DNA of 64,000 bases from Thioalkalivibrio sp. ALE31 (GTDB lineage: Bacteria; Pseudomonadota; Gammaproteobacteria; Ectothiorhodospirales; Ectothiorhodospiraceae), in the NCBI RefSeq assembly GCF_000377405.1, contig NZ_KB905021.1, positions 1 to 64,000 of the forward strand, given 5' to 3'. The notes beneath the pieces are model-generated. The model did not search any database. It had not been told where the DNA came from and was given only the letters and a program-made list of their open reading frames with translations. The position numbers were made by a program, and so were the translations under genes. The first letter of the stretch is position 1. Every line of letters begins with the position of its first letter. Shown piece by piece: positions 1 to 64,000 of this stretch.

Positions 1-280
1 AGCACATGAAGAGCACCAACATGCTCGAGCGGCTGAACGAGGAGATCCGGCGCCGGACCCGGGTGGTCCGGATCTTCCCCAACACCCACAGCTGTCTACG
101 TCTGGTGCGGGCCCTGGCCGTCGAAATCCACGAAGGCTGGCTGGAGGACAACCGCTACCTGAACATGGATCTGCTCAAAGAGCACAAGAAGATCTTGCTC
201 CGGCAGGCCGAGGCCGCCTGAGCCATACGGACCAACCGAACATGGCCGACTCATTTCTGCACAACTTGACGCACACAACC
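1..280 (+). mobile_element. Right end of an IS256-family insertion sequence
   Basis: The segment carries the last 72 codons of an IS256-type transposase and about 60 bp of downstream non-coding DNA ending near position 280. The right boundary is inferred: from about 281 the sequence becomes homologous to the inverted composite repeat at 59.8-60.7 kb, while 222-280 has no counterpart there. The IS therefore appears to have inserted into that repeat and removed or displaced its left hairpin arm. The left end lies outside the window, so target duplication and terminal repeats cannot be checked. Confidence 0.7.
3..221 (+). CDS. IS256-family (mutator-type) transposase, C-terminal part
   Basis: The frame is open from the window edge to a TGA at 219-221. 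The peptide contains the IS256-family C-terminal signature NMLERLNEEIRRRTRVVRIF followed by FPNTHSCLRLV and a tail ending in DLLKEHKK. Full-length members are about 400 residues with a DDE catalytic core; only the alpha-helical C-terminus is visible here and the catalytic residues lie outside. The protein would act on the ends of its own element. Whether the missing part is intact cannot be judged from this window. Confidence 0.85.
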   Translation, partial: HMKSTNMLERLNEEIRRRTRVVRIFPNTHSCLRLVRALAVEIHEGWLEDNRYLNMDLLKEHKKILLRQAEAA

Positions 281-970
281 CCGACTGCCGCGACCCCGGC
301 CCGCTGTGCGGGCCGGGGCTTCCCTCGCTCCGAGGCTTTTCGCGGGCGGCGCTGAACTCGCTGCGCCTGCGGCTTCGCTCAGACATCCAGCGCCTCTGAT
401 CCCGCGAAAACCCTCTCCACTCGGCGCGACGACAACGGGGGGTCAAGGTCAAGACAACGGCGGTTCCGACGAGATTGCTAATGGATGAAGGCTGGGTCTT
501 CGCACATCTCGGGCACGCTCGGCCTGCGGCCGTTGCGTGCCGCGCCCGCGCAGCGGGCGCCAGGGGCTTTCGAGCGGCATTGCCTATGGTTAGGCGCAAA
601 CATGGTGATGCGTTCGGTTTTGACCTTCGCCTCCCGTATGGAGCCCCTCGCGGAGGGCGTGATGGGCCGGAAGAAGGCGCTGGATGTCTGAGCGGAGCGC
701 AGCGCAGCGAGTTCAGCGCCGCCGGCCCAGCACGTCCGGAGCGAGGTTCCCGGGCGAAATCCGGGTGCCCTTCTTTGGGTCCTTTCTTGGGCAAGCAAGA
801 AAGGACCTCGCGGCGCGCTGGCGAGTCAGCGCACGGCAGTACGTGGACCGAAGGCGCGTAAACACCGGATGCTGAACCAGGCCTAGCCAAAAATCGGCAG
901 GTTGCGGACCGACGGCACCGTAAACACCGGAGGACGAACCAGGACCAGCCACAGCAAGGCAGGCGGCCAG
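281..970. repeat. Composite intergenic repeat, left copy (inverted relative to 59.8-60.7 kb)
   Basis: No convincing gene lies between the transposase and ilvA. The stretch 281-970 aligns over its length with the reverse complement of about 59.8-60.4 kb. It has a left arm (281-402), a core (403-678) and a right arm (679-970). The two arms are themselves inverted copies: the segment around GCTGAACTCGCTGCGCCTGC at 350-369 recurs reversed near 700-722. The right arm holds a 12-bp-stem hairpin (778-807) and two 61-bp direct units starting at 845 and 906. The left arm lacks hairpin and units, apparently because the IS inserted at about 280. Short frames across it are probably not genes, though one is length-conserved between the copies (see findings). 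Confidence 0.8.
778..807. repeat. Conserved hairpin of the composite repeat (copy 1)
   Basis: GGTCCTTTCTTG (778-789) pairs perfectly with CAAGAAAGGACC (796-807) around a 6-nt loop. The equivalent hairpin at 59887-59916 differs by a complete base-pair exchange at stem position 4 and a third version at 60428-60457 has a different stem with pairing kept. No T-run follows, so it is not an obvious terminator. Confidence 0.8.
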
Positions 971-1017
971 ACGACGAAGCTGCCTGCGCTGACGAACAAG
1001 CGCCTGATGAGATGCGG

Positions 1018-2532
1018 TCAGCGGAGGAAGAGGGAGTAGGCCGGGTTGCTGGTCTCCTCGTGCCACGGATACCCGACCTCCTTCAGGAACTCGCGGAACC
1101 GGGCCCGATCCTCGGACGGGATCTGCATACCGACCAGCACACGCCCGTAGGCCGCCCCATGATTGCGGTAATGGAACAGACTGATATTCCAGGTCTGCCC
1201 CATATGGGTCAGGAAATTCAGCAGCGCCCCGGGTCGCTCCGGAAACTCGAAGCGATAGATCCGCTCGTTGCGGACCTCGCCCCCATGGCCGCCGACCATA
1301 TGCCGCAGGTGCAGCTTGGCGACCTCGTTCTCGGTCATATCGAGCACCTCGTACCCCGCCCCCTCCAGGGCCTCCAGGATCTCCCGGCGCTCGCGATCAC
1401 CGCCCTCCAGCTTGATCCCGGCGAACACCTGCGCGTGCTCGTCGTCAGCATAGCGGTAGTTGAACTCGGTGATCCCGCGCTTGCCGATAGCCTGGCAAAA
1501 CTGGCGGAAACTCCCCGGGCGCTCCGGGATGGTGACCGCGAACAGGGCCTCGCGATGCTCGCCGATCTCGGCGCGTTCGGCCACATGGCGCAGCCGGTCG
1601 AAATTGATGTTGGCGCCGCTTAAGACCGCGGCGAAGTTTCCGCCCTGCACGCCCTCGCGCTGGAGGTACTGTTTCATACCGGCCACCGCCAGGGCACCGG
1701 CCGGCTCGGCGACCACGCGGGTATCGTCGAAGACATCCTTGATGGCCGCACAGATGGAGTCGGTATCCACCAGCAGGACCTCGTCGACCAGATCGCGGCA
1801 CAGGCGGAAGGTCTCCTTGCCGACCTGGCGCACCGCCGCGCCGTCGGCAAAGATACCGACCTGCTTGAGGTTGACCCGGCGGTTCTGCTGCAGCGCCTTG
1901 TACATCGAGGGCGCGTCGTCCGGCTCCACGCCAATGACCTTGATCTCCGGGCGCAGGCGCTTGATATAGGCCGCCATGCCAGCGGCGAGCCCACCGCCTC
2001 CGATACAGACGAACACAGCATCGAGTTCGCCCGGATGCTGACGCAGCAGCTCCATGGCCACCGTGCCCTGCCCGGCAATCACGTCGGGGTCGTCGAACGG
2101 ATGGATGAACGTGTAGCCGTGCTTGGCTTCCAGCTCGCGGGCGTGGGCGGCGGCCTCGTCGAAGGAATCCCCGTGGAGTACGGCCTTGCCGCCGAAACGA
2201 CGCACCGCGGCGATCTTGATCGAGGGCGTGGTCACCGGCATCACGATCACGGCCTTGATGCCGAGGTGGTTCGCCCCCAGCGCGACCCCCTGGGCATGAT
2301 TGCCCGCGGAGGCCGCCACCACGCCCTTGGCGCGCTGTTCCGGGGTCAACTGGGCGATCTTGTTGTAGGCGCCGCGCAGCTTGAACGAGAACACCGGCTG
2401 CAGGTCCTCGCGCTTGAGCCAGAGCGTCGAGCCCAGGCGCTGCGACAGGGTCGGCATCGAGTCCAGGGGTGTCTCTCGGGCCACGTCGTAGACGCGCGCC
2501 GTCAGGATCTTCTCGAGATAGGGGATTTGCAT
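1018..2532 (-). CDS. ilvA: Threonine ammonia-lyase, biosynthetic
   Basis: Deaminates L-threonine to 2-oxobutanoate, the first committed step of isoleucine synthesis, in the cytoplasm with PLP. The N-terminal PLP type II fold has the Schiff-base lysine in [11 protein letters not shown] (Lys about 51), the [10 protein letters not shown] motif and the glycine-rich phosphate loop [10 protein letters not shown]. The last ~170 residues hold two ACT-like regulatory repeats (each with a PERPGS/PERPGA-type start), which places it with the isoleucine-inhibited biosynthetic enzyme rather than short catabolic TdcB. At 504 residues it matches E. coli IlvA (514). It diverges from rpiA across about 100 bp, as in many gammaproteobacteria. 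No leader attenuator was recognised. Confidence 0.95.
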
Positions 2533-2634
2533 GGCGAAACCATAGCATGCGAGCGGTTCACGGTTCCGCTTGTCCCGGGGCCGGAGCAGTCGGTATCCTC
2601 AATGGGTTATGGATCGTACATGCGAGAGATGTTG

Positions 2635-3297
2635 ATGAATCAGGACGAAATGAAGAAGGCCGTGGCCGAGGCGGCGCTGGAACGGATCGAGAGCGGCTGG
2701 ATCGTGGGTGTGGGTACCGGGTCTACCGCGAACTACTTCATCGACGCCCTGGCGGGCATCAAGGGCAAGATCGACGGGGCCGTCGCCTCCAGCGAGGCCA
2801 GCGCCGAGCGCCTGCGCGGACATGGCATCGAGGTGCTGGACCTGAACTCCGCCGGCCCGCTGCCGATCTACGTGGACGGCGCCGACGAGGCCACCCGGCA
2901 CCTGCACCTGACCAAGGGCGGGGGCGGGGCCCTGACCCGCGAGAAGATCGTCGCGGCCGCATCGAAGACCTTCGTCTGCGTGGTCGACGAGACCAAGGTC
3001 GTGGACTACCTGGGCGCCTACCCGCTGCCGGTCGAGGTGATCCCGATGGCCCGCAGTCATGTCGCCCGCGCCCTGTCGAAGCTGGGCGGCAACCCGGAGC
3101 TGCGCGAGGGCTTCAAGACCGACAACGGCAACGTGATCCTCGACGTGCACAACCTGCGCATCATGAACCCGGTGGAGCTGGAGTCCGAGCTGGACCACAT
3201 CGCCGGTGTCGTGACCAACGGCCTGTTCGCTCGGCGGCCGGCGGACGTGATGCTGGTGGGTTCGTCCACGGGCGTCGAGGAGATGACCGCAACGTAA
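2635..3297 (+). CDS. rpiA: Ribose-5-phosphate isomerase A
   Basis: Interconverts ribose 5-phosphate and ribulose 5-phosphate in the pentose phosphate pathway. The 220-residue product has the RpiA signatures [22 protein letters not shown], the substrate-loop [11 protein letters not shown] with the catalytic Glu region, and [11 protein letters not shown]. The start at 2635 ([10 protein letters not shown]) was chosen because it aligns with MTQDELKKAV of E. coli RpiA and has a GAGAG element 8 nt upstream; upstream in-frame ATGs at 2602, 2620 and 2629 would add unsupported residues. It faces ilvA divergently and is followed 18 bp later by a small membrane-protein gene, probably in one transcript ending at the hairpin at 3559. 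Confidence 0.95.
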
Positions 3298-3315
3298 TCG
3301 GTCGGGGCGATCGCC

Positions 3316-3525
3316 ATGACCGACACGGGCAAGTGGCTGATCGTCATCGGCGGGCTGATCGTGGTGATCGGCCTGCTCTGGCCCTGGCTGGGCAAAATCC
3401 CCTGGGGCCGCTTGCCCGGGGATATCGTGATCGAGGGGGAAAACAGCCGGTTTTATTTCCCGATCACCACCATGATCATCGTCAGCGTGGTGATCTCGAT
3501 CCTGCTGGCGCTTTTCCGGCGCTGA
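3316..3525 (+). CDS. DUF2905-family small membrane protein
   Basis: A 69-residue protein with two hydrophobic segments (about residues 8-26 and 47-66) separated by the conserved stretch GRLPGDIVIEGENSRFYFPI, the hallmark of DUF2905. It should sit in the inner membrane. Its function is unknown. It begins 18 bp after rpiA and a strong bidirectional terminator follows, so it is probably the second and last gene of an rpiA transcript; the pairing with rpiA gives no clear functional hint. Confidence 0.85.
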   Translation: MTDTGKWLIVIGGLIVVIGLLWPWLGKIPWGRLPGDIVIEGENSRFYFPITTMIIVSVVISILLALFRR

Positions 3526-3558
3526 CCCGCCGCCAGCGCACGCGCTGTCAAACAAAAG

Positions 3559-3588
3559 GGCCGGGATCGCATGATCCCGGCCTTTTTT
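3559..3588. terminator. Bidirectional rho-independent terminator
   Basis: GGCCGGGATC (3559-3568) pairs with GATCCCGGCC (3573-3582) over a GCAT loop, followed by six T on the plus strand and preceded by four A, giving a usable U-tract in both directions. It separates the plus-strand rpiA-DUF2905 unit from the convergent rhodanese gene. Confidence 0.85.
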
Positions 3589-3629
3589 CGTGCGAAAAAC
3601 GCGGATGCAGGAAACGCTCCGGGCCGCGC

Positions 3630-4463
3630 CTAGCGCGCCATCACCTCGTCGTAGAAGCGCTGCAGGCCGCCCTCGAGGAAGCGGTAGTCCTCGACCCCCC
3701 GCTCCTCCAGGTGATACTGCAGCCAGCGCACCTGCTGCCCGTTCTGGTCGAAGATCAGCAGCGGGGCACCGTCCCGGCGGGCCTGGTCGACGATCCGATT
3801 GAGCGTGTCGATATTCTCCAGCGGCGCGGAGATCTCGCGCCCGGCGAACAGCGAAATCTCGTCGCGTTCCTCGTTGCCACGCACATCCACCACCACGGCA
3901 TCGTCGTTCTCGCGGACGCGACGGGCAAAGGTGTCGGCCTCCAGCAGACGCGCCTCGAAGGCGTCGTCGGCAATCAACTGCGTCTCGGGGTCCTCGATGG
4001 GCTCACCGCGCAGGAGTGCCAGTCCGGGATAGCGTTCCGCCCAGTCCTTGACGCCGGCGTCATACGCCTGGGTCGGGCCCAGCCCCGCGGAGTTGGCACG
4101 CGCCGCGGCGCGATACGACAGATAGCTCTCGCGACCGTTGCAGTAGAACACCAGCGGGCCACCGTGCTGCTCCTCCAGTGCGCGGACCTGGTCCTCGAAA
4201 TCCGGGGCCCCGAGCGGGACGTGATGCGCCCCCTCGATGTGCAGGATGTCGTATTCCAGGCGCGGGCGGACGTCGATCACCGTGGAACGCGACAGCTGAC
4301 CGCGCAGATCGAACAGGTCCACGGCATCCACACCAAAGCGCTCGTACAGGCTGCGTCCGGGGAACTCGACAAAGGCCTGGGCACTGGCCACGACAGGGGC
4401 ACCAGCCAGCCCGACACAGAGGGCCATGACGGCAAGGCGGGGACTCAAAGAGCGAAAGGTCAT
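3630..4463 (-). CDS. Exported tandem-rhodanese protein
   Basis: A 277-residue protein with a Sec signal (Met-Thr-Phe-Arg..., hydrophobic to about residue 23, likely cleavage after VASAQA), so probably periplasmic. Two rhodanese folds follow. The first ends in the active-site loop FYCNGRESYLSYRA with a cysteine; the second has IFDQNGQQVRWL, where the cysteine position is Asp/Asn, so only the first can carry a persulfide. Substrate is unknown; rhodaneses move sulfane sulfur. The start was chosen at 4463 because AGGGAG lies 7-8 nt upstream and the signal peptide begins there. It lies downstream of the large dehydrogenase on the same strand, 169 bp away, with its own -10-like TACAAT at 4596-4601. 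Confidence 0.85.
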   Translation of the reverse strand: MTFRSLSPRLAVMALCVGLAGAPVVASAQAFVEFPGRSLYERFGVDAVDLFDLRGQLSRSTVIDVRPRLEYDILHIEGAHHVPLGAPDFEDQVRALEEQHGGPLVFYCNGRESYLSYRAAARANSAGLGPTQAYDAGVKDWAERYPGLALLRGEPIEDPETQLIADDAFEARLLEADTFARRVRENDDAVVVDVRGNEERDEISLFAGREISAPLENIDTLNRIVDQARRDGAPLLIFDQNGQQVRWLQYHLEERGVEDYRFLEGGLQRFYDEVMAR

Positions 4464-4595
4464 GCGAACTCCCTTGCATGGACGGGTGAACATGCCGCAC
4501 GCACTGCCGCGGCCCTGTTGGGGCGTATTCGACGCCCGTTGGGCGACGCGGCGAGACGGGGCTTTATTCCCCGGCCCGGCCGCTCGCCTCGCCCG

Positions 4596-4601
4596 ATTGT
4601 A
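4596..4601 (-). promoter_or_regulatory. Possible -10 element ahead of the tandem-rhodanese gene
   Basis: TACAAT on the minus strand, about 130 nt upstream of the start at 4463. A poor -35 candidate (TTGCAC) lies 19 nt upstream, longer than ideal, so this rests mainly on the hexamer. Confidence 0.3.
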
Positions 4602-4632
4602 GCCAACCCGCACCCTTTGTGTGCAACGGGAA

Positions 4633-7600
4633 CTACAGCAGGACCTTCTCGATCCCGCCCTCGCGGGCCCGCTCGATGAAGTTCTTCTGCCAGCCATCGC
4701 CCATCAGGCGGTTGGCCATCTCGACCACGATGTAGTCGGTATCCAGCCCGGTGTCCTCGCGATAGCGCGAAAGCCCCTGCTGGCAGGCCGGGCAGGAGGT
4801 CAGCATCTTCACGTTGCCGTTCTCTGCCTTCTCCTCGCCGGTCAGCTCCTTGATGCCCTTGTGCAGTTCTTCCTGCTTGCGGAAGCGCACCTGAGTGGCG
4901 ATATCCGGGCGACTGATCGCGAACGTGCCGGCCTCGCCACAGCAGCGGTTGGACTGCAGGACGTCCTGCCCCATCAGCTTGGAGGCGACGTCGGTCGGCT
5001 TGTGCGACTTCATCGGCGAGTGGCAGGGGTCGTGGTACATGTACTGCACGCCCTTGAGCCCCTCGAGCTTCACGCCCTTCTCCATCAGGTATTCGTGGAT
5101 GTCGAGCAGGCGGCAGCCCGGGAAGATCCGCTCGAACTCGTACTTCAGCAGCTGATCCATGCAGGTCCCGCAGGACACCACGACGGTCTTGATGTCGAGG
5201 TAGTTGAGCGTGGTCGCCAGCCGGTGGAACAGCACGCGATTCTCGGTACTGATCTGCTGGCCCTTCTCGAAGTCGCCGCCGGCGTTCTGCGGATACCCGC
5301 AGCACAGGTAGCCCGGGGGCAGCACGGTCTGCGCGCCGACGTCGTAGAGCATGGCCAGCGTCGCCAGCCCCACCTGGCTGAACAGACGCTCGGAGCCGCA
5401 GCCGGGGAAGTAGAACACCGCATCCGAATCCAGATCGGTCTTCACCGGGTCGCGCAGGATCGGCACGTAGCGCGAATCCTCCAGCCCCAGCATCTGCCGC
5501 GTGGTCTGGCTCGGCAGGCCGGCGGGCATCGGCTTCTTCACGAAGTGCACCACCTGCTCGTGCACCGGCGCCTTGCCGGTGGTCGAGCGCGGGGTCTTGC
5601 CCTCGCCGGTCAGGTTCAGCTTCTTGAACGCGAAGTGCCCCAGACGCTGGGCGGCATAGCCCATCTGGATCGCGCCCTTGCGGATGCCCTTGATGGTGGC
5701 CGGATCCTTCGCGTTGAGGAAGGCCATGGACATCATCGTGGCCGGCGTCGCCTTGCGCTTGCCCTTCTTGTTGAGGATCGAACGCATGTGCATGGTCACG
5801 TCGCCAAAGTCGATGTCGACCGGGCACGGATTCAGGCACTTGTGGCAGATCGTGCAGTGATCCGCGACGTCGTTCATCTCCTCGAAGTGATTGAGCGACA
5901 GCCCGCGGCGGGTCTGCTCCTCGTAGAGGAAGGCCTCGACGATCAGTCCGGTGGCCAGGATCTTGTTCCGCGGCGAGTAGAGCAGATTGGCGCGCGGGAC
6001 ATGCGTATTGCACTCCGGCTTGCACTTGCCGCAACGCAGGCAGTCCTTGATCTCGTCGTTGAGATCGCCCAGTTCACTCTGCTCCAGGATCAGCGCCTCC
6101 TGCTTCACCAGACGCAGCGAAGGGGTGTAGGCATTGGACAGCCCGGAGCCCTCGAGCAGCTTGCCGGCGTTGAACACGCCGTTCGGGTCGACCTGCTTCT
6201 TGTACTTCGCGAACGACTCGATGCGCTCGGGTTCCAGGTACTGCATCTTGGTCAGGCCGATCCCGTGCTCGCCGGAGATCACCCCGTTCAGCTCGCGCGC
6301 CAGGCGCATCACGTCGTCCACCAGACGCTCGGCCTGGTGCATCATCTGGTAGTCGTTGGAGTTGACCGGGATGTTGGTGTGCACGTTGCCGTCGCCCGCA
6401 TGCATGTGCAGGGCGATGAACAGCCGGCTGGTCAGCACGCGGTCATGGATCGCCGCCAGGCGCTTGCGCACCGGCTCCAGCTGGTGGCCACCGAAGATCT
6501 CGAACAGCGGGCGCTCGACCTCGGCCCGGTAGGAGATCCGCAGGCTGCGCCGCAGCAGCAGGTTCATCAGCTTGTCGTGGTCGCGACGGTCAGCGCGGGC
6601 CGACTCGTCGAGCAGCTCGTCGCACTCCGACGCGAGCGTGAAGAAGTTCTCCGAGATCGCCTCCCAGCGCTTCTTCACCTCCTGCAGGACCTCCACCGCG
6701 CGCTCGCGCTTGGACTCGAACCACTGCTGACCCTCGCCGCCGGTGTCCTCCAGCAGCTCGCGCAGCTCGGGATGGTCGCCGCGCATGCACTCCAGCACCT
6801 CGTCGACCATGGTCAGCTTGTTCTTCAGCGACTCGCGCACGTTCAGGGATTCGATCCCCTCGGTGTACTCCGCCAGGCGTTCCAGCGGGATCACCACGTC
6901 CTCGTTGATCTTGAAGGCGTTGGTGTGGTGGGCAATCGCCGCGGTGCGGGCGCGATCCGCCCAGAAGCGCTTGCGCGCCTCGGGGCTGACCGCAATGAAG
7001 CCCTCGCCGTTTCGGGCATTGGCCGCGCGCACCATCTTGGCCGCCAACGCGCCCAGAGCGTCTTCGTTGTCGGAGACGATATCGGCGACCAGCACCATCT
7101 TCGGCAGGTCGCCGCGCGCGCCTTTCGGCGTGTACTTGACCGCGCGTACATAGCGCTCGTCCAGGTGCTCGAGGCCGGCCAGCAGGACGTCGTCCTCGGC
7201 ATCCACCGCGTCCTTGATCTCGACAATCGCCGGGACGGCCTGGTGCAGGTCGGTCCCGTAGAACTCGAGACACACGGTGCGGATGTTGTCGGGCATGCGG
7301 TGCAGGATGAACTCGGCCGAGGTGATCAGGCCGTCACAGCCTTCCTTCTGGATGCCCGGCACGCCCATCAGGGCCTTGTCGGTCACGTCCTTGCCCAGGC
7401 CCAGCTTGCGGAAGCGCTGCCCCGGCATCTCGAGGATCTCGGGCTCTCCCTTCGGGGTCTTGCCATCCGGCTGATAGCGCGTCACGCGGAAGCGCACCGT
7501 CTCGGCGTCGTGGATCTTGCCCAGGTTGTGATCGAGGCGCTCGATGTACATCCACTCCGCCTCGGGCGTGACCATCGTCCAGGCCGCCAGGTTGTCCAGC

Positions 7601-8475
7601 GCGGTACCCCACAGCACGGCCTTCTTGCCACCGGCGTTCATCGCCACGTTGCCGCCGATGGTCGAGGCATCCTGCGAGGTCGGATCGACCGCGAACACCA
7701 GGCCATTGCGATCGGCCAGTTCGGAGACGCGCTTGGTGACCACGCCGGCCTCCACGCGCACCACCGGCACGTCGTGCTCCACGCCCGGCAACGGTCGCCG
7801 CTTGACCTTGCCGAGGCCCTCCAGCTTCTCCGTGTTGATTACCGCGGAACGCTTGGACAGCGGGACCGCGCTGCCGGTGTAGCCAGTGCCGCCACCGCGC
7901 GGGATCACCGTCAGGCCCAGCTCGATGCAGGCCGCGACCAGCGGCCCCATCTCTTCCTCGGAATCGGGGGTCAGCACCACGAACGGCAGTTCCACGCGCC
8001 AGTCGGTCGCGTCGGTCACGTGGGACACCCGCGCCAGCCCGCCGAACTGGATATTGTCCTTGTGCGTGAGGCCCTTCATGCGCTTGCGCACCTGGTCGCG
8101 CAGCGCCGCGGTGTCGGTGAATTCCTTGGCAAAGGCGGATACCGCCGCCTGTGCACGCTGGGCCAGCTTCAATGCCTTTTCGTTGCCATCGGCCCGGGCC
8201 GTGATCTGGTCCAGGCGATGCTGCATGGCGTCGATCAGCGCCTTGCGGCGCTTCTTGTCCTCCAGCAGGTCGTCCTGGATATACGGGTTGCGGGTGACCA
8301 CCCACATGTCCCCCAGGACCTCGAACAGCATGCGCGCGGACACGCCCGTCCGACGCTCCCCACGCAGCTCGTTGAGGAGGTCCCAGGTATCGGATCCCAG
8401 GAAACGGATGACGATTTCGCGGTCGGAGAAGGAGGTGTAGTTATAGGGTATTTCTCGAACGCGTTCGGCGGTCAT
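4633..8475 (-). CDS. DUF3683 / FAD-binding oxidase / Fe-S / CCG-domain dehydrogenase
   Basis: A 1280-residue fusion. Order: DUF3683 (about 1-130), FAD-binding domain of the vanillyl-alcohol oxidase type (about 180-330, with [17 protein letters not shown]), FAD-oxidase C-terminal domain with GEHGIGLTK, two 4Fe-4S binding motifs ([11 protein letters not shown] near 810 and [12 protein letters not shown] near 873), then two CCG-type cysteine-rich modules ([11 protein letters not shown] near 1023; [10 protein letters not shown] near 1178). This is the combination of GlcD/DLD-type subunits with a GlcF/LldE-like heterodisulfide-reductase-type subunit in one chain. The likely reaction is oxidation of a 2-hydroxy acid such as D-lactate or glycolate with electrons passed via Fe-S clusters to the quinone pool; the substrate cannot be read from sequence. 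No signal peptide, so cytoplasmic or peripheral on the membrane. Confidence 0.88.
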
Positions 8476-8583
8476 TGAGGCGTGGCCCCCCGATCAAAGT
8501 GAGGCCAAAGAGTAACGGGTCCGCGCGCCCTGCGCATGAAGTCGCACTGTTGGTCCATGCTTTTGGGCACCAAACTATCCCCC

Positions 8584-8617
8584 GGGAACCACCCGGGCTC
8601 GCGGCCCGGGCGGTCCC
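8584..8617 (-). terminator. GC-rich hairpin without U-tract
   Basis: GGGAACCACCCGGGC (8584-8598) pairs, with one mismatch and G-U tolerance, with GCCCGGGCGGTCCC (8602-8616). It lies just after the stop of the DUF3096 gene on the minus strand. Without a T-run it may be a weak terminator or an RNA-stabilising stem-loop. Confidence 0.4.
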
Positions 8618-8627
8618 GCAGTGTGCC

Positions 8628-8777
8628 CTACCAGTGGGCCAGGAGCCCCAGCACCCCGATCACGATCAGGTAGATCGCGACGATGTAATTGAGGAGCCGG
8701 GGACGGATCAGGATCAGAATCCCCGCCACCAGCGACAGGATGGCCATCAGCAGGCTCGGGTCAATATGCAGCGTCAT
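8628..8777 (-). CDS. DUF3096-family small membrane protein
   Basis: A 49-residue protein (MTLHIDPSLLM...) that is almost wholly hydrophobic, with two membrane segments linked by RPRLLNYIVAIYLIVIG, the conserved DUF3096 core. Function unknown; family members are tiny inner-membrane proteins. The start at 8777 is supported by AGGGAG about 8 nt upstream; an earlier in-frame ATG would add a charged extension unlike the family. It follows the MBL-fold gene by 31 bp in the same direction and may be co-transcribed with it. Confidence 0.8.
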   Translation of the reverse strand: MTLHIDPSLLMAILSLVAGILILIRPRLLNYIVAIYLIVIGVLGLLAHW

Positions 8778-8808
8778 GCAGCGACTCCCTTGCCGAACGC
8801 CGGCGCGT

Positions 8809-9726
8809 TCAGAACAGTTTTTCTTCCATCTCGAGATAGACCGCGTTGGCATTGCTGCGGTTGGTCTGCTCGAAGGCCGGGAGATCCTCGTAGTCGCTCC
8901 AGTCCATGGCCGCGTAGGCCTCGTCGAAGGTCTCCATGTTCTCCACGGCCGCGCCCATGTGCTCGCGCAGCTTCACCAGGTAGTCACGCGTAAACTTCAC
9001 CGCTCGGCTTGCCTGATCGGTGGCCTCGCCATGCCCCGGGACCAGGAATTTCAGGTCCATCTCCATCAGTTCTTCCAGACGATTGACCCAGTTCTCCGAA
9101 TCCAGCGCGTCGTCCCCCAGAAACGGGATACGGCCGTCAAAGACGATGTCACCGGCAAACACCACGCCCGTCTCCTCCACCACCATGATGATGTCGTCGG
9201 GTGAATGGGCCGGGCCGGCGTGCACGCAGCGAAAGGTCTTGCCGCCCAGACGGATGGTGTACTCGTCATCGAAGAACTCGTCCGGCGGGATGATCTGCGT
9301 GTCCTCGTCCACCCATGGCGTCAGCACCCCGCGACGCTGTTCCAGTCGCGCCACCGCGCCTGGCCCGCCGAGGTAGTCGCGTGCCCGTGCCTGACCGATG
9401 ATCTTCGCGTCGGTATGGTCGGCGAACGCCTGCAGGCCGTAGATGTGGTCCGCATGGTAATGCCCGGCGATCACGTACTTGATCGGCTGGTCGGTCACCT
9501 CACGGATCCGGCGGATCATCTCGAAGCCCAGCGGCGGGGTCCCCAGGGCGTCGTAGACCACCACCCCTTCGTCGGTCACAACGAATCCGGCGTTCGATGT
9601 GTGCCCCTGGTTGTCGGGGTCCGGGATGCCGGAGATCCCGATCATGTACCAGGTGTCCGCGCCCTCCACTTCGTGGGCGGTGGTATCGACGGTCACGGGC
9701 TCGTAGGGGTTATCGGGTACCGACAT
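8809..9726 (-). CDS. MBL-fold metallohydrolase (SoxH/quinoprotein-relay type)
   Basis: A 305-residue metallo-beta-lactamase-fold protein with the metal-binding HYHADH motif (His89, His91, Asp93, His94), a further His in CVHAGPAHSPDD, GDIVFDG as the bridging Asp region and PGHGE as the last His. No signal peptide is evident (MSVPDNPYEPV), unlike many SoxH-like periplasmic relatives. The family hydrolyses thioesters, lactams or related substrates; the one here cannot be named. The sequence resembles proteins annotated near sulfur-oxidation or quinoprotein genes, but no such genes adjoin it. The following DUF3096 gene is the only likely operon partner. Confidence 0.8.
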   Translation of the reverse strand: MSVPDNPYEPVTVDTTAHEVEGADTWYMIGISGIPDPDNQGHTSNAGFVVTDEGVVVYDALGTPPLGFEMIRRIREVTDQPIKYVIAGHYHADHIYGLQAFADHTDAKIIGQARARDYLGGPGAVARLEQRRGVLTPWVDEDTQIIPPDEFFDDEYTIRLGGKTFRCVHAGPAHSPDDIIMVVEETGVVFAGDIVFDGRIPFLGDDALDSENWVNRLEELMEMDLKFLVPGHGEATDQASRAVKFTRDYLVKLREHMGAAVENMETFDEAYAAMDWSDYEDLPAFEQTNRSNANAVYLEMEEKLF

Positions 9727-10049
9727 CTTTGCTCCACTCCTCTTCTTGATGCGTATCCATTCGGCCCGTGGACGGGCTCTGGGTTATTGGACGGAGAAAA
9801 GACCGGAGAATTCCCTGCAATTCCCGATCCCCGCCCGGGGATTGTAGCGGAGCCGGGAACAACGATGAGAAGCCACCCGAGGAGCACAACCCAGAAGAGG
9901 CCGGGCCAACAGCCCTCCACCTTCGGCAGGACGCAGATTGACGCCGCAGGGCCTGAGGGAATGATTGCCACTCACGGGCGCGATCGTGCCTGACCCGTGC
10001 CAGAAGCACCGCATGGTTGGTTGCCCGTCAATGCTGAAATGCGGACATG
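9727..10049. other. Intergenic stretch between the MBL gene and the tRNA-derived repeats
   Basis: No gene is recognised. A minus-strand TACAAT (9841-9846) about 115 nt upstream of the MBL-fold start at 9726 is a possible -10. The rest has no clear dyads or coding signal. It marks the end of the tRNA-repeat array. Confidence 0.5.
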
Positions 10050-10693
10050 CCAAACCGAGGGGCACACCGCTATGGCGGGGGACCAGGATGATTCGGCGGC
10101 TGCCCCGCCTCACCCCTTCGGGGCTGCACGCGCGGCGCGCGGGCAGTGCTCCGCTGCGCTTCGCCGAACCTTCCAGGTTCGAACCCTGGACTCGCTCATA
10201 TATCCATAGAAAAGGGCCCCACGAGGGGGCCCTTCTCCGAAGGTAGCGACCAGTTTGAGGCAAATGACGGTGAGCCCCATCGAGGGGCACACCGCCATGG
10301 CTGGGGGACCAGGATGATTCGGCGGCTGCGCCGCCTCACCCCTTCGGGGCTGCACGCGCGGCGCGCGCGCAGTGCTTCGCTACGCTTCGCCGAACCTTCC
10401 AGGTTCGAACCCTGGACTCGCTCAAATATCCATAGAAAAGGGCCCCGCGAAGGGGCTTCACCTGAAGGAGTGACCATTCTGAAGCAAATGACGGTGAGCC
10501 CCATCGAGGGGCACACCGCCATGGCTGGGGGACCAGGATGATTCGGCGGCTACGCCGCCTCACCCCTTCGGGGCTGCACGCGCGGCGCGCGTGCAGTGCT
10601 CCGCTGCGCTTCGCCGAACCTTCCAGGTTCGAACCCTGGGCTCGCTCATATATCCATAGAAAAGGGCCCCACGAGGGGGCCCTTTTCTATGGA
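10050..10693 (-). repeat. Three tandem units carrying the tRNA-Gln 3' end (rtT-like array)
   Basis: Read on the minus strand, downstream of tRNA-Gln, three near-identical units follow. Each ends with a copy of the tRNA 3' terminus: TGGCTGGGGGACCAGGAT at 10522-10539 and 10298-10315 on the plus strand, and a slightly damaged copy at 10073-10089. Spacing is 224 and 225 bp, and 172 bp from the tRNA to the first copy. Each unit also has an inverted T-arm-like element (CCAGGTTCGAACCCTGG), a GGCGGC/GCCGCC hairpin, a CCCC-UUCG-GGGG tetraloop hairpin and a terminator-like AAAAGGGCCCC stem. No ORF is kept in all units. The design resembles the tyrT (rtT) repeats of E. coli but the sequence is different. 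Confidence 0.8.
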
Positions 10694-10694
10694 T
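10652..10694 (-). terminator. Terminator directly abutting tRNA-Gln
   Basis: A perfect 19-bp stem, ATCCATAGAAAAGGGCCCC (10652-10670) against GGGGCCCTTTTCTATGGAT (10676-10694) with a 5-nt loop. On the minus strand the arm after the loop is GGGGCCC followed by TTTTCTAT. Its first transcribed base overlaps the final A of the tRNA CCA end. Shorter versions occur in the two distal units. Confidence 0.75.
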
Positions 10695-10767
10695 GGCTGG
10701 GGGACCAGGATTCGAACCTGGGTTGACGGAGTCAGAGTCCGTAGTCCTACCGCTAGACGATCCCCCA
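10694..10767 (-). tRNA. glnT-like (tRNA-Gln): tRNA-Gln (CTG anticodon)
   Basis: The minus strand folds as a 74-nt cloverleaf: acceptor TGGGGGA/TCCCCCA, D-arm with AGCGGTAGG, anticodon stem ACGGA/TCCGT around loop CTCTGAC (anticodon CTG), T-arm CCAGG-TTCGAAT-CCTGG, discriminator G and encoded CCA. It begins 43 bp after the rpsI stop in the same direction, so it may be cut from the rplM-rpsI transcript; a weak TAAAAT near the rpsI stop could also serve as its own -10. The gene symbol is only indicative. Confidence 0.95.
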
Positions 10768-10810
10768 GTAAACCGGATCGCGTGCGTCCCGCAGAAACTC
10801 GAGGCGAATT

Positions 10811-11203
10811 TTAACGCTTCGAGTACTGGGTTGCACGACGGGCCTTGCGCAGGCCGATCTTCTTCCGCTCCACCTCGCGGGCATCGCGGGTCAGATGACC
10901 ACCACGACGCAGCGGCGAGCGCAGCTCTTCGTTGTACTGCACCAGGGCGCGGGCAATGCCCAGGCGGATCGCACCGGCCTGGCCGTTACCACCACCGCCC
11001 TCGACGGTTGCGATCACGTCGAAGTTTTCGGTGGACTCGGTCGCCTCCAGCGGCTGGCGCACGACCATGCGCGAGGTCTGGCGGCCGAAGAACTCGTCCA
11101 GCGGCTTCTGGTTAACCGTGATGTTGCCCGTACCCGGGCGCAGGAAGACGCGCGCAGCGGCGGTCTTGCGGCGGCCGGTGCCGTAATACTGATTGGTAGC
11201 CAT
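10811..11203 (-). CDS. rpsI: 30S ribosomal protein S9
   Basis: A 130-residue protein with the S9 signatures [14 protein letters not shown] at the N-terminus, [19 protein letters not shown], and the basic C-terminus ending [12 protein letters not shown], whose terminal Lys-Arg reaches the P-site tRNA. Length equals the E. coli protein. The start at 11203 aligns with [13 protein letters not shown] of E. coli S9 and is preceded by AAGGGAAT. It follows rplM by 31 bp in the conserved rplM-rpsI order, with tRNA-Gln next downstream. Confidence 0.97.
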
Positions 11204-11234
11204 TCGGATCGATTCCCTTGCTGATTCTGGCGGC

Positions 11235-11663
11235 TCAGACTTCGAGCGGCTGCGGCTGCTGGGCCGTATGCCGGTGTTCGGTGCCGGCGTAGACCTTGAG
11301 CTTCTTGAACATGGCCCGGCCAAGCGGGTTGCGCGGCAGCATGCCCTTCACGGCAAGCTCCAGCACCTTCTCCGGATGACGCTCGATCATCTGGGTGAAG
11401 TTGGCTTCCTTGATGCCACCCGGATAACCGGTGTGGTGGAAGTACTTCTTGTCCATGGCCTTGTTGCCGGAGACGCGAATCTTCTCCGCGTTGATCACGA
11501 CGATGTAGTCGCCGGTATCGACATGCGGCGTGTACACGGGCTTGTGCTTCCCGCGCAGACGGCGTGCGATCTCCGTGGCGAGTCGGCCGAGGGTCTTGCC
11601 GTCGGCGTCGACGAGAAACCAGTCGCGTTCGACTTCGGCCGGCTTGGCGCTGATGGTACTCAT
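11235..11663 (-). CDS. rplM: 50S ribosomal protein L13
   Basis: A 142-residue protein, the same length as in E. coli, with L13 signatures [37 protein letters not shown] and the C-terminal [20 protein letters not shown]. It is an early 23S-binding protein of the large subunit. The start at 11663 lies after CGGAG. It heads the rplM-rpsI operon; a good sigma-70-type promoter lies at 11707-11735. Confidence 0.97.
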
Positions 11664-11706
11664 GATGTTCGATGCTCCGAGGTCGGGGCGATTCAGAAAG
11701 CGCGCA

Positions 11707-11735
11707 AGAATAACGCTTCCCTTCACCCGATTCAA
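11707..11735 (-). promoter_or_regulatory. Sigma-70-type promoter of rplM-rpsI
   Basis: On the minus strand TTGAAT (11735-11730) and TATTCT (11712-11707) are separated by 17 nt. The predicted start leaves a leader of about 37 nt before the rplM ATG at 11663. Position, spacing and hexamer match fit a housekeeping promoter. Confidence 0.6.
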
Positions 11736-11832
11736 GCAAAAGGGACAATTCGCGAGACGGGCCGCGCTCGACGTCCACCGGAGGCGACGTGGCGGGCCGG
11801 GGCCTGCGCGAGCGCCCTCCGCACATAATAAA

Positions 11833-11856
11833 GGGGCCGCCCCGAAGGGCGGCCCC
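11833..11856 (-). terminator. Rho-independent terminator after the DUF4168 gene
   Basis: GGGGCCGCCC (11833-11842) pairs with GGGCGGCCCC (11847-11856) over a CGAA (UUCG on the minus strand) loop, followed on the minus strand by CCTTTATTATG. It ends the minus-strand DUF4168 transcript before the rplM promoter. Confidence 0.75.
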
Positions 11857-11901
11857 CCTTGCAGGCCCCGGGCGCAAGGCCCGGGGCGGCACACAACCCG
11901 T

Positions 11902-12426
11902 TTACAGCTGGGCTTCGGCGCGCTCCTGCACTTCCTGCATCAGCTCGGGGTCGTTCTGCAGGGCCATGGCGACTTCGTTGTATTCCTCGACGCTCATGCC
12001 CGCATCTTCCACGGCGCTGACCATTTCGTCCTGAGCTTCCTGCTGCATGGACTGCGCCTCGGTCTCGTCCTCGGCGTTCTGCAGGCGGTCAGCGAAGTCC
12101 TCGCGCACTTCCTGCACCGCGACGAAGGCGGTCACGAAGGTGTCAATGTCCTCTTCGCTCAGGTCCACCTCGGGGGCTTCCTGCATCGGGGCTCCGCCCT
12201 GGGCCGCGCCACCCTGGGCGCCACCCTGCGGCGGCTGGCCGCCCTGGGCACCGCCGCCGGCGCCGGCACCGCCTTCCTGGGCCGGGGGCTGGCCACCCTG
12301 GGCGCCGCCCATGTCGCCACCGCCGGCGCCGCCTTCGGCACCACCATACTGCGCGGAGGCCGCGCCACCGACGGCAAACAGGGAAGTCAGGGCCATCGCG
12401 AGGATCGTCTTGCGCATATTCATCAT
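11902..12426 (-). CDS. Exported DUF4168-domain protein with Gly/Gln-rich linker
   Basis: A 174-residue protein. A Sec signal ([20 protein letters not shown], cleavage probably after GAASA) is followed by about 65 residues almost wholly Gly, Ala, Gln and Pro in GGAQGGQPP-like repeats, then a helical DUF4168 domain starting near [16 protein letters not shown]. It is probably periplasmic or surface-associated; function unknown. AAGGAG 4-7 nt upstream supports the start at the first of two adjacent ATGs. It is monocistronic with its own terminator. The repeats on the DNA level are imperfect and could vary in number between strains. Confidence 0.8.
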
Positions 12427-12717
12427 GTTGCTCCTTTTCCTTTGGTTCGATCGGATCTCGCGGCCGACCGGGACCCGCTCGAGGCGCCCCCGGTCCAGCC
12501 GCGCCGCAACCGTGTGAGGAGGAATGAGCCCGTGCGGGCTGCGCTTCTCCGATTGCTGACTGAGGAGGAGCAGGCATCGTGCCAACAATGGCAACCGGGG
12601 AGACATTCTATAGGAATCAGATGGTTAGGACTGAATCAGCTGACAGGGCGTCCGCCGACGGCGGAATTGTGAATGGGTCATAATGACACATGGGTCAGCT
12701 CGACCCGGGTCAGGATG

Positions 12718-14145
12718 TCACGACGGGTCGGATTCACCGAGCTTGCGGTAGAGCGTCTTGCGTCCGATGCCGAGGATACGCGCGGCCCGCTGCTTGTTGC
12801 CGTCCACGTGCTCCAGGACCCGCTGAATGTAGTCGCGCTCGCGCTCTTCCAGCGTCGGCCATTGGGTGTCGTCGCCGACTCCCGCTACGGGTAACACCTC
12901 TGCGCCGGCACCACCGGCGGCCACACCCGCATCTTCGCCGCCGATCGCGAACACGCGTTCCGGCAGGTCCCGGGTCTCGATCACCTCGCCCGTGGCCAGG
13001 GTGGCGGCGCGCTCGATGAGGCTGGCCAGTTCGCGTACGTTCCCGGGGAAGGGGTAGCGCACCAGCGCGCGCAGGGCCTCCGGGCTCAGACGCCGCTCGG
13101 GCAGGCCTCGGGCCAGGGCTTGCTGGCGCAGGAACTGCAGGGCCAGGTACTCGACATCGTCACCGCGTTCTCGCAGCGGCGGGATCTCGATGCGGAAGGT
13201 CTCCAGGCGATAGTAGAGATCCTCGCGGAAACGGCCGTCGGCCATGTGCGCCTGCAGGTCCTGGTGGGTGGCCGCGACGATACGCACATCCGTCTCGATC
13301 TCCTCGTTGGCGCCCACCGGGCGCACCCGTCCGTCCTGCAGCAGGCGCAGCAGCTTGCTTTGCATCGCCACCGGCATCTCGGCGATCTCGTCCAGGAACA
13401 GGGTTCCCCCATGTGCCTCGGTGAACAATCCTCGACGGGCACCCTTGGCCCCACTGAAGGCACCCGCAACATGCCCCAGCAGCTCCGACTCCAGCAGGGC
13501 CTCGGGGATGCCGGCGCAGTTGAGCGCGACGAACGGCCCGTGCGCCCGGTCACTTTCCGCGTGCAGCGCCCGCGCCACGAGTTCCTTGCCGGTCCCGGAC
13601 TCGCCGGTAATCAGGACGCTGCCGTCGGCGGCCGCGATCCGCCGGATCAGGTCGAACATCTGCAGCATGGCCGGACTGTGTCCCTGCATGCCATGAAACC
13701 CGTCGGCCCGGGCGAGCACCTCGCGATAGCGCCGCACCTCGTCCTTCAGGCGACGCGCCTCGGTTACCCGGTCCGCAGCCAGGCGCAGATGATCGAGGTC
13801 CACCGGCTTGGTCAGAAAGTCGTCCGCCCCCGCCTTCAGCGCGGCCACGGCCTGGTCGATGGTCCCGAAGCCCGTCAGCATGATGAAGCCCGGCGCCGGC
13901 ACCCGGGCGCGCGCGTCCTCGAGCACCTGAAACCCGTCGGCGCCCGGCAGACGCAGGTCACTGACCACCAGACTGAAGGCCTGCTGTGCCAGTGCCCGCG
14001 CGGCGTCCTCGGCGCTGCCTACCGCGGTGACCGCGTAGCCGGCCTCGGCCAGCTCCTCGTGCAGCAATTCGCGATGTCCGCGGTCGTCTTCGACGACAAG
14101 GACCGATTCCGGGGGCGCGGCGGGTGTTTGTGGCGCGGCGCTCAT
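12718..14145 (-). CDS. NtrC-family sigma-54-dependent response regulator
   Basis: A 475-residue activator: receiver domain with acidic pocket Glu19/Asp20/Asp21, phospho-acceptor Asp63 and Lys113; AAA+ domain with Walker A GESGTGKE (181-188), the sigma-54 contact loop GAFSGA (228-233, Ser in place of the usual Thr of GAFTGA), Walker B FLDE (250-253) and arginine-rich FREDLYYRLETF; and a Fis-type helix-turn-helix at the C-terminus (NKQRAARILGIGRKTLYRKL). It would activate sigma-54 promoters when phosphorylated by the kinase next door, whose start overlaps it by 4 bp. Targets are unknown; no adjacent transporter or enzyme gene suggests the signal. Confidence 0.93.
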   Translation of the reverse strand: MSAAPQTPAAPPESVLVVEDDRGHRELLHEELAEAGYAVTAVGSAEDAARALAQQAFSLVVSDLRLPGADGFQVLEDARARVPAPGFIMLTGFGTIDQAVAALKAGADDFLTKPVDLDHLRLAADRVTEARRLKDEVRRYREVLARADGFHGMQGHSPAMLQMFDLIRRIAAADGSVLITGESGTGKELVARALHAESDRAHGPFVALNCAGIPEALLESELLGHVAGAFSGAKGARRGLFTEAHGGTLFLDEIAEMPVAMQSKLLRLLQDGRVRPVGANEEIETDVRIVAATHQDLQAHMADGRFREDLYYRLETFRIEIPPLRERGDDVEYLALQFLRQQALARGLPERRLSPEALRALVRYPFPGNVRELASLIERAATLATGEVIETRDLPERVFAIGGEDAGVAAGGAGAEVLPVAGVGDDTQWPTLEERERDYIQRVLEHVDGNKQRAARILGIGRKTLYRKLGESDPS

Positions 14146-15617
14146 AGGCGCGTCTCCTGCGGTTCGTCAGTGGCCAGCGGCAGATGCACGACAAAGCGGG
14201 TCTCCCCGGGCACGCTGCGATCCAGCGCGACCGTGCCGCGATGATCTTCCAGTGCCACCTGGACAACAGCCAGCCCCAGTCCGGTTCCCTCGCCCGTGGG
14301 TTTGGTGGTGAAGAAGGGCTCGAACAGGCGCGCCGCCTGTTCGTCGTCGATCCCGCGCCCGGCGGTCGGACCGTCATCGGCCACCACCAGGGTTACCCGG
14401 TCGGCCTCCGCCCGCCAGTGGACCCGCACCTCACCGGCGGCCGCCTGGGCCGCGTTCTCCAGCAGGTTCTCCAGCGCCTGTCCGAGGCGCAGACGATCGG
14501 CCGCGACGACCAGCGCCTCCCCGTCCACCTGGAACCGGATCGCGTCGGGCGCGTGCCGCGCGCGCACCCGCTCGACCAGGTCGCCGACCAGTTGCGCGAG
14601 GTCCAGGGGGCGTTCCTGCAGGGGATTGCGACGGGCAAAGTCCAGCAACTGCCGCACGATGGTCTCCACCCGCTCGAGTTCGGCCTGCAACGCCTCCATC
14701 TCCTTGCGCGCAGGATCCGGCTCCGGCAGGCGGCGAATGGCCCGCTGCACCCGCCCGGCAATAATCCCGAGCGGTGTCCCCAGCTCATGCGCCACACCGG
14801 CCGCGAGCTGGCCGATCGCCGCCAGCTTCTCCGAGTGCCGCAGCTTTTCCTCGAGCCGCACCTGCTCGTGGCGCTGCGCCTCCAGTTCCGCCTCCGAGGC
14901 CTCGCGGCGCTCCATCATGCGGTTCATCGAGACCGCCAGCCCGCGCAGTTCGGCCGGCCCGTCCTCCGGCGCCCGCAGGCCGCGCTGGCCATCGCCGATC
15001 GCGCGCATCGCGGCCATCAGGCGCGACACATGCCGGCCGACGGCGCGGTGGTAGCCGAACAGTACGACCAGCAGGAACAGCGCACTGACCGCCAGCATCA
15101 GCAACCCGCCCTGCCACTGCAGCTGCGTGACGAAGGCCCGGAACGGGGTCACATCGCGGGTCACCTGCAGCAGGCCCACGATCCGCCCGGCCGGATCGGA
15201 CAACGGCAGGAAGAAGGAGAAGGTCTCGCGCCCCTGGTGCTCGCCGAAGGCCCCGAGACTGCCGGTCTCGCTGATGACCCGGGCCTCGCCGCGGCGTTGC
15301 AGGGTCGGGCTGGGCGGCCCACTGGCCGCGACCATGCGGCCCTCGGCGTCGTAGACGTAGACCCCGAACACCTCCTCGATCTGGAACAGCGAATCCAGCG
15401 ATTGCTGCACCCCGGACACGTCGTCCTGCAGCATGGCGCTCGACACCGGGAGGCGGATCGAACGCGCCACCAGTTCGATATCCTCCTGCATGCGGTTTTC
15501 CATCTGGACCTGGAATTCGCGCAGGCCGAGCGCCACCACCGCGGCCATCATCAGCAGCAGCGGCAGCAGCACGAAGGACAACACCGCGGTGCGCAGGCTG
15601 TTCAGGCTTCGGATCAT
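14142..15617 (-). CDS. Membrane sensor histidine kinase partnered with the NtrC-type regulator
   Basis: A 491-residue inner-membrane kinase. TM1 lies near residues 10-33, a periplasmic sensor region of about 130 residues follows, then TM2 (LLMLAVSALFLLVVLFGYH), a HAMP region, a coiled linker, the HisKA box with His in HELGTPLGII (about residue 277) and an HATPase domain with DDGPTAGRGI and GEGTGLGLA. The ATGA overlap with the regulator gene implies translational coupling. The start at 15617 places the TM segment next to the N-terminus; an in-frame upstream start would add a Pro/Gly-rich tail. Ligand unknown. A terminator lies 90 bp upstream on the same strand. Confidence 0.92.
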   Translation of the reverse strand: MIRSLNSLRTAVLSFVLLPLLLMMAAVVALGLREFQVQMENRMQEDIELVARSIRLPVSSAMLQDDVSGVQQSLDSLFQIEEVFGVYVYDAEGRMVAASGPPSPTLQRRGEARVISETGSLGAFGEHQGRETFSFFLPLSDPAGRIVGLLQVTRDVTPFRAFVTQLQWQGGLLMLAVSALFLLVVLFGYHRAVGRHVSRLMAAMRAIGDGQRGLRAPEDGPAELRGLAVSMNRMMERREASEAELEAQRHEQVRLEEKLRHSEKLAAIGQLAAGVAHELGTPLGIIAGRVQRAIRRLPEPDPARKEMEALQAELERVETIVRQLLDFARRNPLQERPLDLAQLVGDLVERVRARHAPDAIRFQVDGEALVVAADRLRLGQALENLLENAAQAAAGEVRVHWRAEADRVTLVVADDGPTAGRGIDDEQAARLFEPFFTTKPTGEGTGLGLAVVQVALEDHRGTVALDRSVPGETRFVVHLPLATDEPQETRL

Positions 15618-15705
15618 GGGCGTTGGGTCATCATCGACGGGCCATCCGCGGCACGGGCCGGACTCAATGGTAGACACGCCCGGCAACAGGAGGCGAATCA
15701 CAGGC

Positions 15706-15733
15706 AAAAAAAAGCGCGGGTCGAAGCCCGCGC
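15706..15733 (-). terminator. Rho-independent terminator of the candidate small RNA
   Basis: On the minus strand GCGCGGG pairs with CCCGCGC around a UUCG-containing loop and is followed by eight T. The only same-strand sequence upstream is the gap to 15999, since the next gene runs the other way, so a minus-strand promoter must lie within or beyond that gap. Confidence 0.75.
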
Positions 15734-15800
15734 CAAGAAAACCACCAAAGGAGGATGGAGGAGTCCACTAACCACTGACAGGGGGGACAGCGATTAGCGT
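15706..15800 (-). ncRNA. Candidate small RNA or terminated leader upstream of the sensor kinase
   Basis: The 382-bp gap 15618-15999 has no supported gene. On the minus strand a strong terminator (15706-15733) ends a stretch containing CTCCTCCATCCTCCTTTGG, which has repeated CCUCC words able to pair with Shine-Dalgarno sequences. A TTGACA at 15835-15830 with weak -10 options at 15812-15806 lies about 100 nt upstream. This could be a trans-acting small RNA or an attenuated leader for the kinase-regulator operon. No Rfam-type family was recognised. The 5' end is a guess. Confidence 0.35.
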
Positions 15801-15999
15801 ATGCAAATCTTCTAATATGGCGATGTTCTTGTCAACCGGTGAAATACGCAGGGGGTCGTCCTTCACCGTTTCGTCATATCACGTACCCTTGAAGACCTGC
15901 ATACCCCGTAAGACGCAGGTCCGCCCGATCTATTCCCGGGCATGAAAGCCACCCGCCGGGAATGCACCAAAAATCGACTTCGTTCACGGATCCCGCATC

Positions 16000-16680
16000 A
16001 TGCTTCGTCACCTGAGCCACCCCGTCACCTCGCTTGCCCAGAACGCCACGCTGATCTGGTGCGATGCCACCGGGGCCGCGGCCTGGGTCGACCCCGGCGC
16101 GGATGCCGCGACCCTCGAACAGATCGCCCGCGAGCACGGCGTGCACCTGGAGAAGATCCTCCTGACCCACGGCCACCTGGACCATGTCGGGGCCACCGCC
16201 GAACTGGCCGCCCGTGCCAATGTGCCGGTGATCGGGCCGCATCGCGACGACGCCTTCTGGCTGGACCAGCTCCCGGCGCAGGCACAGATCTTCGGCTTCC
16301 CCGAGACCGCGCCCCTGGTGCCCGACCAGTGGCTGGAGGATGGCGACACCATCGCGCTGGGCCAGACCACACTCCGGGTGCTCCACTGCCCCGGCCATAC
16401 CCCGGGGCACGTGGTCTTCCACGACTCCGAGAGCGGCCTGGCCCTGGTCGGCGACGTGCTGTTCCACGGGGCAATCGGCCGCAGCGACTTCCCGCGCGGC
16501 AACGGGCGCGAGCTGATCGCCTCGATCACCGACAAGCTCTGGCCGCTGGGCGACGAGACCCGGTTCGTGCCCGGCCACGGCCCCGAGTCCACCTTTGGTG
16601 AGGAACGCCGCAGCAACCCCTTCGTCGGCGACGCGGCCCTTGCCGCCGGCGGACAGCCCGGCCGCGGCCGCTACTACTGA
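16000..16680 (+). CDS. Glyoxalase-II-like MBL-fold hydrolase (YcbL type)
   Basis: A 226-residue metallo-beta-lactamase-fold hydrolase with THGHLDH (His57, His59, Asp61, His62), HCPGHTPGH with the third metal His, VGDVLFHGAIGRSDFP with the bridging Asp, and a C-terminal VPGHGPESTFGEERRSNPF, all typical of the short YcbL/type II glyoxalase group. It probably hydrolyses S-lactoylglutathione-like thioesters in the cytoplasm, though some close relatives are persulfide dioxygenases; the single-domain length and the GRSDFP motif favour YcbL. It is monocistronic, converging on htpX over a stem-loop. Confidence 0.85.
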   Translation: MLRHLSHPVTSLAQNATLIWCDATGAAAWVDPGADAATLEQIAREHGVHLEKILLTHGHLDHVGATAELAARANVPVIGPHRDDAFWLDQLPAQAQIFGFPETAPLVPDQWLEDGDTIALGQTTLRVLHCPGHTPGHVVFHDSESGLALVGDVLFHGAIGRSDFPRGNGRELIASITDKLWPLGDETRFVPGHGPESTFGEERRSNPFVGDAALAAGGQPGRGRYY

Positions 16681-16710
16681 GCCCTGCGGAGCAGCATCTC
16701 TCAAATGAAA

Positions 16711-16734
16711 CGGGCCGCCCCGAGGGGCGGCCCG
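16711..16734. terminator. Perfect GC hairpin between convergent genes
   Basis: CGGGCCGCCC (16711-16720) pairs with GGGCGGCCCG (16725-16734) with a 4-nt loop. There is no clear T-run on either side, so it would be a weak or factor-assisted terminator between the hydrolase and htpX. Confidence 0.5.
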
Positions 16735-16759
16735 TGTACGCACGGCGCCAGGCGTCTTC

Positions 16760-17647
16760 TCAGCCGTTGGCGCGCAGCGCGGCGATGCGCTGTTCGATCG
16801 GCGGGTGGCTCATGAACAGCTTCTTCAGGCCCTGGGCCATGCCGCCACGGATCCCGAAGGCCGCCATCTGGTCCGGCATGTCCACCGGCCGCCCGGAGGC
16901 CCGGGCCAGCGACTCCAGCGCGCCGATCATCTTCTCGCGCCCGGCAAAGCGGGCCCCCGCCTCGTCGGCGCGGAACTCGCGCTGACGCGAGAACCAGAAC
17001 ACGATGATGGAGGCCAGGATCGCGAGGATGATCTCGGTCACGATGGCGGTAATCCAGAAGGCCGGTCCGTGACCCGACTCGTTCTTGAAGATCACCCGAT
17101 CGACGAAGTGGCCGATCACGCGCGACAGGAAGATCACGAAGGTGTTCACCACGCCCTGGATCAGGGCCAGCGTCACCATGTCGCCGTTGGCGACGTGACC
17201 GACCTCGTGCCCCAGCACGGCCTCGACCTCGCCCTGCCCCATGTTCTGCATCAGTCCGGTGCTTACGGCCACCAGGGCGTTGTTCTTGCTCATCCCGGTG
17301 GCAAAGGCGTTCGGGTCGGGCGAATCGTAGATTCCCACCTCGGGCATGCCGATACCGGCCTGCTTGGCCTGGCGCTGCACCGTCTCCAGCAACCACTGCT
17401 CGGTGGCGTTGCGCGGCTTGTCGATCACGTGGACCTTCATCGTCTTCTTCGCCATCCACTTGGAGATGGCCAGCGAGATGAAGGACCCGCCGAACCCGAA
17501 CACGGCGGCGAAGATCAGCAAAGCGGTCAGGTCGAGATCGACCCCCTGTTCATCGAGGATGCTCTCCACACCCAGGATACGCAGGGTGATGCTGAGCACG
17601 ATCAGGATGGCGAAGTTGGTCGCCAGAAACAGCAGAACACGTTTCAT
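16760..17647 (-). CDS. htpX: Membrane zinc metalloprotease HtpX
   Basis: A 295-residue M48-family protease (E. coli HtpX 293). Two N-terminal membrane segments ([20 protein letters not shown] and a second near residues 35-55) precede the zinc motif HEVGH (in [13 protein letters not shown], about residue 145); further membrane segments near 155-210 and the third zinc ligand Glu in [12 protein letters not shown] follow. It degrades misfolded inner-membrane proteins together with FtsH. The start at 17647 ([11 protein letters not shown]) is preceded by AGGA. Heat or envelope stress often controls htpX, but no sigma-32 site was recognised here. Confidence 0.95.
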
Positions 17648-17757
17648 GAAGTTTTCCTGTACTCCATCAATCCATTTACGGGGATGTCGCAATCATCGGG
17701 GCGCGCCGCGCGAATTCAAGCGCACCCCGATCAATGACCACCGGAGCGCGCCGGGGT

Positions 17758-20019
17758 TCAGGCCGGGCGCACTTCCAGGCGGTCCGCGTTCTGGTAGCCG
17801 CGTGGCAGCTGGCGCCCGCGCCGGGCGCGCTCGCCCACGTACTCCGCCCACTCGGCCGGGGCCAGCGCCTTGAAGCGCTTGCCGGCGTGCACGACCAGGG
17901 TGTCCTGCGGCCCCAGCACGGCCACGTCGAGCACCCGCTCGGAGCCGTCCTTGAGGGCCGCGGACGGGATACCGATCAGCTTGTTGCCCTTGCCACGCGC
18001 CAGCTCCGGCAGCTCGGTGGCCGGGAACAGCAGCAGGTAGCCGCGGGTGGTGACGACCGCGATGTGGTCCTCGTGCGGGTTGCGCACCGGGGCCGGCTGC
18101 AGCACAGCCGCCCCAGCGGGCACGGTGAGCACATTCTTGCCCGCCTTCTGCCGGCCCAGCAAATCGCCCAGTTTGGCGACGAAGCCGTAGCCGTGATCCG
18201 AGCCCAGCAGCCAGCGGTCTTCCTCCGCACCAGTGGCCATGCCGACAAAGCGCGCGCCCTCCGGCGGGTTCACGCGGCCGGACAGCGGCTCGCCCTGCCC
18301 GCGCGCGGACGGCAGGGTGTGCGCGGGGATGGTATAGGTGCGGCCGGTGGAGTCGATGAACGCGACCGGCTGGTTGCTGCGCCCGGTGACCGCGGCCTGG
18401 AAGGCATCCCCGGCCTTGTAGCTGAGCCCCTGGGCATCCACGTCGTGGCCCTTGGCCGCACGTGCCCAGCCCTTTTCCGACAGCACAATGGTCAGCGGCT
18501 CGGTGGGCACCAGCGCGGACTCGTCCAGTGCCTGCGCGGCGGCGCGCTGGACCAGCGGCGAGCGGCGCTCGTCACCGTAGTCCGCGGCGTCCTTCTCGAT
18601 TTCGCGGCGGACCTGGGTGCGCAGGCGGCGCTCGGACCCCAGGGTCTTCTCCAGCTGATCGCGCTCCTTGGCCAGTTCGTCCTGCTCACCGCGGATTTTC
18701 ATCTCCTCGAGCTTGGCCAAGTGGCGCAGCTTCAGCTCCAGGATCGCCTCGGCCTGGATATCGGACAGGCCAAAGCGGCTCATCAGTTCCGGCTTGGGCT
18801 GGTCGTACTCGCGGATGATCGCGATCACCTCGTCGATATTGAGATAGGCGATCAGCAGGCCTTCCAGCACATGCAGCCGCGCCTGCACCTTCTCCAGGCG
18901 CCACTGCAGACGCCGGCGCACGGTCTCGATGCGGAAGCTCAGCCATTCACTCAGCAGCCCGGCCAGGTCGCGTACCTGCGGTCGGCCGTCCAGGCCGATC
19001 ACGTTCATGTTCACGCGGTAGGTCTTTTCCAGGTCCGTGGTCGCGAACAGGTGGGCCATCAGCGCCTCGACATCCACGCGGTTCGAGCGCGGGGTGATCA
19101 CCAGACGGGTCGGGTGCTCGTGGTCGGACTCGTCGCGCAGGTCCTCGACCATCGGCAGCTTCTTCGCGCGGATCTGGCTGGCGATCTGTTCCAGCAGCTT
19201 GGCCCCGGAGACCTGGTGCGGCAGCGCGGTGACCACGATGTCGTCACCTTCGCGTTCATAGCGCGCCCGCGCGCGGATCGAACCCTGCCCGGTCTCGTAG
19301 ACCTTTCGCAGCTCCGCAGGCGGGGAAATGATCTCCGCCTCGGTGGGAAAGTCCGGCGCCGGCAGGTGCTCGCACAGCTCGGCGACGGTCGCCTTCGGGT
19401 GCTCCAGCAGGTGCACGCAGGCCGCAGCCACCTCGCGCAGGTTGTGCGGCGGGATATCGGTGGCCATGCCCACGGCGATCCCGGAACCGCCGTTCAGCAG
19501 CACGTTCGGAAGCCGGGCCGGCAGCACCTTCGGCTCGTCCAGCGCGCCGTCGAAGTTCGGCACCCAGTCCACCGTGCCCTGCCCCAGCTCCGAGAGCAGC
19601 AGCTGCGCATAGCGCGAGAGGCGCGACTCGGTATAGCGCATCGCGGCGAAGGACTTGGGATCGTCCGGCGAGCCCCAGTTGCCCTGCCCGTCCACGAACG
19701 GATAGCGGTAGGAGAACGGCTGCGCCATCAGCACCATCGCCTCGTAGCACGCCGAGTCGCCATGCGGATGGAACTTGCCGAGGACGTCGCCGACCGTGCG
19801 CGCGGACTTCTTGTACTTGGCGGTGGCCGAGAGCCCCAGCTCGCTCATGGCGTAGATGATGCGGCGCTGCACGGGCTTGAGCCCGTCGCCGATGTGCGGC
19901 AGCGCACGGTCCAGGATCACGTACATGGAGTAGTCCAGGTACGCCTTCTCGGTGAAGTCCTTCAGCGGCAGCTGCTCGCCGCTGTTGGCGAACAGGCTGG
20001 GGGTCTCGATATCGCTCAT
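17758..20019 (-). CDS. parC: DNA topoisomerase IV subunit A
   Basis: A 753-residue type IIA topoisomerase subunit (E. coli ParC 752). The active Tyr is in [11 protein letters not shown] (Tyr129); the quinolone-resistance region reads [12 protein letters not shown] with Ser89 and Glu93, the drug-sensitive residues. The C-terminal beta-pinwheel has no GyrA-box (QRRGGKG), which argues for ParC over GyrA. It decatenates daughter chromosomes with ParE, whose gene is not in the window. The start at 20019 ([10 protein letters not shown]) was preferred because upstream extension has no family match. It diverges from cls. Confidence 0.95.
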
Positions 20020-20162
20020 CGGCGCTCTCGCGAATGATGGGTGGCGCGGGCTTTTACCCCGGACCGGGCCCGCGTACTGTAGCGGGCACGCGCCCGCCAT
20101 TCCACGGGGTCACGGGAAAACCGCCGAACCGGGGAGCGGAGAAGCCCCGGAGGAGTCCATTC

Positions 20163-21584
20163 GTGCTGGATACAGGCTGGATCGCCAGTATCGCTGCCGT
20201 CGCCGTGTTTGCCCTCGCGGCGATCAGCGTGGTGCACGCCCTGCTGCAGCGCCGCGACACCGGAACCATCATCGCCTGGGTCGGGTTGATCGTGCTGCTG
20301 CCGCTGGGCGGCTCGGTCCTGTACTGGCTGTTCGGGGTCAACCGCATCCGCCGGCGCGCCCACGCCCTGCGCGAGGGCTATCTGATCGCCGACCCCAGCG
20401 CCGGGGGCGCCACCCTGAGCGAGCCGCCGGAACGCTGGCAACGCCTGCTGCACTCCGGCGACCGACTGAGCCCTTTCCGCCTGGTCGGCGGCAACGCGAT
20501 CGAACCGCTGTTCGACGGCGACCGCACCTATGCCCGCATGCTGGACGCCATCGACAGCGCCCGTCACAGCATCACCCTGGCCACCTATATCTTCGACTAC
20601 GACCGGGTCGGGGAACGCTTCGTGGACCGCCTGCAGCAGGCCCAGGACCGTGGCGTGCAGGTGCGCGTGCTGATCGACGCCATCGGCGCCCGCTACAGCC
20701 GCCGCAACACCCTGCGCCGGCTGCGCCGAGCGGGGATCCCGGCCACCACCTTCATGCCGGTGCACCTGCCACGCAGTCTGGCCGCCTTCAATCTGCGTAA
20801 CCACCGCAAAATGCTGGTGGTCGACGGCCGCCAGGCCTTCACCGGGGGCATGAACATCCGCCGCGGCCACAGCCACGCCGATCCGGGCCCCCACCCGATA
20901 CACGACCTCCACTTCGAGCTGCGCGGCCCCGCCTGCACGCAACTACAGCGGGTGTTCACGGAGGACTGGCAATTCGCCACCGGGGAACGTCTGGACGGCC
21001 CGCGCTGGTTCCCGGATACCGTTGCCCCGGCCGGGGCCCGTGCCTGTCGCGGCCTGCCGGACGGCCCGGACGAGGACTTCGAGGTCCTGAACTTCACGCT
21101 GCAATCGGCCCTGGCCGAGGCCCGCGAGCAGGTCACCATCATCACCCCGTATTTCCTGCCGGACGTGGCGCTGACCGGCGCGCTCAAGGCCGCCGCCCTG
21201 CGGGGCGTCCGGGTCGACATCCTGATCCCGGCCCGGAGCAACCTGCGGCTGGTGGAATGGGCCAGCCGCCCGCAACAGGGCGAGCTGCTGGAGCGCGGCT
21301 GCCGCCTGTGGCTCACCCCGCCGCCCTTCAACCACGCCAAGCTGATGCTGGTGGATCGCGAGTGGGCCCTGGTCGGCTCCGCCAACTGGGATCCGCGCAG
21401 CCTGCGCCTGAATTTCGAGTTCAATCTGGAATGCCTGGATGCCGGCCTGGGCGGCGAACTGGCCACCTGGGCCGACGCCCTGCGCGCGCAGTCGCACCCC
21501 CTGACCCTCGACGAGGTCCGCGCCCGTCCGCTCCCCGCGCAGCTACGCGACGGGGCCGCCCGCCTCCTCACTCCCTACCTGTAA
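20163..21584 (+). CDS. cls: Cardiolipin synthase
   Basis: A 473-residue phospholipase-D-superfamily enzyme that makes cardiolipin from two phosphatidylglycerols at the inner membrane. Two N-terminal membrane segments (WIASIAAVAVFALAAISVVH and IIAWVGLIVLLPLGGSVLYW) are followed by two HKD motifs: HRKMLVVDGRQAFTGG near residue 213 and HAKLMLVDREWALVGSAN near 390. The start is a GTG at 20163, chosen because GGAGGAG lies about 8 nt upstream and the membrane segment follows directly; the frame is open further upstream but would run into the parC promoter region. Length matches ClsA. Confidence 0.9.
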   Translation: MLDTGWIASIAAVAVFALAAISVVHALLQRRDTGTIIAWVGLIVLLPLGGSVLYWLFGVNRIRRRAHALREGYLIADPSAGGATLSEPPERWQRLLHSGDRLSPFRLVGGNAIEPLFDGDRTYARMLDAIDSARHSITLATYIFDYDRVGERFVDRLQQAQDRGVQVRVLIDAIGARYSRRNTLRRLRRAGIPATTFMPVHLPRSLAAFNLRNHRKMLVVDGRQAFTGGMNIRRGHSHADPGPHPIHDLHFELRGPACTQLQRVFTEDWQFATGERLDGPRWFPDTVAPAGARACRGLPDGPDEDFEVLNFTLQSALAEAREQVTIITPYFLPDVALTGALKAAALRGVRVDILIPARSNLRLVEWASRPQQGELLERGCRLWLTPPPFNHAKLMLVDREWALVGSANWDPRSLRLNFEFNLECLDAGLGGELATWADALRAQSHPLTLDEVRARPLPAQLRDGAARLLTPYL

Positions 21585-21780
21585 CGCGGGGCGACACTCC
21601 CCGGCCGGCGTGCAGACAGCGTTAGCCGGCCCCCATGCGCCGCCCCCCCGAACCGGGGCGGCGGCCTGCGGTCTTTTGTACTGTAGGCGATGTCACGCGA
21701 ATACCCGACGGGGCCCGATTCGCTTCGCCGCAGGGGAGTAAAGGGATGTTACGACGCGCGGAAACCGCAAAGGGACATCG

Positions 21781-24657
21781 ATGAACGGGGTCCTGGTGCC
21801 GTCGCTCTATCTGGCCGCCGGCCTGGCCGCCTACGCCAGTCTGAGCCACCTGCTGCACAGCCGCCAGAGCGCGCGGCGCACCGAGCACCGCCTGTTCGCC
21901 ACGATGTGCGCCCTGATGGTGGTGGTCGCCATCGGATCGGCCCAGACCTACCAGGCCGACAGCGTCGCGGCCTACACCCGCGCCCTTACCCTCAACATCT
22001 ACCTGCTGGCCCCGTTCTACGTCCTGTTCGCCGCCTTCGTCGCGGCCCATACGCGGACGCCCGCACGCGGCCTGATGACCGGACTGCTGGTACTGCTGGG
22101 CATCACGTGGGTGGTCAACACCCTGCAGCCCTACAGCATGCAGTACCGCCACATCGAGGAGTTGCGCATCCTCGAGCTGCCCTGGGGCGAGAACGTGGCC
22201 CTGGCCGTGGGCACGATCAGTCCCTGGTTCGGCTTCGGCGTCCTCGCGGTCTTTCTGGTGTTCGGCTTCGCGCTGGTCACGTTGATCCGGCATTACCGCC
22301 GCCACCGCCAGGCCACCACCCTGCTCCTGCTGGGCGGGATCGGGGTCTTCGTACTGTTCACCACTCAGGGCGTGCTCGCCCGTGCCGGCGTGCTGGAGAT
22401 GCCGCAGCTCGCACCGTTCGGCTACGTGGTGATGGTGGTGATGATGAGCCTGGTGCTGAACCGCGAGACTGGCGAACGCCTGCGCGACTCCGAGAGTCGC
22501 TTCCGCGCGCTGGTCGAGCAGTCCCCCATCGGCATCCAGGTGCTCACGCCGGAAGGCGAGATCCGCCAGACCAATGCCGCCTGGGAACGCATGCATGGCA
22601 GCGACGCCTCCCGCCCGGGCGGGAACGTCCTCGAGCGCCCGGATCCGATCGACCAGAAGCTCCTGGAACCGCTCGCGGATGCCGTGCGCGGGCACTACCG
22701 CGAGATCGGCCCGCTGGCCTACACCCCGCCGGCGCCTGCCGACACCGGGACCGGGGAAGGCCCCGCCGGCCCGCCCGGGGAGCGCTGGCTACGGGGCTGT
22801 ATCTACCCGTTGCAGGATACGCAGGGCGAGGTGCAGGACGTCATCGTGATGCAGGAGGATGTGACCGCCGCGCACCGCAGCGAGGATGCCCTGCGCCTGA
22901 TCGCCGAGGGCCTGCAGGCACGCTCGCGCGAGGAGTTCTTCCAGCAGCTGGTGCTCAAGCTGAGCAACCTGTTCGATGCCGACTATGCCCTGATCGGCAT
23001 GGAAGACCCGGAGCACCCCGGCGTCGTCGAGACCGTCGCCCTGTGCGCCCGAGGCCGGATCGTCGACAACCTGCGCTACGACCTCGCCGAGACACCCTGC
23101 GAACGCGTGCTGGAGATCGGCACCTGTATCTATCCCTGCGACGTGCAGCAGCGTTTCCCGGAGGATGCAATGCTGGTGGAGATGGATGCCGAGAGCTACC
23201 TCGGCGCCCCGTTGCTGGACAGCCAGGGGACGCTGCTCGGGCATATCGCGATGGTCAACCGCCATCCGGTCGAGGATGTCGACAAGGCGATGGAGATCCT
23301 CGGGATCATGGCCGACCGTGCGGGCGCGGAACTGGAGCGGCTGCATACCGAGGAGCACATCCACGCGCTGGCCTACCACGACGCCCTGACCGGGCTGGCC
23401 AACCGCACCCGCCTGCACGACGACCTGACCCGGCATATCGAGAAGGCCGTCGTGGGGGACCTGCACGGTGGCCTGATCCTGATCGACCTGGATCACTTCA
23501 AGACCATCAACGATGCCCTCGGCCACGCAGTGGGCGACACCGTGCTGGGCGCGGTCGCCGAACGCCTGCGGGCCCATGCCCCGGAGAGCGCGCTGATCGT
23601 CCGCCTGGGGGGCGACGAGTTCGCCGTGGTGCTGCCGCCCCGCGACGGGGCCCGCGAGGCACTCGAGTCCGACCTGCACGCCATCGCCGAGCGCATCCTC
23701 GAGGCCCTGCAGCGACCCATCGTGATCGGCGAGCGCACCTTCGGGGTCGGGGCCAGCCTGGGCTGCGTATGCTATCCGGATGCCGGCGAGAGCTCGGCCG
23801 ATGCCCTGCGCCACGCCGATATCGCCCTGTACCAGGCCAAGCGAGCCGGGCGCGGCGGCGTGCAGTTCTACCGCCATGCGCTGCAGGACGAGGCCCATGC
23901 CCGCCTGCAGATCGAGGACGGTCTGCGCCAGGCGGTGGAGCGCGGCCAGCTGGACCTGCACTACCAGCCCCAGCTCGATGCCGCCGAACGCCTGATCGGC
24001 GCCGAGGCCCTGCTGCGCTGGCGGCATCCGGAGCTGGGTGCGGTTGCGCCGGACCTGTTCATCCCGGTCGCGGAGGAGACCGGCCTGATCCATGGCATCG
24101 GCAACTGGGTCCTGGACCATGCCCTGGAACGCCTGTCGCAGTGGCAGCAGGCGGGGCTGCGCCCGCCGCGCCTGGCCCTGAACCTGTCACCGTGGCAACT
24201 CTCGCGCCCCGATTTCGTCGACCAGTTCCAGGCCCGCCTGCGCCACCACGGGGTTGACGCCCGCACCGTGACCCTGGAGGTCACGGAATCCGGACTGCTG
24301 CGCGACCTGCCGGATGCGATCGCCAAGCTGGGCGCGCTGCAGACCCTCGGCGTGCGCATCGCGCTGGATGACTTCGGCACCGGGTACTCGTCGCTGGCCT
24401 ATCTGCGCGACCTGCCGGTGGACGAACTGAAGATCGACAAGTCCTTCGTGCAGGGGCTGCTGGCCGGTGGCGACCGGACCCTGATCGAGAACATCGTGGA
24501 CATCGCCCGCAACATGGAGCTGGACGTGATCGCCGAGGGCGTGGAACACGCCGAGCAGCGGGACCAGCTACTGGCGCTGGGCTGCACGCGCTTTCAGGGG
24601 TTCCTGTTCAGCGAGCCCCTCGCCGAGGAGGCCTTCACCGCCCGGCTGCGGCAATAG
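21781..24657 (+). CDS. Membrane PAS-GAF-GGDEF-EAL cyclic-di-GMP protein
   Basis: A 958-residue bifunctional-type protein. About seven membrane segments fill residues 5-225; a PAS domain (FRALVEQSPIGIQVLTPEGE) follows near 240-360, then a GAF domain near 375-520, a GGDEF domain with canonical RLGGDEFAVVL near 610, and an EAL domain with EALLRW near 742, plus DDFGTGYSSLAYL and KIDKSF. Both catalytic signatures look intact, so synthesis and hydrolysis of cyclic-di-GMP are both possible; which dominates cannot be predicted. The membrane part probably senses a small ligand or membrane state. It converges on a second diguanylate cyclase gene with only 7 bp between stops. Confidence 0.92.
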   Translation: MNGVLVPSLYLAAGLAAYASLSHLLHSRQSARRTEHRLFATMCALMVVVAIGSAQTYQADSVAAYTRALTLNIYLLAPFYVLFAAFVAAHTRTPARGLMTGLLVLLGITWVVNTLQPYSMQYRHIEELRILELPWGENVALAVGTISPWFGFGVLAVFLVFGFALVTLIRHYRRHRQATTLLLLGGIGVFVLFTTQGVLARAGVLEMPQLAPFGYVVMVVMMSLVLNRETGERLRDSESRFRALVEQSPIGIQVLTPEGEIRQTNAAWERMHGSDASRPGGNVLERPDPIDQKLLEPLADAVRGHYREIGPLAYTPPAPADTGTGEGPAGPPGERWLRGCIYPLQDTQGEVQDVIVMQEDVTAAHRSEDALRLIAEGLQARSREEFFQQLVLKLSNLFDADYALIGMEDPEHPGVVETVALCARGRIVDNLRYDLAETPCERVLEIGTCIYPCDVQQRFPEDAMLVEMDAESYLGAPLLDSQGTLLGHIAMVNRHPVEDVDKAMEILGIMADRAGAELERLHTEEHIHALAYHDALTGLANRTRLHDDLTRHIEKAVVGDLHGGLILIDLDHFKTINDALGHAVGDTVLGAVAERLRAHAPESALIVRLGGDEFAVVLPPRDGAREALESDLHAIAERILEALQRPIVIGERTFGVGASLGCVCYPDAGESSADALRHADIALYQAKRAGRGGVQFYRHALQDEAHARLQIEDGLRQAVERGQLDLHYQPQLDAAERLIGAEALLRWRHPELGAVAPDLFIPVAEETGLIHGIGNWVLDHALERLSQWQQAGLRPPRLALNLSPWQLSRPDFVDQFQARLRHHGVDARTVTLEVTESGLLRDLPDAIAKLGALQTLGVRIALDDFGTGYSSLAYLRDLPVDELKIDKSFVQGLLAGGDRTLIENIVDIARNMELDVIAEGVEHAEQRDQLLALGCTRFQGFLFSEPLAEEAFTARLRQ

Positions 24658-24664
24658 CACCGGT

Positions 24665-26395
24665 TCAGTCGCGCGCGGACGGGTCCTCCAGCCCGCACCC
24701 CAGGGCGCCCCGCCGGCGCAGCGCCAGATCGGTTGCGCGCACCGCCGCCTCGGGACACTCGTGGTACAGCACGATACGGCTGCCACCCTCTTCCTTGGCC
24801 AGATACATGGCGCGGTCGGCACGCTGCAGCAGGGTCTCCGCGTCGTCGCCGTCCCCGGGATAGAGCGCCGCCCCCATGCTGAGGCCCACGTACACCGCTT
24901 CGCGGTTCACCTCCACCGGTTCCTCGAAGCGCTCGATCAGCTTGAGGCCGACACCGGTGACGGCATCGGGATCACGGACATTCTCCAGCAGCAGCACGAA
25001 CTCGTCGCCACCCACGCGGGCGACCACATCGCTCTCCCGCACCCCCTCGCGCAGGCGCCGCGCCACGGTCACCAGCATCACGTCCCCGGCATCATGCCCC
25101 AGGCGGTCATTGATCGGCTTGAAGCCGTCGAGATCGCAGACCACCAGGGCCAGCCCGGTGCCCGTCCGCTGGGCCCGGCGCAGGGCCTGCTGCAGATGCT
25201 CCTGCAACAGGCTGCGGTTGGGCAGGCCGGTCAGGGAGTCGTGGTGGGCCTGATGCCACAGGCGCTCCTCCGAGGCCTTGTCGCGGGTGATGTCGCGCAC
25301 CATGCCCAGCACCTGCACGGCCCGCCCCTCGGCATCACGGTCGATCTCGCCCTCCACCCGGACATGGCGGACCCCGCCGTCCCGGCGCACGACCCGGTGA
25401 TCCACCCGGTAGAAATTCTCGCGGTCCAGGGCCTCGTTGGTCGCGCGCCGCACGCGGGTGCGATCATCCGGGTGGATGGCGCGCATGTACGCCTCGAAAC
25501 CCGCACTCTCGGTGCGCGGATCGAGACCGAACAGTTCGAAGACATGCGACGACCAGTTCATGCGCTGACCCCGGATATCCCAGTCCCAGTAGCCCGCCCC
25601 GGCGATCCGCTGCGCCTCTTCCAGGCGCTCGGTGGTCTCCTGCAACGCCGCGGTGCGCCGGGCCACGGCGGCCTCCAGCCCGGCCTGCGTCTCGCGCAGA
25701 CGAGCCTCGACCTGCTGGCGGCTCTCCAGCTCCTGGCGCAACGCGGCATGATCGCGCCAGATCCGCCGGCGCACGCGCACCCACATCAGCAGCATGATCA
25801 GGACCGTGATGCCGGTGGCGATCAGCGTGATCTGCTGCGCCTGCTCGTGACGCCGGGCCATGGCGGCCACCGCCTCCTCGTTGTCATGCTCGAAGGCCTG
25901 CAGGATGGCTTCCATCTGCTCCAGGACTTCCTCCTGCACCGGCATCGCATCCGCGTAGAGGATGGCCAGCGCCTCGTTGCGCCCACCGGCGAGGGCGATG
26001 TCCACGAGTTCGGACAGGATCGGAGCCCCGGTCGCGGTCAGCTCGCGCAGCTCCGCCAGCAACGCGGCATCGCGCGGGGTCCGGGCCAGCAGCTCGGCGC
26101 CCGCGCGGGCCTCCAGAAAACGTTCGGCCAGTTCGCGAAACTCCCGCTGGTAGCGGTCCTGCAGGGCCGGATCCTCGGCGCTGATGACCAGCGAGGCGCG
26201 CAGCATGCGCTCGCGTACCAGACTGCGCATGCGGTGCACGCGATCCACCTTCTGCACGTATTCCTCGGTCAGGGCCTGGACGTCGTACTGCAGTTGCTGC
26301 ACGCGCAGCCAGCTGGCCATGGCGACTACCGCGACCAGCAACAGCACCACGACAAAGGCACTGGTCAGACCGGGGACGACAGGACGCGAGGGCAT
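24665..26395 (-). CDS. Membrane diguanylate cyclase with PAS domain
   Basis: A 576-residue inner-membrane protein. TM1 (LTSAFVVVLLLVAVVAMASWL), a helical periplasmic region of about 150 residues resembling four-helix-bundle sensors, TM2 (ITLIATGITVLIMLLMWV), a coiled-coil, a PAS domain with PAC segment near 275-390 (AGYWDWDIRGQ; DGGVRHVRVEGEI) and a GGDEF domain with RVGGDEFVLLL near residue 461. The catalytic motif is intact, and no RxxD inhibitory site four residues upstream of it was clear. It synthesises cyclic-di-GMP. Its stop is 7 bp from that of the GGDEF-EAL gene, a tail-to-tail pair of opposing or cooperating enzymes. Confidence 0.92.
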   Translation of the reverse strand: MPSRPVVPGLTSAFVVVLLLVAVVAMASWLRVQQLQYDVQALTEEYVQKVDRVHRMRSLVRERMLRASLVISAEDPALQDRYQREFRELAERFLEARAGAELLARTPRDAALLAELRELTATGAPILSELVDIALAGGRNEALAILYADAMPVQEEVLEQMEAILQAFEHDNEEAVAAMARRHEQAQQITLIATGITVLIMLLMWVRVRRRIWRDHAALRQELESRQQVEARLRETQAGLEAAVARRTAALQETTERLEEAQRIAGAGYWDWDIRGQRMNWSSHVFELFGLDPRTESAGFEAYMRAIHPDDRTRVRRATNEALDRENFYRVDHRVVRRDGGVRHVRVEGEIDRDAEGRAVQVLGMVRDITRDKASEERLWHQAHHDSLTGLPNRSLLQEHLQQALRRAQRTGTGLALVVCDLDGFKPINDRLGHDAGDVMLVTVARRLREGVRESDVVARVGGDEFVLLLENVRDPDAVTGVGLKLIERFEEPVEVNREAVYVGLSMGAALYPGDGDDAETLLQRADRAMYLAKEEGGSRIVLYHECPEAAVRATDLALRRRGALGCGLEDPSARD

Positions 26396-26553
26396 GGCTG
26401 CTCAAGCCACCAAGGATACGGGCCACGCCCCATACGCACGCAGGCCGGTTGCCGGCGAAACCCCGCAAACCGCTGTCGCATCCTTGACGCGCATCCCGTT
26501 CCCCCTGTTTGATCGATCGCATCTGCACGATCCAGCCGCGAGGGTGCCGCGAG

Positions 26554-27081
26554 ATGTCCACCAATACAAGCGCTGACGCTGCCGACCCCGCCCCGGGGCG
26601 CGCGGAATGCGCCCCAACCAGATCGCGACGGGCTGAACTGGAACAGGCCTACCGCAAGGCGCGGTACTGCGTGGAGACCGCGGACGGTTCATGGGTGCTG
26701 CGCATCGACCGAGCGGCCGATGAGGTGGCGGCCTGGATGGCGGGGCATGGCACCCACCGCCTCGTCGTGCTGACCGCCTGCAACCCGGGCAGCCAGCCGC
26801 TCACCGAGGAAGAAAACCAGCAACGCCAGCAGCGGTTGGAGCGAGCCGTGACGGAACAGGGCCTGCGCGCCTGGCCGGCCTGCAACCGCGATCCCCTGGG
26901 CCACTGGCCGGACGAGCCGGGCCTGGCGATCGCGGACCTGCCCGAACACCTGCTCGCGCGCTGGCTGGAGACATTCGGCCAGAACGCCGCCGTGCTGCTG
27001 GAGCCGCCCGCACCGCCACGACTGGTCTGGAGGGCCGGACGGACCGGGCGTCCTGTGCCCCCGCCAGGGGATGCAGATTAG
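26554..27081 (+). CDS. DUF3293-domain protein
   Basis: A 175-residue soluble protein with the DUF3293 pattern: [10 protein letters not shown] at the start, [25 protein letters not shown] in the middle, and [19 protein letters not shown] towards the end. The family has no assigned function. The start at 26554 (MSTNTSAD) is a choice; an ATG at 26509 would add 15 residues without family support. Its stop codon overlaps the stop of the convergent CopD gene by 3 bp. Confidence 0.75.
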
Positions 27082-27545
27082 AGCGGCAGGCGCCCGCCCG
27101 AGGCGACCACGATCGTCGCCAGGCCGATCAGGGTATTGATCCCGACCAGGATGCGGATCTGCCCCAGGCGGCGCAGGCCTTCCTGGGCGTCATCCGCGGC
27201 AATGGCCTGGCGCATGCGGCGAAACGGCGCGAAGAACACATGGGCGAAGATCGCCATCATGATCAGACCCAGCAGCAGCATGGTATGCACGCTGGGGTGG
27301 ACGTCGCCCATGCCGCCGAACACGCCGAAGATCATGTAGAAGCCGGTCGCCAGGATCACCAGCACCGAGGCCCAGACCCACGGGAAGAAACGGGCGAACA
27401 CGCCCTCCCAGAGCTTCAGCCGGGGCATGCCCTCGAGCTGCTGCCCCGCCACCGGGCGCAGGAACATGTAGGCGAAGAACATGCCGCCCACCCAGATCAC
27501 CACCGCCAGTACATGCAGCACATTCGCCAGTGCGTATCCCGTCAT
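27078..27545 (-). CDS. CopD-family membrane protein
   Basis: A 155-residue inner-membrane protein with four membrane segments, including [39 protein letters not shown], a third near residue 90 and a last one ending near 150. His11 and the HPSVH motif resemble CopD-family heme or copper ligands (CopD/YebZ-like, also related to HemJ-like proteins). A role in copper handling or heme is possible but unproven, since no copper genes adjoin it. It is divergent from ridA. Confidence 0.75.
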
Positions 27546-27646
27546 TGCCTGCTTCCTCTGTGTCGTTGTCCGTGTGCCGCGCAGTGTATCCGTCCGCGCC
27601 CCGGTCTGCCGAGTCCGCGGACACCCCACACGAGCGTCCGGATCAG

Positions 27647-27652
27647 TAGAAT
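27647..27652 (+). promoter_or_regulatory. -10 element of ridA
   Basis: TAGAAT about 44 nt upstream of the ridA ATG; no strong -35 was seen at the proper distance. Similar TAGAAT/TACAAT hexamers precede bamD and secB in this window. Confidence 0.4.
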
Positions 27653-27695
27653 GGCGCCATCCGCGACAATCTATCCGGCCGAACAAGGAGCCCGC

Positions 27696-28085
27696 ATGTC
27701 CCGCGAGATCATCCAGACCGATAACGCCCCGGCCGCCATTGGCCCCTATTCCCAGGCCGTGCGCGCCGGCGACACCCTGTACCTGTCGGGCCAGATCCCG
27801 CTGGATCCGGCCACCATGGAACTGGTGGGCGGCGGCATCGAGGACCAGATCCGCCAGGTATTCGCCAATCTCCAGGCCGTCCTGGAGGCCGCGGGCGCGA
27901 GCACCGCGGACATCGCCAAGCTGAACATCTTCCTGACCGACCTGACCCACTTCCCGCTAGTCAACGAAATCATGGGCGAGGTCTTCGGCGAGCCCTACCC
28001 GGCACGCGCCGCGATCGGCGTGGCCGCCCTGCCCAAGGGCGCCCAGGTGGAGATGGATGCCATCGCCTGGTGCCCGCGCGGCTGA
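27696..28085 (+). CDS. ridA: Reactive enamine/imine deaminase RidA
   Basis: A 129-residue YjgF/YER057c/UK114-family protein. It hydrolyses 2-aminoacrylate-type intermediates released by PLP enzymes such as threonine dehydratase, encoded by ilvA about 25 kb away. Family motifs are [20 protein letters not shown], a middle [12 protein letters not shown] and the catalytic Arg in [28 protein letters not shown] lies 6 nt upstream of the ATG. The gene ends 28 bp inside the longest recG frame, so the two are probably translated from one transcript. Confidence 0.93.
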
Positions 28086-30171
28086 GCAGCCGACGCGAGC
28101 CCCGTCGGTGGACCTGCAGGCCCCGCTGACCACCCTGAAGGGCGTCGGCCCGGCGGTGGCCGAGCGCCTGGAACGCCTGGGCCTGGTACAGGCCGGGGAC
28201 CTGCTGTTCCACCTGCCCCTGCGCTTCGAGGACCGCACCCGGCTGACCCCGATCGCCGCGCTGCGCCCGGGCCTGGCCGCGCTGTTCGAGGGCCGCGTCA
28301 CCCATGCCGAGGTGGTGCACCGCCGCCGGCGCATGCTGGTGGTCACCCTGGCCGACGACCAGGCACAGATCCTGCTGCGCTTCTTCCACTTCGGCGCCAA
28401 CCAGCAACGGCGCCTGGGACCCGGCACGCGCATCCGCGCCTTCGGCGAGCCGCGCGGCCTGCCCGGGGCGCTGGAATGCGTGCACCCGGAGCTCCAGACC
28501 GTGGGGGGTACCCCGCCCGCGCTGGAATCGCACCTGACCCCGATCTACCCGACCACCGAGGGCATCTCGCAGAAGCTGCTCCGCCAGCTGGTCGCACACG
28601 CCCTGCCGGGCATGCAGGCCCTGCCCGATCTGCTGCCGGAGCTGTCCCGCCAGGGCCTGCCCGGGCTGCACGCCGCACTGGAACAGCTGCACCATCCCCC
28701 GGCGCGGGCCGATGCCCTGGGCGAACTGGATACCGCGGAGAACCGCAGCCCGGCGCGCACCCGCCTGGCGCTGGAGGAGCTGTGCGCCCACCAGCTCGCA
28801 CGCATGCAGCAAAGCCGGACCCCACAGGACGCGCGCGGCGCCCCGGTCATCCAGCCGCCCGGGGCGCTGTGGCAGCAACTTCGCGAACAGCTTCCGTTCG
28901 CGCCGACCGGCGCGCAGGAACGCGTGACCGCCGAGATCTTCGCCGACCTGGCGCGACCGCAACCGATGAACCGGCTGGTGCAGGGGGATGTGGGCTCGGG
29001 CAAGACCCTGGTGGCAGTCGCGGCCGCACTGGCCGCGGTGGAGGCCGGCTTCCAGGTCGCCTTCATGGCCCCCACGGAGCTGCTGGCGCGCCAGCACGGG
29101 CGCAACCTCGCCCAGTGGCTGGAACCGCTGGGGATCGCGATCGCCTGGCTGGGCGGACGCCAGACCGCGAGCGAACGCGGCCAGCTGCTCGCCGAACTGG
29201 CCGCGGGCCAGCGGCAGGTCGCCATCGGGACCCACGCCCTGTTCCAGGAGGAGGTCCGCTTTCACCACCTGGGGCTTGCGATCATCGACGAGCAGCACCG
29301 CTTCGGCGTGCACCAGCGCATGGCCCTGCGCGACAAGGGCAACGGGTACATGCCGCACCAGCTGATCATGACCGCCACGCCCATCCCGCGCACCCTGGCC
29401 ATGGCCCTGTATGCGGAACTCGCCAGCTCGGTGATCGACGAGCGCCCGCCCGGGCGCACGCCGGTACGCACCGCGCTGATCAGCCACGAGCGCCGCGACG
29501 AGGTCATCGAGCGCATCCGCGCCGCCTGCGGCTCCGGCACCCAGGCCTACTGGGTCTGCCCGCTGGTGGAGGAGTCGGAACAACTGGAGGCGGAATCCGC
29601 GGAGGCCACCGCCGAACGCCTGCGCGAGGCGCTGCCGGAACTGACCATCGGCCTGGCCCACGGACGCATGAAGGGCCCCGAGCGCGACGCGGTGATGGAG
29701 CGCTTTCGCGCGGGGGCGATCGACCTGCTGGTCGCCACCACGGTCATCGAGGTCGGCGTGGACGTACCCAACGCGAGCCTGATGATTATCGAGAACGCCG
29801 AGCGCATGGGGCTCTCGCAGCTGCACCAGCTGCGCGGCCGGGTCGGGCGCGGCAATACCGCCTCCGCCTGCGTACTGCTCTACCGCCCGCCACTGGGCGA
29901 GACCGCGCGCGAGCGCCTGGAGGCGATGCGCCGCACCGACGACGGCTTCGAGATCGCCGAGGTGGACCTGAAACTGCGGGGGCCGGGAGAACTGCTGGGC
30001 ACGCGCCAGACCGGCGATCGCAGCTTCCGCGTCGCCGACTGGACCCGCGACCAGGACCTGCTGGACGAGGCCACCACACTGGCCGCACGAATCGAGAACG
30101 ACCCAGCCCGCGCCGGCGCCCTGATCGAACGCTGGCTGGGCAGCGCCACCCGCTACGCCACCGTGGGGTAG
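28057..30171 (+). CDS. recG: ATP-dependent DNA helicase RecG
   Basis: A 704-residue superfamily 2 helicase that remodels stalled replication forks and Holliday junctions. The N-terminal wedge OB domain ([24 protein letters not shown]) is followed by the helicase core: Walker A GDVGSGKT near residue 310, DEQH box in [21 protein letters not shown] and the C-terminal [20 protein letters not shown]. coli RecG has 693 residues. The longest start (ATG 28057) overlaps ridA by 29 bp; a GTG at 28108 ([14 protein letters not shown]) is an alternative that begins right at the conserved [12 protein letters not shown]. Confidence 0.95.
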
Positions 30172-30174
30172 GAA

Positions 30175-30412
30175 TTCACCACGAAGCGCACGAAGGCACG
30201 AAGGAGGCCAACTTCAAGAGCGGTTTGAACCACGGAGGGCACGGAGGACACAGAGAAACATCAGGATTGCGGAGCACCGTCAATGATCGGTGCATCGACT
30301 GGGATGCAGATCCCGGCATCCTTGAATGATCTTCTTTTCTCCGTGTCCTCCGTGCCCTCTGTGGTGAAATGCCCTTGACCTTCTTCGTGCCTTCGTGCGC
30401 TTCGTGGTCGAA
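30175..30412. repeat. CACGAAG/CACGGAG inverted repeat, locus 1
   Basis: Left arm TTCACCACGAAGCGCACGAA with a CACGGAGG-rich second arm (30231-30257) is mirrored by CTCCGTGTCCTCCGTGCCCT (30339-30358) and TTCGTGCCTTCGTGCGCTTCGTGGT (ending near 30407). The middle 80 nt are not paired with other copies. It sits between recG and the convergent DJ-1 gene. Four related loci occur in the window. Confidence 0.85.
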
Positions 30413-30419
30413 ACATCCC

Positions 30420-30962
30420 TCAGGGCCTCAGGAGCGGGCCCTCGACGGCGTTGCGGGCATCGCGGCCGGCGAGCTGTTCGATCAGGGTCAGGGCGAAGTC
30501 CATCGCGGCGCCCGGGCCGCGGCCCGTGATCAGGCGGCCGTCCACCTCCACCGGGGCGCCGGTGGACGGGATCCCGGCGTCATCCAGCGCGCCGGTGAAG
30601 GCCGTCACGCGCCGGCCTTCCAGCAGGCCGGCCTCGGCCAGCGCCTTGGGTCCGGCGCAAACCGCCGCCAGGTAGCCGTCGCGCTCGGCCTGCGCCCGCA
30701 GGAGCCCCTGCACCCGGGCATCGTCGCGAAGGTGATTGGCCCCCGGCAGGCCACCCGGCAGGACGATCAGGTCAAAGGCCGCATCCAGCACCTGGTCCAG
30801 GGTGGTATCCGGCTGGATGACCGTCCCCCGCGAGCAGGTCACCGGCCCGGGCTCCAGCCCGGCCACGGTGACCTCGAATTGCGCGCGGCGCAGCAGGTCG
30901 ATGATGGTGACTGCCTCCAGTTCCTCGGCCCCGGCAGCCAGGGGCACCAGTACGTTCGGCAT
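30420..30962 (-). CDS. DJ-1/PfpI-family protein (YajL-like)
   Basis: A 180-residue protein with the DJ-1 core: conserved acidic residue in AAGAEELEAV (Glu14/Glu15), nucleophile Cys in LAAVCAGPKALAEAG and ending in the HPLLR-free C-terminus GPLLRP. Closest in pattern to YajL/ThiJ, which protect proteins and nucleotides from glycation or oxidative damage; the exact activity is disputed. It is last in the envC-ctpA-yajL-like minus-strand run, 31 bp after ctpA. Confidence 0.88.
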   Translation of the reverse strand: MPNVLVPLAAGAEELEAVTIIDLLRRAQFEVTVAGLEPGPVTCSRGTVIQPDTTLDQVLDAAFDLIVLPGGLPGANHLRDDARVQGLLRAQAERDGYLAAVCAGPKALAEAGLLEGRRVTAFTGALDDAGIPSTGAPVEVDGRLITGRGPGAAMDFALTLIEQLAGRDARNAVEGPLLRP

Positions 30963-30993
30963 CGGTTCTCCGTCGATCGCGACCCCGCCGCGC

Positions 30994-32271
30994 TCAGCGG
31001 CGGTTGTAGAAGTTCAGGCCCTTCAGCAGGTTCAGCGCCTCGCTCAGGCCGTAGTCGCGCTCGGCCAGGGCCTCGCCATTGTCCTCGTCATCCGCGTCCA
31101 CCGACTCCGGCAGACCGTCCCGGCCCATGCGGGCGCCGCCGTTCTCGCTGTCACTGCGCTGCACCACCAGTTGCTGCAGGCGGATGTCCGGCTCGATCCC
31201 GTCCTCGTTGATCGCGCGACCCTCGGGCGTGAAGTAGCGCGCGGTGGTCAGCTTGATCCCGGTGTTCTGGGTCAGCGGCAGGATGGTCTGTACCGAGCCC
31301 TTGCCGAAGGTGTTCTGGCCCATGACGACGGCCCGCTTGTGGTCCTGAAGCGCGCCCGCCACGATCTCCGAAGCCGAGGCCGAACCGCGATTGACCAGCA
31401 CCACCATCGGCGCGCCCTTGAGCACGTCGCCCGGCGAGGCCTGGTAACGGAACTGCGAGTCCTCCAGACGGCCCTCGGTGTAGACGATGAGGCCGTCCTC
31501 GAGGAACGCGTCCGAGACTCCCACGGCCCCGTTCAGGATGCCGCCCGGGTTGTTGCGCAGGTCCAGCACCAGACCCTTCAGCTCGCCCTGCTCCTGCAGG
31601 TCCTCGACCGCCCGCACGAGATCGCGCGCGGTGCGCTGCTGGAAGTTGCTGATGCGCACATAGCCAAATCCGTCCTCCAGGATCTCGGAGCGCACGCTCT
31701 GCACCTGGATCACATCCCGGGTGATGGTGATCTCCATCGGCCGGTCCTCACCATCGCGCAGCACGGTCAGGGTGATGTCCGACCCTTTCTCGCCGCGCAT
31801 CTTGGCGACCGCGTCGGACAGCGACATGCCCTTCACCGACTCGCCGTCCAGGCGGATAATCAGATCACCGGCCTCGATCCCGGCACGGCTGGCGGGGGTG
31901 TCGTCGATCGGCGCGATGACCTTGACGAACCCGTCTTCCATGCCCACCTCGATCCCCAGGCCACCGAACTCGCCGGAGGTGCCGACCTGCATGTCCTCGA
32001 AGTCCTGTTCGTCCAGGTAGGCCGAGTGCTGGTCCAGACCGGACAGCATCCCCTGGATCGCGTTGTCCAGCAGGTCCTTGTCGTCGACCTCGGTGACGTA
32101 ATTGCGCTTGATGCGCATATACACGTCGGTGAAGCGCTGCAGATCCTCCACCGGCAGGGCGGATTGCGCGCCATTGTCGCGGTCGGCGTAGACGGCCACC
32201 GAGACACTCAGCATGACCCCGACGACCAGTCCGACGATCAGGGCGTATCCGGTGCGACAAGACTTGCTCAT
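30994..32271 (-). CDS. ctpA: S41 carboxy-terminal processing protease
   Basis: A 425-residue periplasmic serine protease. A non-cleaved or cleaved signal segment (YALIVGLVVGVMLSVSVAVY) leads into an S41 N-terminal region, a PDZ domain near 100-180 (GGLGIEV...; GDLIIRLDGESVKGM) and the protease core with the nucleophile Ser of GSASASEI (about 299) and Lys of FGKGSVQ (324), plus RNNPGGIL. It trims C-termini of envelope proteins, in several bacteria cell-wall hydrolases and their activators. The adjacent envC suggests a shared role in septal peptidoglycan processing; the gap between them is 120 bp. Confidence 0.93.
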   Translation of the reverse strand: MSKSCRTGYALIVGLVVGVMLSVSVAVYADRDNGAQSALPVEDLQRFTDVYMRIKRNYVTEVDDKDLLDNAIQGMLSGLDQHSAYLDEQDFEDMQVGTSGEFGGLGIEVGMEDGFVKVIAPIDDTPASRAGIEAGDLIIRLDGESVKGMSLSDAVAKMRGEKGSDITLTVLRDGEDRPMEITITRDVIQVQSVRSEILEDGFGYVRISNFQQRTARDLVRAVEDLQEQGELKGLVLDLRNNPGGILNGAVGVSDAFLEDGLIVYTEGRLEDSQFRYQASPGDVLKGAPMVVLVNRGSASASEIVAGALQDHKRAVVMGQNTFGKGSVQTILPLTQNTGIKLTTARYFTPEGRAINEDGIEPDIRLQQLVVQRSDSENGGARMGRDGLPESVDADDEDNGEALAERDYGLSEALNLLKGLNFYNRR

Positions 32272-32391
32272 TACCTTTCCTCGTTACGTGAGGTGATCAG
32301 TGTGAGGATGGTAGCACCGGCAATGTGATGGGCGCCTGAATGCAGGCGCTCCATCCGCCTTTTGCCGGACCCCGGTCTCACTTCTCTCTGT

Positions 32392-33573
32392 CTACTGAGA
32401 GGGCCACCAGCCCTCGGGGTTCAATGGTCCGCCGTTATGCCGGATCTCGAAGTAGAGTCCGGGCGCGATCGCCTCGCTGCCCGCGCCGGCCACGGCCAGC
32501 TGCTCGCCGGCGCCCACCGTTGCGCCTTCTGCCACCAGGATCTCCTCCACATTGGAGTACAGCGTCAGGTAGCGCTCGCCGTGATCCACGATCACCAGGA
32601 ACCCGTAGCCCTGCATCCAGTCGGCGTAGACCACCTGCCCGTAGTGCACCGCACGCACCGCCGCGCCGTTCTCGACCTCCAGCACCGTGCCGCGCCAGCG
32701 CGAGCGCAGGCGGCTGCCACGGGAATCATTGAAGCTGCGGATCACCCGGCCGTCGGCCGGCCGCGGGAGTTCGCCCTGCAGCTCGGCGAAGGCCACGTCG
32801 AGTTGCGCGGGGGCGGAGTCCCCGGGGGCCTCGGCGCGCGCTGCGCTGCGCGCCTCGACCTCCTCGATCACTGCCTCCAGCGTCTCCGCGTTGCGCTGCA
32901 GGCGTTCCAGCTCCAGCGCCTCGTCCTCGATGGCCGCCTCCAGTTCCGCCATGGCCTGGCGCTGGCGCGCCTCTTCGCGTTCCAGGTCCGCGACCGCGGC
33001 GCGCGCCTGTTCCTCCTGTTCCGCCAGGACCGCGCGTTCCCGCGCCAGGGCCTCGCGCTCCGCCTCCAGCCCCTCGATCCGGTCGCGCAACGACTCCAGC
33101 GCCTGCTCCCGGGCCTCGCGGATACGCACGGCGAACGCCACCTGATGGCGATCGTCCCCGCCCTGACCGTTCAGGCGCCCGACGTGGCGTTCGCGCTGCC
33201 ACTGGTCGCGCACCAGCCGGGCCGCCGCGCGGCGTTCCGTCTCCAGGTGCTCCCGGGCCTCTTCCACCCGCGCCTCCTGGTCGGCGACGACCGCCTCCTG
33301 GCGCGAACGCGCCTGCGCCAGCTCGCGCAACTCGCGGCGCGAGTCCTCGGTCCCGCGCGCGGCATCCGCCAGCAGGGCCTCCAGTTCCTGCAAGGCCGCG
33401 TAGCGCTCCTCCTGGGTGCGTTCCAGGTCCTGGATCGCCTCGCGGGTCTCGCGCAGTTCGGCCTCGGGTTCCAGCGCCAGGGCCCCCGGGGCCAGCAGCA
33501 GACCGGCCAGTACCGCGCACCAGAACGGGGCACGGAGGCCATATGGATGACTCAGGATTGCGCAGATTCGCAT
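32392..33573 (-). CDS. envC: Murein hydrolase activator EnvC (LytM-domain)
   Basis: A 393-residue exported protein: signal near residues 13-34 (ending APGALAL), a long charged coiled coil (about 35-265) and a C-terminal LytM/M23 domain ending YFEIRHNGGPLNPEGWW. The metal ligands of active M23 peptidases are missing: the usual HxGxD stretch reads RGTVLEVENGAAVRAV. This is the situation in E. coli EnvC, which activates amidases AmiA/AmiB at the septum instead of cutting murein itself. It diverges from the ArsR-type gene across 73 bp. Confidence 0.9.
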   Translation of the reverse strand: MRICAILSHPYGLRAPFWCAVLAGLLLAPGALALEPEAELRETREAIQDLERTQEERYAALQELEALLADAARGTEDSRRELRELAQARSRQEAVVADQEARVEEAREHLETERRAAARLVRDQWQRERHVGRLNGQGGDDRHQVAFAVRIREAREQALESLRDRIEGLEAEREALARERAVLAEQEEQARAAVADLEREEARQRQAMAELEAAIEDEALELERLQRNAETLEAVIEEVEARSAARAEAPGDSAPAQLDVAFAELQGELPRPADGRVIRSFNDSRGSRLRSRWRGTVLEVENGAAVRAVHYGQVVYADWMQGYGFLVIVDHGERYLTLYSNVEEILVAEGATVGAGEQLAVAGAGSEAIAPGLYFEIRHNGGPLNPEGWWPSQ

Positions 33574-33646
33574 ATCGGGGTACGTTTAGGTTCTTATATT
33601 CTGACCCGGTTGCGAGGATTTCCCTCGCTCGCAAGAGAGGTATGCC

Positions 33647-33982
33647 GTGAGCCACGAAACGGTTGAAGACGATCTGTCCGTCGAAGACGGCCTGATGTCC
33701 CAGGACGAGGATATCGAACGGGCCTCGCGCTCGCTCAAGGCCATGTCCCACCCGCTGCGCCTGAAGATCCTCTGCATTCTCGGCGATCGCGAAATCAGCG
33801 TACAGGAAATCGTCGACCAGGTCGGGACCTCGCAGAGCAACATCTCGCAGCACCTGGGCATCCTGCGCGACAAGGGCATCCTCGCCACGCGCAAGGATGC
33901 CAACCGGGTCTACTACCGCGTGGGGGACTCCCGGACCCTGCGCCTGATCGGTATGATGCAGGACGTTTTCTGCAGTTCCTGA
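33647..33982 (+). CDS. ArsR-family regulator with two conserved cysteines (SqrR/BigR/YgaV-like)
   Basis: A 111-residue winged-helix repressor. The HTH region SVQEIVDQVGTSQSNISQHL and wing KDANRVYYRV are ArsR-type. No metal-binding ELCV(C/G)DL motif is present; instead Cys43 (RLKILCILGD) in helix 2 and Cys109 (MMQDVFCSS) near the C-terminus match the paired cysteines of the persulfide/oxidation-sensing SqrR/BigR/YgaV group, which form tetrasulfide or disulfide links. The start follows AGAGAGGT; the codon is GTG at 33647. The next genes, a rhodanese (28 bp on) and a glutaredoxin, fit control by sulfane sulfur. Neighbour envC diverges. Confidence 0.85.
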   Translation: MSHETVEDDLSVEDGLMSQDEDIERASRSLKAMSHPLRLKILCILGDREISVQEIVDQVGTSQSNISQHLGILRDKGILATRKDANRVYYRVGDSRTLRLIGMMQDVFCSS

Positions 33983-34010
33983 CAATCACCCCTCCGATCC
34001 GGTCTCCCGA

Positions 34011-34439
34011 ATGCTTGAACGCCTGCCCGAATTTCTCGCCAATCACCCGATCCTGACCGGCGCCCTGCTGGCGGTGATCGGGATGATCCTGTTCGTCGAA
34101 CTCCGACGCCTGAACCGCAAGTACCGCTCCCTGTCGCCGGCCGAGGCGGTGCGCGTGATCAACCAGGACGACGCCCTGGTGCTGGACGTACGCGAGGACA
34201 GCGAGGTCGCGGCCGGCCGCATCGGAGGCGCCAAGCACATCCCGCTGGGCAGCCTGAAAAAGCGCATGGGCGACATCGAGAAGTACAAGGACAAGCCCGT
34301 GGTGGTCTACTGCCGCAGCGGCAACCGTTCCGCCAGCGCCGCGCAGCAGCTAACCGCGGCCGGGTTCGAGGACGTGGTCAACCTGCAGGGCGGCATCCAG
34401 GCCTGGCAATCGGCCAACATGCCCATCAAGAAGAAGTAA
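34011..34439 (+). CDS. Membrane-anchored rhodanese (YibN-like)
   Basis: A 142-residue protein with one N-terminal membrane segment (HPILTGALLAVIGMILFVEL) and a cytoplasmic-type rhodanese domain carrying the active loop YCRSGNRSAS with Cys101. It probably carries sulfane sulfur near the membrane; YibN of E. coli also associates with the Sec/YidC insertion machinery in recent work on that family, which fits its usual place before secB. Its stop TAA overlaps the ATG of grxC (TAATG). It lies 28 bp after the ArsR-type gene. Confidence 0.9.
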   Translation: MLERLPEFLANHPILTGALLAVIGMILFVELRRLNRKYRSLSPAEAVRVINQDDALVLDVREDSEVAAGRIGGAKHIPLGSLKKRMGDIEKYKDKPVVVYCRSGNRSASAAQQLTAAGFEDVVNLQGGIQAWQSANMPIKKK

Positions 34440-34729
34440 TGCAGTTCGAGGTCTACTCCAGCGGGCGCTGCCCGTTCTGCCTGCTGGCCCGGCGCCTGCT
34501 CAACCAGCGTGGCTATCCGTTCGCGGAATACGCCGTCGACCGCGAACCGGGCCTGCGTGCCGAGATGGAGCAACGCGCCGACGGCCGTACCTCGGTCCCG
34601 CAGATCTTCCTCGGCGAGACCCACATCGGCGGCTTCGACGAACTGCAGGCGATGGACAGCAGTGGCGAACTGGCGCGCCTGGCCGCCGCGGCAGGGGTCG
34701 AGCTGACAGCCGCCGGCAGTCCCGGATAA
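34439..34729 (+). CDS. grxC: Glutaredoxin 3
   Basis: A 96-residue dithiol glutaredoxin with active site CPFC (Cys11, Cys14; CPYC in E. coli) and the GSH-binding motifs TSVPQIF and GGFDEL. It reduces protein disulfides and glutathione mixed disulfides. Start overlaps the rhodanese stop, so translation is coupled. Order rhodanese-grxC-secB-gpsA is as in E. coli. Confidence 0.93.
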   Translation: MQFEVYSSGRCPFCLLARRLLNQRGYPFAEYAVDREPGLRAEMEQRADGRTSVPQIFLGETHIGGFDELQAMDSSGELARLAAAAGVELTAAGSPG

Positions 34730-34795
34730 CCGGCAGCGCCCGCACCACCGGGCAGCGCTTCCGGCCACCGCACCCGCAAGGCGCGCGCATCCCCT

Positions 34796-34801
34796 TACAA
34801 T
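34796..34801 (+). promoter_or_regulatory. -10 element ahead of secB
   Basis: TACAAT 34 nt upstream of the secB ATG, in the 106-bp gap after grxC. No convincing -35 hexamer. It suggests secB-gpsA can be transcribed apart from the regulator-rhodanese-grxC unit. Confidence 0.4.
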
Positions 34802-34835
34802 GCCCCGATTCAAGACGACTGCGAGATAGAACATC

Positions 34836-35360
34836 ATGGCTGAAGAGAACTCCCCCAACAGCGGCAACGGCGCGGCCCAGGGCGAACAGAACGACCGTCC
34901 CGATTTCTCCATTCAGAAGGTCTTCATCAAGGACCTCTCGTTCGAGGCGCCGGACTCCCCCGAGGTGTTCATGCGCGAGTGGAAGGGCGAGACCAACATC
35001 CAGCTGAACACCAACGCACGCCCGATCGACGAGGCCGCCGGGGCCTTCGAAGTGGAACTGGGCCTGACCGTGACCACCGAGTCCGACGGCAAGACCGCCT
35101 ACCTGGTGGAGATCAAGCAGGCGGGCGTCTTCATCGTGCGCAACTTCCCCGAGGACCAGCGCAATCACCTGCTGGGCGCCTACTGCCCCAACGTGCTGTT
35201 CCCGTTCGCCCGCGAAACCGTCGCCGACCTGGTCCTGAAGGGCGGCTTCCCGCAGCTGCTGCTGCAGCCGGTGAATTTCGAGTCGCTGTACGCCCAGCAC
35301 CTCCAGGAGCAGAAGCAGCAGGCCGGCGGCGAGCAGACCGCGCCCAGCCAGCAGGCCTGA
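34836..35360 (+). CDS. secB: Protein-export chaperone SecB
   Basis: A 174-residue homotetrameric chaperone that holds precursors unfolded for SecA. Family motifs are QKVFIKDLSFEAPDSPEVF, ETNIQLNTNARP, YLVEIKQAGVF and the SecA-contact segment YCPNVLFPFARETV. E. coli SecB has 155 residues; the extra length is a polar N-terminal tail and a Gln-rich C-terminus (QEQKQQAGGEQT). It is followed 51 bp later by gpsA, as in E. coli. Confidence 0.95.
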   Translation: MAEENSPNSGNGAAQGEQNDRPDFSIQKVFIKDLSFEAPDSPEVFMREWKGETNIQLNTNARPIDEAAGAFEVELGLTVTTESDGKTAYLVEIKQAGVFIVRNFPEDQRNHLLGAYCPNVLFPFARETVADLVLKGGFPQLLLQPVNFESLYAQHLQEQKQQAGGEQTAPSQQA

Positions 35361-35411
35361 CGCCAGGCCCCCGAAGGACCTGGCGTACCGACGCGAGCGC
35401 GTACATGAAGC

Positions 35412-36419
35412 ATGGGGTTTCCTAGGATGCGCATCGCGGTCCTCGGCGGCGGCTGCTGGGGCACGGCGCTGGCCCTGCATGCGGCGCGGCTGCATGCCGA
35501 CGTGGCCCTGTGGGTACGCGGCGATGACACCGCCGCGCGCCTGCAGGCCGAGCGCGAGAATGCCCGCTACCTCCCCGGCCACCGCTTCCCGGACAACCTC
35601 CGCGTCAGCGCCGACCCCGCGATCGTCGACGGCCGCGATCTGGTCCTGATCGCCGTCCCCTCCGGCGCCTTCCGCGCGACCCTGCGCTGGCTGGCCCCGC
35701 GGCTGGCGCGCGGACAGGTGGTGGCCTGGGCCACCAAGGGCCTGGAGACCGCCACCGGCGCCTGGCTGCACGAGATCGCCGAGCAGGAACTGGGTCCGGA
35801 ACACCCGCCCGCCCTGATCTCGGGCCCCTCCTTCGCCGCCGAGGTCGCGCAGGAGCAACCGACCGCGCTGTCCGTGGCCTCCACCGACGAAGGCCATATG
35901 GATCGCCTGGTGGAGGCGCTGCACGGGCGTTCCCTGCGTCTGTACCGCAACACCGACGTCATCGGCGTGGAGCTCGGCGGGGCCCTGAAGAACGTGCTGG
36001 CGGTGGCCACGGGCATCGCCGATGGCGCCGGGTTCGGCGCCAATGCCCGCGCCGCCCTGATGACCCGGGGGCTGGCCGAGATCCAGCGCTTCGGCGCCGC
36101 GGTGGGCGCCCGCCCTGCCACCCTTACCGGCCTCTCCGGGCTGGGTGACATGATCCTCACCTGCACCGACAACCAGTCGCGCAACCGCCGCCTGGGGCGG
36201 ATGCTGGGCGAGGGGTTGGACCTCGAGACCGCCCGCGCACGGGTCGGCCAGTCGGTGGAGGGCGTGGAGACGGCCCGGGTCGCCGTGGTGCGGGCCGAGG
36301 CACTGGAGGTGGAGATGCCGATCTGCGCCGAGGTACACGCCGTGCTCTACCAGGGCCGCCCGGTGCGCGACACCGTGCGCCGCCTGCTGGAACGCGACCC
36401 CACGCGCGAAGAGGGCTGA
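35412..36419 (+). CDS. gpsA: Glycerol-3-phosphate dehydrogenase [NAD(P)+]
   Basis: Reduces dihydroxyacetone phosphate to sn-glycerol 3-phosphate for phospholipid synthesis. The Rossmann motif reads VLGGGCWGTAL; the catalytic Lys is in GGALKNVLAVATGIADG and the substrate loop in SGLGDMILTCT. Up to 335 residues, close to E. coli (339). An ATG at 35427 (MRIAVLGGG) is an equally likely start that would drop five residues. It forms the usual secB-gpsA pair. Confidence 0.95.
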   Translation: MGFPRMRIAVLGGGCWGTALALHAARLHADVALWVRGDDTAARLQAERENARYLPGHRFPDNLRVSADPAIVDGRDLVLIAVPSGAFRATLRWLAPRLARGQVVAWATKGLETATGAWLHEIAEQELGPEHPPALISGPSFAAEVAQEQPTALSVASTDEGHMDRLVEALHGRSLRLYRNTDVIGVELGGALKNVLAVATGIADGAGFGANARAALMTRGLAEIQRFGAAVGARPATLTGLSGLGDMILTCTDNQSRNRRLGRMLGEGLDLETARARVGQSVEGVETARVAVVRAEALEVEMPICAEVHAVLYQGRPVRDTVRRLLERDPTREEG

Positions 36420-36518
36420 CGCAGCGCCGGTAAAACCCTCGCGCGGCACCCGCACAATCGCCCCGCGCCCCGGGTTGCGGCTACCGTGGCGCTACACGTG
36501 AACGCAACGGAGGCAGGG

Positions 36519-37097
36519 ATGAGCAAGGCCTGGAAGGAACTGGACCTGGAGGGCGGCGGCCTGCAGTCCATCAATGCCAAGCTCGCCAGCGAGATGCGCA
36601 CCCGGCCCGCGGCCTACGCCGCGTGGGTCCTGTTCCCGCTGGGCCTGCACCGCTTCTACCTGCGCGAACCGCTGGGCGGCGCCGGCTTCCTGGCGCTCAC
36701 CGCGATCACCCTGGCCCTGGCCTTTTTCGTACCCGCCCTCTGGTGGCTGCTACCCTTGGGCGCCGGTGTGCTGTGGGCGCTGGTGGACCTGTGGTGGATC
36801 GACCGCCGGGTCACCGACTACAACAAGGAACTGCGCAAGCAGGTCTTCCTGCGCAAGGGACACAAGCCGCCGCAGGACTACCGTGGCCGCTACACCAGCG
36901 ACGAGGATGCCCGCCGCGAACTGCAGGAGTATCAGCGCATCAAGGACGCCGAAAAGCCGGGCCAGTCCGGCCAGGCCGGCGCCAGCGACCGTGACCGCGA
37001 CGTGGGCGGCAAGCGGCGCATGCCCAGCTTCAACGAGCAGGAAGCCATGCTGCGCCAGATGCGCAAGGACCGGGGCGAAGGCGGCGACAACGGCTGA
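36519..37097 (+). CDS. TM2-domain membrane protein with charged C-terminal tail
   Basis: A 192-residue protein. A TM2-like hairpin (AAYAAWVLFPLGLHRFYLREPLG...LWWIDRRV; the GLHRFYL motif and Asp of VDLWWID are typical) is preceded by about 30 polar residues and followed by about 90 hydrophilic, Lys/Arg/Asp-rich residues. Function unknown. The start at 36519 was chosen for GGAGG 6-10 nt upstream. It is 99 bp after gpsA and probably ends that run. Confidence 0.8.
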   Translation: MSKAWKELDLEGGGLQSINAKLASEMRTRPAAYAAWVLFPLGLHRFYLREPLGGAGFLALTAITLALAFFVPALWWLLPLGAGVLWALVDLWWIDRRVTDYNKELRKQVFLRKGHKPPQDYRGRYTSDEDARRELQEYQRIKDAEKPGQSGQAGASDRDRDVGGKRRMPSFNEQEAMLRQMRKDRGEGGDNG

Positions 37098-37120
37098 CGC
37101 CGGCGCGCCGCCAGCCCGGA

Positions 37121-37405
37121 TCAGTTGTCGCCGGGGCGCCACACGCCGCTGGCTTCCTGCGGCGGCGGCGCGGCCTGCTTGCGACTCTCCACGTCCACGA
37201 ACACCGACTCGGTGAACTGCGATAGCTGCTTCAGGTATTCCTTGCGCTCGTTCACCGACTCCGGCATCTGCGCGACCATGAACCCGGTAATGGCGCTCAG
37301 GTACTGGACGGCCACGATGGGCTGTTGCGCCTTCGGATCCACCTCGGTCAGCACCTCCTGGACCTTCTGGATCAGCTCGCCGGACAACTGCAGGGTATCG
37401 CTCAT
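37121..37405 (-). CDS. Uncharacterised 94-residue protein
   Basis: Not recognised as a named family. The product (MSDTLQLSGELIQKVQEVLT...) is predicted helical and soluble, with LQLSGELIQKVQEVLTEVD, VQYLSAITGFMVAQMP and LKQLSQFTESVFVDVESRK, then a Pro/Gln-rich tail. The start at 37405 is preceded by AGAAGC. Codon use is like that of its neighbours, with high third-position GC, which supports a real gene. It converges with the TM2 gene and its upstream flank holds locus 2 of the CACGAAG repeat. Confidence 0.6.
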   Translation of the reverse strand: MSDTLQLSGELIQKVQEVLTEVDPKAQQPIVAVQYLSAITGFMVAQMPESVNERKEYLKQLSQFTESVFVDVESRKQAAPPPQEASGVWRPGDN

Positions 37406-37519
37406 GGGGCTTCTCTCGCGGTTCGGTTGACGATGGGCGCACAGGCTACGGCAAGCCCCGCCCACCCGAAAGTGGGCGCAGGATGCGCGGGCCTTTCCCT
37501 TCCGCTCGCGCCTTTTATG

Positions 37520-37750
37520 TTCACCACGAAGCGCACGAAGGCACGAAGAAGGGCAAAATCGTTGCACCACGGATGACACGGAGAAAACAAGCCAAGGGCC
37601 GCGCATGACGAGGGACCACGTGGATCGTCGCAGGCCGATCGACACCCGCTTTCGTCCAACCCTGATTTTCTCAGTGTCCTCCGTGTCCTCTGTGGTTCAA
37701 ATCGCTCTTGAAGTTGCCCTTCTTCGTGCCTTCGTGGGCTTCGTGTTGAA
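37520..37750. repeat. CACGAAG/CACGGAG inverted repeat, locus 2
   Basis: TTCACCACGAAGCGCACGAA (37520-37539) and ACCACGGATGACACGGAGAA are mirrored by CTCAGTGTCCTCCGTGTCCT (37670-37689) and CTTCTTCGTGCCTTCGTGGG with TTCGTGTTGAA at the end. It is bounded by the uncharacterised small gene and the stop of the BCCT gene. Confidence 0.85.
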
Positions 37751-37765
37751 AACTCGGGGCGCAGG

Positions 37766-39424
37766 TCAGGAGCGCCGGGGTACGTCGTCCTCGTCGCGGG
37801 CCTCGGGGGCGTCGTCGTCTACGTCGAAGTCCTCGTGGACGCGGTCCGGCGGGATGGTCCACGGCTCGCTGGGCGCGACCGTGTGCTCGCCCGGACGCGG
37901 CGCGTAGCGCTCGTCCTCCAGACCGCGCATCAGCCCGACCACCATCATCAGCATCACCAGCGAGAACGGCAGCGCCGCCAGGATGACCGCGTTCTGCAGG
38001 ACCTCCAGCCCGCCGGCCAGCAGCAGGACCCCGGTCACCAGCCCGATCATCGCCCCCCACAGGATCAGGTGGATCGCCCGATGCTCGGTGGATCCATGGG
38101 CCAGCAGGGTATTGATGACCACGATCCCGGCATTCGCGGAGGTCAGCAGGTAGGTCGCAATAAGGATCGTGATCAGAATCGCCCCCGTCTTCGCAATCAG
38201 CCAGGGCTCCAGGGTCTCCATGGTGGCGAAGGTCGCCATGGTCAGGTCCTCGGACACGCGCTCGGCGATATTGGCGATGCCCTCGACCTCGGCATGCAGA
38301 GCGGTGCCGCCCAGCAGCGCGAGCCAGAAGAAGGTGATCAGGGTCGGCACCAGCAGTACGCCCATCACGAACTCGCGCAGCGTGCGGCCGCGCGAGATGC
38401 GCGCGATGAACAGCCCGACGAACGGCGCCCAGGCCAGCCACCAGCCCCAGTAGAAGACCGTCCAGTCGGCATGCCACTCGTCCATGTGGTGGGCATGGGT
38501 GTACAGCGAGAGCCCCAGCAGGTTCTGCAGGTAGCTGCCGCTGGACTGCACGACCAGGGCCAGCAGGTACTGGGTCGGTCCTGCCACCAGCAGCAGTCCC
38601 AGCAGCGCGACACTGAGCCAGAGGTTGGCCTGGCTGACCCGCTGCACCCCGGCCTGCATCCCGGTCACCACGGACATGATCGCAATCACGGTCAGCAGCG
38701 CGGTCAGCATCAGCAGTCCGCGGTCCCCCTCCAGGGAGATCCCAACGGTGTGCGCGAGTCCGGACTCCAGTTGCTGGATCCCCAGGCCCAGCGTCGTCGC
38801 GATCCCGAAGACGGTGGCGATGATCGCCAGCAGGTCGACCAGGTCCCCCGGCCAGGTGTGACTGTACTTGCCGATCAGCGGGTGCAGAGCCGAGCGCAGG
38901 GCCAGCGGCTGGCCCTTGCGGAAACCGAAGTAGGCCAGGATCAGGGCCAGCAGGGCGAACACGCCCCAGGCATTCAGCCCCCAGTGGAAATAGGTCAGGA
39001 CCATGGACATGTCCGCGGCCGCGGCCCGGTCGCCATTCTCGATCAGGAACGGGTTCCCGCCGTAGTGCGACAGTGGCTCGGCCACCGCCCAGAACAACAG
39101 CCCCACGCCCATGCCCGCGGCGAACAGCATCGACAGCCACGACAGGGTGGTGAACTCGGGAACCTCGTCGTCACGCCCCAGGCGCACGTTCTTGTAGCGC
39201 CCGACCCCGAGCCAGACCACCATCACCAGGAAGAAGGCCATGACGACCACGTAGTACCACTCCAGCAGCGGCGTCACGAAGGTACGCGCATCGCCCACCA
39301 CCGCGCCCAGCTGTTCGGTGCGATACACACCCAGCAGGGCGATGATCACCACCAGGATCAGCGCCAGCGGCGCGACGCGCGGATTCAGCCCCTTGAATGG
39401 GCCACGGGTGGCAACGTTGTACAT
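37766..39424 (-). CDS. BCCT-family transporter (betaine/choline/carnitine type)
   Basis: A 552-residue carrier with about 12 membrane segments. The family motifs are the Gly-rich GMGVGLLFWAVAEP in TM3 and FYWGWWLAWAPFVGLFIARI with ISRGRTLREF in TM8, containing the aromatic box. The GMGVGL form is that of sodium-coupled betaine carriers such as BetP/OpuD. It probably imports glycine betaine or a related compatible solute for osmotic balance. The C-terminal ~50 residues are very acidic (DDDAPEARDEDDVPRRS), typical of a cytoplasmic osmosensing or regulatory tail. No osmotically regulated promoter was identified. Confidence 0.9.
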   Translation of the reverse strand: MYNVATRGPFKGLNPRVAPLALILVVIIALLGVYRTEQLGAVVGDARTFVTPLLEWYYVVVMAFFLVMVVWLGVGRYKNVRLGRDDEVPEFTTLSWLSMLFAAGMGVGLLFWAVAEPLSHYGGNPFLIENGDRAAAADMSMVLTYFHWGLNAWGVFALLALILAYFGFRKGQPLALRSALHPLIGKYSHTWPGDLVDLLAIIATVFGIATTLGLGIQQLESGLAHTVGISLEGDRGLLMLTALLTVIAIMSVVTGMQAGVQRVSQANLWLSVALLGLLLVAGPTQYLLALVVQSSGSYLQNLLGLSLYTHAHHMDEWHADWTVFYWGWWLAWAPFVGLFIARISRGRTLREFVMGVLLVPTLITFFWLALLGGTALHAEVEGIANIAERVSEDLTMATFATMETLEPWLIAKTGAILITILIATYLLTSANAGIVVINTLLAHGSTEHRAIHLILWGAMIGLVTGVLLLAGGLEVLQNAVILAALPFSLVMLMMVVGLMRGLEDERYAPRPGEHTVAPSEPWTIPPDRVHEDFDVDDDAPEARDEDDVPRRS

Positions 39425-39481
39425 CGGGCGTCCTTTCGCTTGAGTGGCGGGCGCGCCGGACCGCGCGCCCCCGGCGTGCGC

Positions 39482-40633
39482 TCAGGTACCGGTGGCACCC
39501 GCCAGCGCGGCACGACAATCCGTGCGGAAATCCTGAATGACCTGATGCACGAACGCCAGCTTGGCGATGGCGGTGGCCGTCAACACGAAGGGATAGACAT
39601 GCGGATGCCCCATGCTGCGGTTGAGGCTGTTGAGGGCGCTGACCAGTGGCAGCCAGTGTTCCATCAGTCCATCGAAACCGGCCGCGGCATAGGCGTCGAA
39701 GGCCGGTGCATCGCCCTGCGCACCCAGCCGTGCCGACGGACCGGCACCGGGCACGATATCCATGTTGTAGGCGGACGCGGTATCCAGGGTATCCACGATG
39801 TGCAGGTAGTGGGCCCAGGTCTCGGCCCAATCCTCCCAGGGATGCGAACTGGCGTAGGCGGAGACGAACGAGGCCTGCCATTCGGCGGGCGGCCCCTCGG
39901 CATAATGGCGGCGCAGGGCTTCGTCATAGTCCGCGCGCTCGTCGCCGAAGCGCTCGCGGAAGGCAGCGTGCCAGGGGGTATCGCGGATCAGGCGGTCCCA
40001 GTAGTAGTGGGCGGACTCGTGGCGGAAATGGCCGAGGATCGTGCGATAGGGTTCGGCCATCGCCTCGCGCATGCGCTCGCGGACCGCCGGGTCGGCCTCG
40101 GCGATATTCAGGGTAATGAGCCCGTTCGCATGGCCGGTGACCACGCCACCGCCCTCGCGGAACTCGGGGGCCGTATCGGCCAGGAAGTCGAATGCGATCC
40201 CCTGGGGATCATCACGTCGCGGCACCACCGGCAGGCCCAGACGCAACAACCCGTAGACCAGGCGCCGCTTCTCCGTCTCCAGGCGCTCCCACAGACGTGC
40301 ATTGCCGGGGACACTCAGGTCGGGGATGGTCCGGTTCAGGCGGCAGGCCCGGCAGAACGGGTCGGCGTCGCCGTGCGGCACCATCCAGTTGCAGACCGCG
40401 TCCACCGCATAGTGGCGACACTGGCGGTACAGTGCCCCGTCCGGCTCGTCCGCCACCCGCCACAATCCGCCAGGCACCGGGCGCCCACGGGCATCCGTGG
40501 CCTCTCCGGCCGGCGCCAGGGCAGACACCTCCAGACGATCCGGGAGAAACCCCAGCCGATGGCCACAGCGTGTGCAGTAGGTGTTGTCGAAATACACCCC
40601 CTGCCCACAGAACTCGCACTCGAACAACTGCAT
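39482..40633 (-). CDS. Zinc-ribbon zincin-like metallopeptidase (DUF2248 family)
   Basis: A 383-residue protein. The N-terminus has a zinc ribbon of two Cys pairs (CEFCGQGVYFDNTYCTRCG) and a second Cys cluster near 70-100 (CRHYAVDAVCNW; FCRACRLNRT). The core carries HFRHESAHYYWD, an HExxH-like zinc site, followed by WEDWAETWAHYLHIVDTL with a possible third ligand. It matches the uncharacterised 'putative zinc-binding metallopeptidase' family. No signal peptide. Substrate unknown. The gene lies between the BCCT carrier and the lipoprotein lipase on the same strand but with gaps that do not prove an operon. Confidence 0.82.
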   Translation of the reverse strand: MQLFECEFCGQGVYFDNTYCTRCGHRLGFLPDRLEVSALAPAGEATDARGRPVPGGLWRVADEPDGALYRQCRHYAVDAVCNWMVPHGDADPFCRACRLNRTIPDLSVPGNARLWERLETEKRRLVYGLLRLGLPVVPRRDDPQGIAFDFLADTAPEFREGGGVVTGHANGLITLNIAEADPAVRERMREAMAEPYRTILGHFRHESAHYYWDRLIRDTPWHAAFRERFGDERADYDEALRRHYAEGPPAEWQASFVSAYASSHPWEDWAETWAHYLHIVDTLDTASAYNMDIVPGAGPSARLGAQGDAPAFDAYAAAGFDGLMEHWLPLVSALNSLNRSMGHPHVYPFVLTATAIAKLAFVHQVIQDFRTDCRAALAGATGT

Positions 40634-40739
40634 CGCATTCCCCGTTGAACCGCCGCCCGCTCGAAGTGCGGCCGGGTGGCCCCAGACTACGCCGATCCCG
40701 CTGCCCCGTCGCGGTGCAGAAGCCGCCGCGGCGCAGCCA

Positions 40740-42050
40740 TTACCGGTCCTCCACCCGGGACAGGAGTTCCTCGACCCGCTCCAGCGCCAGCGGATGCGAC
40801 AGGATGCCGGCATGCGTGGTCGCCACGCCGAAGACCGAGGCCGCCTCGCGCTGGGCCGGCGGGTGCAGCATGCTGGCCAGCGTGACCACCCCGTCCGCGG
40901 TCGCGCGCGCACCCCCTTCGCCGCGCTGGTAGCCGAACACCAGATGCAACTCGCCTGCCCCCGCGCCCGGATGCGGGAACAAGCCTTCCAGGTAGTCGCT
41001 GCCCGGGGCCATGTCGCGCCAGACCGGGATCACGACCGGCGAGCGATCCACCCCCTGCTGCGCCCGCTCGTGCCCGGCCCAGGGCGTGGACAGGGTGATC
41101 ATAACCGGCACCGGTGCCGCCGCCTCGCGCCGAGCTCGCTCGTTCAGGAACCCCCGCGCCACCAGCCCGCCCATGCTGTGCGCCACCACCGGCAGCGACT
41201 CGACCCCGTGACGCACTTCCAGCTCCTCCACCACCTGTGCCAGGTGCGCGGCCACCGACTGCAGTGGCAACCCGGAGGCGTAGTAGTAGAACCACGGCTG
41301 ATAACGCTCGCGGTCCAGAACCTCCAGCAGCCCGGCAAAGTCCCGCGGCGAGCCGTTCATCCCGTGCACGAACAGCACCGGCGTCCGCGTCGGGTCATGG
41401 GGCTCGAGGAAGTACACCCCCGCGTAACCGTCCATCACGAAGTCCAGGGGTCGCCATTGGCTGCCCCGCGCCACCTCGGACGCAAAACGCGGGTCATCCA
41501 GATGGGTAATCGCGCCGAAGGCGGTCACCCGCCCCAGGCTCAGCGGCAGATCGCTGGCGCCCTCGGCACCCACCAGGCCGCGCGTTGCCGGCAGCGCAAC
41601 CGGGTGGGTCAGGCGATGGTCCCCGTTCACGCGGATCTCGATCCCGGTCAGCCGCCCGCCGGGGCCACAGTCCAGCGCCTCGCCACCGGCCACATACTGG
41701 ACCGAGGCACCGGCGGGCTGGGCCCGATCACCCTCTTCGTCGCGGAAGGCCAGCACGCGGTAGCGACCCGGCTCCAGGCCGAAGAACCAGCTCCCGCCCT
41801 GGGCGCTGACGACGTGATCCACCGGCTCGGGCACCCCGGCACCCGCGACCGGCTCGCGGAATACCGCCACCACATAGGGCCCCGTCCGACCGGCCTCGGA
41901 CGCCGTCGCGTCCGGCCCCACCGTGCCGCTGATCACACAGGCCCCGCCCATGCGCGCGAGCTGTTCGCGCGCATCCAGCAGCGAACACCCCGCCAGCGCG
42001 AACCCCAGCGCCAGGACCGCAACCAACCGTACCACCGTCATCACGAACAT
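40740..42050 (-). CDS. Lipoprotein alpha/beta-hydrolase (lipase-like)
   Basis: A 436-residue predicted lipoprotein: lipobox LALAGC-like with FALAGC and Cys22 as lipidation site. Residues about 35-130 form a carboxypeptidase-regulatory-like beta domain (GLEPGRYRVLAFRDEEGDR). The C-terminal alpha/beta-hydrolase has the oxyanion segment VLFVHGMNGSPRDF, nucleophile Ser in VVAHSMGGLVARG, and a late His in ATTHAGILSHPLALE. It is likely an outer-membrane-anchored esterase or lipase. A minus-strand TACACT (42075-42080) 25 nt upstream is a possible -10. The start could also be the ATG at 42041. Confidence 0.85.
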   Translation of the reverse strand: MFVMTVVRLVAVLALGFALAGCSLLDAREQLARMGGACVISGTVGPDATASEAGRTGPYVVAVFREPVAGAGVPEPVDHVVSAQGGSWFFGLEPGRYRVLAFRDEEGDRAQPAGASVQYVAGGEALDCGPGGRLTGIEIRVNGDHRLTHPVALPATRGLVGAEGASDLPLSLGRVTAFGAITHLDDPRFASEVARGSQWRPLDFVMDGYAGVYFLEPHDPTRTPVLFVHGMNGSPRDFAGLLEVLDRERYQPWFYYYASGLPLQSVAAHLAQVVEELEVRHGVESLPVVAHSMGGLVARGFLNERARREAAAPVPVMITLSTPWAGHERAQQGVDRSPVVIPVWRDMAPGSDYLEGLFPHPGAGAGELHLVFGYQRGEGGARATADGVVTLASMLHPPAQREAASVFGVATTHAGILSHPLALERVEELLSRVEDR

Positions 42051-42118
42051 CCCGTTCCGTCCTTCCTGCCCCCGAGTGTAGCGGTCCGCGCCGAGCGACT
42101 CGCCCCGCGCGCCGGATT

Positions 42119-42484
42119 TCAATCCGGGCGGTCCCGGTCTCCGGACCGCGGATCGTGCCGCGCGTAGCTCGCCACCTCCATCTCGGTCACCTCGACGGTG
42201 ATCATCGCCTCCCCGACCCGGTTCTGCAGGGCCCGCAGGACGGCCTCGCTCAGCGCCTGACGCTGCGCCAGCGAACGGCCGGACTTGAGACGCACCTCGA
42301 CATGCACGAAAGGCCGCACCTCGCCCCCGACCCGATACTGCGACACCGGGTGGGCGCGGACCTTGATATGCGACGCCGGGAACAGCCCCGAAGCGCAGGC
42401 CGCCGCGTGCAGGGCGTCCAGCCAGGCAGCCAACTCCGGCCCCGAAGCCAGGTCCTGTGAATATTCGACCCGCAAATGTGGCAT
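42119..42484 (-). CDS. 5-carboxymethyl-2-hydroxymuconate isomerase family tautomerase
   Basis: A 121-residue tautomerase-superfamily protein beginning MPHLRVEYSQDL, in which Pro1 after Met removal is the catalytic base; it aligns with HpaF/CHMI rather than 4-oxalocrotonate tautomerase by length. No homoprotocatechuate-pathway genes adjoin, so its substrate may differ. The start at 42484 was chosen to expose Pro1; a start at 42490 (MGMPHL) would block it. Confidence 0.85.
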   Translation of the reverse strand: MPHLRVEYSQDLASGPELAAWLDALHAAACASGLFPASHIKVRAHPVSQYRVGGEVRPFVHVEVRLKSGRSLAQRQALSEAVLRALQNRVGEAMITVEVTEMEVASYARHDPRSGDRDRPD

Positions 42485-42560
42485 GCCCACCCCCTCGGCG
42501 CGCGCGGCGCGCGTCCCGTTGCGCCAAGCCCGCGATTGTGTCGCAGCGCGGACCCGGCAT

Positions 42561-42590
42561 GAAAAAGGCCCGCATCGGGCGGGCCTTGTC
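42561..42590 (-). terminator. Rho-independent terminator after clpB
   Basis: AAGGCCCGC (42565-42573) and GCGGGCCTT (42579-42587) form a 9-bp stem; on the minus strand the arm is followed by TTTTTC. It lies 27 bp after the clpB stop. Confidence 0.75.
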
Positions 42591-42613
42591 GATGTCGCAG
42601 GATACCGGACGGA

Positions 42614-45202
<2,589 letters not shown>

Positions 45203-45244
45203 TGGGAAACCCCTCGGTCGAATCTTGTTGAACTGACACCAACG

Positions 45245-45270
45245 TTGGGGACAATCCCCCCGGCTTCAAG
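45245..45270 (-). promoter_or_regulatory. Sigma-32 (heat-shock) promoter of clpB
   Basis: On the minus strand CTTGAA (45270-45265) and CCCCAA (45250-45245) are separated by 14 nt, close to the sigma-32 consensus CTTGAA-N13-15-CCCCAT. The clpB ATG is 43 nt downstream of the -10. RNA mapping is not available. Confidence 0.65.
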
Positions 45271-45385
45271 GATAGACGCGCGGAAACCGCTCGCGGGGCC
45301 AGAGCCGAGGCTCGCCGCGAAACCAGCGTCGGGGTGCATCCAGCGACTGCCACGGCCCCTGGCAGGGCCTCGCAGTGACAGGTGG

Positions 45386-46168
45386 CTATCGCGCGGGGTC
45401 GGGGGCGAACCACACGAGCGTGCCCATGCGGCCGGTCGCTCCGTCGCGACGATAGGAATAGAAGGTCTCCGCCTCGGTGAAGGTGCAGCGGCCCCCGCCG
45501 GCGACCTGCGCCACACCGGCCCGCTGCAGCCGCTGGCGCGCCAGCCGGTAGAGATCCGCCAGCAGGCGCCCCCCGGCACCGGGCCGAAACGCGGCATCGG
45601 CCTCCGGATCCTGCGCCCGGAAGGCCTCGCGCACCTCGGGCCCGACCTCGAAGGCGACGGGTCCGATGGCAGCCCCCATCCAAGCCTGGATTGGCACACC
45701 TGGCCGCAGGCCATTCAGCGCCAAGATCGTTGCCTCCAGCACCCCATCGGCCAGCCCACGCCAGCCGGCGTGGGCCACCCCGACCGCCGCGCCGTCCACT
45801 GTCGCCAGCACCACGGGCAGACAATCGGCGGTCTGCACGGCGCAGATCGCCCCCGGCCGGTCGCTGACCACCGCATCGGCCTCGGGCGTATCGCCCGCCT
45901 TCAGCGCCGCCTGCAGGGCATCGGCGGTGATCACGGTCGTCCCATGGACCTGGCGCGGCCAGGCGATGGGCGCGGCGCACCCCAGGGACTGTTCCAGTCG
46001 GCGCCGGTTTTCCGCCACGTGATCCGGGGCATCGCCAGTATGCAGGGCCAGATTCAGCGCGGCCCAGGGCCCGGTACTGACGCCACCCGTCCGGGTCGTC
46101 TGCAGCGCGTGCACCCCGGCCGGGAGTTCCCCGGGCCCGGGTTTCAACAGCGGCAGGGCCTCAGACAT
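45386..46168 (-). CDS. pgeF: Peptidoglycan editing factor (YfiH/PgeF)
   Basis: A 260-residue protein of the multicopper-oxidase-like YfiH family: motifs RQVHGTTV, DAVVSDRPGAICAVQTADCLPV, VGVAHAGWRGLADGV and a late FYSYRRDGATGRMG. Conserved His and Cys residues form the metal site. In E. coli it removes misincorporated L-Ser from UDP-MurNAc precursors; related proteins act on purine nucleosides. The start at 46168 has GGGAGG 6 nt upstream and overlaps the end of rluD by 8 bp, giving coupling. Confidence 0.9.
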   Translation of the reverse strand: MSEALPLLKPGPGELPAGVHALQTTRTGGVSTGPWAALNLALHTGDAPDHVAENRRRLEQSLGCAAPIAWPRQVHGTTVITADALQAALKAGDTPEADAVVSDRPGAICAVQTADCLPVVLATVDGAAVGVAHAGWRGLADGVLEATILALNGLRPGVPIQAWMGAAIGPVAFEVGPEVREAFRAQDPEADAAFRPGAGGRLLADLYRLARQRLQRAGVAQVAGGGRCTFTEAETFYSYRRDGATGRMGTLVWFAPDPAR

Positions 46169-47120
46169 CCCCATCCTCCCGGGCATCGGCGCGCAGGGCC
46201 GCGAGCAGGACCTCGAAATCCTCCGGCAGCGGGGCCTCGAAGGCGCAGGGCTCGCCCGTCTCCGGATGCTCGAACTCCAGGCGGGCCGCATGCAGGGCCT
46301 GGCGCTTGAAGGCCGCGACCGTCGCCTTCGCCGCGTCGCCCATGCCCTTCACCGGGCGCGGACGACCGCCGTAGGTCAGATCCCCCACGATCGGGTGGCG
46401 GATATGTGCCATATGCACACGGATCTGGTGCGTGCGCCCGGTCTCCAGACGTACGTTCAGCAGGGTGTGCGCGGGAAAGCGCTCGGCCACTCGGTAATGC
46501 GTGACCGCGGGCTTGCCGGCCGCGGTCACGGCCTGGCGCTTGCGATCAACCGGATGACGCCCGATCGGCTCGTCGATGGTGGCCCCGCTGATCACTCGGC
46601 CCTGGACCAGGGCGCGGTACTCGCGGTGTACGCTGCGCGCCTGCAACTGGCGCACCAGGGCGGTCTGGGCCTCGGGCGTACGCGCGACCACCATCAGGCC
46701 GGTGGTGTCCTTGTCCAGGCGGTGGACCACTCCGGCGCGCGGCAGCTGCGCCAGCTCCGGGGCGTGGTGCAGCAGGGCATTGACCAGCGTGCCGTCGCGA
46801 TGCCCGGCCGCCGGGTGGGCCACCAGCCCGGCCGGCTTGTTGACCACCAGCACCGCGGCGTCCTCGTACACGATGTCCAGCGCAATGGCCTCGGGCCGGG
46901 CCTCCAGCACCGGCGCCTCGGGCGCCGTCAGCTCGACCCGCTCGCCCCCGCGCACCGGCGTGCGCGGGCGGGGCGAGCCACCATCCACCCGCAGCGCGCC
47001 CTCCTTCAGCCACTGGGTCAGCTGGCTGCGCGAGTACTCCGGGAACAGCCGCGCCAGCGCGGCATCCAGGCGCTGTCCCGCCGCTTCTTCCGGCAGACAG
47101 GCCTCCCGCGGTTCACTCAT
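46161..47120 (-). CDS. rluD: Ribosomal large subunit pseudouridine synthase D
   Basis: A 319-residue RluA-family synthase that modifies 23S rRNA positions 1911, 1915 and 1917 (E. coli numbering). The S4 domain (AGQRLDAALARLFPEYSRSQLTQWL) is followed by the catalytic core with Asp in GVVHRLDKDTTGLMVVA and later RTHQIRVHMAHIRHPIVGD. The start at 47120 (MSEPREACLP) is chosen by family length (326 in E. coli). It diverges from bamD, as rluD and yfiO do in E. coli, and overlaps pgeF. Confidence 0.95.
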   Translation of the reverse strand: MSEPREACLPEEAAGQRLDAALARLFPEYSRSQLTQWLKEGALRVDGGSPRPRTPVRGGERVELTAPEAPVLEARPEAIALDIVYEDAAVLVVNKPAGLVAHPAAGHRDGTLVNALLHHAPELAQLPRAGVVHRLDKDTTGLMVVARTPEAQTALVRQLQARSVHREYRALVQGRVISGATIDEPIGRHPVDRKRQAVTAAGKPAVTHYRVAERFPAHTLLNVRLETGRTHQIRVHMAHIRHPIVGDLTYGGRPRPVKGMGDAAKATVAAFKRQALHAARLEFEHPETGEPCAFEAPLPEDFEVLLAALRADAREDGDV

Positions 47121-47199
47121 TGCGCGGCCTCCCGCTCGTCGCCACCGGGGCTTGATGTTGTAGAATCCCTGCACTTCGGTTCATCTGTGAGGCCTCGCC

Positions 47200-48042
47200 G
47201 TGATTTCTGTCCCGCACCTGTCGCGCCTGTTCGTCGTTCTGATTGTGGCGCTCGTGGTCGCCGGCTGTGCCGGGCGCGAAGACCCCACGCTCGGCTGGTC
47301 CGCCAGCCAGCTCTACGGCGAGGCCAAGAACGCCCTGAACGAGGGCAACTACGACCAGGCCGTCGAATACTACGAAAAACTCGAGGCGCGCTATCCCTTC
47401 GGGCGCTATGCCCAGCAGGCGCAGATCGAGATCCCCTACGCCTACTACAAGGCCGGCGAGCCGGAACCCGCCCTGGCCGCGGTGGACCGCTTCGTGCAGC
47501 TGAACCCGCGCCACCCGAACCTCGATTATGCGTACTACCTGCGCGGGCTGATCAACTTCAACCGCCAGCAGGGCTTCCTCGCCAACCTGTTCCCGCGCGA
47601 CCCCGCCGAGATGGACCCGGAGCCCTTCGACCAGGCCTTCCAGGACTTCGACCGCCTGATCCGCGAGTTTCCCGACAGCCGCTACGCCCCGGACGCCTAC
47701 CAGCGCATGATCTACATCCGCAATGCGCTGGCCGCCTACGAACTGCGGGTGGCCGAGTTCTACATGGAACGCACCGCCTGGGTCGCCGCCGCGCAGCGCG
47801 CCCGCAACGTGGTGGCCGTATACCCCGGCTCCGAGGTCATGCCGAAGGCCCTGGCCGTGCTGCATCGCGCCTACACCGAGCTCGGCCTGGACGATCACGC
47901 CGAGAACACCATGACCGTGCTGGAGCTGAACTATCCGGACGTGGCCGTGGCCGTGCGCGCGGGCGAGCCGGTGGAACTGGAAGGCGAGGAACGCCGCGGC
48001 CTGTGGCGCGTGGTGGACCGCATCCCCTTCCTCACCAACTGA
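47200..48042 (+). CDS. bamD: Outer-membrane assembly lipoprotein BamD
   Basis: A 280-residue lipoprotein. The signal ends at the lipobox VVAGC with Cys23, followed by TPR-like repeats (LYGEAKNALNEGNYDQAVEY; KLEARYPFGRYAQQAQIE; the BamD-specific PNLDYAYYLRGL; a late AFYMERTAWVAAAQRARNV). It is an essential partner of BamA in beta-barrel insertion. The start is GTG at 47200. A TAGAAT at 47161-47166 is a plausible -10. E. coli BamD has 245 residues; the extra length is at the C-terminus. Confidence 0.93.
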   Translation: MISVPHLSRLFVVLIVALVVAGCAGREDPTLGWSASQLYGEAKNALNEGNYDQAVEYYEKLEARYPFGRYAQQAQIEIPYAYYKAGEPEPALAAVDRFVQLNPRHPNLDYAYYLRGLINFNRQQGFLANLFPRDPAEMDPEPFDQAFQDFDRLIREFPDSRYAPDAYQRMIYIRNALAAYELRVAEFYMERTAWVAAAQRARNVVAVYPGSEVMPKALAVLHRAYTELGLDDHAENTMTVLELNYPDVAVAVRAGEPVELEGEERRGLWRVVDRIPFLTN

Positions 48043-48068
48043 ACCTCAGTCCGCTACGGCACCGAGGG

Positions 48069-48254
48069 AAAAGCGTCTACAGGAAGGTGGGAAGACTGGA
48101 AGGTTGAACGGGTTTGGCCGCCACGGATATTGCGTACGTTCGGGGCTGCGACAGACACCAGCCAACCCCACACCCCAATCACGCTTCCCCTCTTCCAGCC
48201 TTCCTGTTACCCGCCCTTGACCTTCTTCGTGCCTTCGTGCGCTTCGTGGTAGAT
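48069..48254. repeat. Partial CACGAAG-family repeat, locus 3
   Basis: The right end reads CCTTGACCTTCTTCGTGCCT then TCGTGCGCTTCGTGG, the same terminal arm as the other loci, but the matching left CACGAAG arm is absent. An internal pair ACAGGAAGGTGGGAAGACTG / CTTCCAGCCTTCCTGT is present and shared with locus 4. It lies between bamD and the convergent PII gene. Confidence 0.7.
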
Positions 48255-48280
48255 CCATCAAGCGCCGGAGGATCCGTCGT

Positions 48281-48676
<396 letters not shown>

Positions 48677-48737
48677 TCAAACCCCCGGCCCCGCGCTGTG
48701 GTCCTCGCCTGCTCGCGACGTTCGACGCTGCTCTGGA

Positions 48738-49018
48738 TTCACCACGAAGCACACGAAGGCACGAAGAAGGGCCAGGTCAAGGGCGTTTAACAGGAAGACG
48801 GGAAGGCTGGAAGAGGGCCTGTGGTTGATCGGGGAAGTCCTTTCCGGTCCGCAATATGCCGCCGTTTCGGATACGTCGGACGGAGCGAGGCACCGAGTCA
48901 GTATTGTCGGGGCCCTAAGACCGCAGCCCGGGACACCCCATTCAGAACCTTCGGTACTTCCTGTCTTCCTGTGAACCGTCCTTGACCTTCTTCGTGCCTT
49001 CGTGTGCTTCGTGGTGAA
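48738..49018. repeat. CACGAAG-family inverted repeat, locus 4
   Basis: TTCACCACGAAGCACACGAA with GGCACGAAGAAGGGCCAGGT is mirrored by CTTGACCTTCTTCGTGCCTT and CGTGTGCTTCGTGGTGAA. The inner pair is of the ACAGGAAGACGGGAAGGCTG type, not the CACGGAG type. The central 100 nt are not shared. It separates the PII gene from nadE; no gene lies in 48620-49039. Confidence 0.85.
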
Positions 49019-49039
49019 CTCTGCGCGCGTCGGAGCGGA

Positions 49040-50734
49040 TCAGTCCGGGCGGTAGCCGGAGGTGATCGGGTAGCGCCGGTCGCGGCCGAAGGCGCGCGGG
49101 CTGACCCGTATTCCGGGCGCGGCCTGGCGGCGCTTGTACTCGGCGATGAACACCATGCGGGCGATGCGCTCCACCGTGGGGCGGTCAAAACCCTGCGCGA
49201 CGATCTCGGCGACGGACCGTTCCTGTTCGACAAAGGCCTCGAGGATCGCGTCCAGCACCTCGTACGGCGGCAGCGAGTCTGCATCCTGCTGATCCGGCGC
49301 CAGCTCCGCGCTGGGCGGACGTTCGATCACCCGTTCCGGGATCGCCGGCCCGCGCGTGTTGCGCCAGCGCGCCAGGCGATACACCCACTGCTTGGAGACA
49401 TCCTTCAGCGGCGCGAAACCGCCATTCATGTCGCCGTACAGCGTGGAGTAGCCCACCGCCATCTCGGATTTGTTGCCCGTGGCCAGCAACAGCTTGCCGC
49501 TGCGGTTGGACAGCGCCATCAGGAGCACACCCCGGGCGCGCGCCTGCAGGTTCTGCTCGGTCACGTCCCCCGCCCCGGCAGGATACGCGGACAGGGCATC
49601 CCCCAGCCCCGCCATAAAGCTCTCGACCATCGGTTCGATCGCGATCTCGTGATACTCCAGCCCCAGCAGCCGGGCCTGTGCCTCGGCGTCCTCGATGCTG
49701 ATCGAGGCGGTATAGCGATAGGGCATCATCACGGCCGTGACCACCGCCGGGCCCAGGGCGTCGGTGGCCAGCGCCGCGGTCAGCCCGGAGTCGATCCCGC
49801 CGGACAGGCCCAGCAGCACCCCGGGAAAGCCGTTCTTGGTCACGTAGTCGCGGATGCCGATCATCAGCGCCTGGTAGAGGTCGCGGGCATCGGCCTCGTC
49901 CGGTTCCGGACCGGGGTCGGTCAGGGTCGGCCGGATGCCGCAGGCGGACAGGTGCAGGTGCTCGTCGCGGGGGTGCAGAATCGGACCCTGCACCCCGCGG
50001 CGCGCCTCCACCTGCCCCTGGCCGGTCGCCCAGGCCGGCAGCACGGCCCGCGCGCCGTTGACCGGATCCTGCACGAAAGAACGACCGTCGAAGACCAGCT
50101 CGTCCTGGCCGCCTACCTGGTTCACGTAGACGACCGGGCAACCGGTCTCGGCGACGCGCTGGCCCACCACGCGCAGGCGTTCCTCGGCCTTGCCGCGGTG
50201 GTAGGGCGACGCGTTGAGATTCAGCAGGAGCTCGGCCCCGGCGGCCCGCGCCGCGGTCGCCGGACCCGGCTGCCAGATGTCCTCGCAGACCGTCAGTCCG
50301 ACCCGCCAGCCGTCCAGTTCGACCACGCAGGCCTCGGTGCCGGCGACGAAGTAGCGCTCTTCGTCGAACACCGAGTAATTGGGCAGGACCTGCTTGGCAT
50401 AGCGCGCGATGCAGGCCCCGTCGCGCAGCCAGAGCGCCGCGTTGATCAGGCCCGCCTCCCCGTGCACCGGGGCGCCCAGGATCACATCGATACCCCGCGC
50501 CGCCTCGGTGATCGCGGTCACCACGCGCTCCACGCCCAGCAGAAACGCCGGACGCAGCAGCAGGTCCTCCGGCGGGTAGCCGGTGACCGCCAGTTCGGGG
50601 AACACCACTGCGCGGGCGCCGCCGGCGCGGGCCTGTTCGATCGCCTCGAGGATGCGGTGGCGGTTGTCCTCCAGACCGCCCACCACCGGGTTGATCTGGG
50701 CCAGGGCCAGACGCAGGGGCGAATCGGCGCTCAT
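49040..50734 (-). CDS. nadE: Glutamine-dependent NAD+ synthetase
   Basis: A 564-residue two-domain enzyme. The N-terminal nitrilase-like glutaminase has the Glu-Lys-Cys triad in VVFPELAVTGYPPED, KQVLPNYSVFDE and LTVCEDIW. The C-terminal synthetase has the P-loop LGLSGGIDSGLTAALA and LLATGNKSEMAVGYST. It converts deamido-NAD to NAD with glutamine as nitrogen donor. The start at 50734 (MSADSPLRLAL) was chosen because upstream residues lack family support. It follows sucD by 7 bp on the same strand. Confidence 0.95.
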   Translation of the reverse strand: MSADSPLRLALAQINPVVGGLEDNRHRILEAIEQARAGGARAVVFPELAVTGYPPEDLLLRPAFLLGVERVVTAITEAARGIDVILGAPVHGEAGLINAALWLRDGACIARYAKQVLPNYSVFDEERYFVAGTEACVVELDGWRVGLTVCEDIWQPGPATAARAAGAELLLNLNASPYHRGKAEERLRVVGQRVAETGCPVVYVNQVGGQDELVFDGRSFVQDPVNGARAVLPAWATGQGQVEARRGVQGPILHPRDEHLHLSACGIRPTLTDPGPEPDEADARDLYQALMIGIRDYVTKNGFPGVLLGLSGGIDSGLTAALATDALGPAVVTAVMMPYRYTASISIEDAEAQARLLGLEYHEIAIEPMVESFMAGLGDALSAYPAGAGDVTEQNLQARARGVLLMALSNRSGKLLLATGNKSEMAVGYSTLYGDMNGGFAPLKDVSKQWVYRLARWRNTRGPAIPERVIERPPSAELAPDQQDADSLPPYEVLDAILEAFVEQERSVAEIVAQGFDRPTVERIARMVFIAEYKRRQAAPGIRVSPRAFGRDRRYPITSGYRPD

Positions 50735-50741
50735 CCGCGGA

Positions 50742-51611
50742 TCAGACCAGTGCGGACTGCATCGCGGCGCCCAGTTCCGCCGGGCTCTCGGCCACGGTCG
50801 CACCGGCCTCGCGCAGGGCGGTCATCTTCTGCGCCGCGGTGCCCTGACCACCGGCGATGATCGCCCCGGCATGGCCCATGCGCCGGCCCGGCGGTGCGGT
50901 GGCGCCGGCAATATAGGCGGCCACCGGCTTGTCGAATTCGTCCGCGATGAAGCGCGCGGCGCGCTCCTCGGCGTCGCCGCCGATCTCGCCCACCATCAGC
51001 ACGCCGTCGGTCTCCGAATCCTCGCGGAACAGGCGCAGGCAGCCGACGAAGTCCAGGCCCTGGATCGGGTCGCCGCCGATGCCCACGCAGGTGCTCTGGC
51101 CCAGGCCAAGGTCGGAGGTCTGCTTGACCGCCTCGTAGGTCAGGGTGCCCGAGCGCGAGATGATGCCGATGCGCCCGCGGCGATGGATGTAGCCGGGCAT
51201 GATCCCGACCTTGCAGGCATCCGGGGTAATGATGCCCGGGCAGTTGGGGCCGATAAGGCGCGTCGGGCTGCCGGCCAGCACCTGCTTGACCCGGACCATG
51301 TCCTGTACCGGGATGCCCTCGGTGATGCAGACCGCCAGCTCGATCCCGGCGTCCGCCGCCTCGCAGATCGCGTCCGCGGCGAACGGGGCCGGCACGTAGA
51401 TCATACTGACGGTCGCGCCGGTGGTCGCCACCGCGTCGGCCACGGTATCGAACACCGGCCGATCCAGATGGGTCTGCCCGCCCTTGCCGGGGGTTACGCC
51501 CCCGACCAGGCGGGTCCCGTAGGCGATGGCCTGTTCCGAGTGGAAACTGCCCTGCTTGCCGGTGAAGCCCTGACAGATCACCTTGGTGTCGCGGTCGACA
51601 AGGATGCTCAT
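50742..51611 (-). CDS. sucD: Succinyl-CoA ligase alpha subunit
   Basis: A 289-residue subunit (E. coli 289) with CoA-binding [31 protein letters not shown], and the phospho-His in [14 protein letters not shown] (about residue 246). With SucC it makes succinate and NTP from succinyl-CoA in the TCA cycle. Its ATG overlaps the sucC stop (ATGA), so translation is coupled. The 2-oxoglutarate dehydrogenase genes usually upstream are not here. Confidence 0.96.
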
Positions 51612-52768
51612 GCCACGGCCTCCACTACGGCCCGCGCTGCCGCGTCCAGATCAGCGGCCGGGATCACGTCCAGGCCCGAGTGCGCCAGCGCACTGCGGCC
51701 CTGCTCGGCGTTGGTGCCCTCCAGGCGCACCACCACCGGCACCTGGACCTGCACCTCGCGGATCGCGGCGATGATGCCCTCGGCGATCAGGTCGCAGCGC
51801 ACGATGCCGCCGAAGATATTCACCAGCACCGCCTTCACCGAGGCATCGGACAGGATCAGCTTGAAGGCCGCGGTCACCCGCTCCACCGTCGTGCCGCCAC
51901 CGACATCCAGGAAGTTGGCGGGTTCGCCGCCGTGGTGCTGGATCAGGTCCATGGTCGCCATCGCCAGGCCGGCACCGTTGACCATGCAGCCGATGGAGCC
52001 ATCCAGGCGGATGTAATTGAGGTCGTGCTCGTGCGCCTGTTCCTCGGCCGGGTCGCGCTGGCGCGCGTCGCGCTCTTCGAACAGCGCCTTCTGGCGGTAG
52101 GCTGCGGAGTCGTCGATGGTCAGCTTGGCGTCGATCGCCAGCAGCCGGTCATCGCCGGTCAGCACCAGCGGGTTGATCTCGAGCAACTGGGCATCGAGCT
52201 GCTGGAACAGGGCATGCGCGTTGGTCACCAGCTGCGCCATCGCCTTGGCGGCGGCGCCGGCCAGGCCCAGGGTCGAGGCCACCCGGCGGCCATGAAACGG
52301 CATTACCCCCGTGGCCGGATGGATCGGCAGGGTCACGACCGCCTCGGGGCGCTCGGCCGCCAGCGTCTCGATATCCATGCCGCCCTCGGCGGAGACCACC
52401 AGCGCCAGGCGCTCGCGCGCGCGGTCCACCAGCATGGCGAAGTAGAATTCGCGGGCAATATCCACCGCCGGCTCCAGCAGCAGCTGGTCCACCGGCAGCC
52501 CCTCGGGGCCGCTCTGGCCGGTGACCAGGCGCGAACCCAGCAGGTTCTCCGCCGCCGCGCGCGCCGCATCGAGGGAATCCGCCATCACCACGCCGCCGGC
52601 CTTGCCACGACCGCCGGAGTGGACCTGGGCCTTGACCAGCACGCGCTCGGTACCCAGCGCCTGCCAGGCGCCGGGTAGTGCATCGATCGCGGTGATCACC
52701 TGACCGTCGGGAACGGGGATGCCGGCGTCGCGAAAGCGCGCCTTGGCCTGAAATTCGTGGAGATTCAT
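51608..52768 (-). CDS. sucC: Succinyl-CoA ligase beta subunit
   Basis: A 386-residue ATP-grasp subunit (E. coli 388). It starts [20 protein letters not shown] and has [52 protein letters not shown] and [17 protein letters not shown]. The nucleotide-specificity stretch is not distinctive enough to decide ATP from GTP. It is the first gene of sucC-sucD, with nadE next downstream. Confidence 0.96.
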
Positions 52769-52838
52769 GGGCGTCGAGGATAGCGGCGCGCCCCCGGCCC
52801 GACAACTGCGGGCGGGCCGTGCGCGGAGGAGAGGGAAA

Positions 52839-53219
52839 TCAGGCGGCCTGGACCGGGATGCCGTGACCGGTGCGAATGATCCGGTTGGCGGCGTCGAGAT
52901 AGACCAGGTCGGGGGTGAATTCGCGGGCCTCGGCGGCCTCCATCTGAGCATAGGCGCAGATGATCACGCGATGGCCCACCGCCGCCTTGTGCGCGGCCGC
53001 GCCATTGACCGAGATGATGCCGGAACCGGCCTCGCCCTCGATCGCGTAGGTCGTGAAGCGCTCGCCATTGTCGATGTTGTAGATCTGGATCTGCTCGAAC
53101 GGCAGGATGCCGGCCGCCTCCAGCAGGCGGGTATCGATCGCGCAGGAGCCTTCGTACTCCAGCTCGCAATGCGTGACCCGGCCCTGATGCAGCTTGCCTT
53201 TCAGCATAGTGACAACCAT
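52839..53219 (-). CDS. panD: Aspartate 1-decarboxylase precursor
   Basis: A 126-residue pyruvoyl enzyme (E. coli 126) that makes beta-alanine for pantothenate. Self-cleavage occurs between Gly24 and Ser25 in EYEGSCAID; Tyr58 lies in TTYAIEG and [20 protein letters not shown] follows. The start [10 protein letters not shown] aligns with MIRTMLQGKL of E. coli. It is separated from panC and panB by locus 5 of the CACGAAG repeat. Confidence 0.95.
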
Positions 53220-53311
53220 ACGGCGAATTCCCGGCTTGTACCTCGGAAGGGCGGAAAATTATCCGCGATCCCGGCGACCACGGCAAACCCGCCCGTTCGG
53301 GTCAATGTTTT

Positions 53312-53600
53312 TTCACCACGAAGCCCACGAAGACACGAAGAAGGGCAAAGGGCGGATTTACCACAGAGCACACGGAGGACACAGAGAAAACTACTGTTGG
53401 GGTTGAGAGCGTCCGCGGCGAAACGCATCAATCCGGGAACTGGGGGGCCGCGGGCCACCACCCGATGGGATGCGATGCGCGGCGCTCATCACATCCTACC
53501 CCCCGAAAGCCTGGTCCTTTCCTCCGTGGACTCTGTGCCCTCCGTGGTAAAAAGCCCCTGACCTGGCCCTTCTTCGTGCCTTCGTGGGCTTCGTGGTCAA
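53312..53600. repeat. CACGAAG/CACGGAG inverted repeat, locus 5
   Basis: TTCACCACGAAGCCCACGAA and ACCACAGAGCACACGGAGGA are mirrored by TCCGTGGACTCTGTGCCCTC and CCTTCTTCGTGCCTTCGTGG with CTTCGTGGTC. The middle 100 nt are unique. It fills the 394-bp gap between panD and panC; no gene is seen there. Confidence 0.85.
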
Positions 53601-53613
53601 TCCGTTAACAGAA

Positions 53614-54492
53614 TCAGGCCGGGCGGGTGCGGACGTTGTCGATCAGGCGCACGTCGTCCAGCCAGGCGGCGGACAGGACCACGAGGTCCTGCTCCGCCAG
53701 CGGTACGCCCGAGGCCGGCTCCAGCAGCTCCTCGGCGCGGCGGATCGAAAGGTACTCCGGATCGAAACCGGCCTCGCGCAGTCGTTCGCAGGCCCGTCCC
53801 TCGACCTCGGGGATGCGGTCGGCGTCGAACACAGTGGCGGTACGGCAGACCATCGCGACCTCGTCCAGCACCCGCTTGAGTTCGGGGGCTACCGCACGGG
53901 CGGCCTCCGACAGCTGATGGTTGCGCGAGCTGAAGGCCAGACCGTCCGCCTCGCGCACCGTGGGGATGGCCTCCACCCGGGTCGGGATGTCCAGCCCCTG
54001 CACCATGCGCTCGATCAGCTTGAACTGCTGGAAGTCCTTCTCGCCGAACAGGGCCAGGTCCGGGCGCACCAGGTTGAACAGCTTGGTCACCACGGTGGCC
54101 ACCCCGTCGAAGTGCCCCGGTCGGTAGTCCCCCTCGAGGATCTCCGACAGCCCCGGCACGACCACGCGCACCGGGGGCATGCCGTCATCGGGATACATGT
54201 CCTCGTTGCTGGGGCAGAACAGCGCATCCACGCCGGCATCGGTCGCCAGACGGGCGTCCTCCTCCAGGGTGCGCGGATAACGCTCCAGGTCCTCGGCGCG
54301 ATCAAACTGCAACGGATTCACGAAGATCGAAACCACCACCCGCTGGGCGCGCGCCCGCGCATGCCGGATCAGGGTCAGGTGCCCCTCGTGCAGGTTGCCC
54401 ATGGTGGGCACCAGCGCCACGGTGCCGCGCCCCTTGCGCGACCACTCTCGATGCATGGCCACCAGCTGTGGCCGATCACGCAGGATTCTCAT
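53614..54492 (-). CDS. panC: Pantothenate synthetase
   Basis: A 292-residue cytidylyltransferase-fold ligase joining pantoate and beta-alanine with ATP. Motifs: PTMGNLHEGHLTLI (the MG-LHxGH ATP site), SIFVNPLQF, FGEKDFQQFKLI and SSRNHQLSEAAR. E. coli PanC has 283 residues. It follows panB by 15 bp and forms panB-panC, with panD further downstream beyond the repeat. Confidence 0.95.
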   Translation of the reverse strand: MRILRDRPQLVAMHREWSRKGRGTVALVPTMGNLHEGHLTLIRHARARAQRVVVSIFVNPLQFDRAEDLERYPRTLEEDARLATDAGVDALFCPSNEDMYPDDGMPPVRVVVPGLSEILEGDYRPGHFDGVATVVTKLFNLVRPDLALFGEKDFQQFKLIERMVQGLDIPTRVEAIPTVREADGLAFSSRNHQLSEAARAVAPELKRVLDEVAMVCRTATVFDADRIPEVEGRACERLREAGFDPEYLSIRRAEELLEPASGVPLAEQDLVVLSAAWLDDVRLIDNVRTRPA

Positions 54493-54507
54493 GCTCGGGC
54501 TTCCGTG

Positions 54508-55308
54508 TCAGGTAAAGGTATGGACGCCGGATTGCGGGAAGGTCCGGGTCCGCACGGCGTCGCAGTAGGCGCGTACCGCGCCTTCCAGGGAGCCCCCCTC
54601 GGCGAGGAAATCCCGCGCGAAGCGCGGCGGCTCGGGGGTCAGGCCAAGCACATCGGACAGCACCAGCACCTGGCCGTCACAGCGCGGACTGGCACCGATG
54701 CCGATCACCGGCACCCCGGCGCTGCGCACGATGGCATCGGCCAGGCTCTGCGGGATGCCCTCCAGCAGCAGGGCCTGCGCCCCCGCACTCTCCAGGCGCG
54801 CGGCCAGGGATTCCATCTCGGCCGCCGCCTTCGGATCGCGTCCCTGCACGCGGTGGCCACCAAAGCGGTGAACGGCCTGCGGCGTCAGCCCAAGGTGGGC
54901 GCAGACCGGAATGCCGGCGGACACCAGGCGTTCCACGATCGGTACCTCCACCGCCCCGCATTCGACCTTGACCATGTGCGCCCCGGCCCGCAGCAGTGCC
55001 CCGGACTGGGCCAGGGCGGTGGCGACATCGACATCGCCCAGAAACGGGATATCCGCCATGATCAGGGCGTTCTCGCTGCCGCGCGCGACGTTGGCGACGT
55101 GATAGACCATGTCGTCCAGCGTCACCGGCAGGGTGGTCGTGTGGCCCTGCACCACCATGCCGAGCGAATCGCCGACCAGGATCACGTCGACCCCGCAGCG
55201 GTCCAGCAGCCCGGCGAAGGCCGCGTCGTAGGCAGTGAGGCAGGCGATCGGCTCGCCGGCCTGCTTGCGCCGGGCCAGGGTGTTCACGGTAATCGGCCGC
55301 ATGTTCAT
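54508..55308 (-). CDS. panB: 3-methyl-2-oxobutanoate hydroxymethyltransferase
   Basis: A 266-residue enzyme (E. coli 264) that adds hydroxymethyl from methylenetetrahydrofolate to 2-oxoisovalerate, first in pantothenate synthesis. Motifs: CLTAYDAAFAGLLDRCGVD, ILVGDSLGMVVQGH, VKVECG, HLGLTPQAVHRFGG and IGIGASPRCDGQVLVLSD with metal-binding Asp and Glu residues in place. It lies 29 bp after the deoxynucleoside kinase gene. Confidence 0.95.
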   Translation of the reverse strand: MNMRPITVNTLARRKQAGEPIACLTAYDAAFAGLLDRCGVDVILVGDSLGMVVQGHTTTLPVTLDDMVYHVANVARGSENALIMADIPFLGDVDVATALAQSGALLRAGAHMVKVECGAVEVPIVERLVSAGIPVCAHLGLTPQAVHRFGGHRVQGRDPKAAAEMESLAARLESAGAQALLLEGIPQSLADAIVRSAGVPVIGIGASPRCDGQVLVLSDVLGLTPEPPRFARDFLAEGGSLEGAVRAYCDAVRTRTFPQSGVHTFT

Positions 55309-55337
55309 GCCTCCCGGGCAGTCCGGCTTGCCACCCT

Positions 55338-55988
55338 CTAGAGCGAGATGGGCAACGGGTTGAAGTAGTGCCGCCCGCCCTGGATCGGCTCCAGAAACTG
55401 CACCAGCTGGTCGAAATCGGCCGGGTTGTTCACCCAGTCGATCTCGGTGGCGTTCACAATCACGAGCGCCGGTCCTTCGAAATGATAGAAGAATTCCGCG
55501 TAGGCGGCGTTCAGCCGTTCCAGGTAACCGGCCTCGATGTGACGTTCGTACGGTCGTGCCCGGCGGCGGATGCGCTCCTGCAGCACGTCCACCGGCGCCT
55601 GCAGGTAGATCACCAGGTCCGGACGCGGCAGGCCGCCGCGCAGGTGCCGGAACATCTCGCGATAGATCTCCAGCTCATCGGGGTGCAGGTTCAGCTCGGC
55701 GAACAGCGGGTCCTTGTCCATCAGATAGTCGGACACGTGCCGCTGCTCGAACAGCCCCTTCTGCGCCACTGGCGTCAGCTGGCGCACGCGCTGCACCAGG
55801 AAGTGCAGCTGGGTCGCCAGGGCGTGCTTGTCCGGCTCCTGGTAGAAGCGGTCGAGGAACGGATTCTCGTCCGGCGCCTCGAAGATGCCCTCGGCCTGAA
55901 GGTGCTCGGCCAGGCGTTTCGCCAGGCTGGACTTGCCAACCCCGATCGGCCCCTCGACCGCGATGAAATCGAAATCGCCCAGGCTCAT
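55338..55988 (-). CDS. Deoxynucleoside kinase
   Basis: A 216-residue dNK-family kinase: P-loop EGPIGVGKSSLAKRL (about 12-26), the base-binding FYQEPDKHALATQL, DR-like motif and PDLVIYLQAPVDVLQERIRRRARPYE, where the Arg-rich lid follows. It phosphorylates deoxyadenosine/deoxyguanosine-type nucleosides in salvage; exact base choice is not certain. Its start overlaps the end of folK by 4 bp (ATGA). Such a gene between folK and panB is common in relatives. Confidence 0.88.
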   Translation of the reverse strand: MSLGDFDFIAVEGPIGVGKSSLAKRLAEHLQAEGIFEAPDENPFLDRFYQEPDKHALATQLHFLVQRVRQLTPVAQKGLFEQRHVSDYLMDKDPLFAELNLHPDELEIYREMFRHLRGGLPRPDLVIYLQAPVDVLQERIRRRARPYERHIEAGYLERLNAAYAEFFYHFEGPALVIVNATEIDWVNNPADFDQLVQFLEPIQGGRHYFNPLPISL

Positions 55989-56527
55989 CGGCGTCCCTCC
56001 GCCGCCGCGATGCTCACCTCCGGCTCCGCGATCGGAATCAGGCTCGCGCCGTCGAAGCGCCGCGCCAGCCCCTCCAGCGGGCCCGCACCCGGGATCTGCA
56101 GACCAGGCGCCAGCTCCAGCAACGGCAGGACCACGAAATCACGCTCGGCGATGCCGGCATGCGGCACCTGCAGGCCCGGCAGATCCAGCGACTGTTCACC
56201 GAACAGCAACAGGTCCAGATCCAGAAGCCGTGGCCCCCAGCGGCTGCCGTCGCGCTTGCGGCCGCAGGCGCACTCGATTGCCTGCAGACCCGCCAGCAGG
56301 TCCAGCGGCTCCAGACGGGTGTGCAGCCGGGCCACTGCGTTCACGTAGTCGGGCTGGTCCTGCGGACCCATCGGCGGGTTACGGAACAATCGGGAACGCC
56401 CGGTCAGGCGCGTCTGCGGCAGTTCCTGCGCCAGACGCTCAAACGCCTCGCGCACCTGTGCCTCGGGCTCGCCCAGGTTGGCCCCGATCCCGATGAAGGC
56501 CTGCACGCCGTGATCGGCCGTGCTCAC
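55985..56527 (-). CDS. folK: 6-hydroxymethyl-7,8-dihydropterin pyrophosphokinase
   Basis: A 180-residue enzyme with GIGANLGEPEAQV, FRNPPMGPQDQPDYVNAV and the HPPK signature RWGPRLLDLDLLLFG. It makes the pyrophosphate form of the folate pterin. Its ATG overlaps the pcnB stop by 4 bp and its own end overlaps the kinase start, forming a tightly coupled pcnB-folK-dNK run. Confidence 0.94.
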   Translation of the reverse strand: MSTADHGVQAFIGIGANLGEPEAQVREAFERLAQELPQTRLTGRSRLFRNPPMGPQDQPDYVNAVARLHTRLEPLDLLAGLQAIECACGRKRDGSRWGPRLLDLDLLLFGEQSLDLPGLQVPHAGIAERDFVVLPLLELAPGLQIPGAGPLEGLARRFDGASLIPIAEPEVSIAAAEGRR

Positions 56528-57951
56528 TCGCCACCCCCGGCATCCGGCTTCGGGGCCGGTCCAGTGTTATCGCCACCCCCCTTGCGACCCCGGCGCCGAC
56601 GGCGGCCACCGCGGCGCGACTTGCCCTTGGTACCCGACTTGCCGTCACCTTTGGGCCCCTTCGGGGCTCCGGCCATGGCCTTCTGGCCGGCCTCGTCCTG
56701 CTCCTGGATCTCGGTCCACCAGCGGCACAGCTCGGGGTCGGCATCGCCGGCACGGGCGCGCAGACAGAGGAAGTCGTAGCCGGCACGAAAACGCGGATGG
56801 GTCAGCAGGCGCAGCGCGCGGCCGCCCCGATGGCGCTCCAGGCGCGCCTGCAGTTCCCAGATCTCGCGCACAATCAGGCTGAAGCGCTTGGGGATAGAGA
56901 CCGTCTTCACCTGCCGATCGAGCACCTCGGCCATCGCCTGTTGCCAGGCCGGGATCTCCTGCTCGCCGTCGTCGATCCGTTGCGCCGCGGCCACCTGCAC
57001 CGGCGCCCACAGGATCGCGGCATAGAGGAAGGCCGGGTTCACGCCCAGCCCCTCGTTGATGCGCTTGTCAGTGTTCAGCAACGACTCGACCAGGAACTGG
57101 CGCCGCTCGGGACCGACATCCGGATCGGCAAAGCAGTCCGCCGCCTCGGGGAACATCGCCTCGAACAGGCCAAAGCGCTCGAGCTCGTCCAGGCAGGTCA
57201 CCGCCGCACCGCTGTGGAACAGCTTGATCACCTCGTCGAACAGCCGCGCGGGCGCCACGGTCTGCATCAGCGAGGCCAGCTCATGGATGCCGGCCTCGAC
57301 CTCCGGTGCGATGGTTAGCCCCAGCTTGGCGGAGAAACGCACCGCCCGCAGCATGCGCACCGGGTCTTCGCGCAGCCGGGTCTCGACGTCGTCGCCGATC
57401 AGGCGCAGCACGCCCGCGCGCAGATCCTCGACCCCGCCGGTGTAATCCAGCACCGAGAAGTCCTCGATGTCGTAGTACAGGGCGTTGACGCTGAAGTCGC
57501 GGCGGATCGCGTCCTGCTCGATGGTGCCGTAGCGGTTGTCCCGCAGGATGCGGCCTTCCTCGCTCAGGGCCACCTGGCCTTCGTCCCCGGACTCGTCGTC
57601 ATGCGGGGCGCGAAAGGTCGCCACCTCGATCATCTCGCGCCCGAACAGCACATGCGCCAGGCGGAAGCGGCGCCCGATCAGGCGACAGTTGCGGAACAGC
57701 CCGCGCACCTGCTCGGGCGTCGCGTCGGTGGCGACGTCGAAATCCTTCGGTTCGCGGCCCAGCAGCAGGTCACGCACGCCGCCGCCCACCAGACAGGCCC
57801 GGTAGCCCGCGTCGCGCAGGCGATAGAGCACCTTCAGGGCGTTGTCGTCGATCGCCGCGCGCGAGATCCCGTGATCCGCGCGCTCGTAGACACGCGGTTC
57901 CGGCAGCTCGCTGTCGGGTCGAGTCGGGGTTGCGGGGTCAGCCTTTGTCAC
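56524..57951 (-). CDS. pcnB: Poly(A) polymerase I
   Basis: A 475-residue class II nucleotidyltransferase that adds A-tails marking RNA for decay. The head domain has LVGGGVRDLLLGREPKDFDVATDATPEQV with the two catalytic Asp, RRDFSVNALYYDI, and REDPVRMLRAVRFSAKLGL. The C-terminus (RRGGRRRRRGRKGGG) is very basic, as in PcnB and unlike short CCA-adding enzymes. The start is uncertain: a GTG at 57951 (VTKADPATPT) was chosen because the only earlier in-frame start is a TTG that would overlap the Nudix gene by 40 bp. Confidence 0.92.
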   Translation of the reverse strand: MTKADPATPTRPDSELPEPRVYERADHGISRAAIDDNALKVLYRLRDAGYRACLVGGGVRDLLLGREPKDFDVATDATPEQVRGLFRNCRLIGRRFRLAHVLFGREMIEVATFRAPHDDESGDEGQVALSEEGRILRDNRYGTIEQDAIRRDFSVNALYYDIEDFSVLDYTGGVEDLRAGVLRLIGDDVETRLREDPVRMLRAVRFSAKLGLTIAPEVEAGIHELASLMQTVAPARLFDEVIKLFHSGAAVTCLDELERFGLFEAMFPEAADCFADPDVGPERRQFLVESLLNTDKRINEGLGVNPAFLYAAILWAPVQVAAAQRIDDGEQEIPAWQQAMAEVLDRQVKTVSIPKRFSLIVREIWELQARLERHRGGRALRLLTHPRFRAGYDFLCLRARAGDADPELCRWWTEIQEQDEAGQKAMAGAPKGPKGDGKSGTKGKSRRGGRRRRRGRKGGGDNTGPAPKPDAGGGE

Positions 57952-58003
57952 GCGATACCGTAGCGGTGGTCGAAAGCGCCGTATGGTAACAGCTTGGCCG
58001 GCT

Positions 58004-58471
58004 TCATCCCGCTTTTCGCACCGGGCGCGGCGCGGCGGTTTCACCGGTCAGACGCCAGCGGCGGTAGTCATCGAGGATGCGCCGGTGATCGAACACCAGG
58101 ACCGGATCCGGATCCTCCGGGTCCAGCCAGGCGCAGTCGGTGGCATCGTCGGCGGCCTTCGCCTCGCCCCGGCCACGGGCGATATAGACCGCGCTGACGG
58201 TATGCCCGCGCGGATCGCGCTCCGGGTCGGAATAAACGCCCAGCAACACCTCCAGCTCGACCTCCAGCCCGGTCTCCTCGCGCGCCTCGCGCACCGCGGC
58301 ATGCTCGGCGGACTCGCCAACGTCGACGAAGCCCCCGGGGAGCGCCCAGCCATGCGGGGGGTTGCGCCGCTCGATCACCAGCACCCGACCGGGCTGGGCC
58401 GGATGACGGATCACCAGATCCACCGCCACACGCGGGGTCACCGGAGGGCCACTGCCTTCGAGGCATGTCAC
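58004..58471 (-). CDS. Nudix hydrolase
   Basis: A 155-residue hydrolase with the Nudix box GGFVDVGESAEHAAVREAREETGL intact (Glu residues of REAREE present), after ERRNPPHGWALPGG. Substrate is not predictable; ADP-ribose- or nucleotide-type diphosphates are usual. It overlaps hslR by 4 bp at its start and lies 52 bp before pcnB. Confidence 0.88.
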   Translation of the reverse strand: MTCLEGSGPPVTPRVAVDLVIRHPAQPGRVLVIERRNPPHGWALPGGFVDVGESAEHAAVREAREETGLEVELEVLLGVYSDPERDPRGHTVSAVYIARGRGEAKAADDATDCAWLDPEDPDPVLVFDHRRILDDYRRWRLTGETAAPRPVRKAG

Positions 58472-58908
58472 TCGGATTCGCTCCTGTCGCTGTCATCCTG
58501 GCGAATAAAACGGCGAATCTTGCGCCGCTCGCGCTTGTCCGGCCGGCGGCTGGGCGCACTGTCCGCCACCGCGCGCTCGGCCCGGCGGCGCTCGCTTTCC
58601 GCCTCGCGCCGGGCCTGGCTCTCCGGGGTCTCCTCGTACAGAGCCTGTGCCTCGCGGGCCGGCCGGCGCTGCTCGTTCAGCCCCACCACGTCCAGCTCCC
58701 AGACCTGCGGGCCCCGATGGATCGTCAGGCGGTCACCGGGATGCACGCGCCGCGCCGGCTTGCAGCGCTCGCCGTTCACGTGGACCTTGCCGCCGCCAAC
58801 CGCTTCGCTGGCCAGCCCGCGCGTCTTGTAGAAACGCGCGGCCCACAGCCACTTGTCGATCCGCAGCCCGGCGCTGGGCGCCTCGTGGTGGCCGCTACCC
58901 CTGGCCAA
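58468..58908 (-). CDS. hslR: Heat-shock protein 15 (S4-domain RNA-binding protein)
   Basis: A 146-residue protein with an S4 domain (LRIDKWLWAARFYKTRGLASEAV; VHVNGERCKPARRVHPGD) and a basic C-terminal tail (SRRPDKRERRKIRRFIRQ). Hsp15 frees 50S subunits stalled with a nascent chain. No sigma-32 element was recognised upstream. Its end overlaps the Nudix start (ATGA). Confidence 0.9.
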   Translation of the reverse strand: MARGSGHHEAPSAGLRIDKWLWAARFYKTRGLASEAVGGGKVHVNGERCKPARRVHPGDRLTIHRGPQVWELDVVGLNEQRRPAREAQALYEETPESQARREAESERRRAERAVADSAPSRRPDKRERRKIRRFIRQDDSDRSESE

Positions 58909-59023
58909 GGCTTCCCCGGGCCTGCGCGAGGGGGGACAATGCGCAACCTTTCCAGGCCAGGCACCGACGTTCCGCGGTCATCCGGACCGTGACCTGCCCC
59001 GACCCAGGACGCCAAGGACCCTC

Positions 59024-59713
59024 ATGAATCTGCCGCATCTGCACCTGATCAGTTTCGCCATCTGTCCGTTTGTCCAGCGTAGCGTGATCACGCTGAAATA
59101 CAAGCAGGCCCCGTTCGAACTGAGCCTGATCGATCTGGCCGACCCGCCGGAGTGGTTCCGCGCGCGCTCGCCGCTCGGCAAGGTGCCGGTGCTGATCGTC
59201 GACGACGACACCGTGCTGTTCGAGTCGGCGGTGATCAACGAGTATATCGATGCCATCACCCCGCCCGCCCTGATGCCGGTGGACCCCCTGGAACAGGCCC
59301 GCACCCGGGCGTGGATCGAGTACCTCTCGGAACAGACCTTCGCCCAGTATCACTGGATGACGGCCGCCACCGAGGACGCCTTCGAGCTCGCGCGCCATAC
59401 GGCCGCGCGCGGGCTGGAGCGCCTGGAACAACAGATGACGCGGGATGATCGCCTGGCCACCCCGGATTTCTCGCTGATCGACGCGACCCTGGCACCGATC
59501 CTGATGCGCTATGCGCTGCTTGCGGACCCGGACAGCCCCTGGGAGGCGGAGGCGTTTCCACGGCTGGCGCAGCGCTGGGAGCGGCTGCGCGAGATGCCGG
59601 CCGTGCGGGACTCGGTCCCGGCCGACTTTGCGGCCCAGCTGGCCGACTATCTGCGCAAGCAGGAAGGCTACGCGCCGGCGCATTTCGCGGCGCAGCTCGA
59701 CGGGTCCGCCTGA
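59024..59713 (+). CDS. Glutathione S-transferase family protein
   Basis: A 229-residue protein with an N-terminal thioredoxin-like GST domain (HLISFAICPFVQRSVITLKY; the Cys of CPFVQR is at the place used by omega/lambda-type GSTs; LGKVPVLIVDDDTVLFESAVI holds the cis-Pro and ESxxI glutathione site) and an all-helical C-terminal domain. It may reduce mixed disulfides or conjugate glutathione. Start at 59024 has AAGGA 6 nt upstream. It is monocistronic, followed by the composite repeat. Confidence 0.87.
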   Translation: MNLPHLHLISFAICPFVQRSVITLKYKQAPFELSLIDLADPPEWFRARSPLGKVPVLIVDDDTVLFESAVINEYIDAITPPALMPVDPLEQARTRAWIEYLSEQTFAQYHWMTAATEDAFELARHTAARGLERLEQQMTRDDRLATPDFSLIDATLAPILMRYALLADPDSPWEAEAFPRLAQRWERLREMPAVRDSVPADFAAQLADYLRKQEGYAPAHFAAQLDGSA

Positions 59714-59886
59714 CCCGGGCTTTTCCCGACCACCCACCCCTGGGGTCGCGCCCGGTTCGGCATCGGACATGCTGGCTGCCTACGGTCTACCACCTGCCTC
59801 GTTGAGGCTGGTCCTGGTTCGTCCTCAGTGTTTACGGTGCCTCCGGTCCGCCGCCTGCCAGGCGCTGACTCGCCAGCGCGCCCCGA

Positions 59887-59916
59887 GGTACTTTCTTGCT
59901 TGCCCAAGAAAGTACC
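59887..59916. repeat. Conserved hairpin of the composite repeat (copy 2)
   Basis: GGTACTTTCTTG (59887-59898) pairs with CAAGAAAGTACC (59905-59916). Relative to 778-807 a T-A pair replaces a C-G pair with both sides changed. Confidence 0.8.
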
Positions 59917-60427
59917 CAAAGAAGGGCACCCGGATTTCGCCCGGGAACCTCGCTCCGGACGTGCTGGGCCGGCGGCGCTGAACTCGCTGCGCCTGCGGCT
60001 CCGCTCAGACATCCAGCGCCTTCTCCCGGCCCATCACGCCCTCCACGAGGGGCTCCATACGGGAGAGGAAAGTCAAGACAGAAGGTATTCCAGCCCCACG
60101 ACACAACAATAGGTATTGCCATCCGAAAGCCTCCGGCGCCCGCGCTGCGGGCGCGGCACGCAACGGCCCAAGGCCGAGCGTGCCCAGATGCCGGAAGACC
60201 CAGCCTTGATCCATTACCACGAACCTGTGGACCGCCGTTGTCTTGACCTTGACCCCCCGTTGTCGTCGCGCCGAGTGGAGAGGGTTTTCGCAGGAGACAA
60301 GGCGCTGGATGTCTGAGCGGAGCCGCAGGCGCAGCGAGTTCAGCGCCGCCCGCGAAAACCCTCGGAGCGAGGGAAACCCCGGCCCGCACAGCGGGCCGGG
60401 GTCGCGGCAGTCGGGCGTGTTTCTTGG

Positions 60428-60457
60428 TGACTTCTTTGCACGAGCAAAGAAGTCACT
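60428..60457. repeat. Conserved hairpin of the composite repeat (copy 3)
   Basis: GTGACTTCTTTGC (60428-60440) pairs perfectly over 13 bp with GCAAAGAAGTCAC (60445-60457), loop ACGA. The stem sequence differs from the other two copies at several positions while staying paired. Confidence 0.8.
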
Positions 60458-60690
60458 CGGGGCGCGCTGGCGAGTCAGCGCACGGCAGTATGTGGACCGA
60501 AGGCACGTAAACACCGGAGGACGAACCAGGCCTAGCCACAACAGGGCAGGCGGTGAGCCGAAGGCACGTAAACACCGGATGCAGAACCAGGACCAGCCAC
60601 CAAAGGGCAGGCGGCCGGACGAAGGCACCTTAAACTCCGGAGGCCGAACCGGTGCCAGCCGGTCCGCGGTGAGTAAAACACCGATAGCGG

Positions 60691-61116
60691 TCAGGCCGGG
60701 CGGTGGGGACAGGCGTGGTCGTTACAGTCGCCGTACAGGACCAGGGCATGATCCTTGATGGAAAAACCGTGGTGCTGGGCCACCTCGCGCTGGCGCCGCT
60801 CGATCGTCTCGTCGAAAAACTCCTCGACCCGCCCGCACTGGTTGCAGACGATATGGTCATGGTGGCCACCACGCTCCAGCTCGAACACCGCCTGGTTGCC
60901 CTCCAGGTGCAGGCGACAGACCAGCCCGGCCGCCTCGAACTGGGTCAGCACGCGATACACCGTGGCCAGGCCGATCTCCTCGCCGGATTCGAGCAGCTCG
61001 CGATAGATCGCCTCGGCCGTCAGATGCCGGGTCTCCGAAGTCTCGAGGATCTCGAGGATCTTCATCCGCGGCAGCGTGACCTTGAGTCCCGCCTTCTTGA
61101 GATTACTGGTTTCCAT
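60691..61116 (-). CDS. fur: Ferric uptake regulator
   Basis: A 141-residue repressor (E. coli Fur 148). N-terminal winged helix (KKAGLKVTLPRMKILEIL; GLATVYRVLTQFEAAGLV) and metal-binding region GGHHDHIVCNQCGRVEEF, with the structural zinc pair CNQC; the second Cys pair is reduced to CNDHAC near the end. With Fe2+ it represses iron-uptake genes. The start at 61116 aligns with the family N-terminus. It diverges from bamE, the same arrangement as fur/omlA of Pseudomonas. No Fur box was identified in the 98-bp gap. Confidence 0.95.
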   Translation of the reverse strand: METSNLKKAGLKVTLPRMKILEILETSETRHLTAEAIYRELLESGEEIGLATVYRVLTQFEAAGLVCRLHLEGNQAVFELERGGHHDHIVCNQCGRVEEFFDETIERRQREVAQHHGFSIKDHALVLYGDCNDHACPHRPA

Positions 61117-61214
61117 TGCCTGTTTTCCCGGTCCGATCCGCTTGAGAGCGGCGGGACGCTTTGGTGTACCATGCGCGTTCACGGCCCACCAGACGCCGAG
61201 GACCGCCCGCTCAG

Positions 61215-61577
61215 ATGATCAAGATTCTCATTTCTATCGCCGTGGCCGCAAGCCTGCTGAGCGCCTGCGGCGGCCTCAACCAGTTCCGTCTGGATGTACA
61301 ACAGGGCAATGTGATTGACCCCGTCCAGGTGGCGCAGATCCAGCCCGGCATGACGCCGCAGCAGGTCCGCTTCCTGATGGGGTCGCCCCAGCTGGAGCCC
61401 GCCTTCCGCGCCCATGAGCGCTGGGACTACGTCTACTACCGCCGCCCGGGCTTCGGGGCGACCGAGCGCCAGCGGGTCACAGTGCATTTTGCGAACGGCG
61501 TGGTCAGCCACGTGGATGCCGACATCCCGCAGCCGGTCGCGCTGGACGAGCACCCGGTGGACATGGACAACGACTGA
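61215..61577 (+). CDS. bamE: Outer-membrane assembly lipoprotein BamE (OmlA/SmpA)
   Basis: A 120-residue lipoprotein with lipobox LLSAC (Cys18) and the BamE core IQPGMTPQQVRFLMGSPQLEPAF, DYVYYRRPG, VTVHFANGVVSHVDADI. It stabilises the BAM complex with BamD, also in this window. The start at 61215 gives a normal short signal. Adjacent, convergent rnfH and ratA match the usual neighbourhood. Confidence 0.93.
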   Translation: MIKILISIAVAASLLSACGGLNQFRLDVQQGNVIDPVQVAQIQPGMTPQQVRFLMGSPQLEPAFRAHERWDYVYYRRPGFGATERQRVTVHFANGVVSHVDADIPQPVALDEHPVDMDND

Positions 61578-61622
61578 CGCTCGCCCGCATCCCCGAAGTG
61601 CCGCGGGCTCACAGGGCTCTCG

Positions 61623-61976
61623 CTATTCCTCCGCGTTCTCCGGCCCTGCGTCCTTCTTCGATTCGCCCCCGGCGTCCGCATCGCCCTTGCCCGGCTTCTT
61701 CTTGCGCCCCTTTCCGGCGCGCTGGCGGCGCACCTCCTTCGGGTCCGCGATCAGCGGACGGTAGATCTCGATACGGTCACGCGGCCGCAGCACGGTGTCG
61801 CGCCGGGTAATCTTGCCGAAGATCCCGACCTTCGCATTCTCCAGATCAATCTCCGGAAACTGCAGCTCGATCTCGGACTGGCGCAGCGCGGTATCCACCG
61901 TGGTGCCCTCGGGCACCACCAGTGGCAGGATCACCTGGCGGTCGGGCCGCGCATAGGCCACCTCCACGCGGATCAT
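61623..61976 (-). CDS. rnfH: RnfH-family ubiquitin-like protein
   Basis: A 117-residue protein with IRVEVAYARPDRQVILPL, DLENAKVGIFGK and DRIEIYRPLIADPKEVRRQR, the RnfH/RatB core with a beta-grasp fold; a lysine- and glutamate-rich tail follows. Role unknown (toxin-antitoxin link to RatA is disputed). The start at 61976 aligns with E. coli RnfH; a GTG near 62015 overlapping the ratA stop is an alternative. Confidence 0.88.
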   Translation of the reverse strand: MIRVEVAYARPDRQVILPLVVPEGTTVDTALRQSEIELQFPEIDLENAKVGIFGKITRRDTVLRPRDRIEIYRPLIADPKEVRRQRAGKGRKKKPGKGDADAGGESKKDAGPENAEE

Positions 61977-62004
61977 GCCGTCCGCGGCGGCCGGGGCCAC
62001 GGGA

Positions 62005-62445
62005 CTATCCGGCACCGTGGACCTCGCGCGCGCGCTGGACAAAGGCATCGACCAGCGAATTGGCAATCTGGTTGAACACCGGCCCGATCGCGAAGGCCAT
62101 GATGCGGTTGGCGAACTCGAATTCCAGCTCCAGGGCGATACGGGTCTTTCCGCCCTCCACCTGGCTGAAGGTCCAGGTCCCGTGCAGTCGCCGGAACGGC
62201 CCGGAGACCAGGCGCATGTCGATGCTCTCCGGGCGTTTCAGGGTATTGCGGGTAGTAAACGACTTGTGCAACGCGCCCTTGGCCAGTTCGATCGTGCCTT
62301 CCACCTCGTGCTCGCCGCGCGGGCGCGCCGACGCACTGCGACAGCCCGGCAGGAATTCCGGATAGGCATCGACGTCGTTCACGAGATTGAACATCTGCTC
62401 CTGGGTGTAGGGCACATCCGCGTAGCGGCGAATCTTCGAGGCCAT
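62005..62445 (-). CDS. ratA: RatA/CoqJ-type START-domain protein
   Basis: A 146-residue polyketide-cyclase/START-like protein: YTQEQMFNLVNDVDAYPEFLPGC, GTIELAKGALHKSFTTRN, ELEFEFANRIMAFAIGPVFNQIANSLVDAF. Related to yeast Coq10 (ubiquinone-binding) and E. coli RatA (reported to block 50S-30S joining). Start at 62445 overlaps the stop of the transporter gene (TGATG), so translation is coupled to it. Confidence 0.9.
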   Translation of the reverse strand: MASKIRRYADVPYTQEQMFNLVNDVDAYPEFLPGCRSASARPRGEHEVEGTIELAKGALHKSFTTRNTLKRPESIDMRLVSGPFRRLHGTWTFSQVEGGKTRIALELEFEFANRIMAFAIGPVFNQIANSLVDAFVQRAREVHGAG

Positions 62446-63803
62446 CAAATCAACTCCACCGCACGCAGGAAGACAAACAGGATCGCGACCGGAGCAACGA
62501 AGCGCACCAGGAAGTACCAGACCTGATACAGCGCCGGGTGCTTCATACGCAGCTCGGACTGCACCGAGCGCTCGGTCATCCGCCAGCCCACGAAGATCGC
62601 GATCAGGAAGCCGCCCAGCGGCAGCAGGATGTTGGCCGTCACGTAGTCCAGCAGGTCCAGGATGCCCATGTCGAACAGGGTGTAGTCGGACCAGACGTTC
62701 AGCGACAGCAGCGCGCCAATCCCCAGGAACCAGGCCCCGATGGCGATCATCGCGGTCGCCATCACCCGGGTCAGACCCATGTTCTCGACCAGGAAGGCGA
62801 CCGCCGGCTCGATGATGGAGATCGCCGAGGTCCAGGCCGCAAACACCAGCAGCACGAAGAACATGGTGCCGAAGTACAGTCCGCCCGGCATATCGGCGAA
62901 CGCCAGCGGCAGGGTCACGAAGATCAGCCCCGGCCCCTGCTCGGCCGACAGCCCGGCCCCGAGCACGATGGGGAAGATCGCCAGCCCGGCCATGATCGCC
63001 ACCAGGGTATCCGCCCCGACCACCGCCGCCGAGGTGCGCGCAATGGACGCCTCGCTCTGCAGGTAGCTGCCGTAGATCATGATCGCGCCCATCCCGAGAC
63101 TGAGCGTGAAGAAGGCCTGGCCCATCGCCAGCAGCACCGCGTTCGCCGACAGCGCGGAGAAATCGGGATACAGCAGGAACTGCAGGCCGGCGAAGAACTG
63201 CCCCTCGACCATTGCATAGCCGACCATCACCACCAGCATCACGAACAGCAGTGGCATCAGGATCGTCACCGCCTTCTCCAGGCCCGACTGCACCCCGCGC
63301 GCGACCACCATCGCCGTCATCACCATGAAGATGGTGTGCCAGGCCAGCAGCGCCTCCGGGTCCGCCAGCATGTTGCCGAACATCGATTCGGAACCGTCCG
63401 CGTCCAGCCCGAGGAAGCCGCCCGTGCCCGATTTGAAGACGTACGACAGCGACCAGCCGGCCACCACGCTGTAGAAGGACAGGATCAGGAACCCGGCGAG
63501 CACCCCGATCCAGCCGATCATCCCCCAGGCGCGCGTGAGCCCCTCCTCGCGCGCCAGGGCGGCCATCGTGTTGATCGGGCTCTGGCGCCCGCGCCGCCCC
63601 AGCAGGATCTCCGCCATCATCACCGGCAGGCCGATCAGCAGGATGCAGCCCAGATACACCAGCACGAAGGCCCCGCCGCCGTTCTCGCCGGCGATATAGG
63701 GGAAGCGCCAGATATTGCCGAGGCCGACGGCCGAACCGGTGGCCGCCAGGATGAAGGCCAGGCGGGTCGTCCATTGCCCGTGGATCGAGGTCGTGGCAGG
63801 CAT
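62445..63803 (-). CDS. Sodium-dependent NSS-family transporter
   Basis: A 452-residue LeuT-fold symporter with about 11-12 membrane segments. The signature ATGSAVGLGNIWRFPYIAGE in TM1 and NGGGAFVLVY with the unwound TM1/TM6 region (AAWTSAISIIEP) are typical of NSS amino-acid carriers. Sodium drives uptake; substrate is likely an amino acid or related amine. AAGGAG lies 7 nt upstream of the ATG at 63803. It directly precedes ratA with overlap, an unusual insertion into the smpB-ratA-rnfH type of neighbourhood. Confidence 0.9.
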   Translation of the reverse strand: MPATTSIHGQWTTRLAFILAATGSAVGLGNIWRFPYIAGENGGGAFVLVYLGCILLIGLPVMMAEILLGRRGRQSPINTMAALAREEGLTRAWGMIGWIGVLAGFLILSFYSVVAGWSLSYVFKSGTGGFLGLDADGSESMFGNMLADPEALLAWHTIFMVMTAMVVARGVQSGLEKAVTILMPLLFVMLVVMVGYAMVEGQFFAGLQFLLYPDFSALSANAVLLAMGQAFFTLSLGMGAIMIYGSYLQSEASIARTSAAVVGADTLVAIMAGLAIFPIVLGAGLSAEQGPGLIFVTLPLAFADMPGGLYFGTMFFVLLVFAAWTSAISIIEPAVAFLVENMGLTRVMATAMIAIGAWFLGIGALLSLNVWSDYTLFDMGILDLLDYVTANILLPLGGFLIAIFVGWRMTERSVQSELRMKHPALYQVWYFLVRFVAPVAILFVFLRAVELI

Positions 63804-64000
63804 CAGTGGCTCCTTTGTGAGCGGAGACGGAAGGCGTGTGCGCGGCCATCGCGCCCGGGCAGCGCCCGGGCCCGGGCGCACAGCGCGTCGCCGAGTCCGC
63901 CGGAATTGTGGGGCAGCGGGTCCTCAGGCTCAACTTTCACCACGGATGCAGGCCCATGCCGACTGCTTCGCCGCGCCGCCTGCAGTACACTGCGCGGGTT

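Follow-up and report, generated by a model that had tools for sequence, protein, structure and literature searches.

What is the array that follows the tRNA-Gln(CTG) gene of Thioalkalivibrio sp. ALE31, in which the 3' end of the tRNA recurs three times, and by what route could it have arisen? The window analyzed here comprises the 64,000 nt from position 1 to 64,000 of contig NZ_KB905021.1 (assembly GCF_000377405.1), and the array occupies its minus strand (Table 1). A sequence-only reading of this stretch had described recurrences of the tRNA 3' terminus at 10522, at 10298, and, in altered form, at 10073, within three tandem units of 224 to 225 bp that each carried an inverted T-arm and strong hairpins, and this description was borne out. 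The 18-nt minus-strand sequence ATCCTGGTCCCCCAGCCA, which corresponds to nt 59 to 76 in the standard tRNA numbering, has exact matches in the gene itself (10694-10711) and at 10522-10539 and 10298-10315, and the third copy differs from it by one missing base; the chance expectation for one given 18-mer is about 3e-8 per kb on two strands. The units are in register at 9993-10216, 10219-10442, and 10443-10666, with identities of 74%, 100% (reference), and 91%, and are spaced 224 to 226 nt apart (n = 3). The inverted T-arm is present in all three, where it overlaps a perfect GAACCT/AGGTTC hairpin, and a GC-rich hairpin cluster is found in each. A strong hairpin formed by a 19-bp inverted repeat separates the tRNA gene from unit 1; this repeat is absent from the list produced by the terminator scan, probably because the T run lies inside the stem. 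In layout, each unit is a degenerate copy of the 3' end of tRNA-Gln, with a four-hairpin cassette filling the T-loop at position 58/59. A coding function was considered and rejected, the array containing only overlapping short frames; in E. coli, the tpr gene is located in rttR.

Table 1. Coordinates of the array behind tRNA-Gln(CTG) in the window, with related cassette loci elsewhere
Feature	Position or locus	Strand	Basis or remark
rpsI, upstream of tRNA-Gln(CTG)	10814-11203	-	
tRNA-Gln(CTG), CCA encoded, host of the array	10694..10767	-	ARAGORN; Rfam RF00005, 61.4 bits
19-bp perfect inverted repeat, terminator-like hairpin	10652..10694	-	Directly 3' of CCA
RtT-type unit 1 (trailer hairpin, inverted T-arm, hairpin 0, cassette, tRNA-end copy)	10522..10693	-	RF00391 10522-10655, 31.7 bits, E 4.8e-4; R1 10536-10620, 28.2 bits
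Unit 1, inverted T-arm (left arm of closing stem)	10623..10639	-	Hairpin 0 at 10616-10630
Unit 1, four-hairpin cassette	10536..10620	-	T-loop position (GGTTCG...|ATCC); R1 E 2e-5
Unit 1, exact copy of tRNA-Gln nt 59-76	10522..10539	-	
RtT-type unit 2	10298..10521	-	RF00391 10298-10431, 33.1 bits, E 2.1e-4; R1 10312-10396, 25.5 bits, E 1e-4
Unit 2, inverted T-arm	10399-10415	-	
Unit 2, exact tRNA-end copy	10298-10315	-	
RtT-type unit 3, degenerate	10073..10297	-	RF00391 10072-10205, 24.3 bits, E 0.033; R1 10086-10185, 24.0 bits, E 2.5e-4
Unit 3, inverted T-arm	10173-10189	-	
Unit 3, tRNA-end copy	10073-10089	-	One base missing
Trailer-hairpin arm copies GGGGCCCTTTTCTATGGAT	10202..10220 (unit 3), 10428-10446 (unit 2), 10652-10670 (unit 1)	-	Each before the core
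Interrupted tRNA-Gln(TTG) copies	G000 (2), G122 (2), G223		Own-genome pair at G000:C2:380903-381254; a further, third copy in G122 is the tenth overall
Interrupted tRNA-Ser(TGA) copies	G000, G122, G237		
Interrupted tRNA-Ser(GCT) copy	G264		
Cassettes in dispersed repeats	L263-L276, L280, L281		Other genomes of the genus

The resemblance to the rtT repeats of E. coli that had been noted from the sequence proved to be one of kinship. At a relaxed threshold, the Rfam model of RtT (RF00391) spans its positions 1 to 130 on all three units and on the correct strand, which is an end-to-end match to the RtT consensus and structure. The curated gathering cutoff of this model is 45 bits, and all three units score below it; therefore, we name them RtT type and do not file them as Rfam members. 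A sibling unit at tRNA-Ser(CGA) in the same genome lies above the cutoff, at 57.5 bits. The array units are placed 3' of a same-strand tRNA and end in the 3' end of that tRNA (18/18 in units 1 and 2), and their host is tRNA-Gln(CTG) and not the tRNA-Tyr (tyrT) operon, which is the place of the first discovery of RtT and not its definition. A covariance model of the core, R1, was derived from an alignment (A1) of 18 cores from 17 genomes of other families, with none from the family of the window, and it recovers exactly the same three units in the 64 kb, with modest scores of 24 to 28 bits and a next-best match at an E value of 0.84; the initial hairpins of unit 3 align poorly to it. R1 also identifies three units, at 37 to 44 bits, at the E. 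coli tyrT/tyrV locus (L147), and core motifs are shared among Thioalkalivibrio, E. coli tyrT, and 17 other genomes.

Support for the structure came from covariation. RNAalifold, applied to a MAFFT alignment of 87 nonredundant cores, which include those of E. coli and of the window's own genome and leave out 20 of 132 matches, returned two short stems only, we think because the variable stems were misaligned; covariation was therefore counted on the 18-core subset. There, 90.6% of the cells of the R1 helices are paired, compared with 73.3% after shuffling (0 of 500 shuffles as high), and 19 of 25 pairs show changes on both sides; slid controls gave 31 to 44%. These counts are biased toward a positive outcome because the cores had been picked for a similar first hairpin (hairpin A) and the structure was written by hand.

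The units are conserved in relatives and vary in number among them, so that the lack of conservation named by the sequence-only reading as part of a refutation is not observed: RtT-type units follow tRNA-Gln(CTG) at all 12 Thioalkalivibrio rpsI loci, with 1 to 3 units per strain. R1 detects 17 units at 10 of these loci, and the remaining two carry a unit cut by the contig end (L016) and a truncated unit (L020). At four loci (L010, L013, L017, and L018), a type-B unit with an R1 score of 56 to 60 bits precedes a type-A unit like those of the window, and the type-B units are near E. coli RtT in layout. The proposal that the array is an unrelated, convergent counterpart of rtT, which had accompanied the first description, can draw on scores below the Rfam cutoff; it is contradicted by the Rfam and R1 matches on all three units, by the shared motifs and covarying structure, and by the type-B units of intermediate form at the same tRNA, and neither unrelated sequence nor convergence retains any appreciable probability. 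From these matches and intermediates, we read the array as a divergent branch of the known RtT kind. Like E. coli RtT (tyrT/tyrV, rttR), it consists of tandem units after a tRNA, with a left arm complementary to the tRNA end, hairpin 0, a four-hairpin core with CCCGAAGGG, and a right end that copies the 3' end of the host tRNA together with its CCA. It differs from E. coli RtT in its tRNA-Gln(CTG) host, in its GC-rich, divergent core, in its longer units (224 to 226 nt, compared with 178 nt between two of the three R1 matches in L147), and in a closing stem that, by reading, spans only the T-stem portion.

Units of this type are widespread. RF00391 matched 66 of 369 genomes of the class at an E value of ≤0.001, 24 of them over the cutoff, and 1 of 14 control genomes, that of E. 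coli; in a draw across the phylum, it matched 37 of 299 genomes at an E value of ≤1e-4, 22 of which came from one family of another class. The hosts of RF00391 matches are tRNAs for Gln, Ser, Tyr, Arg, Glu, Val, Lys, and Pro. For the relationship between units and hosts, we used the flanks of 132 of 133 matches in the class (that at G264:C155 was left out), 101 of which follow a same-strand tRNA whose end lies no more than 700 nt upstream (Ser, 49; Gln, 33; Tyr, 10; Arg, 5; Glu, 3; Val, 1); the other 31 were left out of the count. The last 19 nt of the unit are identical to the 3' end of the local tRNA in 62 of the 101 and match it at 17 or more positions in 82, with a mean match of 17.33; by comparison, tRNAs with other anticodons, taken from other genomes, gave a mean of 12.69, and 13.7% of these 8,766 pairs reached at least 17/19. 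When tRNAs of the same anticodon but with differing tails were compared, the local tRNA fitted better in 800 pairs and the foreign tRNA in 37, with 41 ties, although these pairs are not independent. A replication set of 27 matches from 15 genomes outside the first tracking set, 3 of them without a tRNA, gave a similar result, with 19 of 24 ends at ≥17/19 versus 6.7% of 462 pairs, and added Lys and Pro to the hosts; two of the five ends that fell below this level had been scored against a neighboring Val tRNA despite their Lys-like ends. Fourteen matches that lack a cleanly separate upstream tRNA were inspected; some lie at contig ends, some overlap a tRNA, some are displaced copies, and some are unexplained. 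At four places (G223:C17:36161, G264:C29:24, G264:C242:3805, and G350:C5:120192), RtT units lie by or in displaced tRNA 3' halves that begin near the anticodon loop, as islands leave them. At G000:C1:742796-743123, a tRNA-Ser-like 3' end precedes two units at a contig end; the body of this tRNA presumably lies beyond the contig.

The copied segment has a sharp inner boundary. Over 87 of the 101 units (81 distinct), which had been prefiltered at ≥15/19 matches, identity to the tRNA gene is 0.00 to 0.01 at nt 54 to 57, 0.80 at nt 58, and 0.98 at nt 59 and remains at 0.94 to 1.00 from there to A76; after CCA, it steps down to 0.80 and decays to about 0.5 across the trailer, which means that the copy frequently takes in the terminator as well. 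Each unit's left arm was compared with its own right end, and the two pair at a score of ≥7 in 46 of 87 units, over as many as 18 bp, compared with 14.7% when the ends of other tRNAs are substituted and 6.6% with shuffled left regions, and in G327 and G083 the arm covers all 18 nt, CCA included. The four-hairpin cassette sits at T-loop position 58/59, and GA^A is the junction between its ends and the host sequence in most of the cases read; the array units read TTCGG, and not TTCGA, to the left of the cassette, and so their left junction departs from GA^A. Hosts with TTCGAATC account for 98 of 101 tRNAs, compared with 17 of 45 distinct tRNA calls of the window's own genome (pseudo-calls included), a preference that is biased because RF00391 and R1 both end in AATCC.

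The cassette also occurs in a second geometry, within a nearly complete tRNA copy that lacks the CCA end and stands upstream of the intact gene. Nine such interrupted copies were read in five genomes, upstream of intact tRNA-Gln(TTG), tRNA-Ser(TGA), and tRNA-Ser(GCT) genes (Table 1), with the cassette between TTCGA and ATCC or their equivalents. Identity to the neighboring intact tRNA over nt 14 to 58 is at least 40/45 for 8 of the 132 matches and 45/45 in six of these; in this comparison, 24 of the 132 lacked a tRNA within 400 nt. Tandem tRNA-Gln(TTG) copies with upstream sequence and a T-loop cassette were seen at L106 1069-1358 (G000:C2) and G122:C1:491261-491811. In tRNA-Phe, the T-loop of which reads TTCGATTC, the cassette is inverted (three units, L306, L324, and L310, in two genomes). 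At L306, TTCGAT is followed by the inverted cassette and then by the remaining tRNA end, so that the strand of the cassette reads GA^ATC; this reading is found in two of the three units, L324 being like L306 and L310 being altered. The orientation of the cassette at tRNA-Phe follows the sequence.

The cassette is not confined to tRNA genes. R1 matched 29 of 30 genomes of the genus at an E value of ≤1e-4 and yielded 74 matches at ≤1e-6 in 9 of 10 chosen genomes; of 30 of these loci that were examined, 17 lie behind same-strand tRNAs, 3 are the inverted tRNA-Phe units, 2 (an identical pair) are at the ends of rrn operons, and 8 are at other, dispersed sites. The rrn end at L307 was confirmed by Rfam (5S and 23S). 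At L325 (G517:C1:1376636-1376716), behind tRNA-Lys, a cassette is seemingly nested within the first hairpin of another. Twenty further loci came from fragmented genomes of the genus, 4 with tRNA-Gln(TTG) units and 16 in which no tRNA was found, and in the latter the cassette lies in a dispersed repeat, where, to the extent that the flank reveals it, an inverted repeat holds the cassette in one of its arms. Of the 28 R1 matches in G673, nine places were inspected. In the window's own genome, weak R1 matches (E = 0.011 to 0.067) at L257, L258, L259, and L261 fall in a GTCATTGCGAGG...CCTCGCAATGAC repeat; the match at L260 was set aside as a seemingly chance match to coding DNA. Judged by eye, one arm of the dispersed repeats carries the cassette and the other arm does not. 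The search for a predicted empty site of a dispersed repeat gave no match in G608 and a single match, with two mismatches, in G264. RF00391 has no match at an E value of ≤0.01 at eight loci with rrn, dispersed, or tRNA-Phe cassettes, and the link of these sites to RtT therefore rests on R1. Other observations at such sites include an R1 match of 32.7 bits at L058 4512-4595, in a repeat that nearby reads GACAGGAATGTC without the cassette; a 254-bp block shared at 94.9% by L322 and L330 in G122, a genome in which seven dispersed matches score 65.7 to 66.4 bits with R1; and a group II intron domain (RF00029, 42.6 bits) at L326 1828-1934 in G264, a few hundred nucleotides from a dispersed cassette.

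The same cassette stands behind two 5S rRNA genes of E. coli K-12, where R1 scores 71.7 bits both at the rrfB end (E = 7.6e-19; L333 333-416) and at the rrfA end (E = 4.1e-18; L337 513-596); in the rrfB cassette, every modeled R1 pair is standard in the alignment. The order at rrnA and rrnB is the 5S end, a first terminator, a small hairpin (TCCTGAGTAGGA), the cassette, a second copy of AACTGCCAGGCATCAAAT, and a second terminator, so that the cassette is flanked by two copies of the same 18 nt, 13 from the 5S gene and 5 from its trailer. The terminators around the cassette are known as T1 and T2, the spacer between which is used in many expression vectors. This spacer is like the array in its cassette (by R1), in its order, and in its 18-nt copy of an RNA end and unlike it in having a 5S rRNA host, a single unit, and a presence that varies between strains. 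The cassette is absent from the examined ends of rrnH, rrnG, rrnE, and rrnC (rrnD was outside the set). The rrn cassette was found in 3,914 of 5,426 E. coli genomes, at 1 to 9 places in each (median, 2), and at the rrnA-mobB locus at least 80% of a filled query was covered in 1,167 of the 5,426; among the 40 matches listed for this locus, 9 are fully filled and 29 begin at query base 164, at the second 5S copy, and two of those 29 genomes, read directly, have an empty rrnA site. The rrn cassette is thus present in some E. coli strains and absent from others. One cassette family occurs behind many tRNAs, at the ends of E. coli rrnA and rrnB, and in dispersed inverted repeats.

We suggest that these sites belong to a single family of small insertions into stable-RNA genes that has received little study, and we lean, by a little more than an even chance, toward a DNA-level insertion cassette that duplicates the end of its host RNA as the best explanation of the array. 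The inverted cassette at tRNA-Phe, the rrn ends, and the dispersed repeats favor insertion at the level of DNA over an RNA made for tRNA processing. Under the insertion account, the cassette would spread as a nonautonomous insertion at GA^A in hairpin-prone DNA, on either strand, and would be moved by an enzyme acting in trans that might come from the host or from another element; the 3' end of the stable RNA is duplicated with the cassette, which leaves one gene intact. Arrays might then be lengthened or shortened as their repeated ends recombine, giving the 1 to 3 units seen at this tRNA, and any role as RNA, in the stringent response or as a small RNA, would be secondary. It counts against insertion that neither a transposition event nor an enzyme nor a target-site duplication was seen for the cassette. 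The TTCGG junctions of the array units, the outcome of the empty-site searches, the lack of RF00391 matches at the eight loci, and the modest R1 scores weigh on the same side. Furthermore, presence or absence at rrn operons and the length of arrays could also be due to homologous recombination or gene conversion. The link to miniature inverted-repeat transposable elements (MITEs) and REP-like repeats is that one arm of such a repeat can hold the cassette, both in the window's own genome and in fragmented genomes of the genus; the array differs from MITEs in lacking long inverted ends; its ends are derived from tRNA, and no short target-site duplication was identified for its units.

Alternatively, each unit may be an RtT small RNA, a mimic of a tRNA minihelix with T-stem, acceptor strand, and CCA and with hairpins in place of the T-loop, freed by tRNA-processing enzymes and maintained by selection. 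This we consider rather unlikely, though far from negligible: E. coli rttR carries a small-RNA annotation, the stems covary, pairing of the left arm with the tRNA-derived end of its own unit exceeds both sets of controls, conservation is higher in the tRNA-end copy than in its flanks in units that had been prefiltered at ≥15/19, and RNAs of the RtT family have been detected beside tRNA-Asn and tRNA-Lys genes in Actinobacillus, according to passages of one report (PMC4986893). Selection for an RNA function could account just as well for the exact agreement of unit ends with the local tRNA. However, covarying stems would also be the expectation for an element folding as single-stranded DNA, a hairpin stands between tRNA-Gln(CTG) and unit 1, the cassette is inverted at tRNA-Phe and occurs behind 5S rRNA and in dispersed repeats with no tRNA found nearby, and alterations or truncations affect unit 3 and several units in relatives. 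A mobile cassette could serve as RNA at some loci, in which case both views would hold together. Plain tandem duplication, with slippage at a palindrome-rich tRNA end and homogenization of the tails by gene conversion, without movement or function, appears improbable; it accommodates the trailer hairpin in the copied block (identity of 0.80 past CCA, falling to about 0.5), the varying number of units, and a 175-bp variable-number tandem repeat at rtT that appears in a published table comparing Salmonella Paratyphi A and Typhi genomes (PMC2658671), yet the same covarying cassette recurs at many tRNAs, 5S ends, and dispersed repeats, the boundary at nt 58/59 is sharp, and an 18-nt tract is short for conversion by recombination, if longer with the trailer.

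We regard as very improbable the serial accretion of attachment sites by integrative elements, whose tyrosine recombinases would have left 224-nt relics at the tRNA 3' end. Direct repeats of that end do flank each unit in the manner of attL and attR, and displaced tRNA 3' halves occur at G264:C29, G264:C242, G350:C5, and G223:C17; against this, the units share a conserved noncoding four-hairpin core and not the varied remnants of elements, the same layout is seen at 5S rRNA genes, and the displaced halves resemble the work of ordinary islands that parted a tRNA from its RtT unit, as we infer. The stretches between copies, at about 224 nt, are too short for an integrase gene and are filled by the hairpin core. 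Nucleotides 59 to 76 of a tRNA are the stretch complementary to a retroviral primer-binding site, and priming of the retroviral kind was considered and rejected, since the 5S case is unrelated to a tRNA primer and the copied block extends into the terminator. Insertion solely in hairpin loops was likewise dropped as too strict a rule, given the 5S site GGGA^ACTGCC; this site is not known to be a hairpin loop, and so GA^A alone was kept as the site rule.

Returning to DNA-level insertion, a broader form of it is a tentative proposal that we would put at somewhat below an even chance: RtT units, the cassette of the rrnA/rrnB T1-T2 spacer, and the dispersed hairpin inserts may constitute a single family of miniature cassettes that inserts at GA^A, on either strand, in hairpin-prone DNA. 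T-loops and 5S ends would be its favored targets, and about the last 18 nt of the host RNA, together with the terminator, would be carried along or duplicated, so that a working gene is kept. Such a family would be a tRNA- and rRNA-directed mobile element without a gene of its own, possibly moving as folded single-stranded DNA.

Several of these features have precedents. RtT has been known mainly as a by-product of E. coli tyrT, with a proposed role in the stringent response, and its occurrence near tRNAs besides tRNA-Tyr is already in print (PMC4986893); rtT has been described as similar to dispersed elements of E. coli (PMC2965389) and as containing a tandem GA motif (PMC7657543), and its repeat number varies in Salmonella (PMC2658671). 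Among the listed matches from the open PMC literature, which leaves subscription papers mostly outside, we found neither the tracking of local tRNA ends and the T-loop 58/59 junction nor the inverted tRNA-Phe case and the link to the rrnA/rrnB spacer, and no paper there was found with rtT and rrnB both as whole words.

In summary, the array behind tRNA-Gln(CTG) belongs with units whose ends track the local tRNA across eight amino acid families and also in a second class of the phylum. Should the cassette prove mobile, a model organism would have harbored an overlooked tRNA- and rRNA-directed element, and the nature of RtT would become testable by the comparison of strains and by deletion in E. 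coli K-12.
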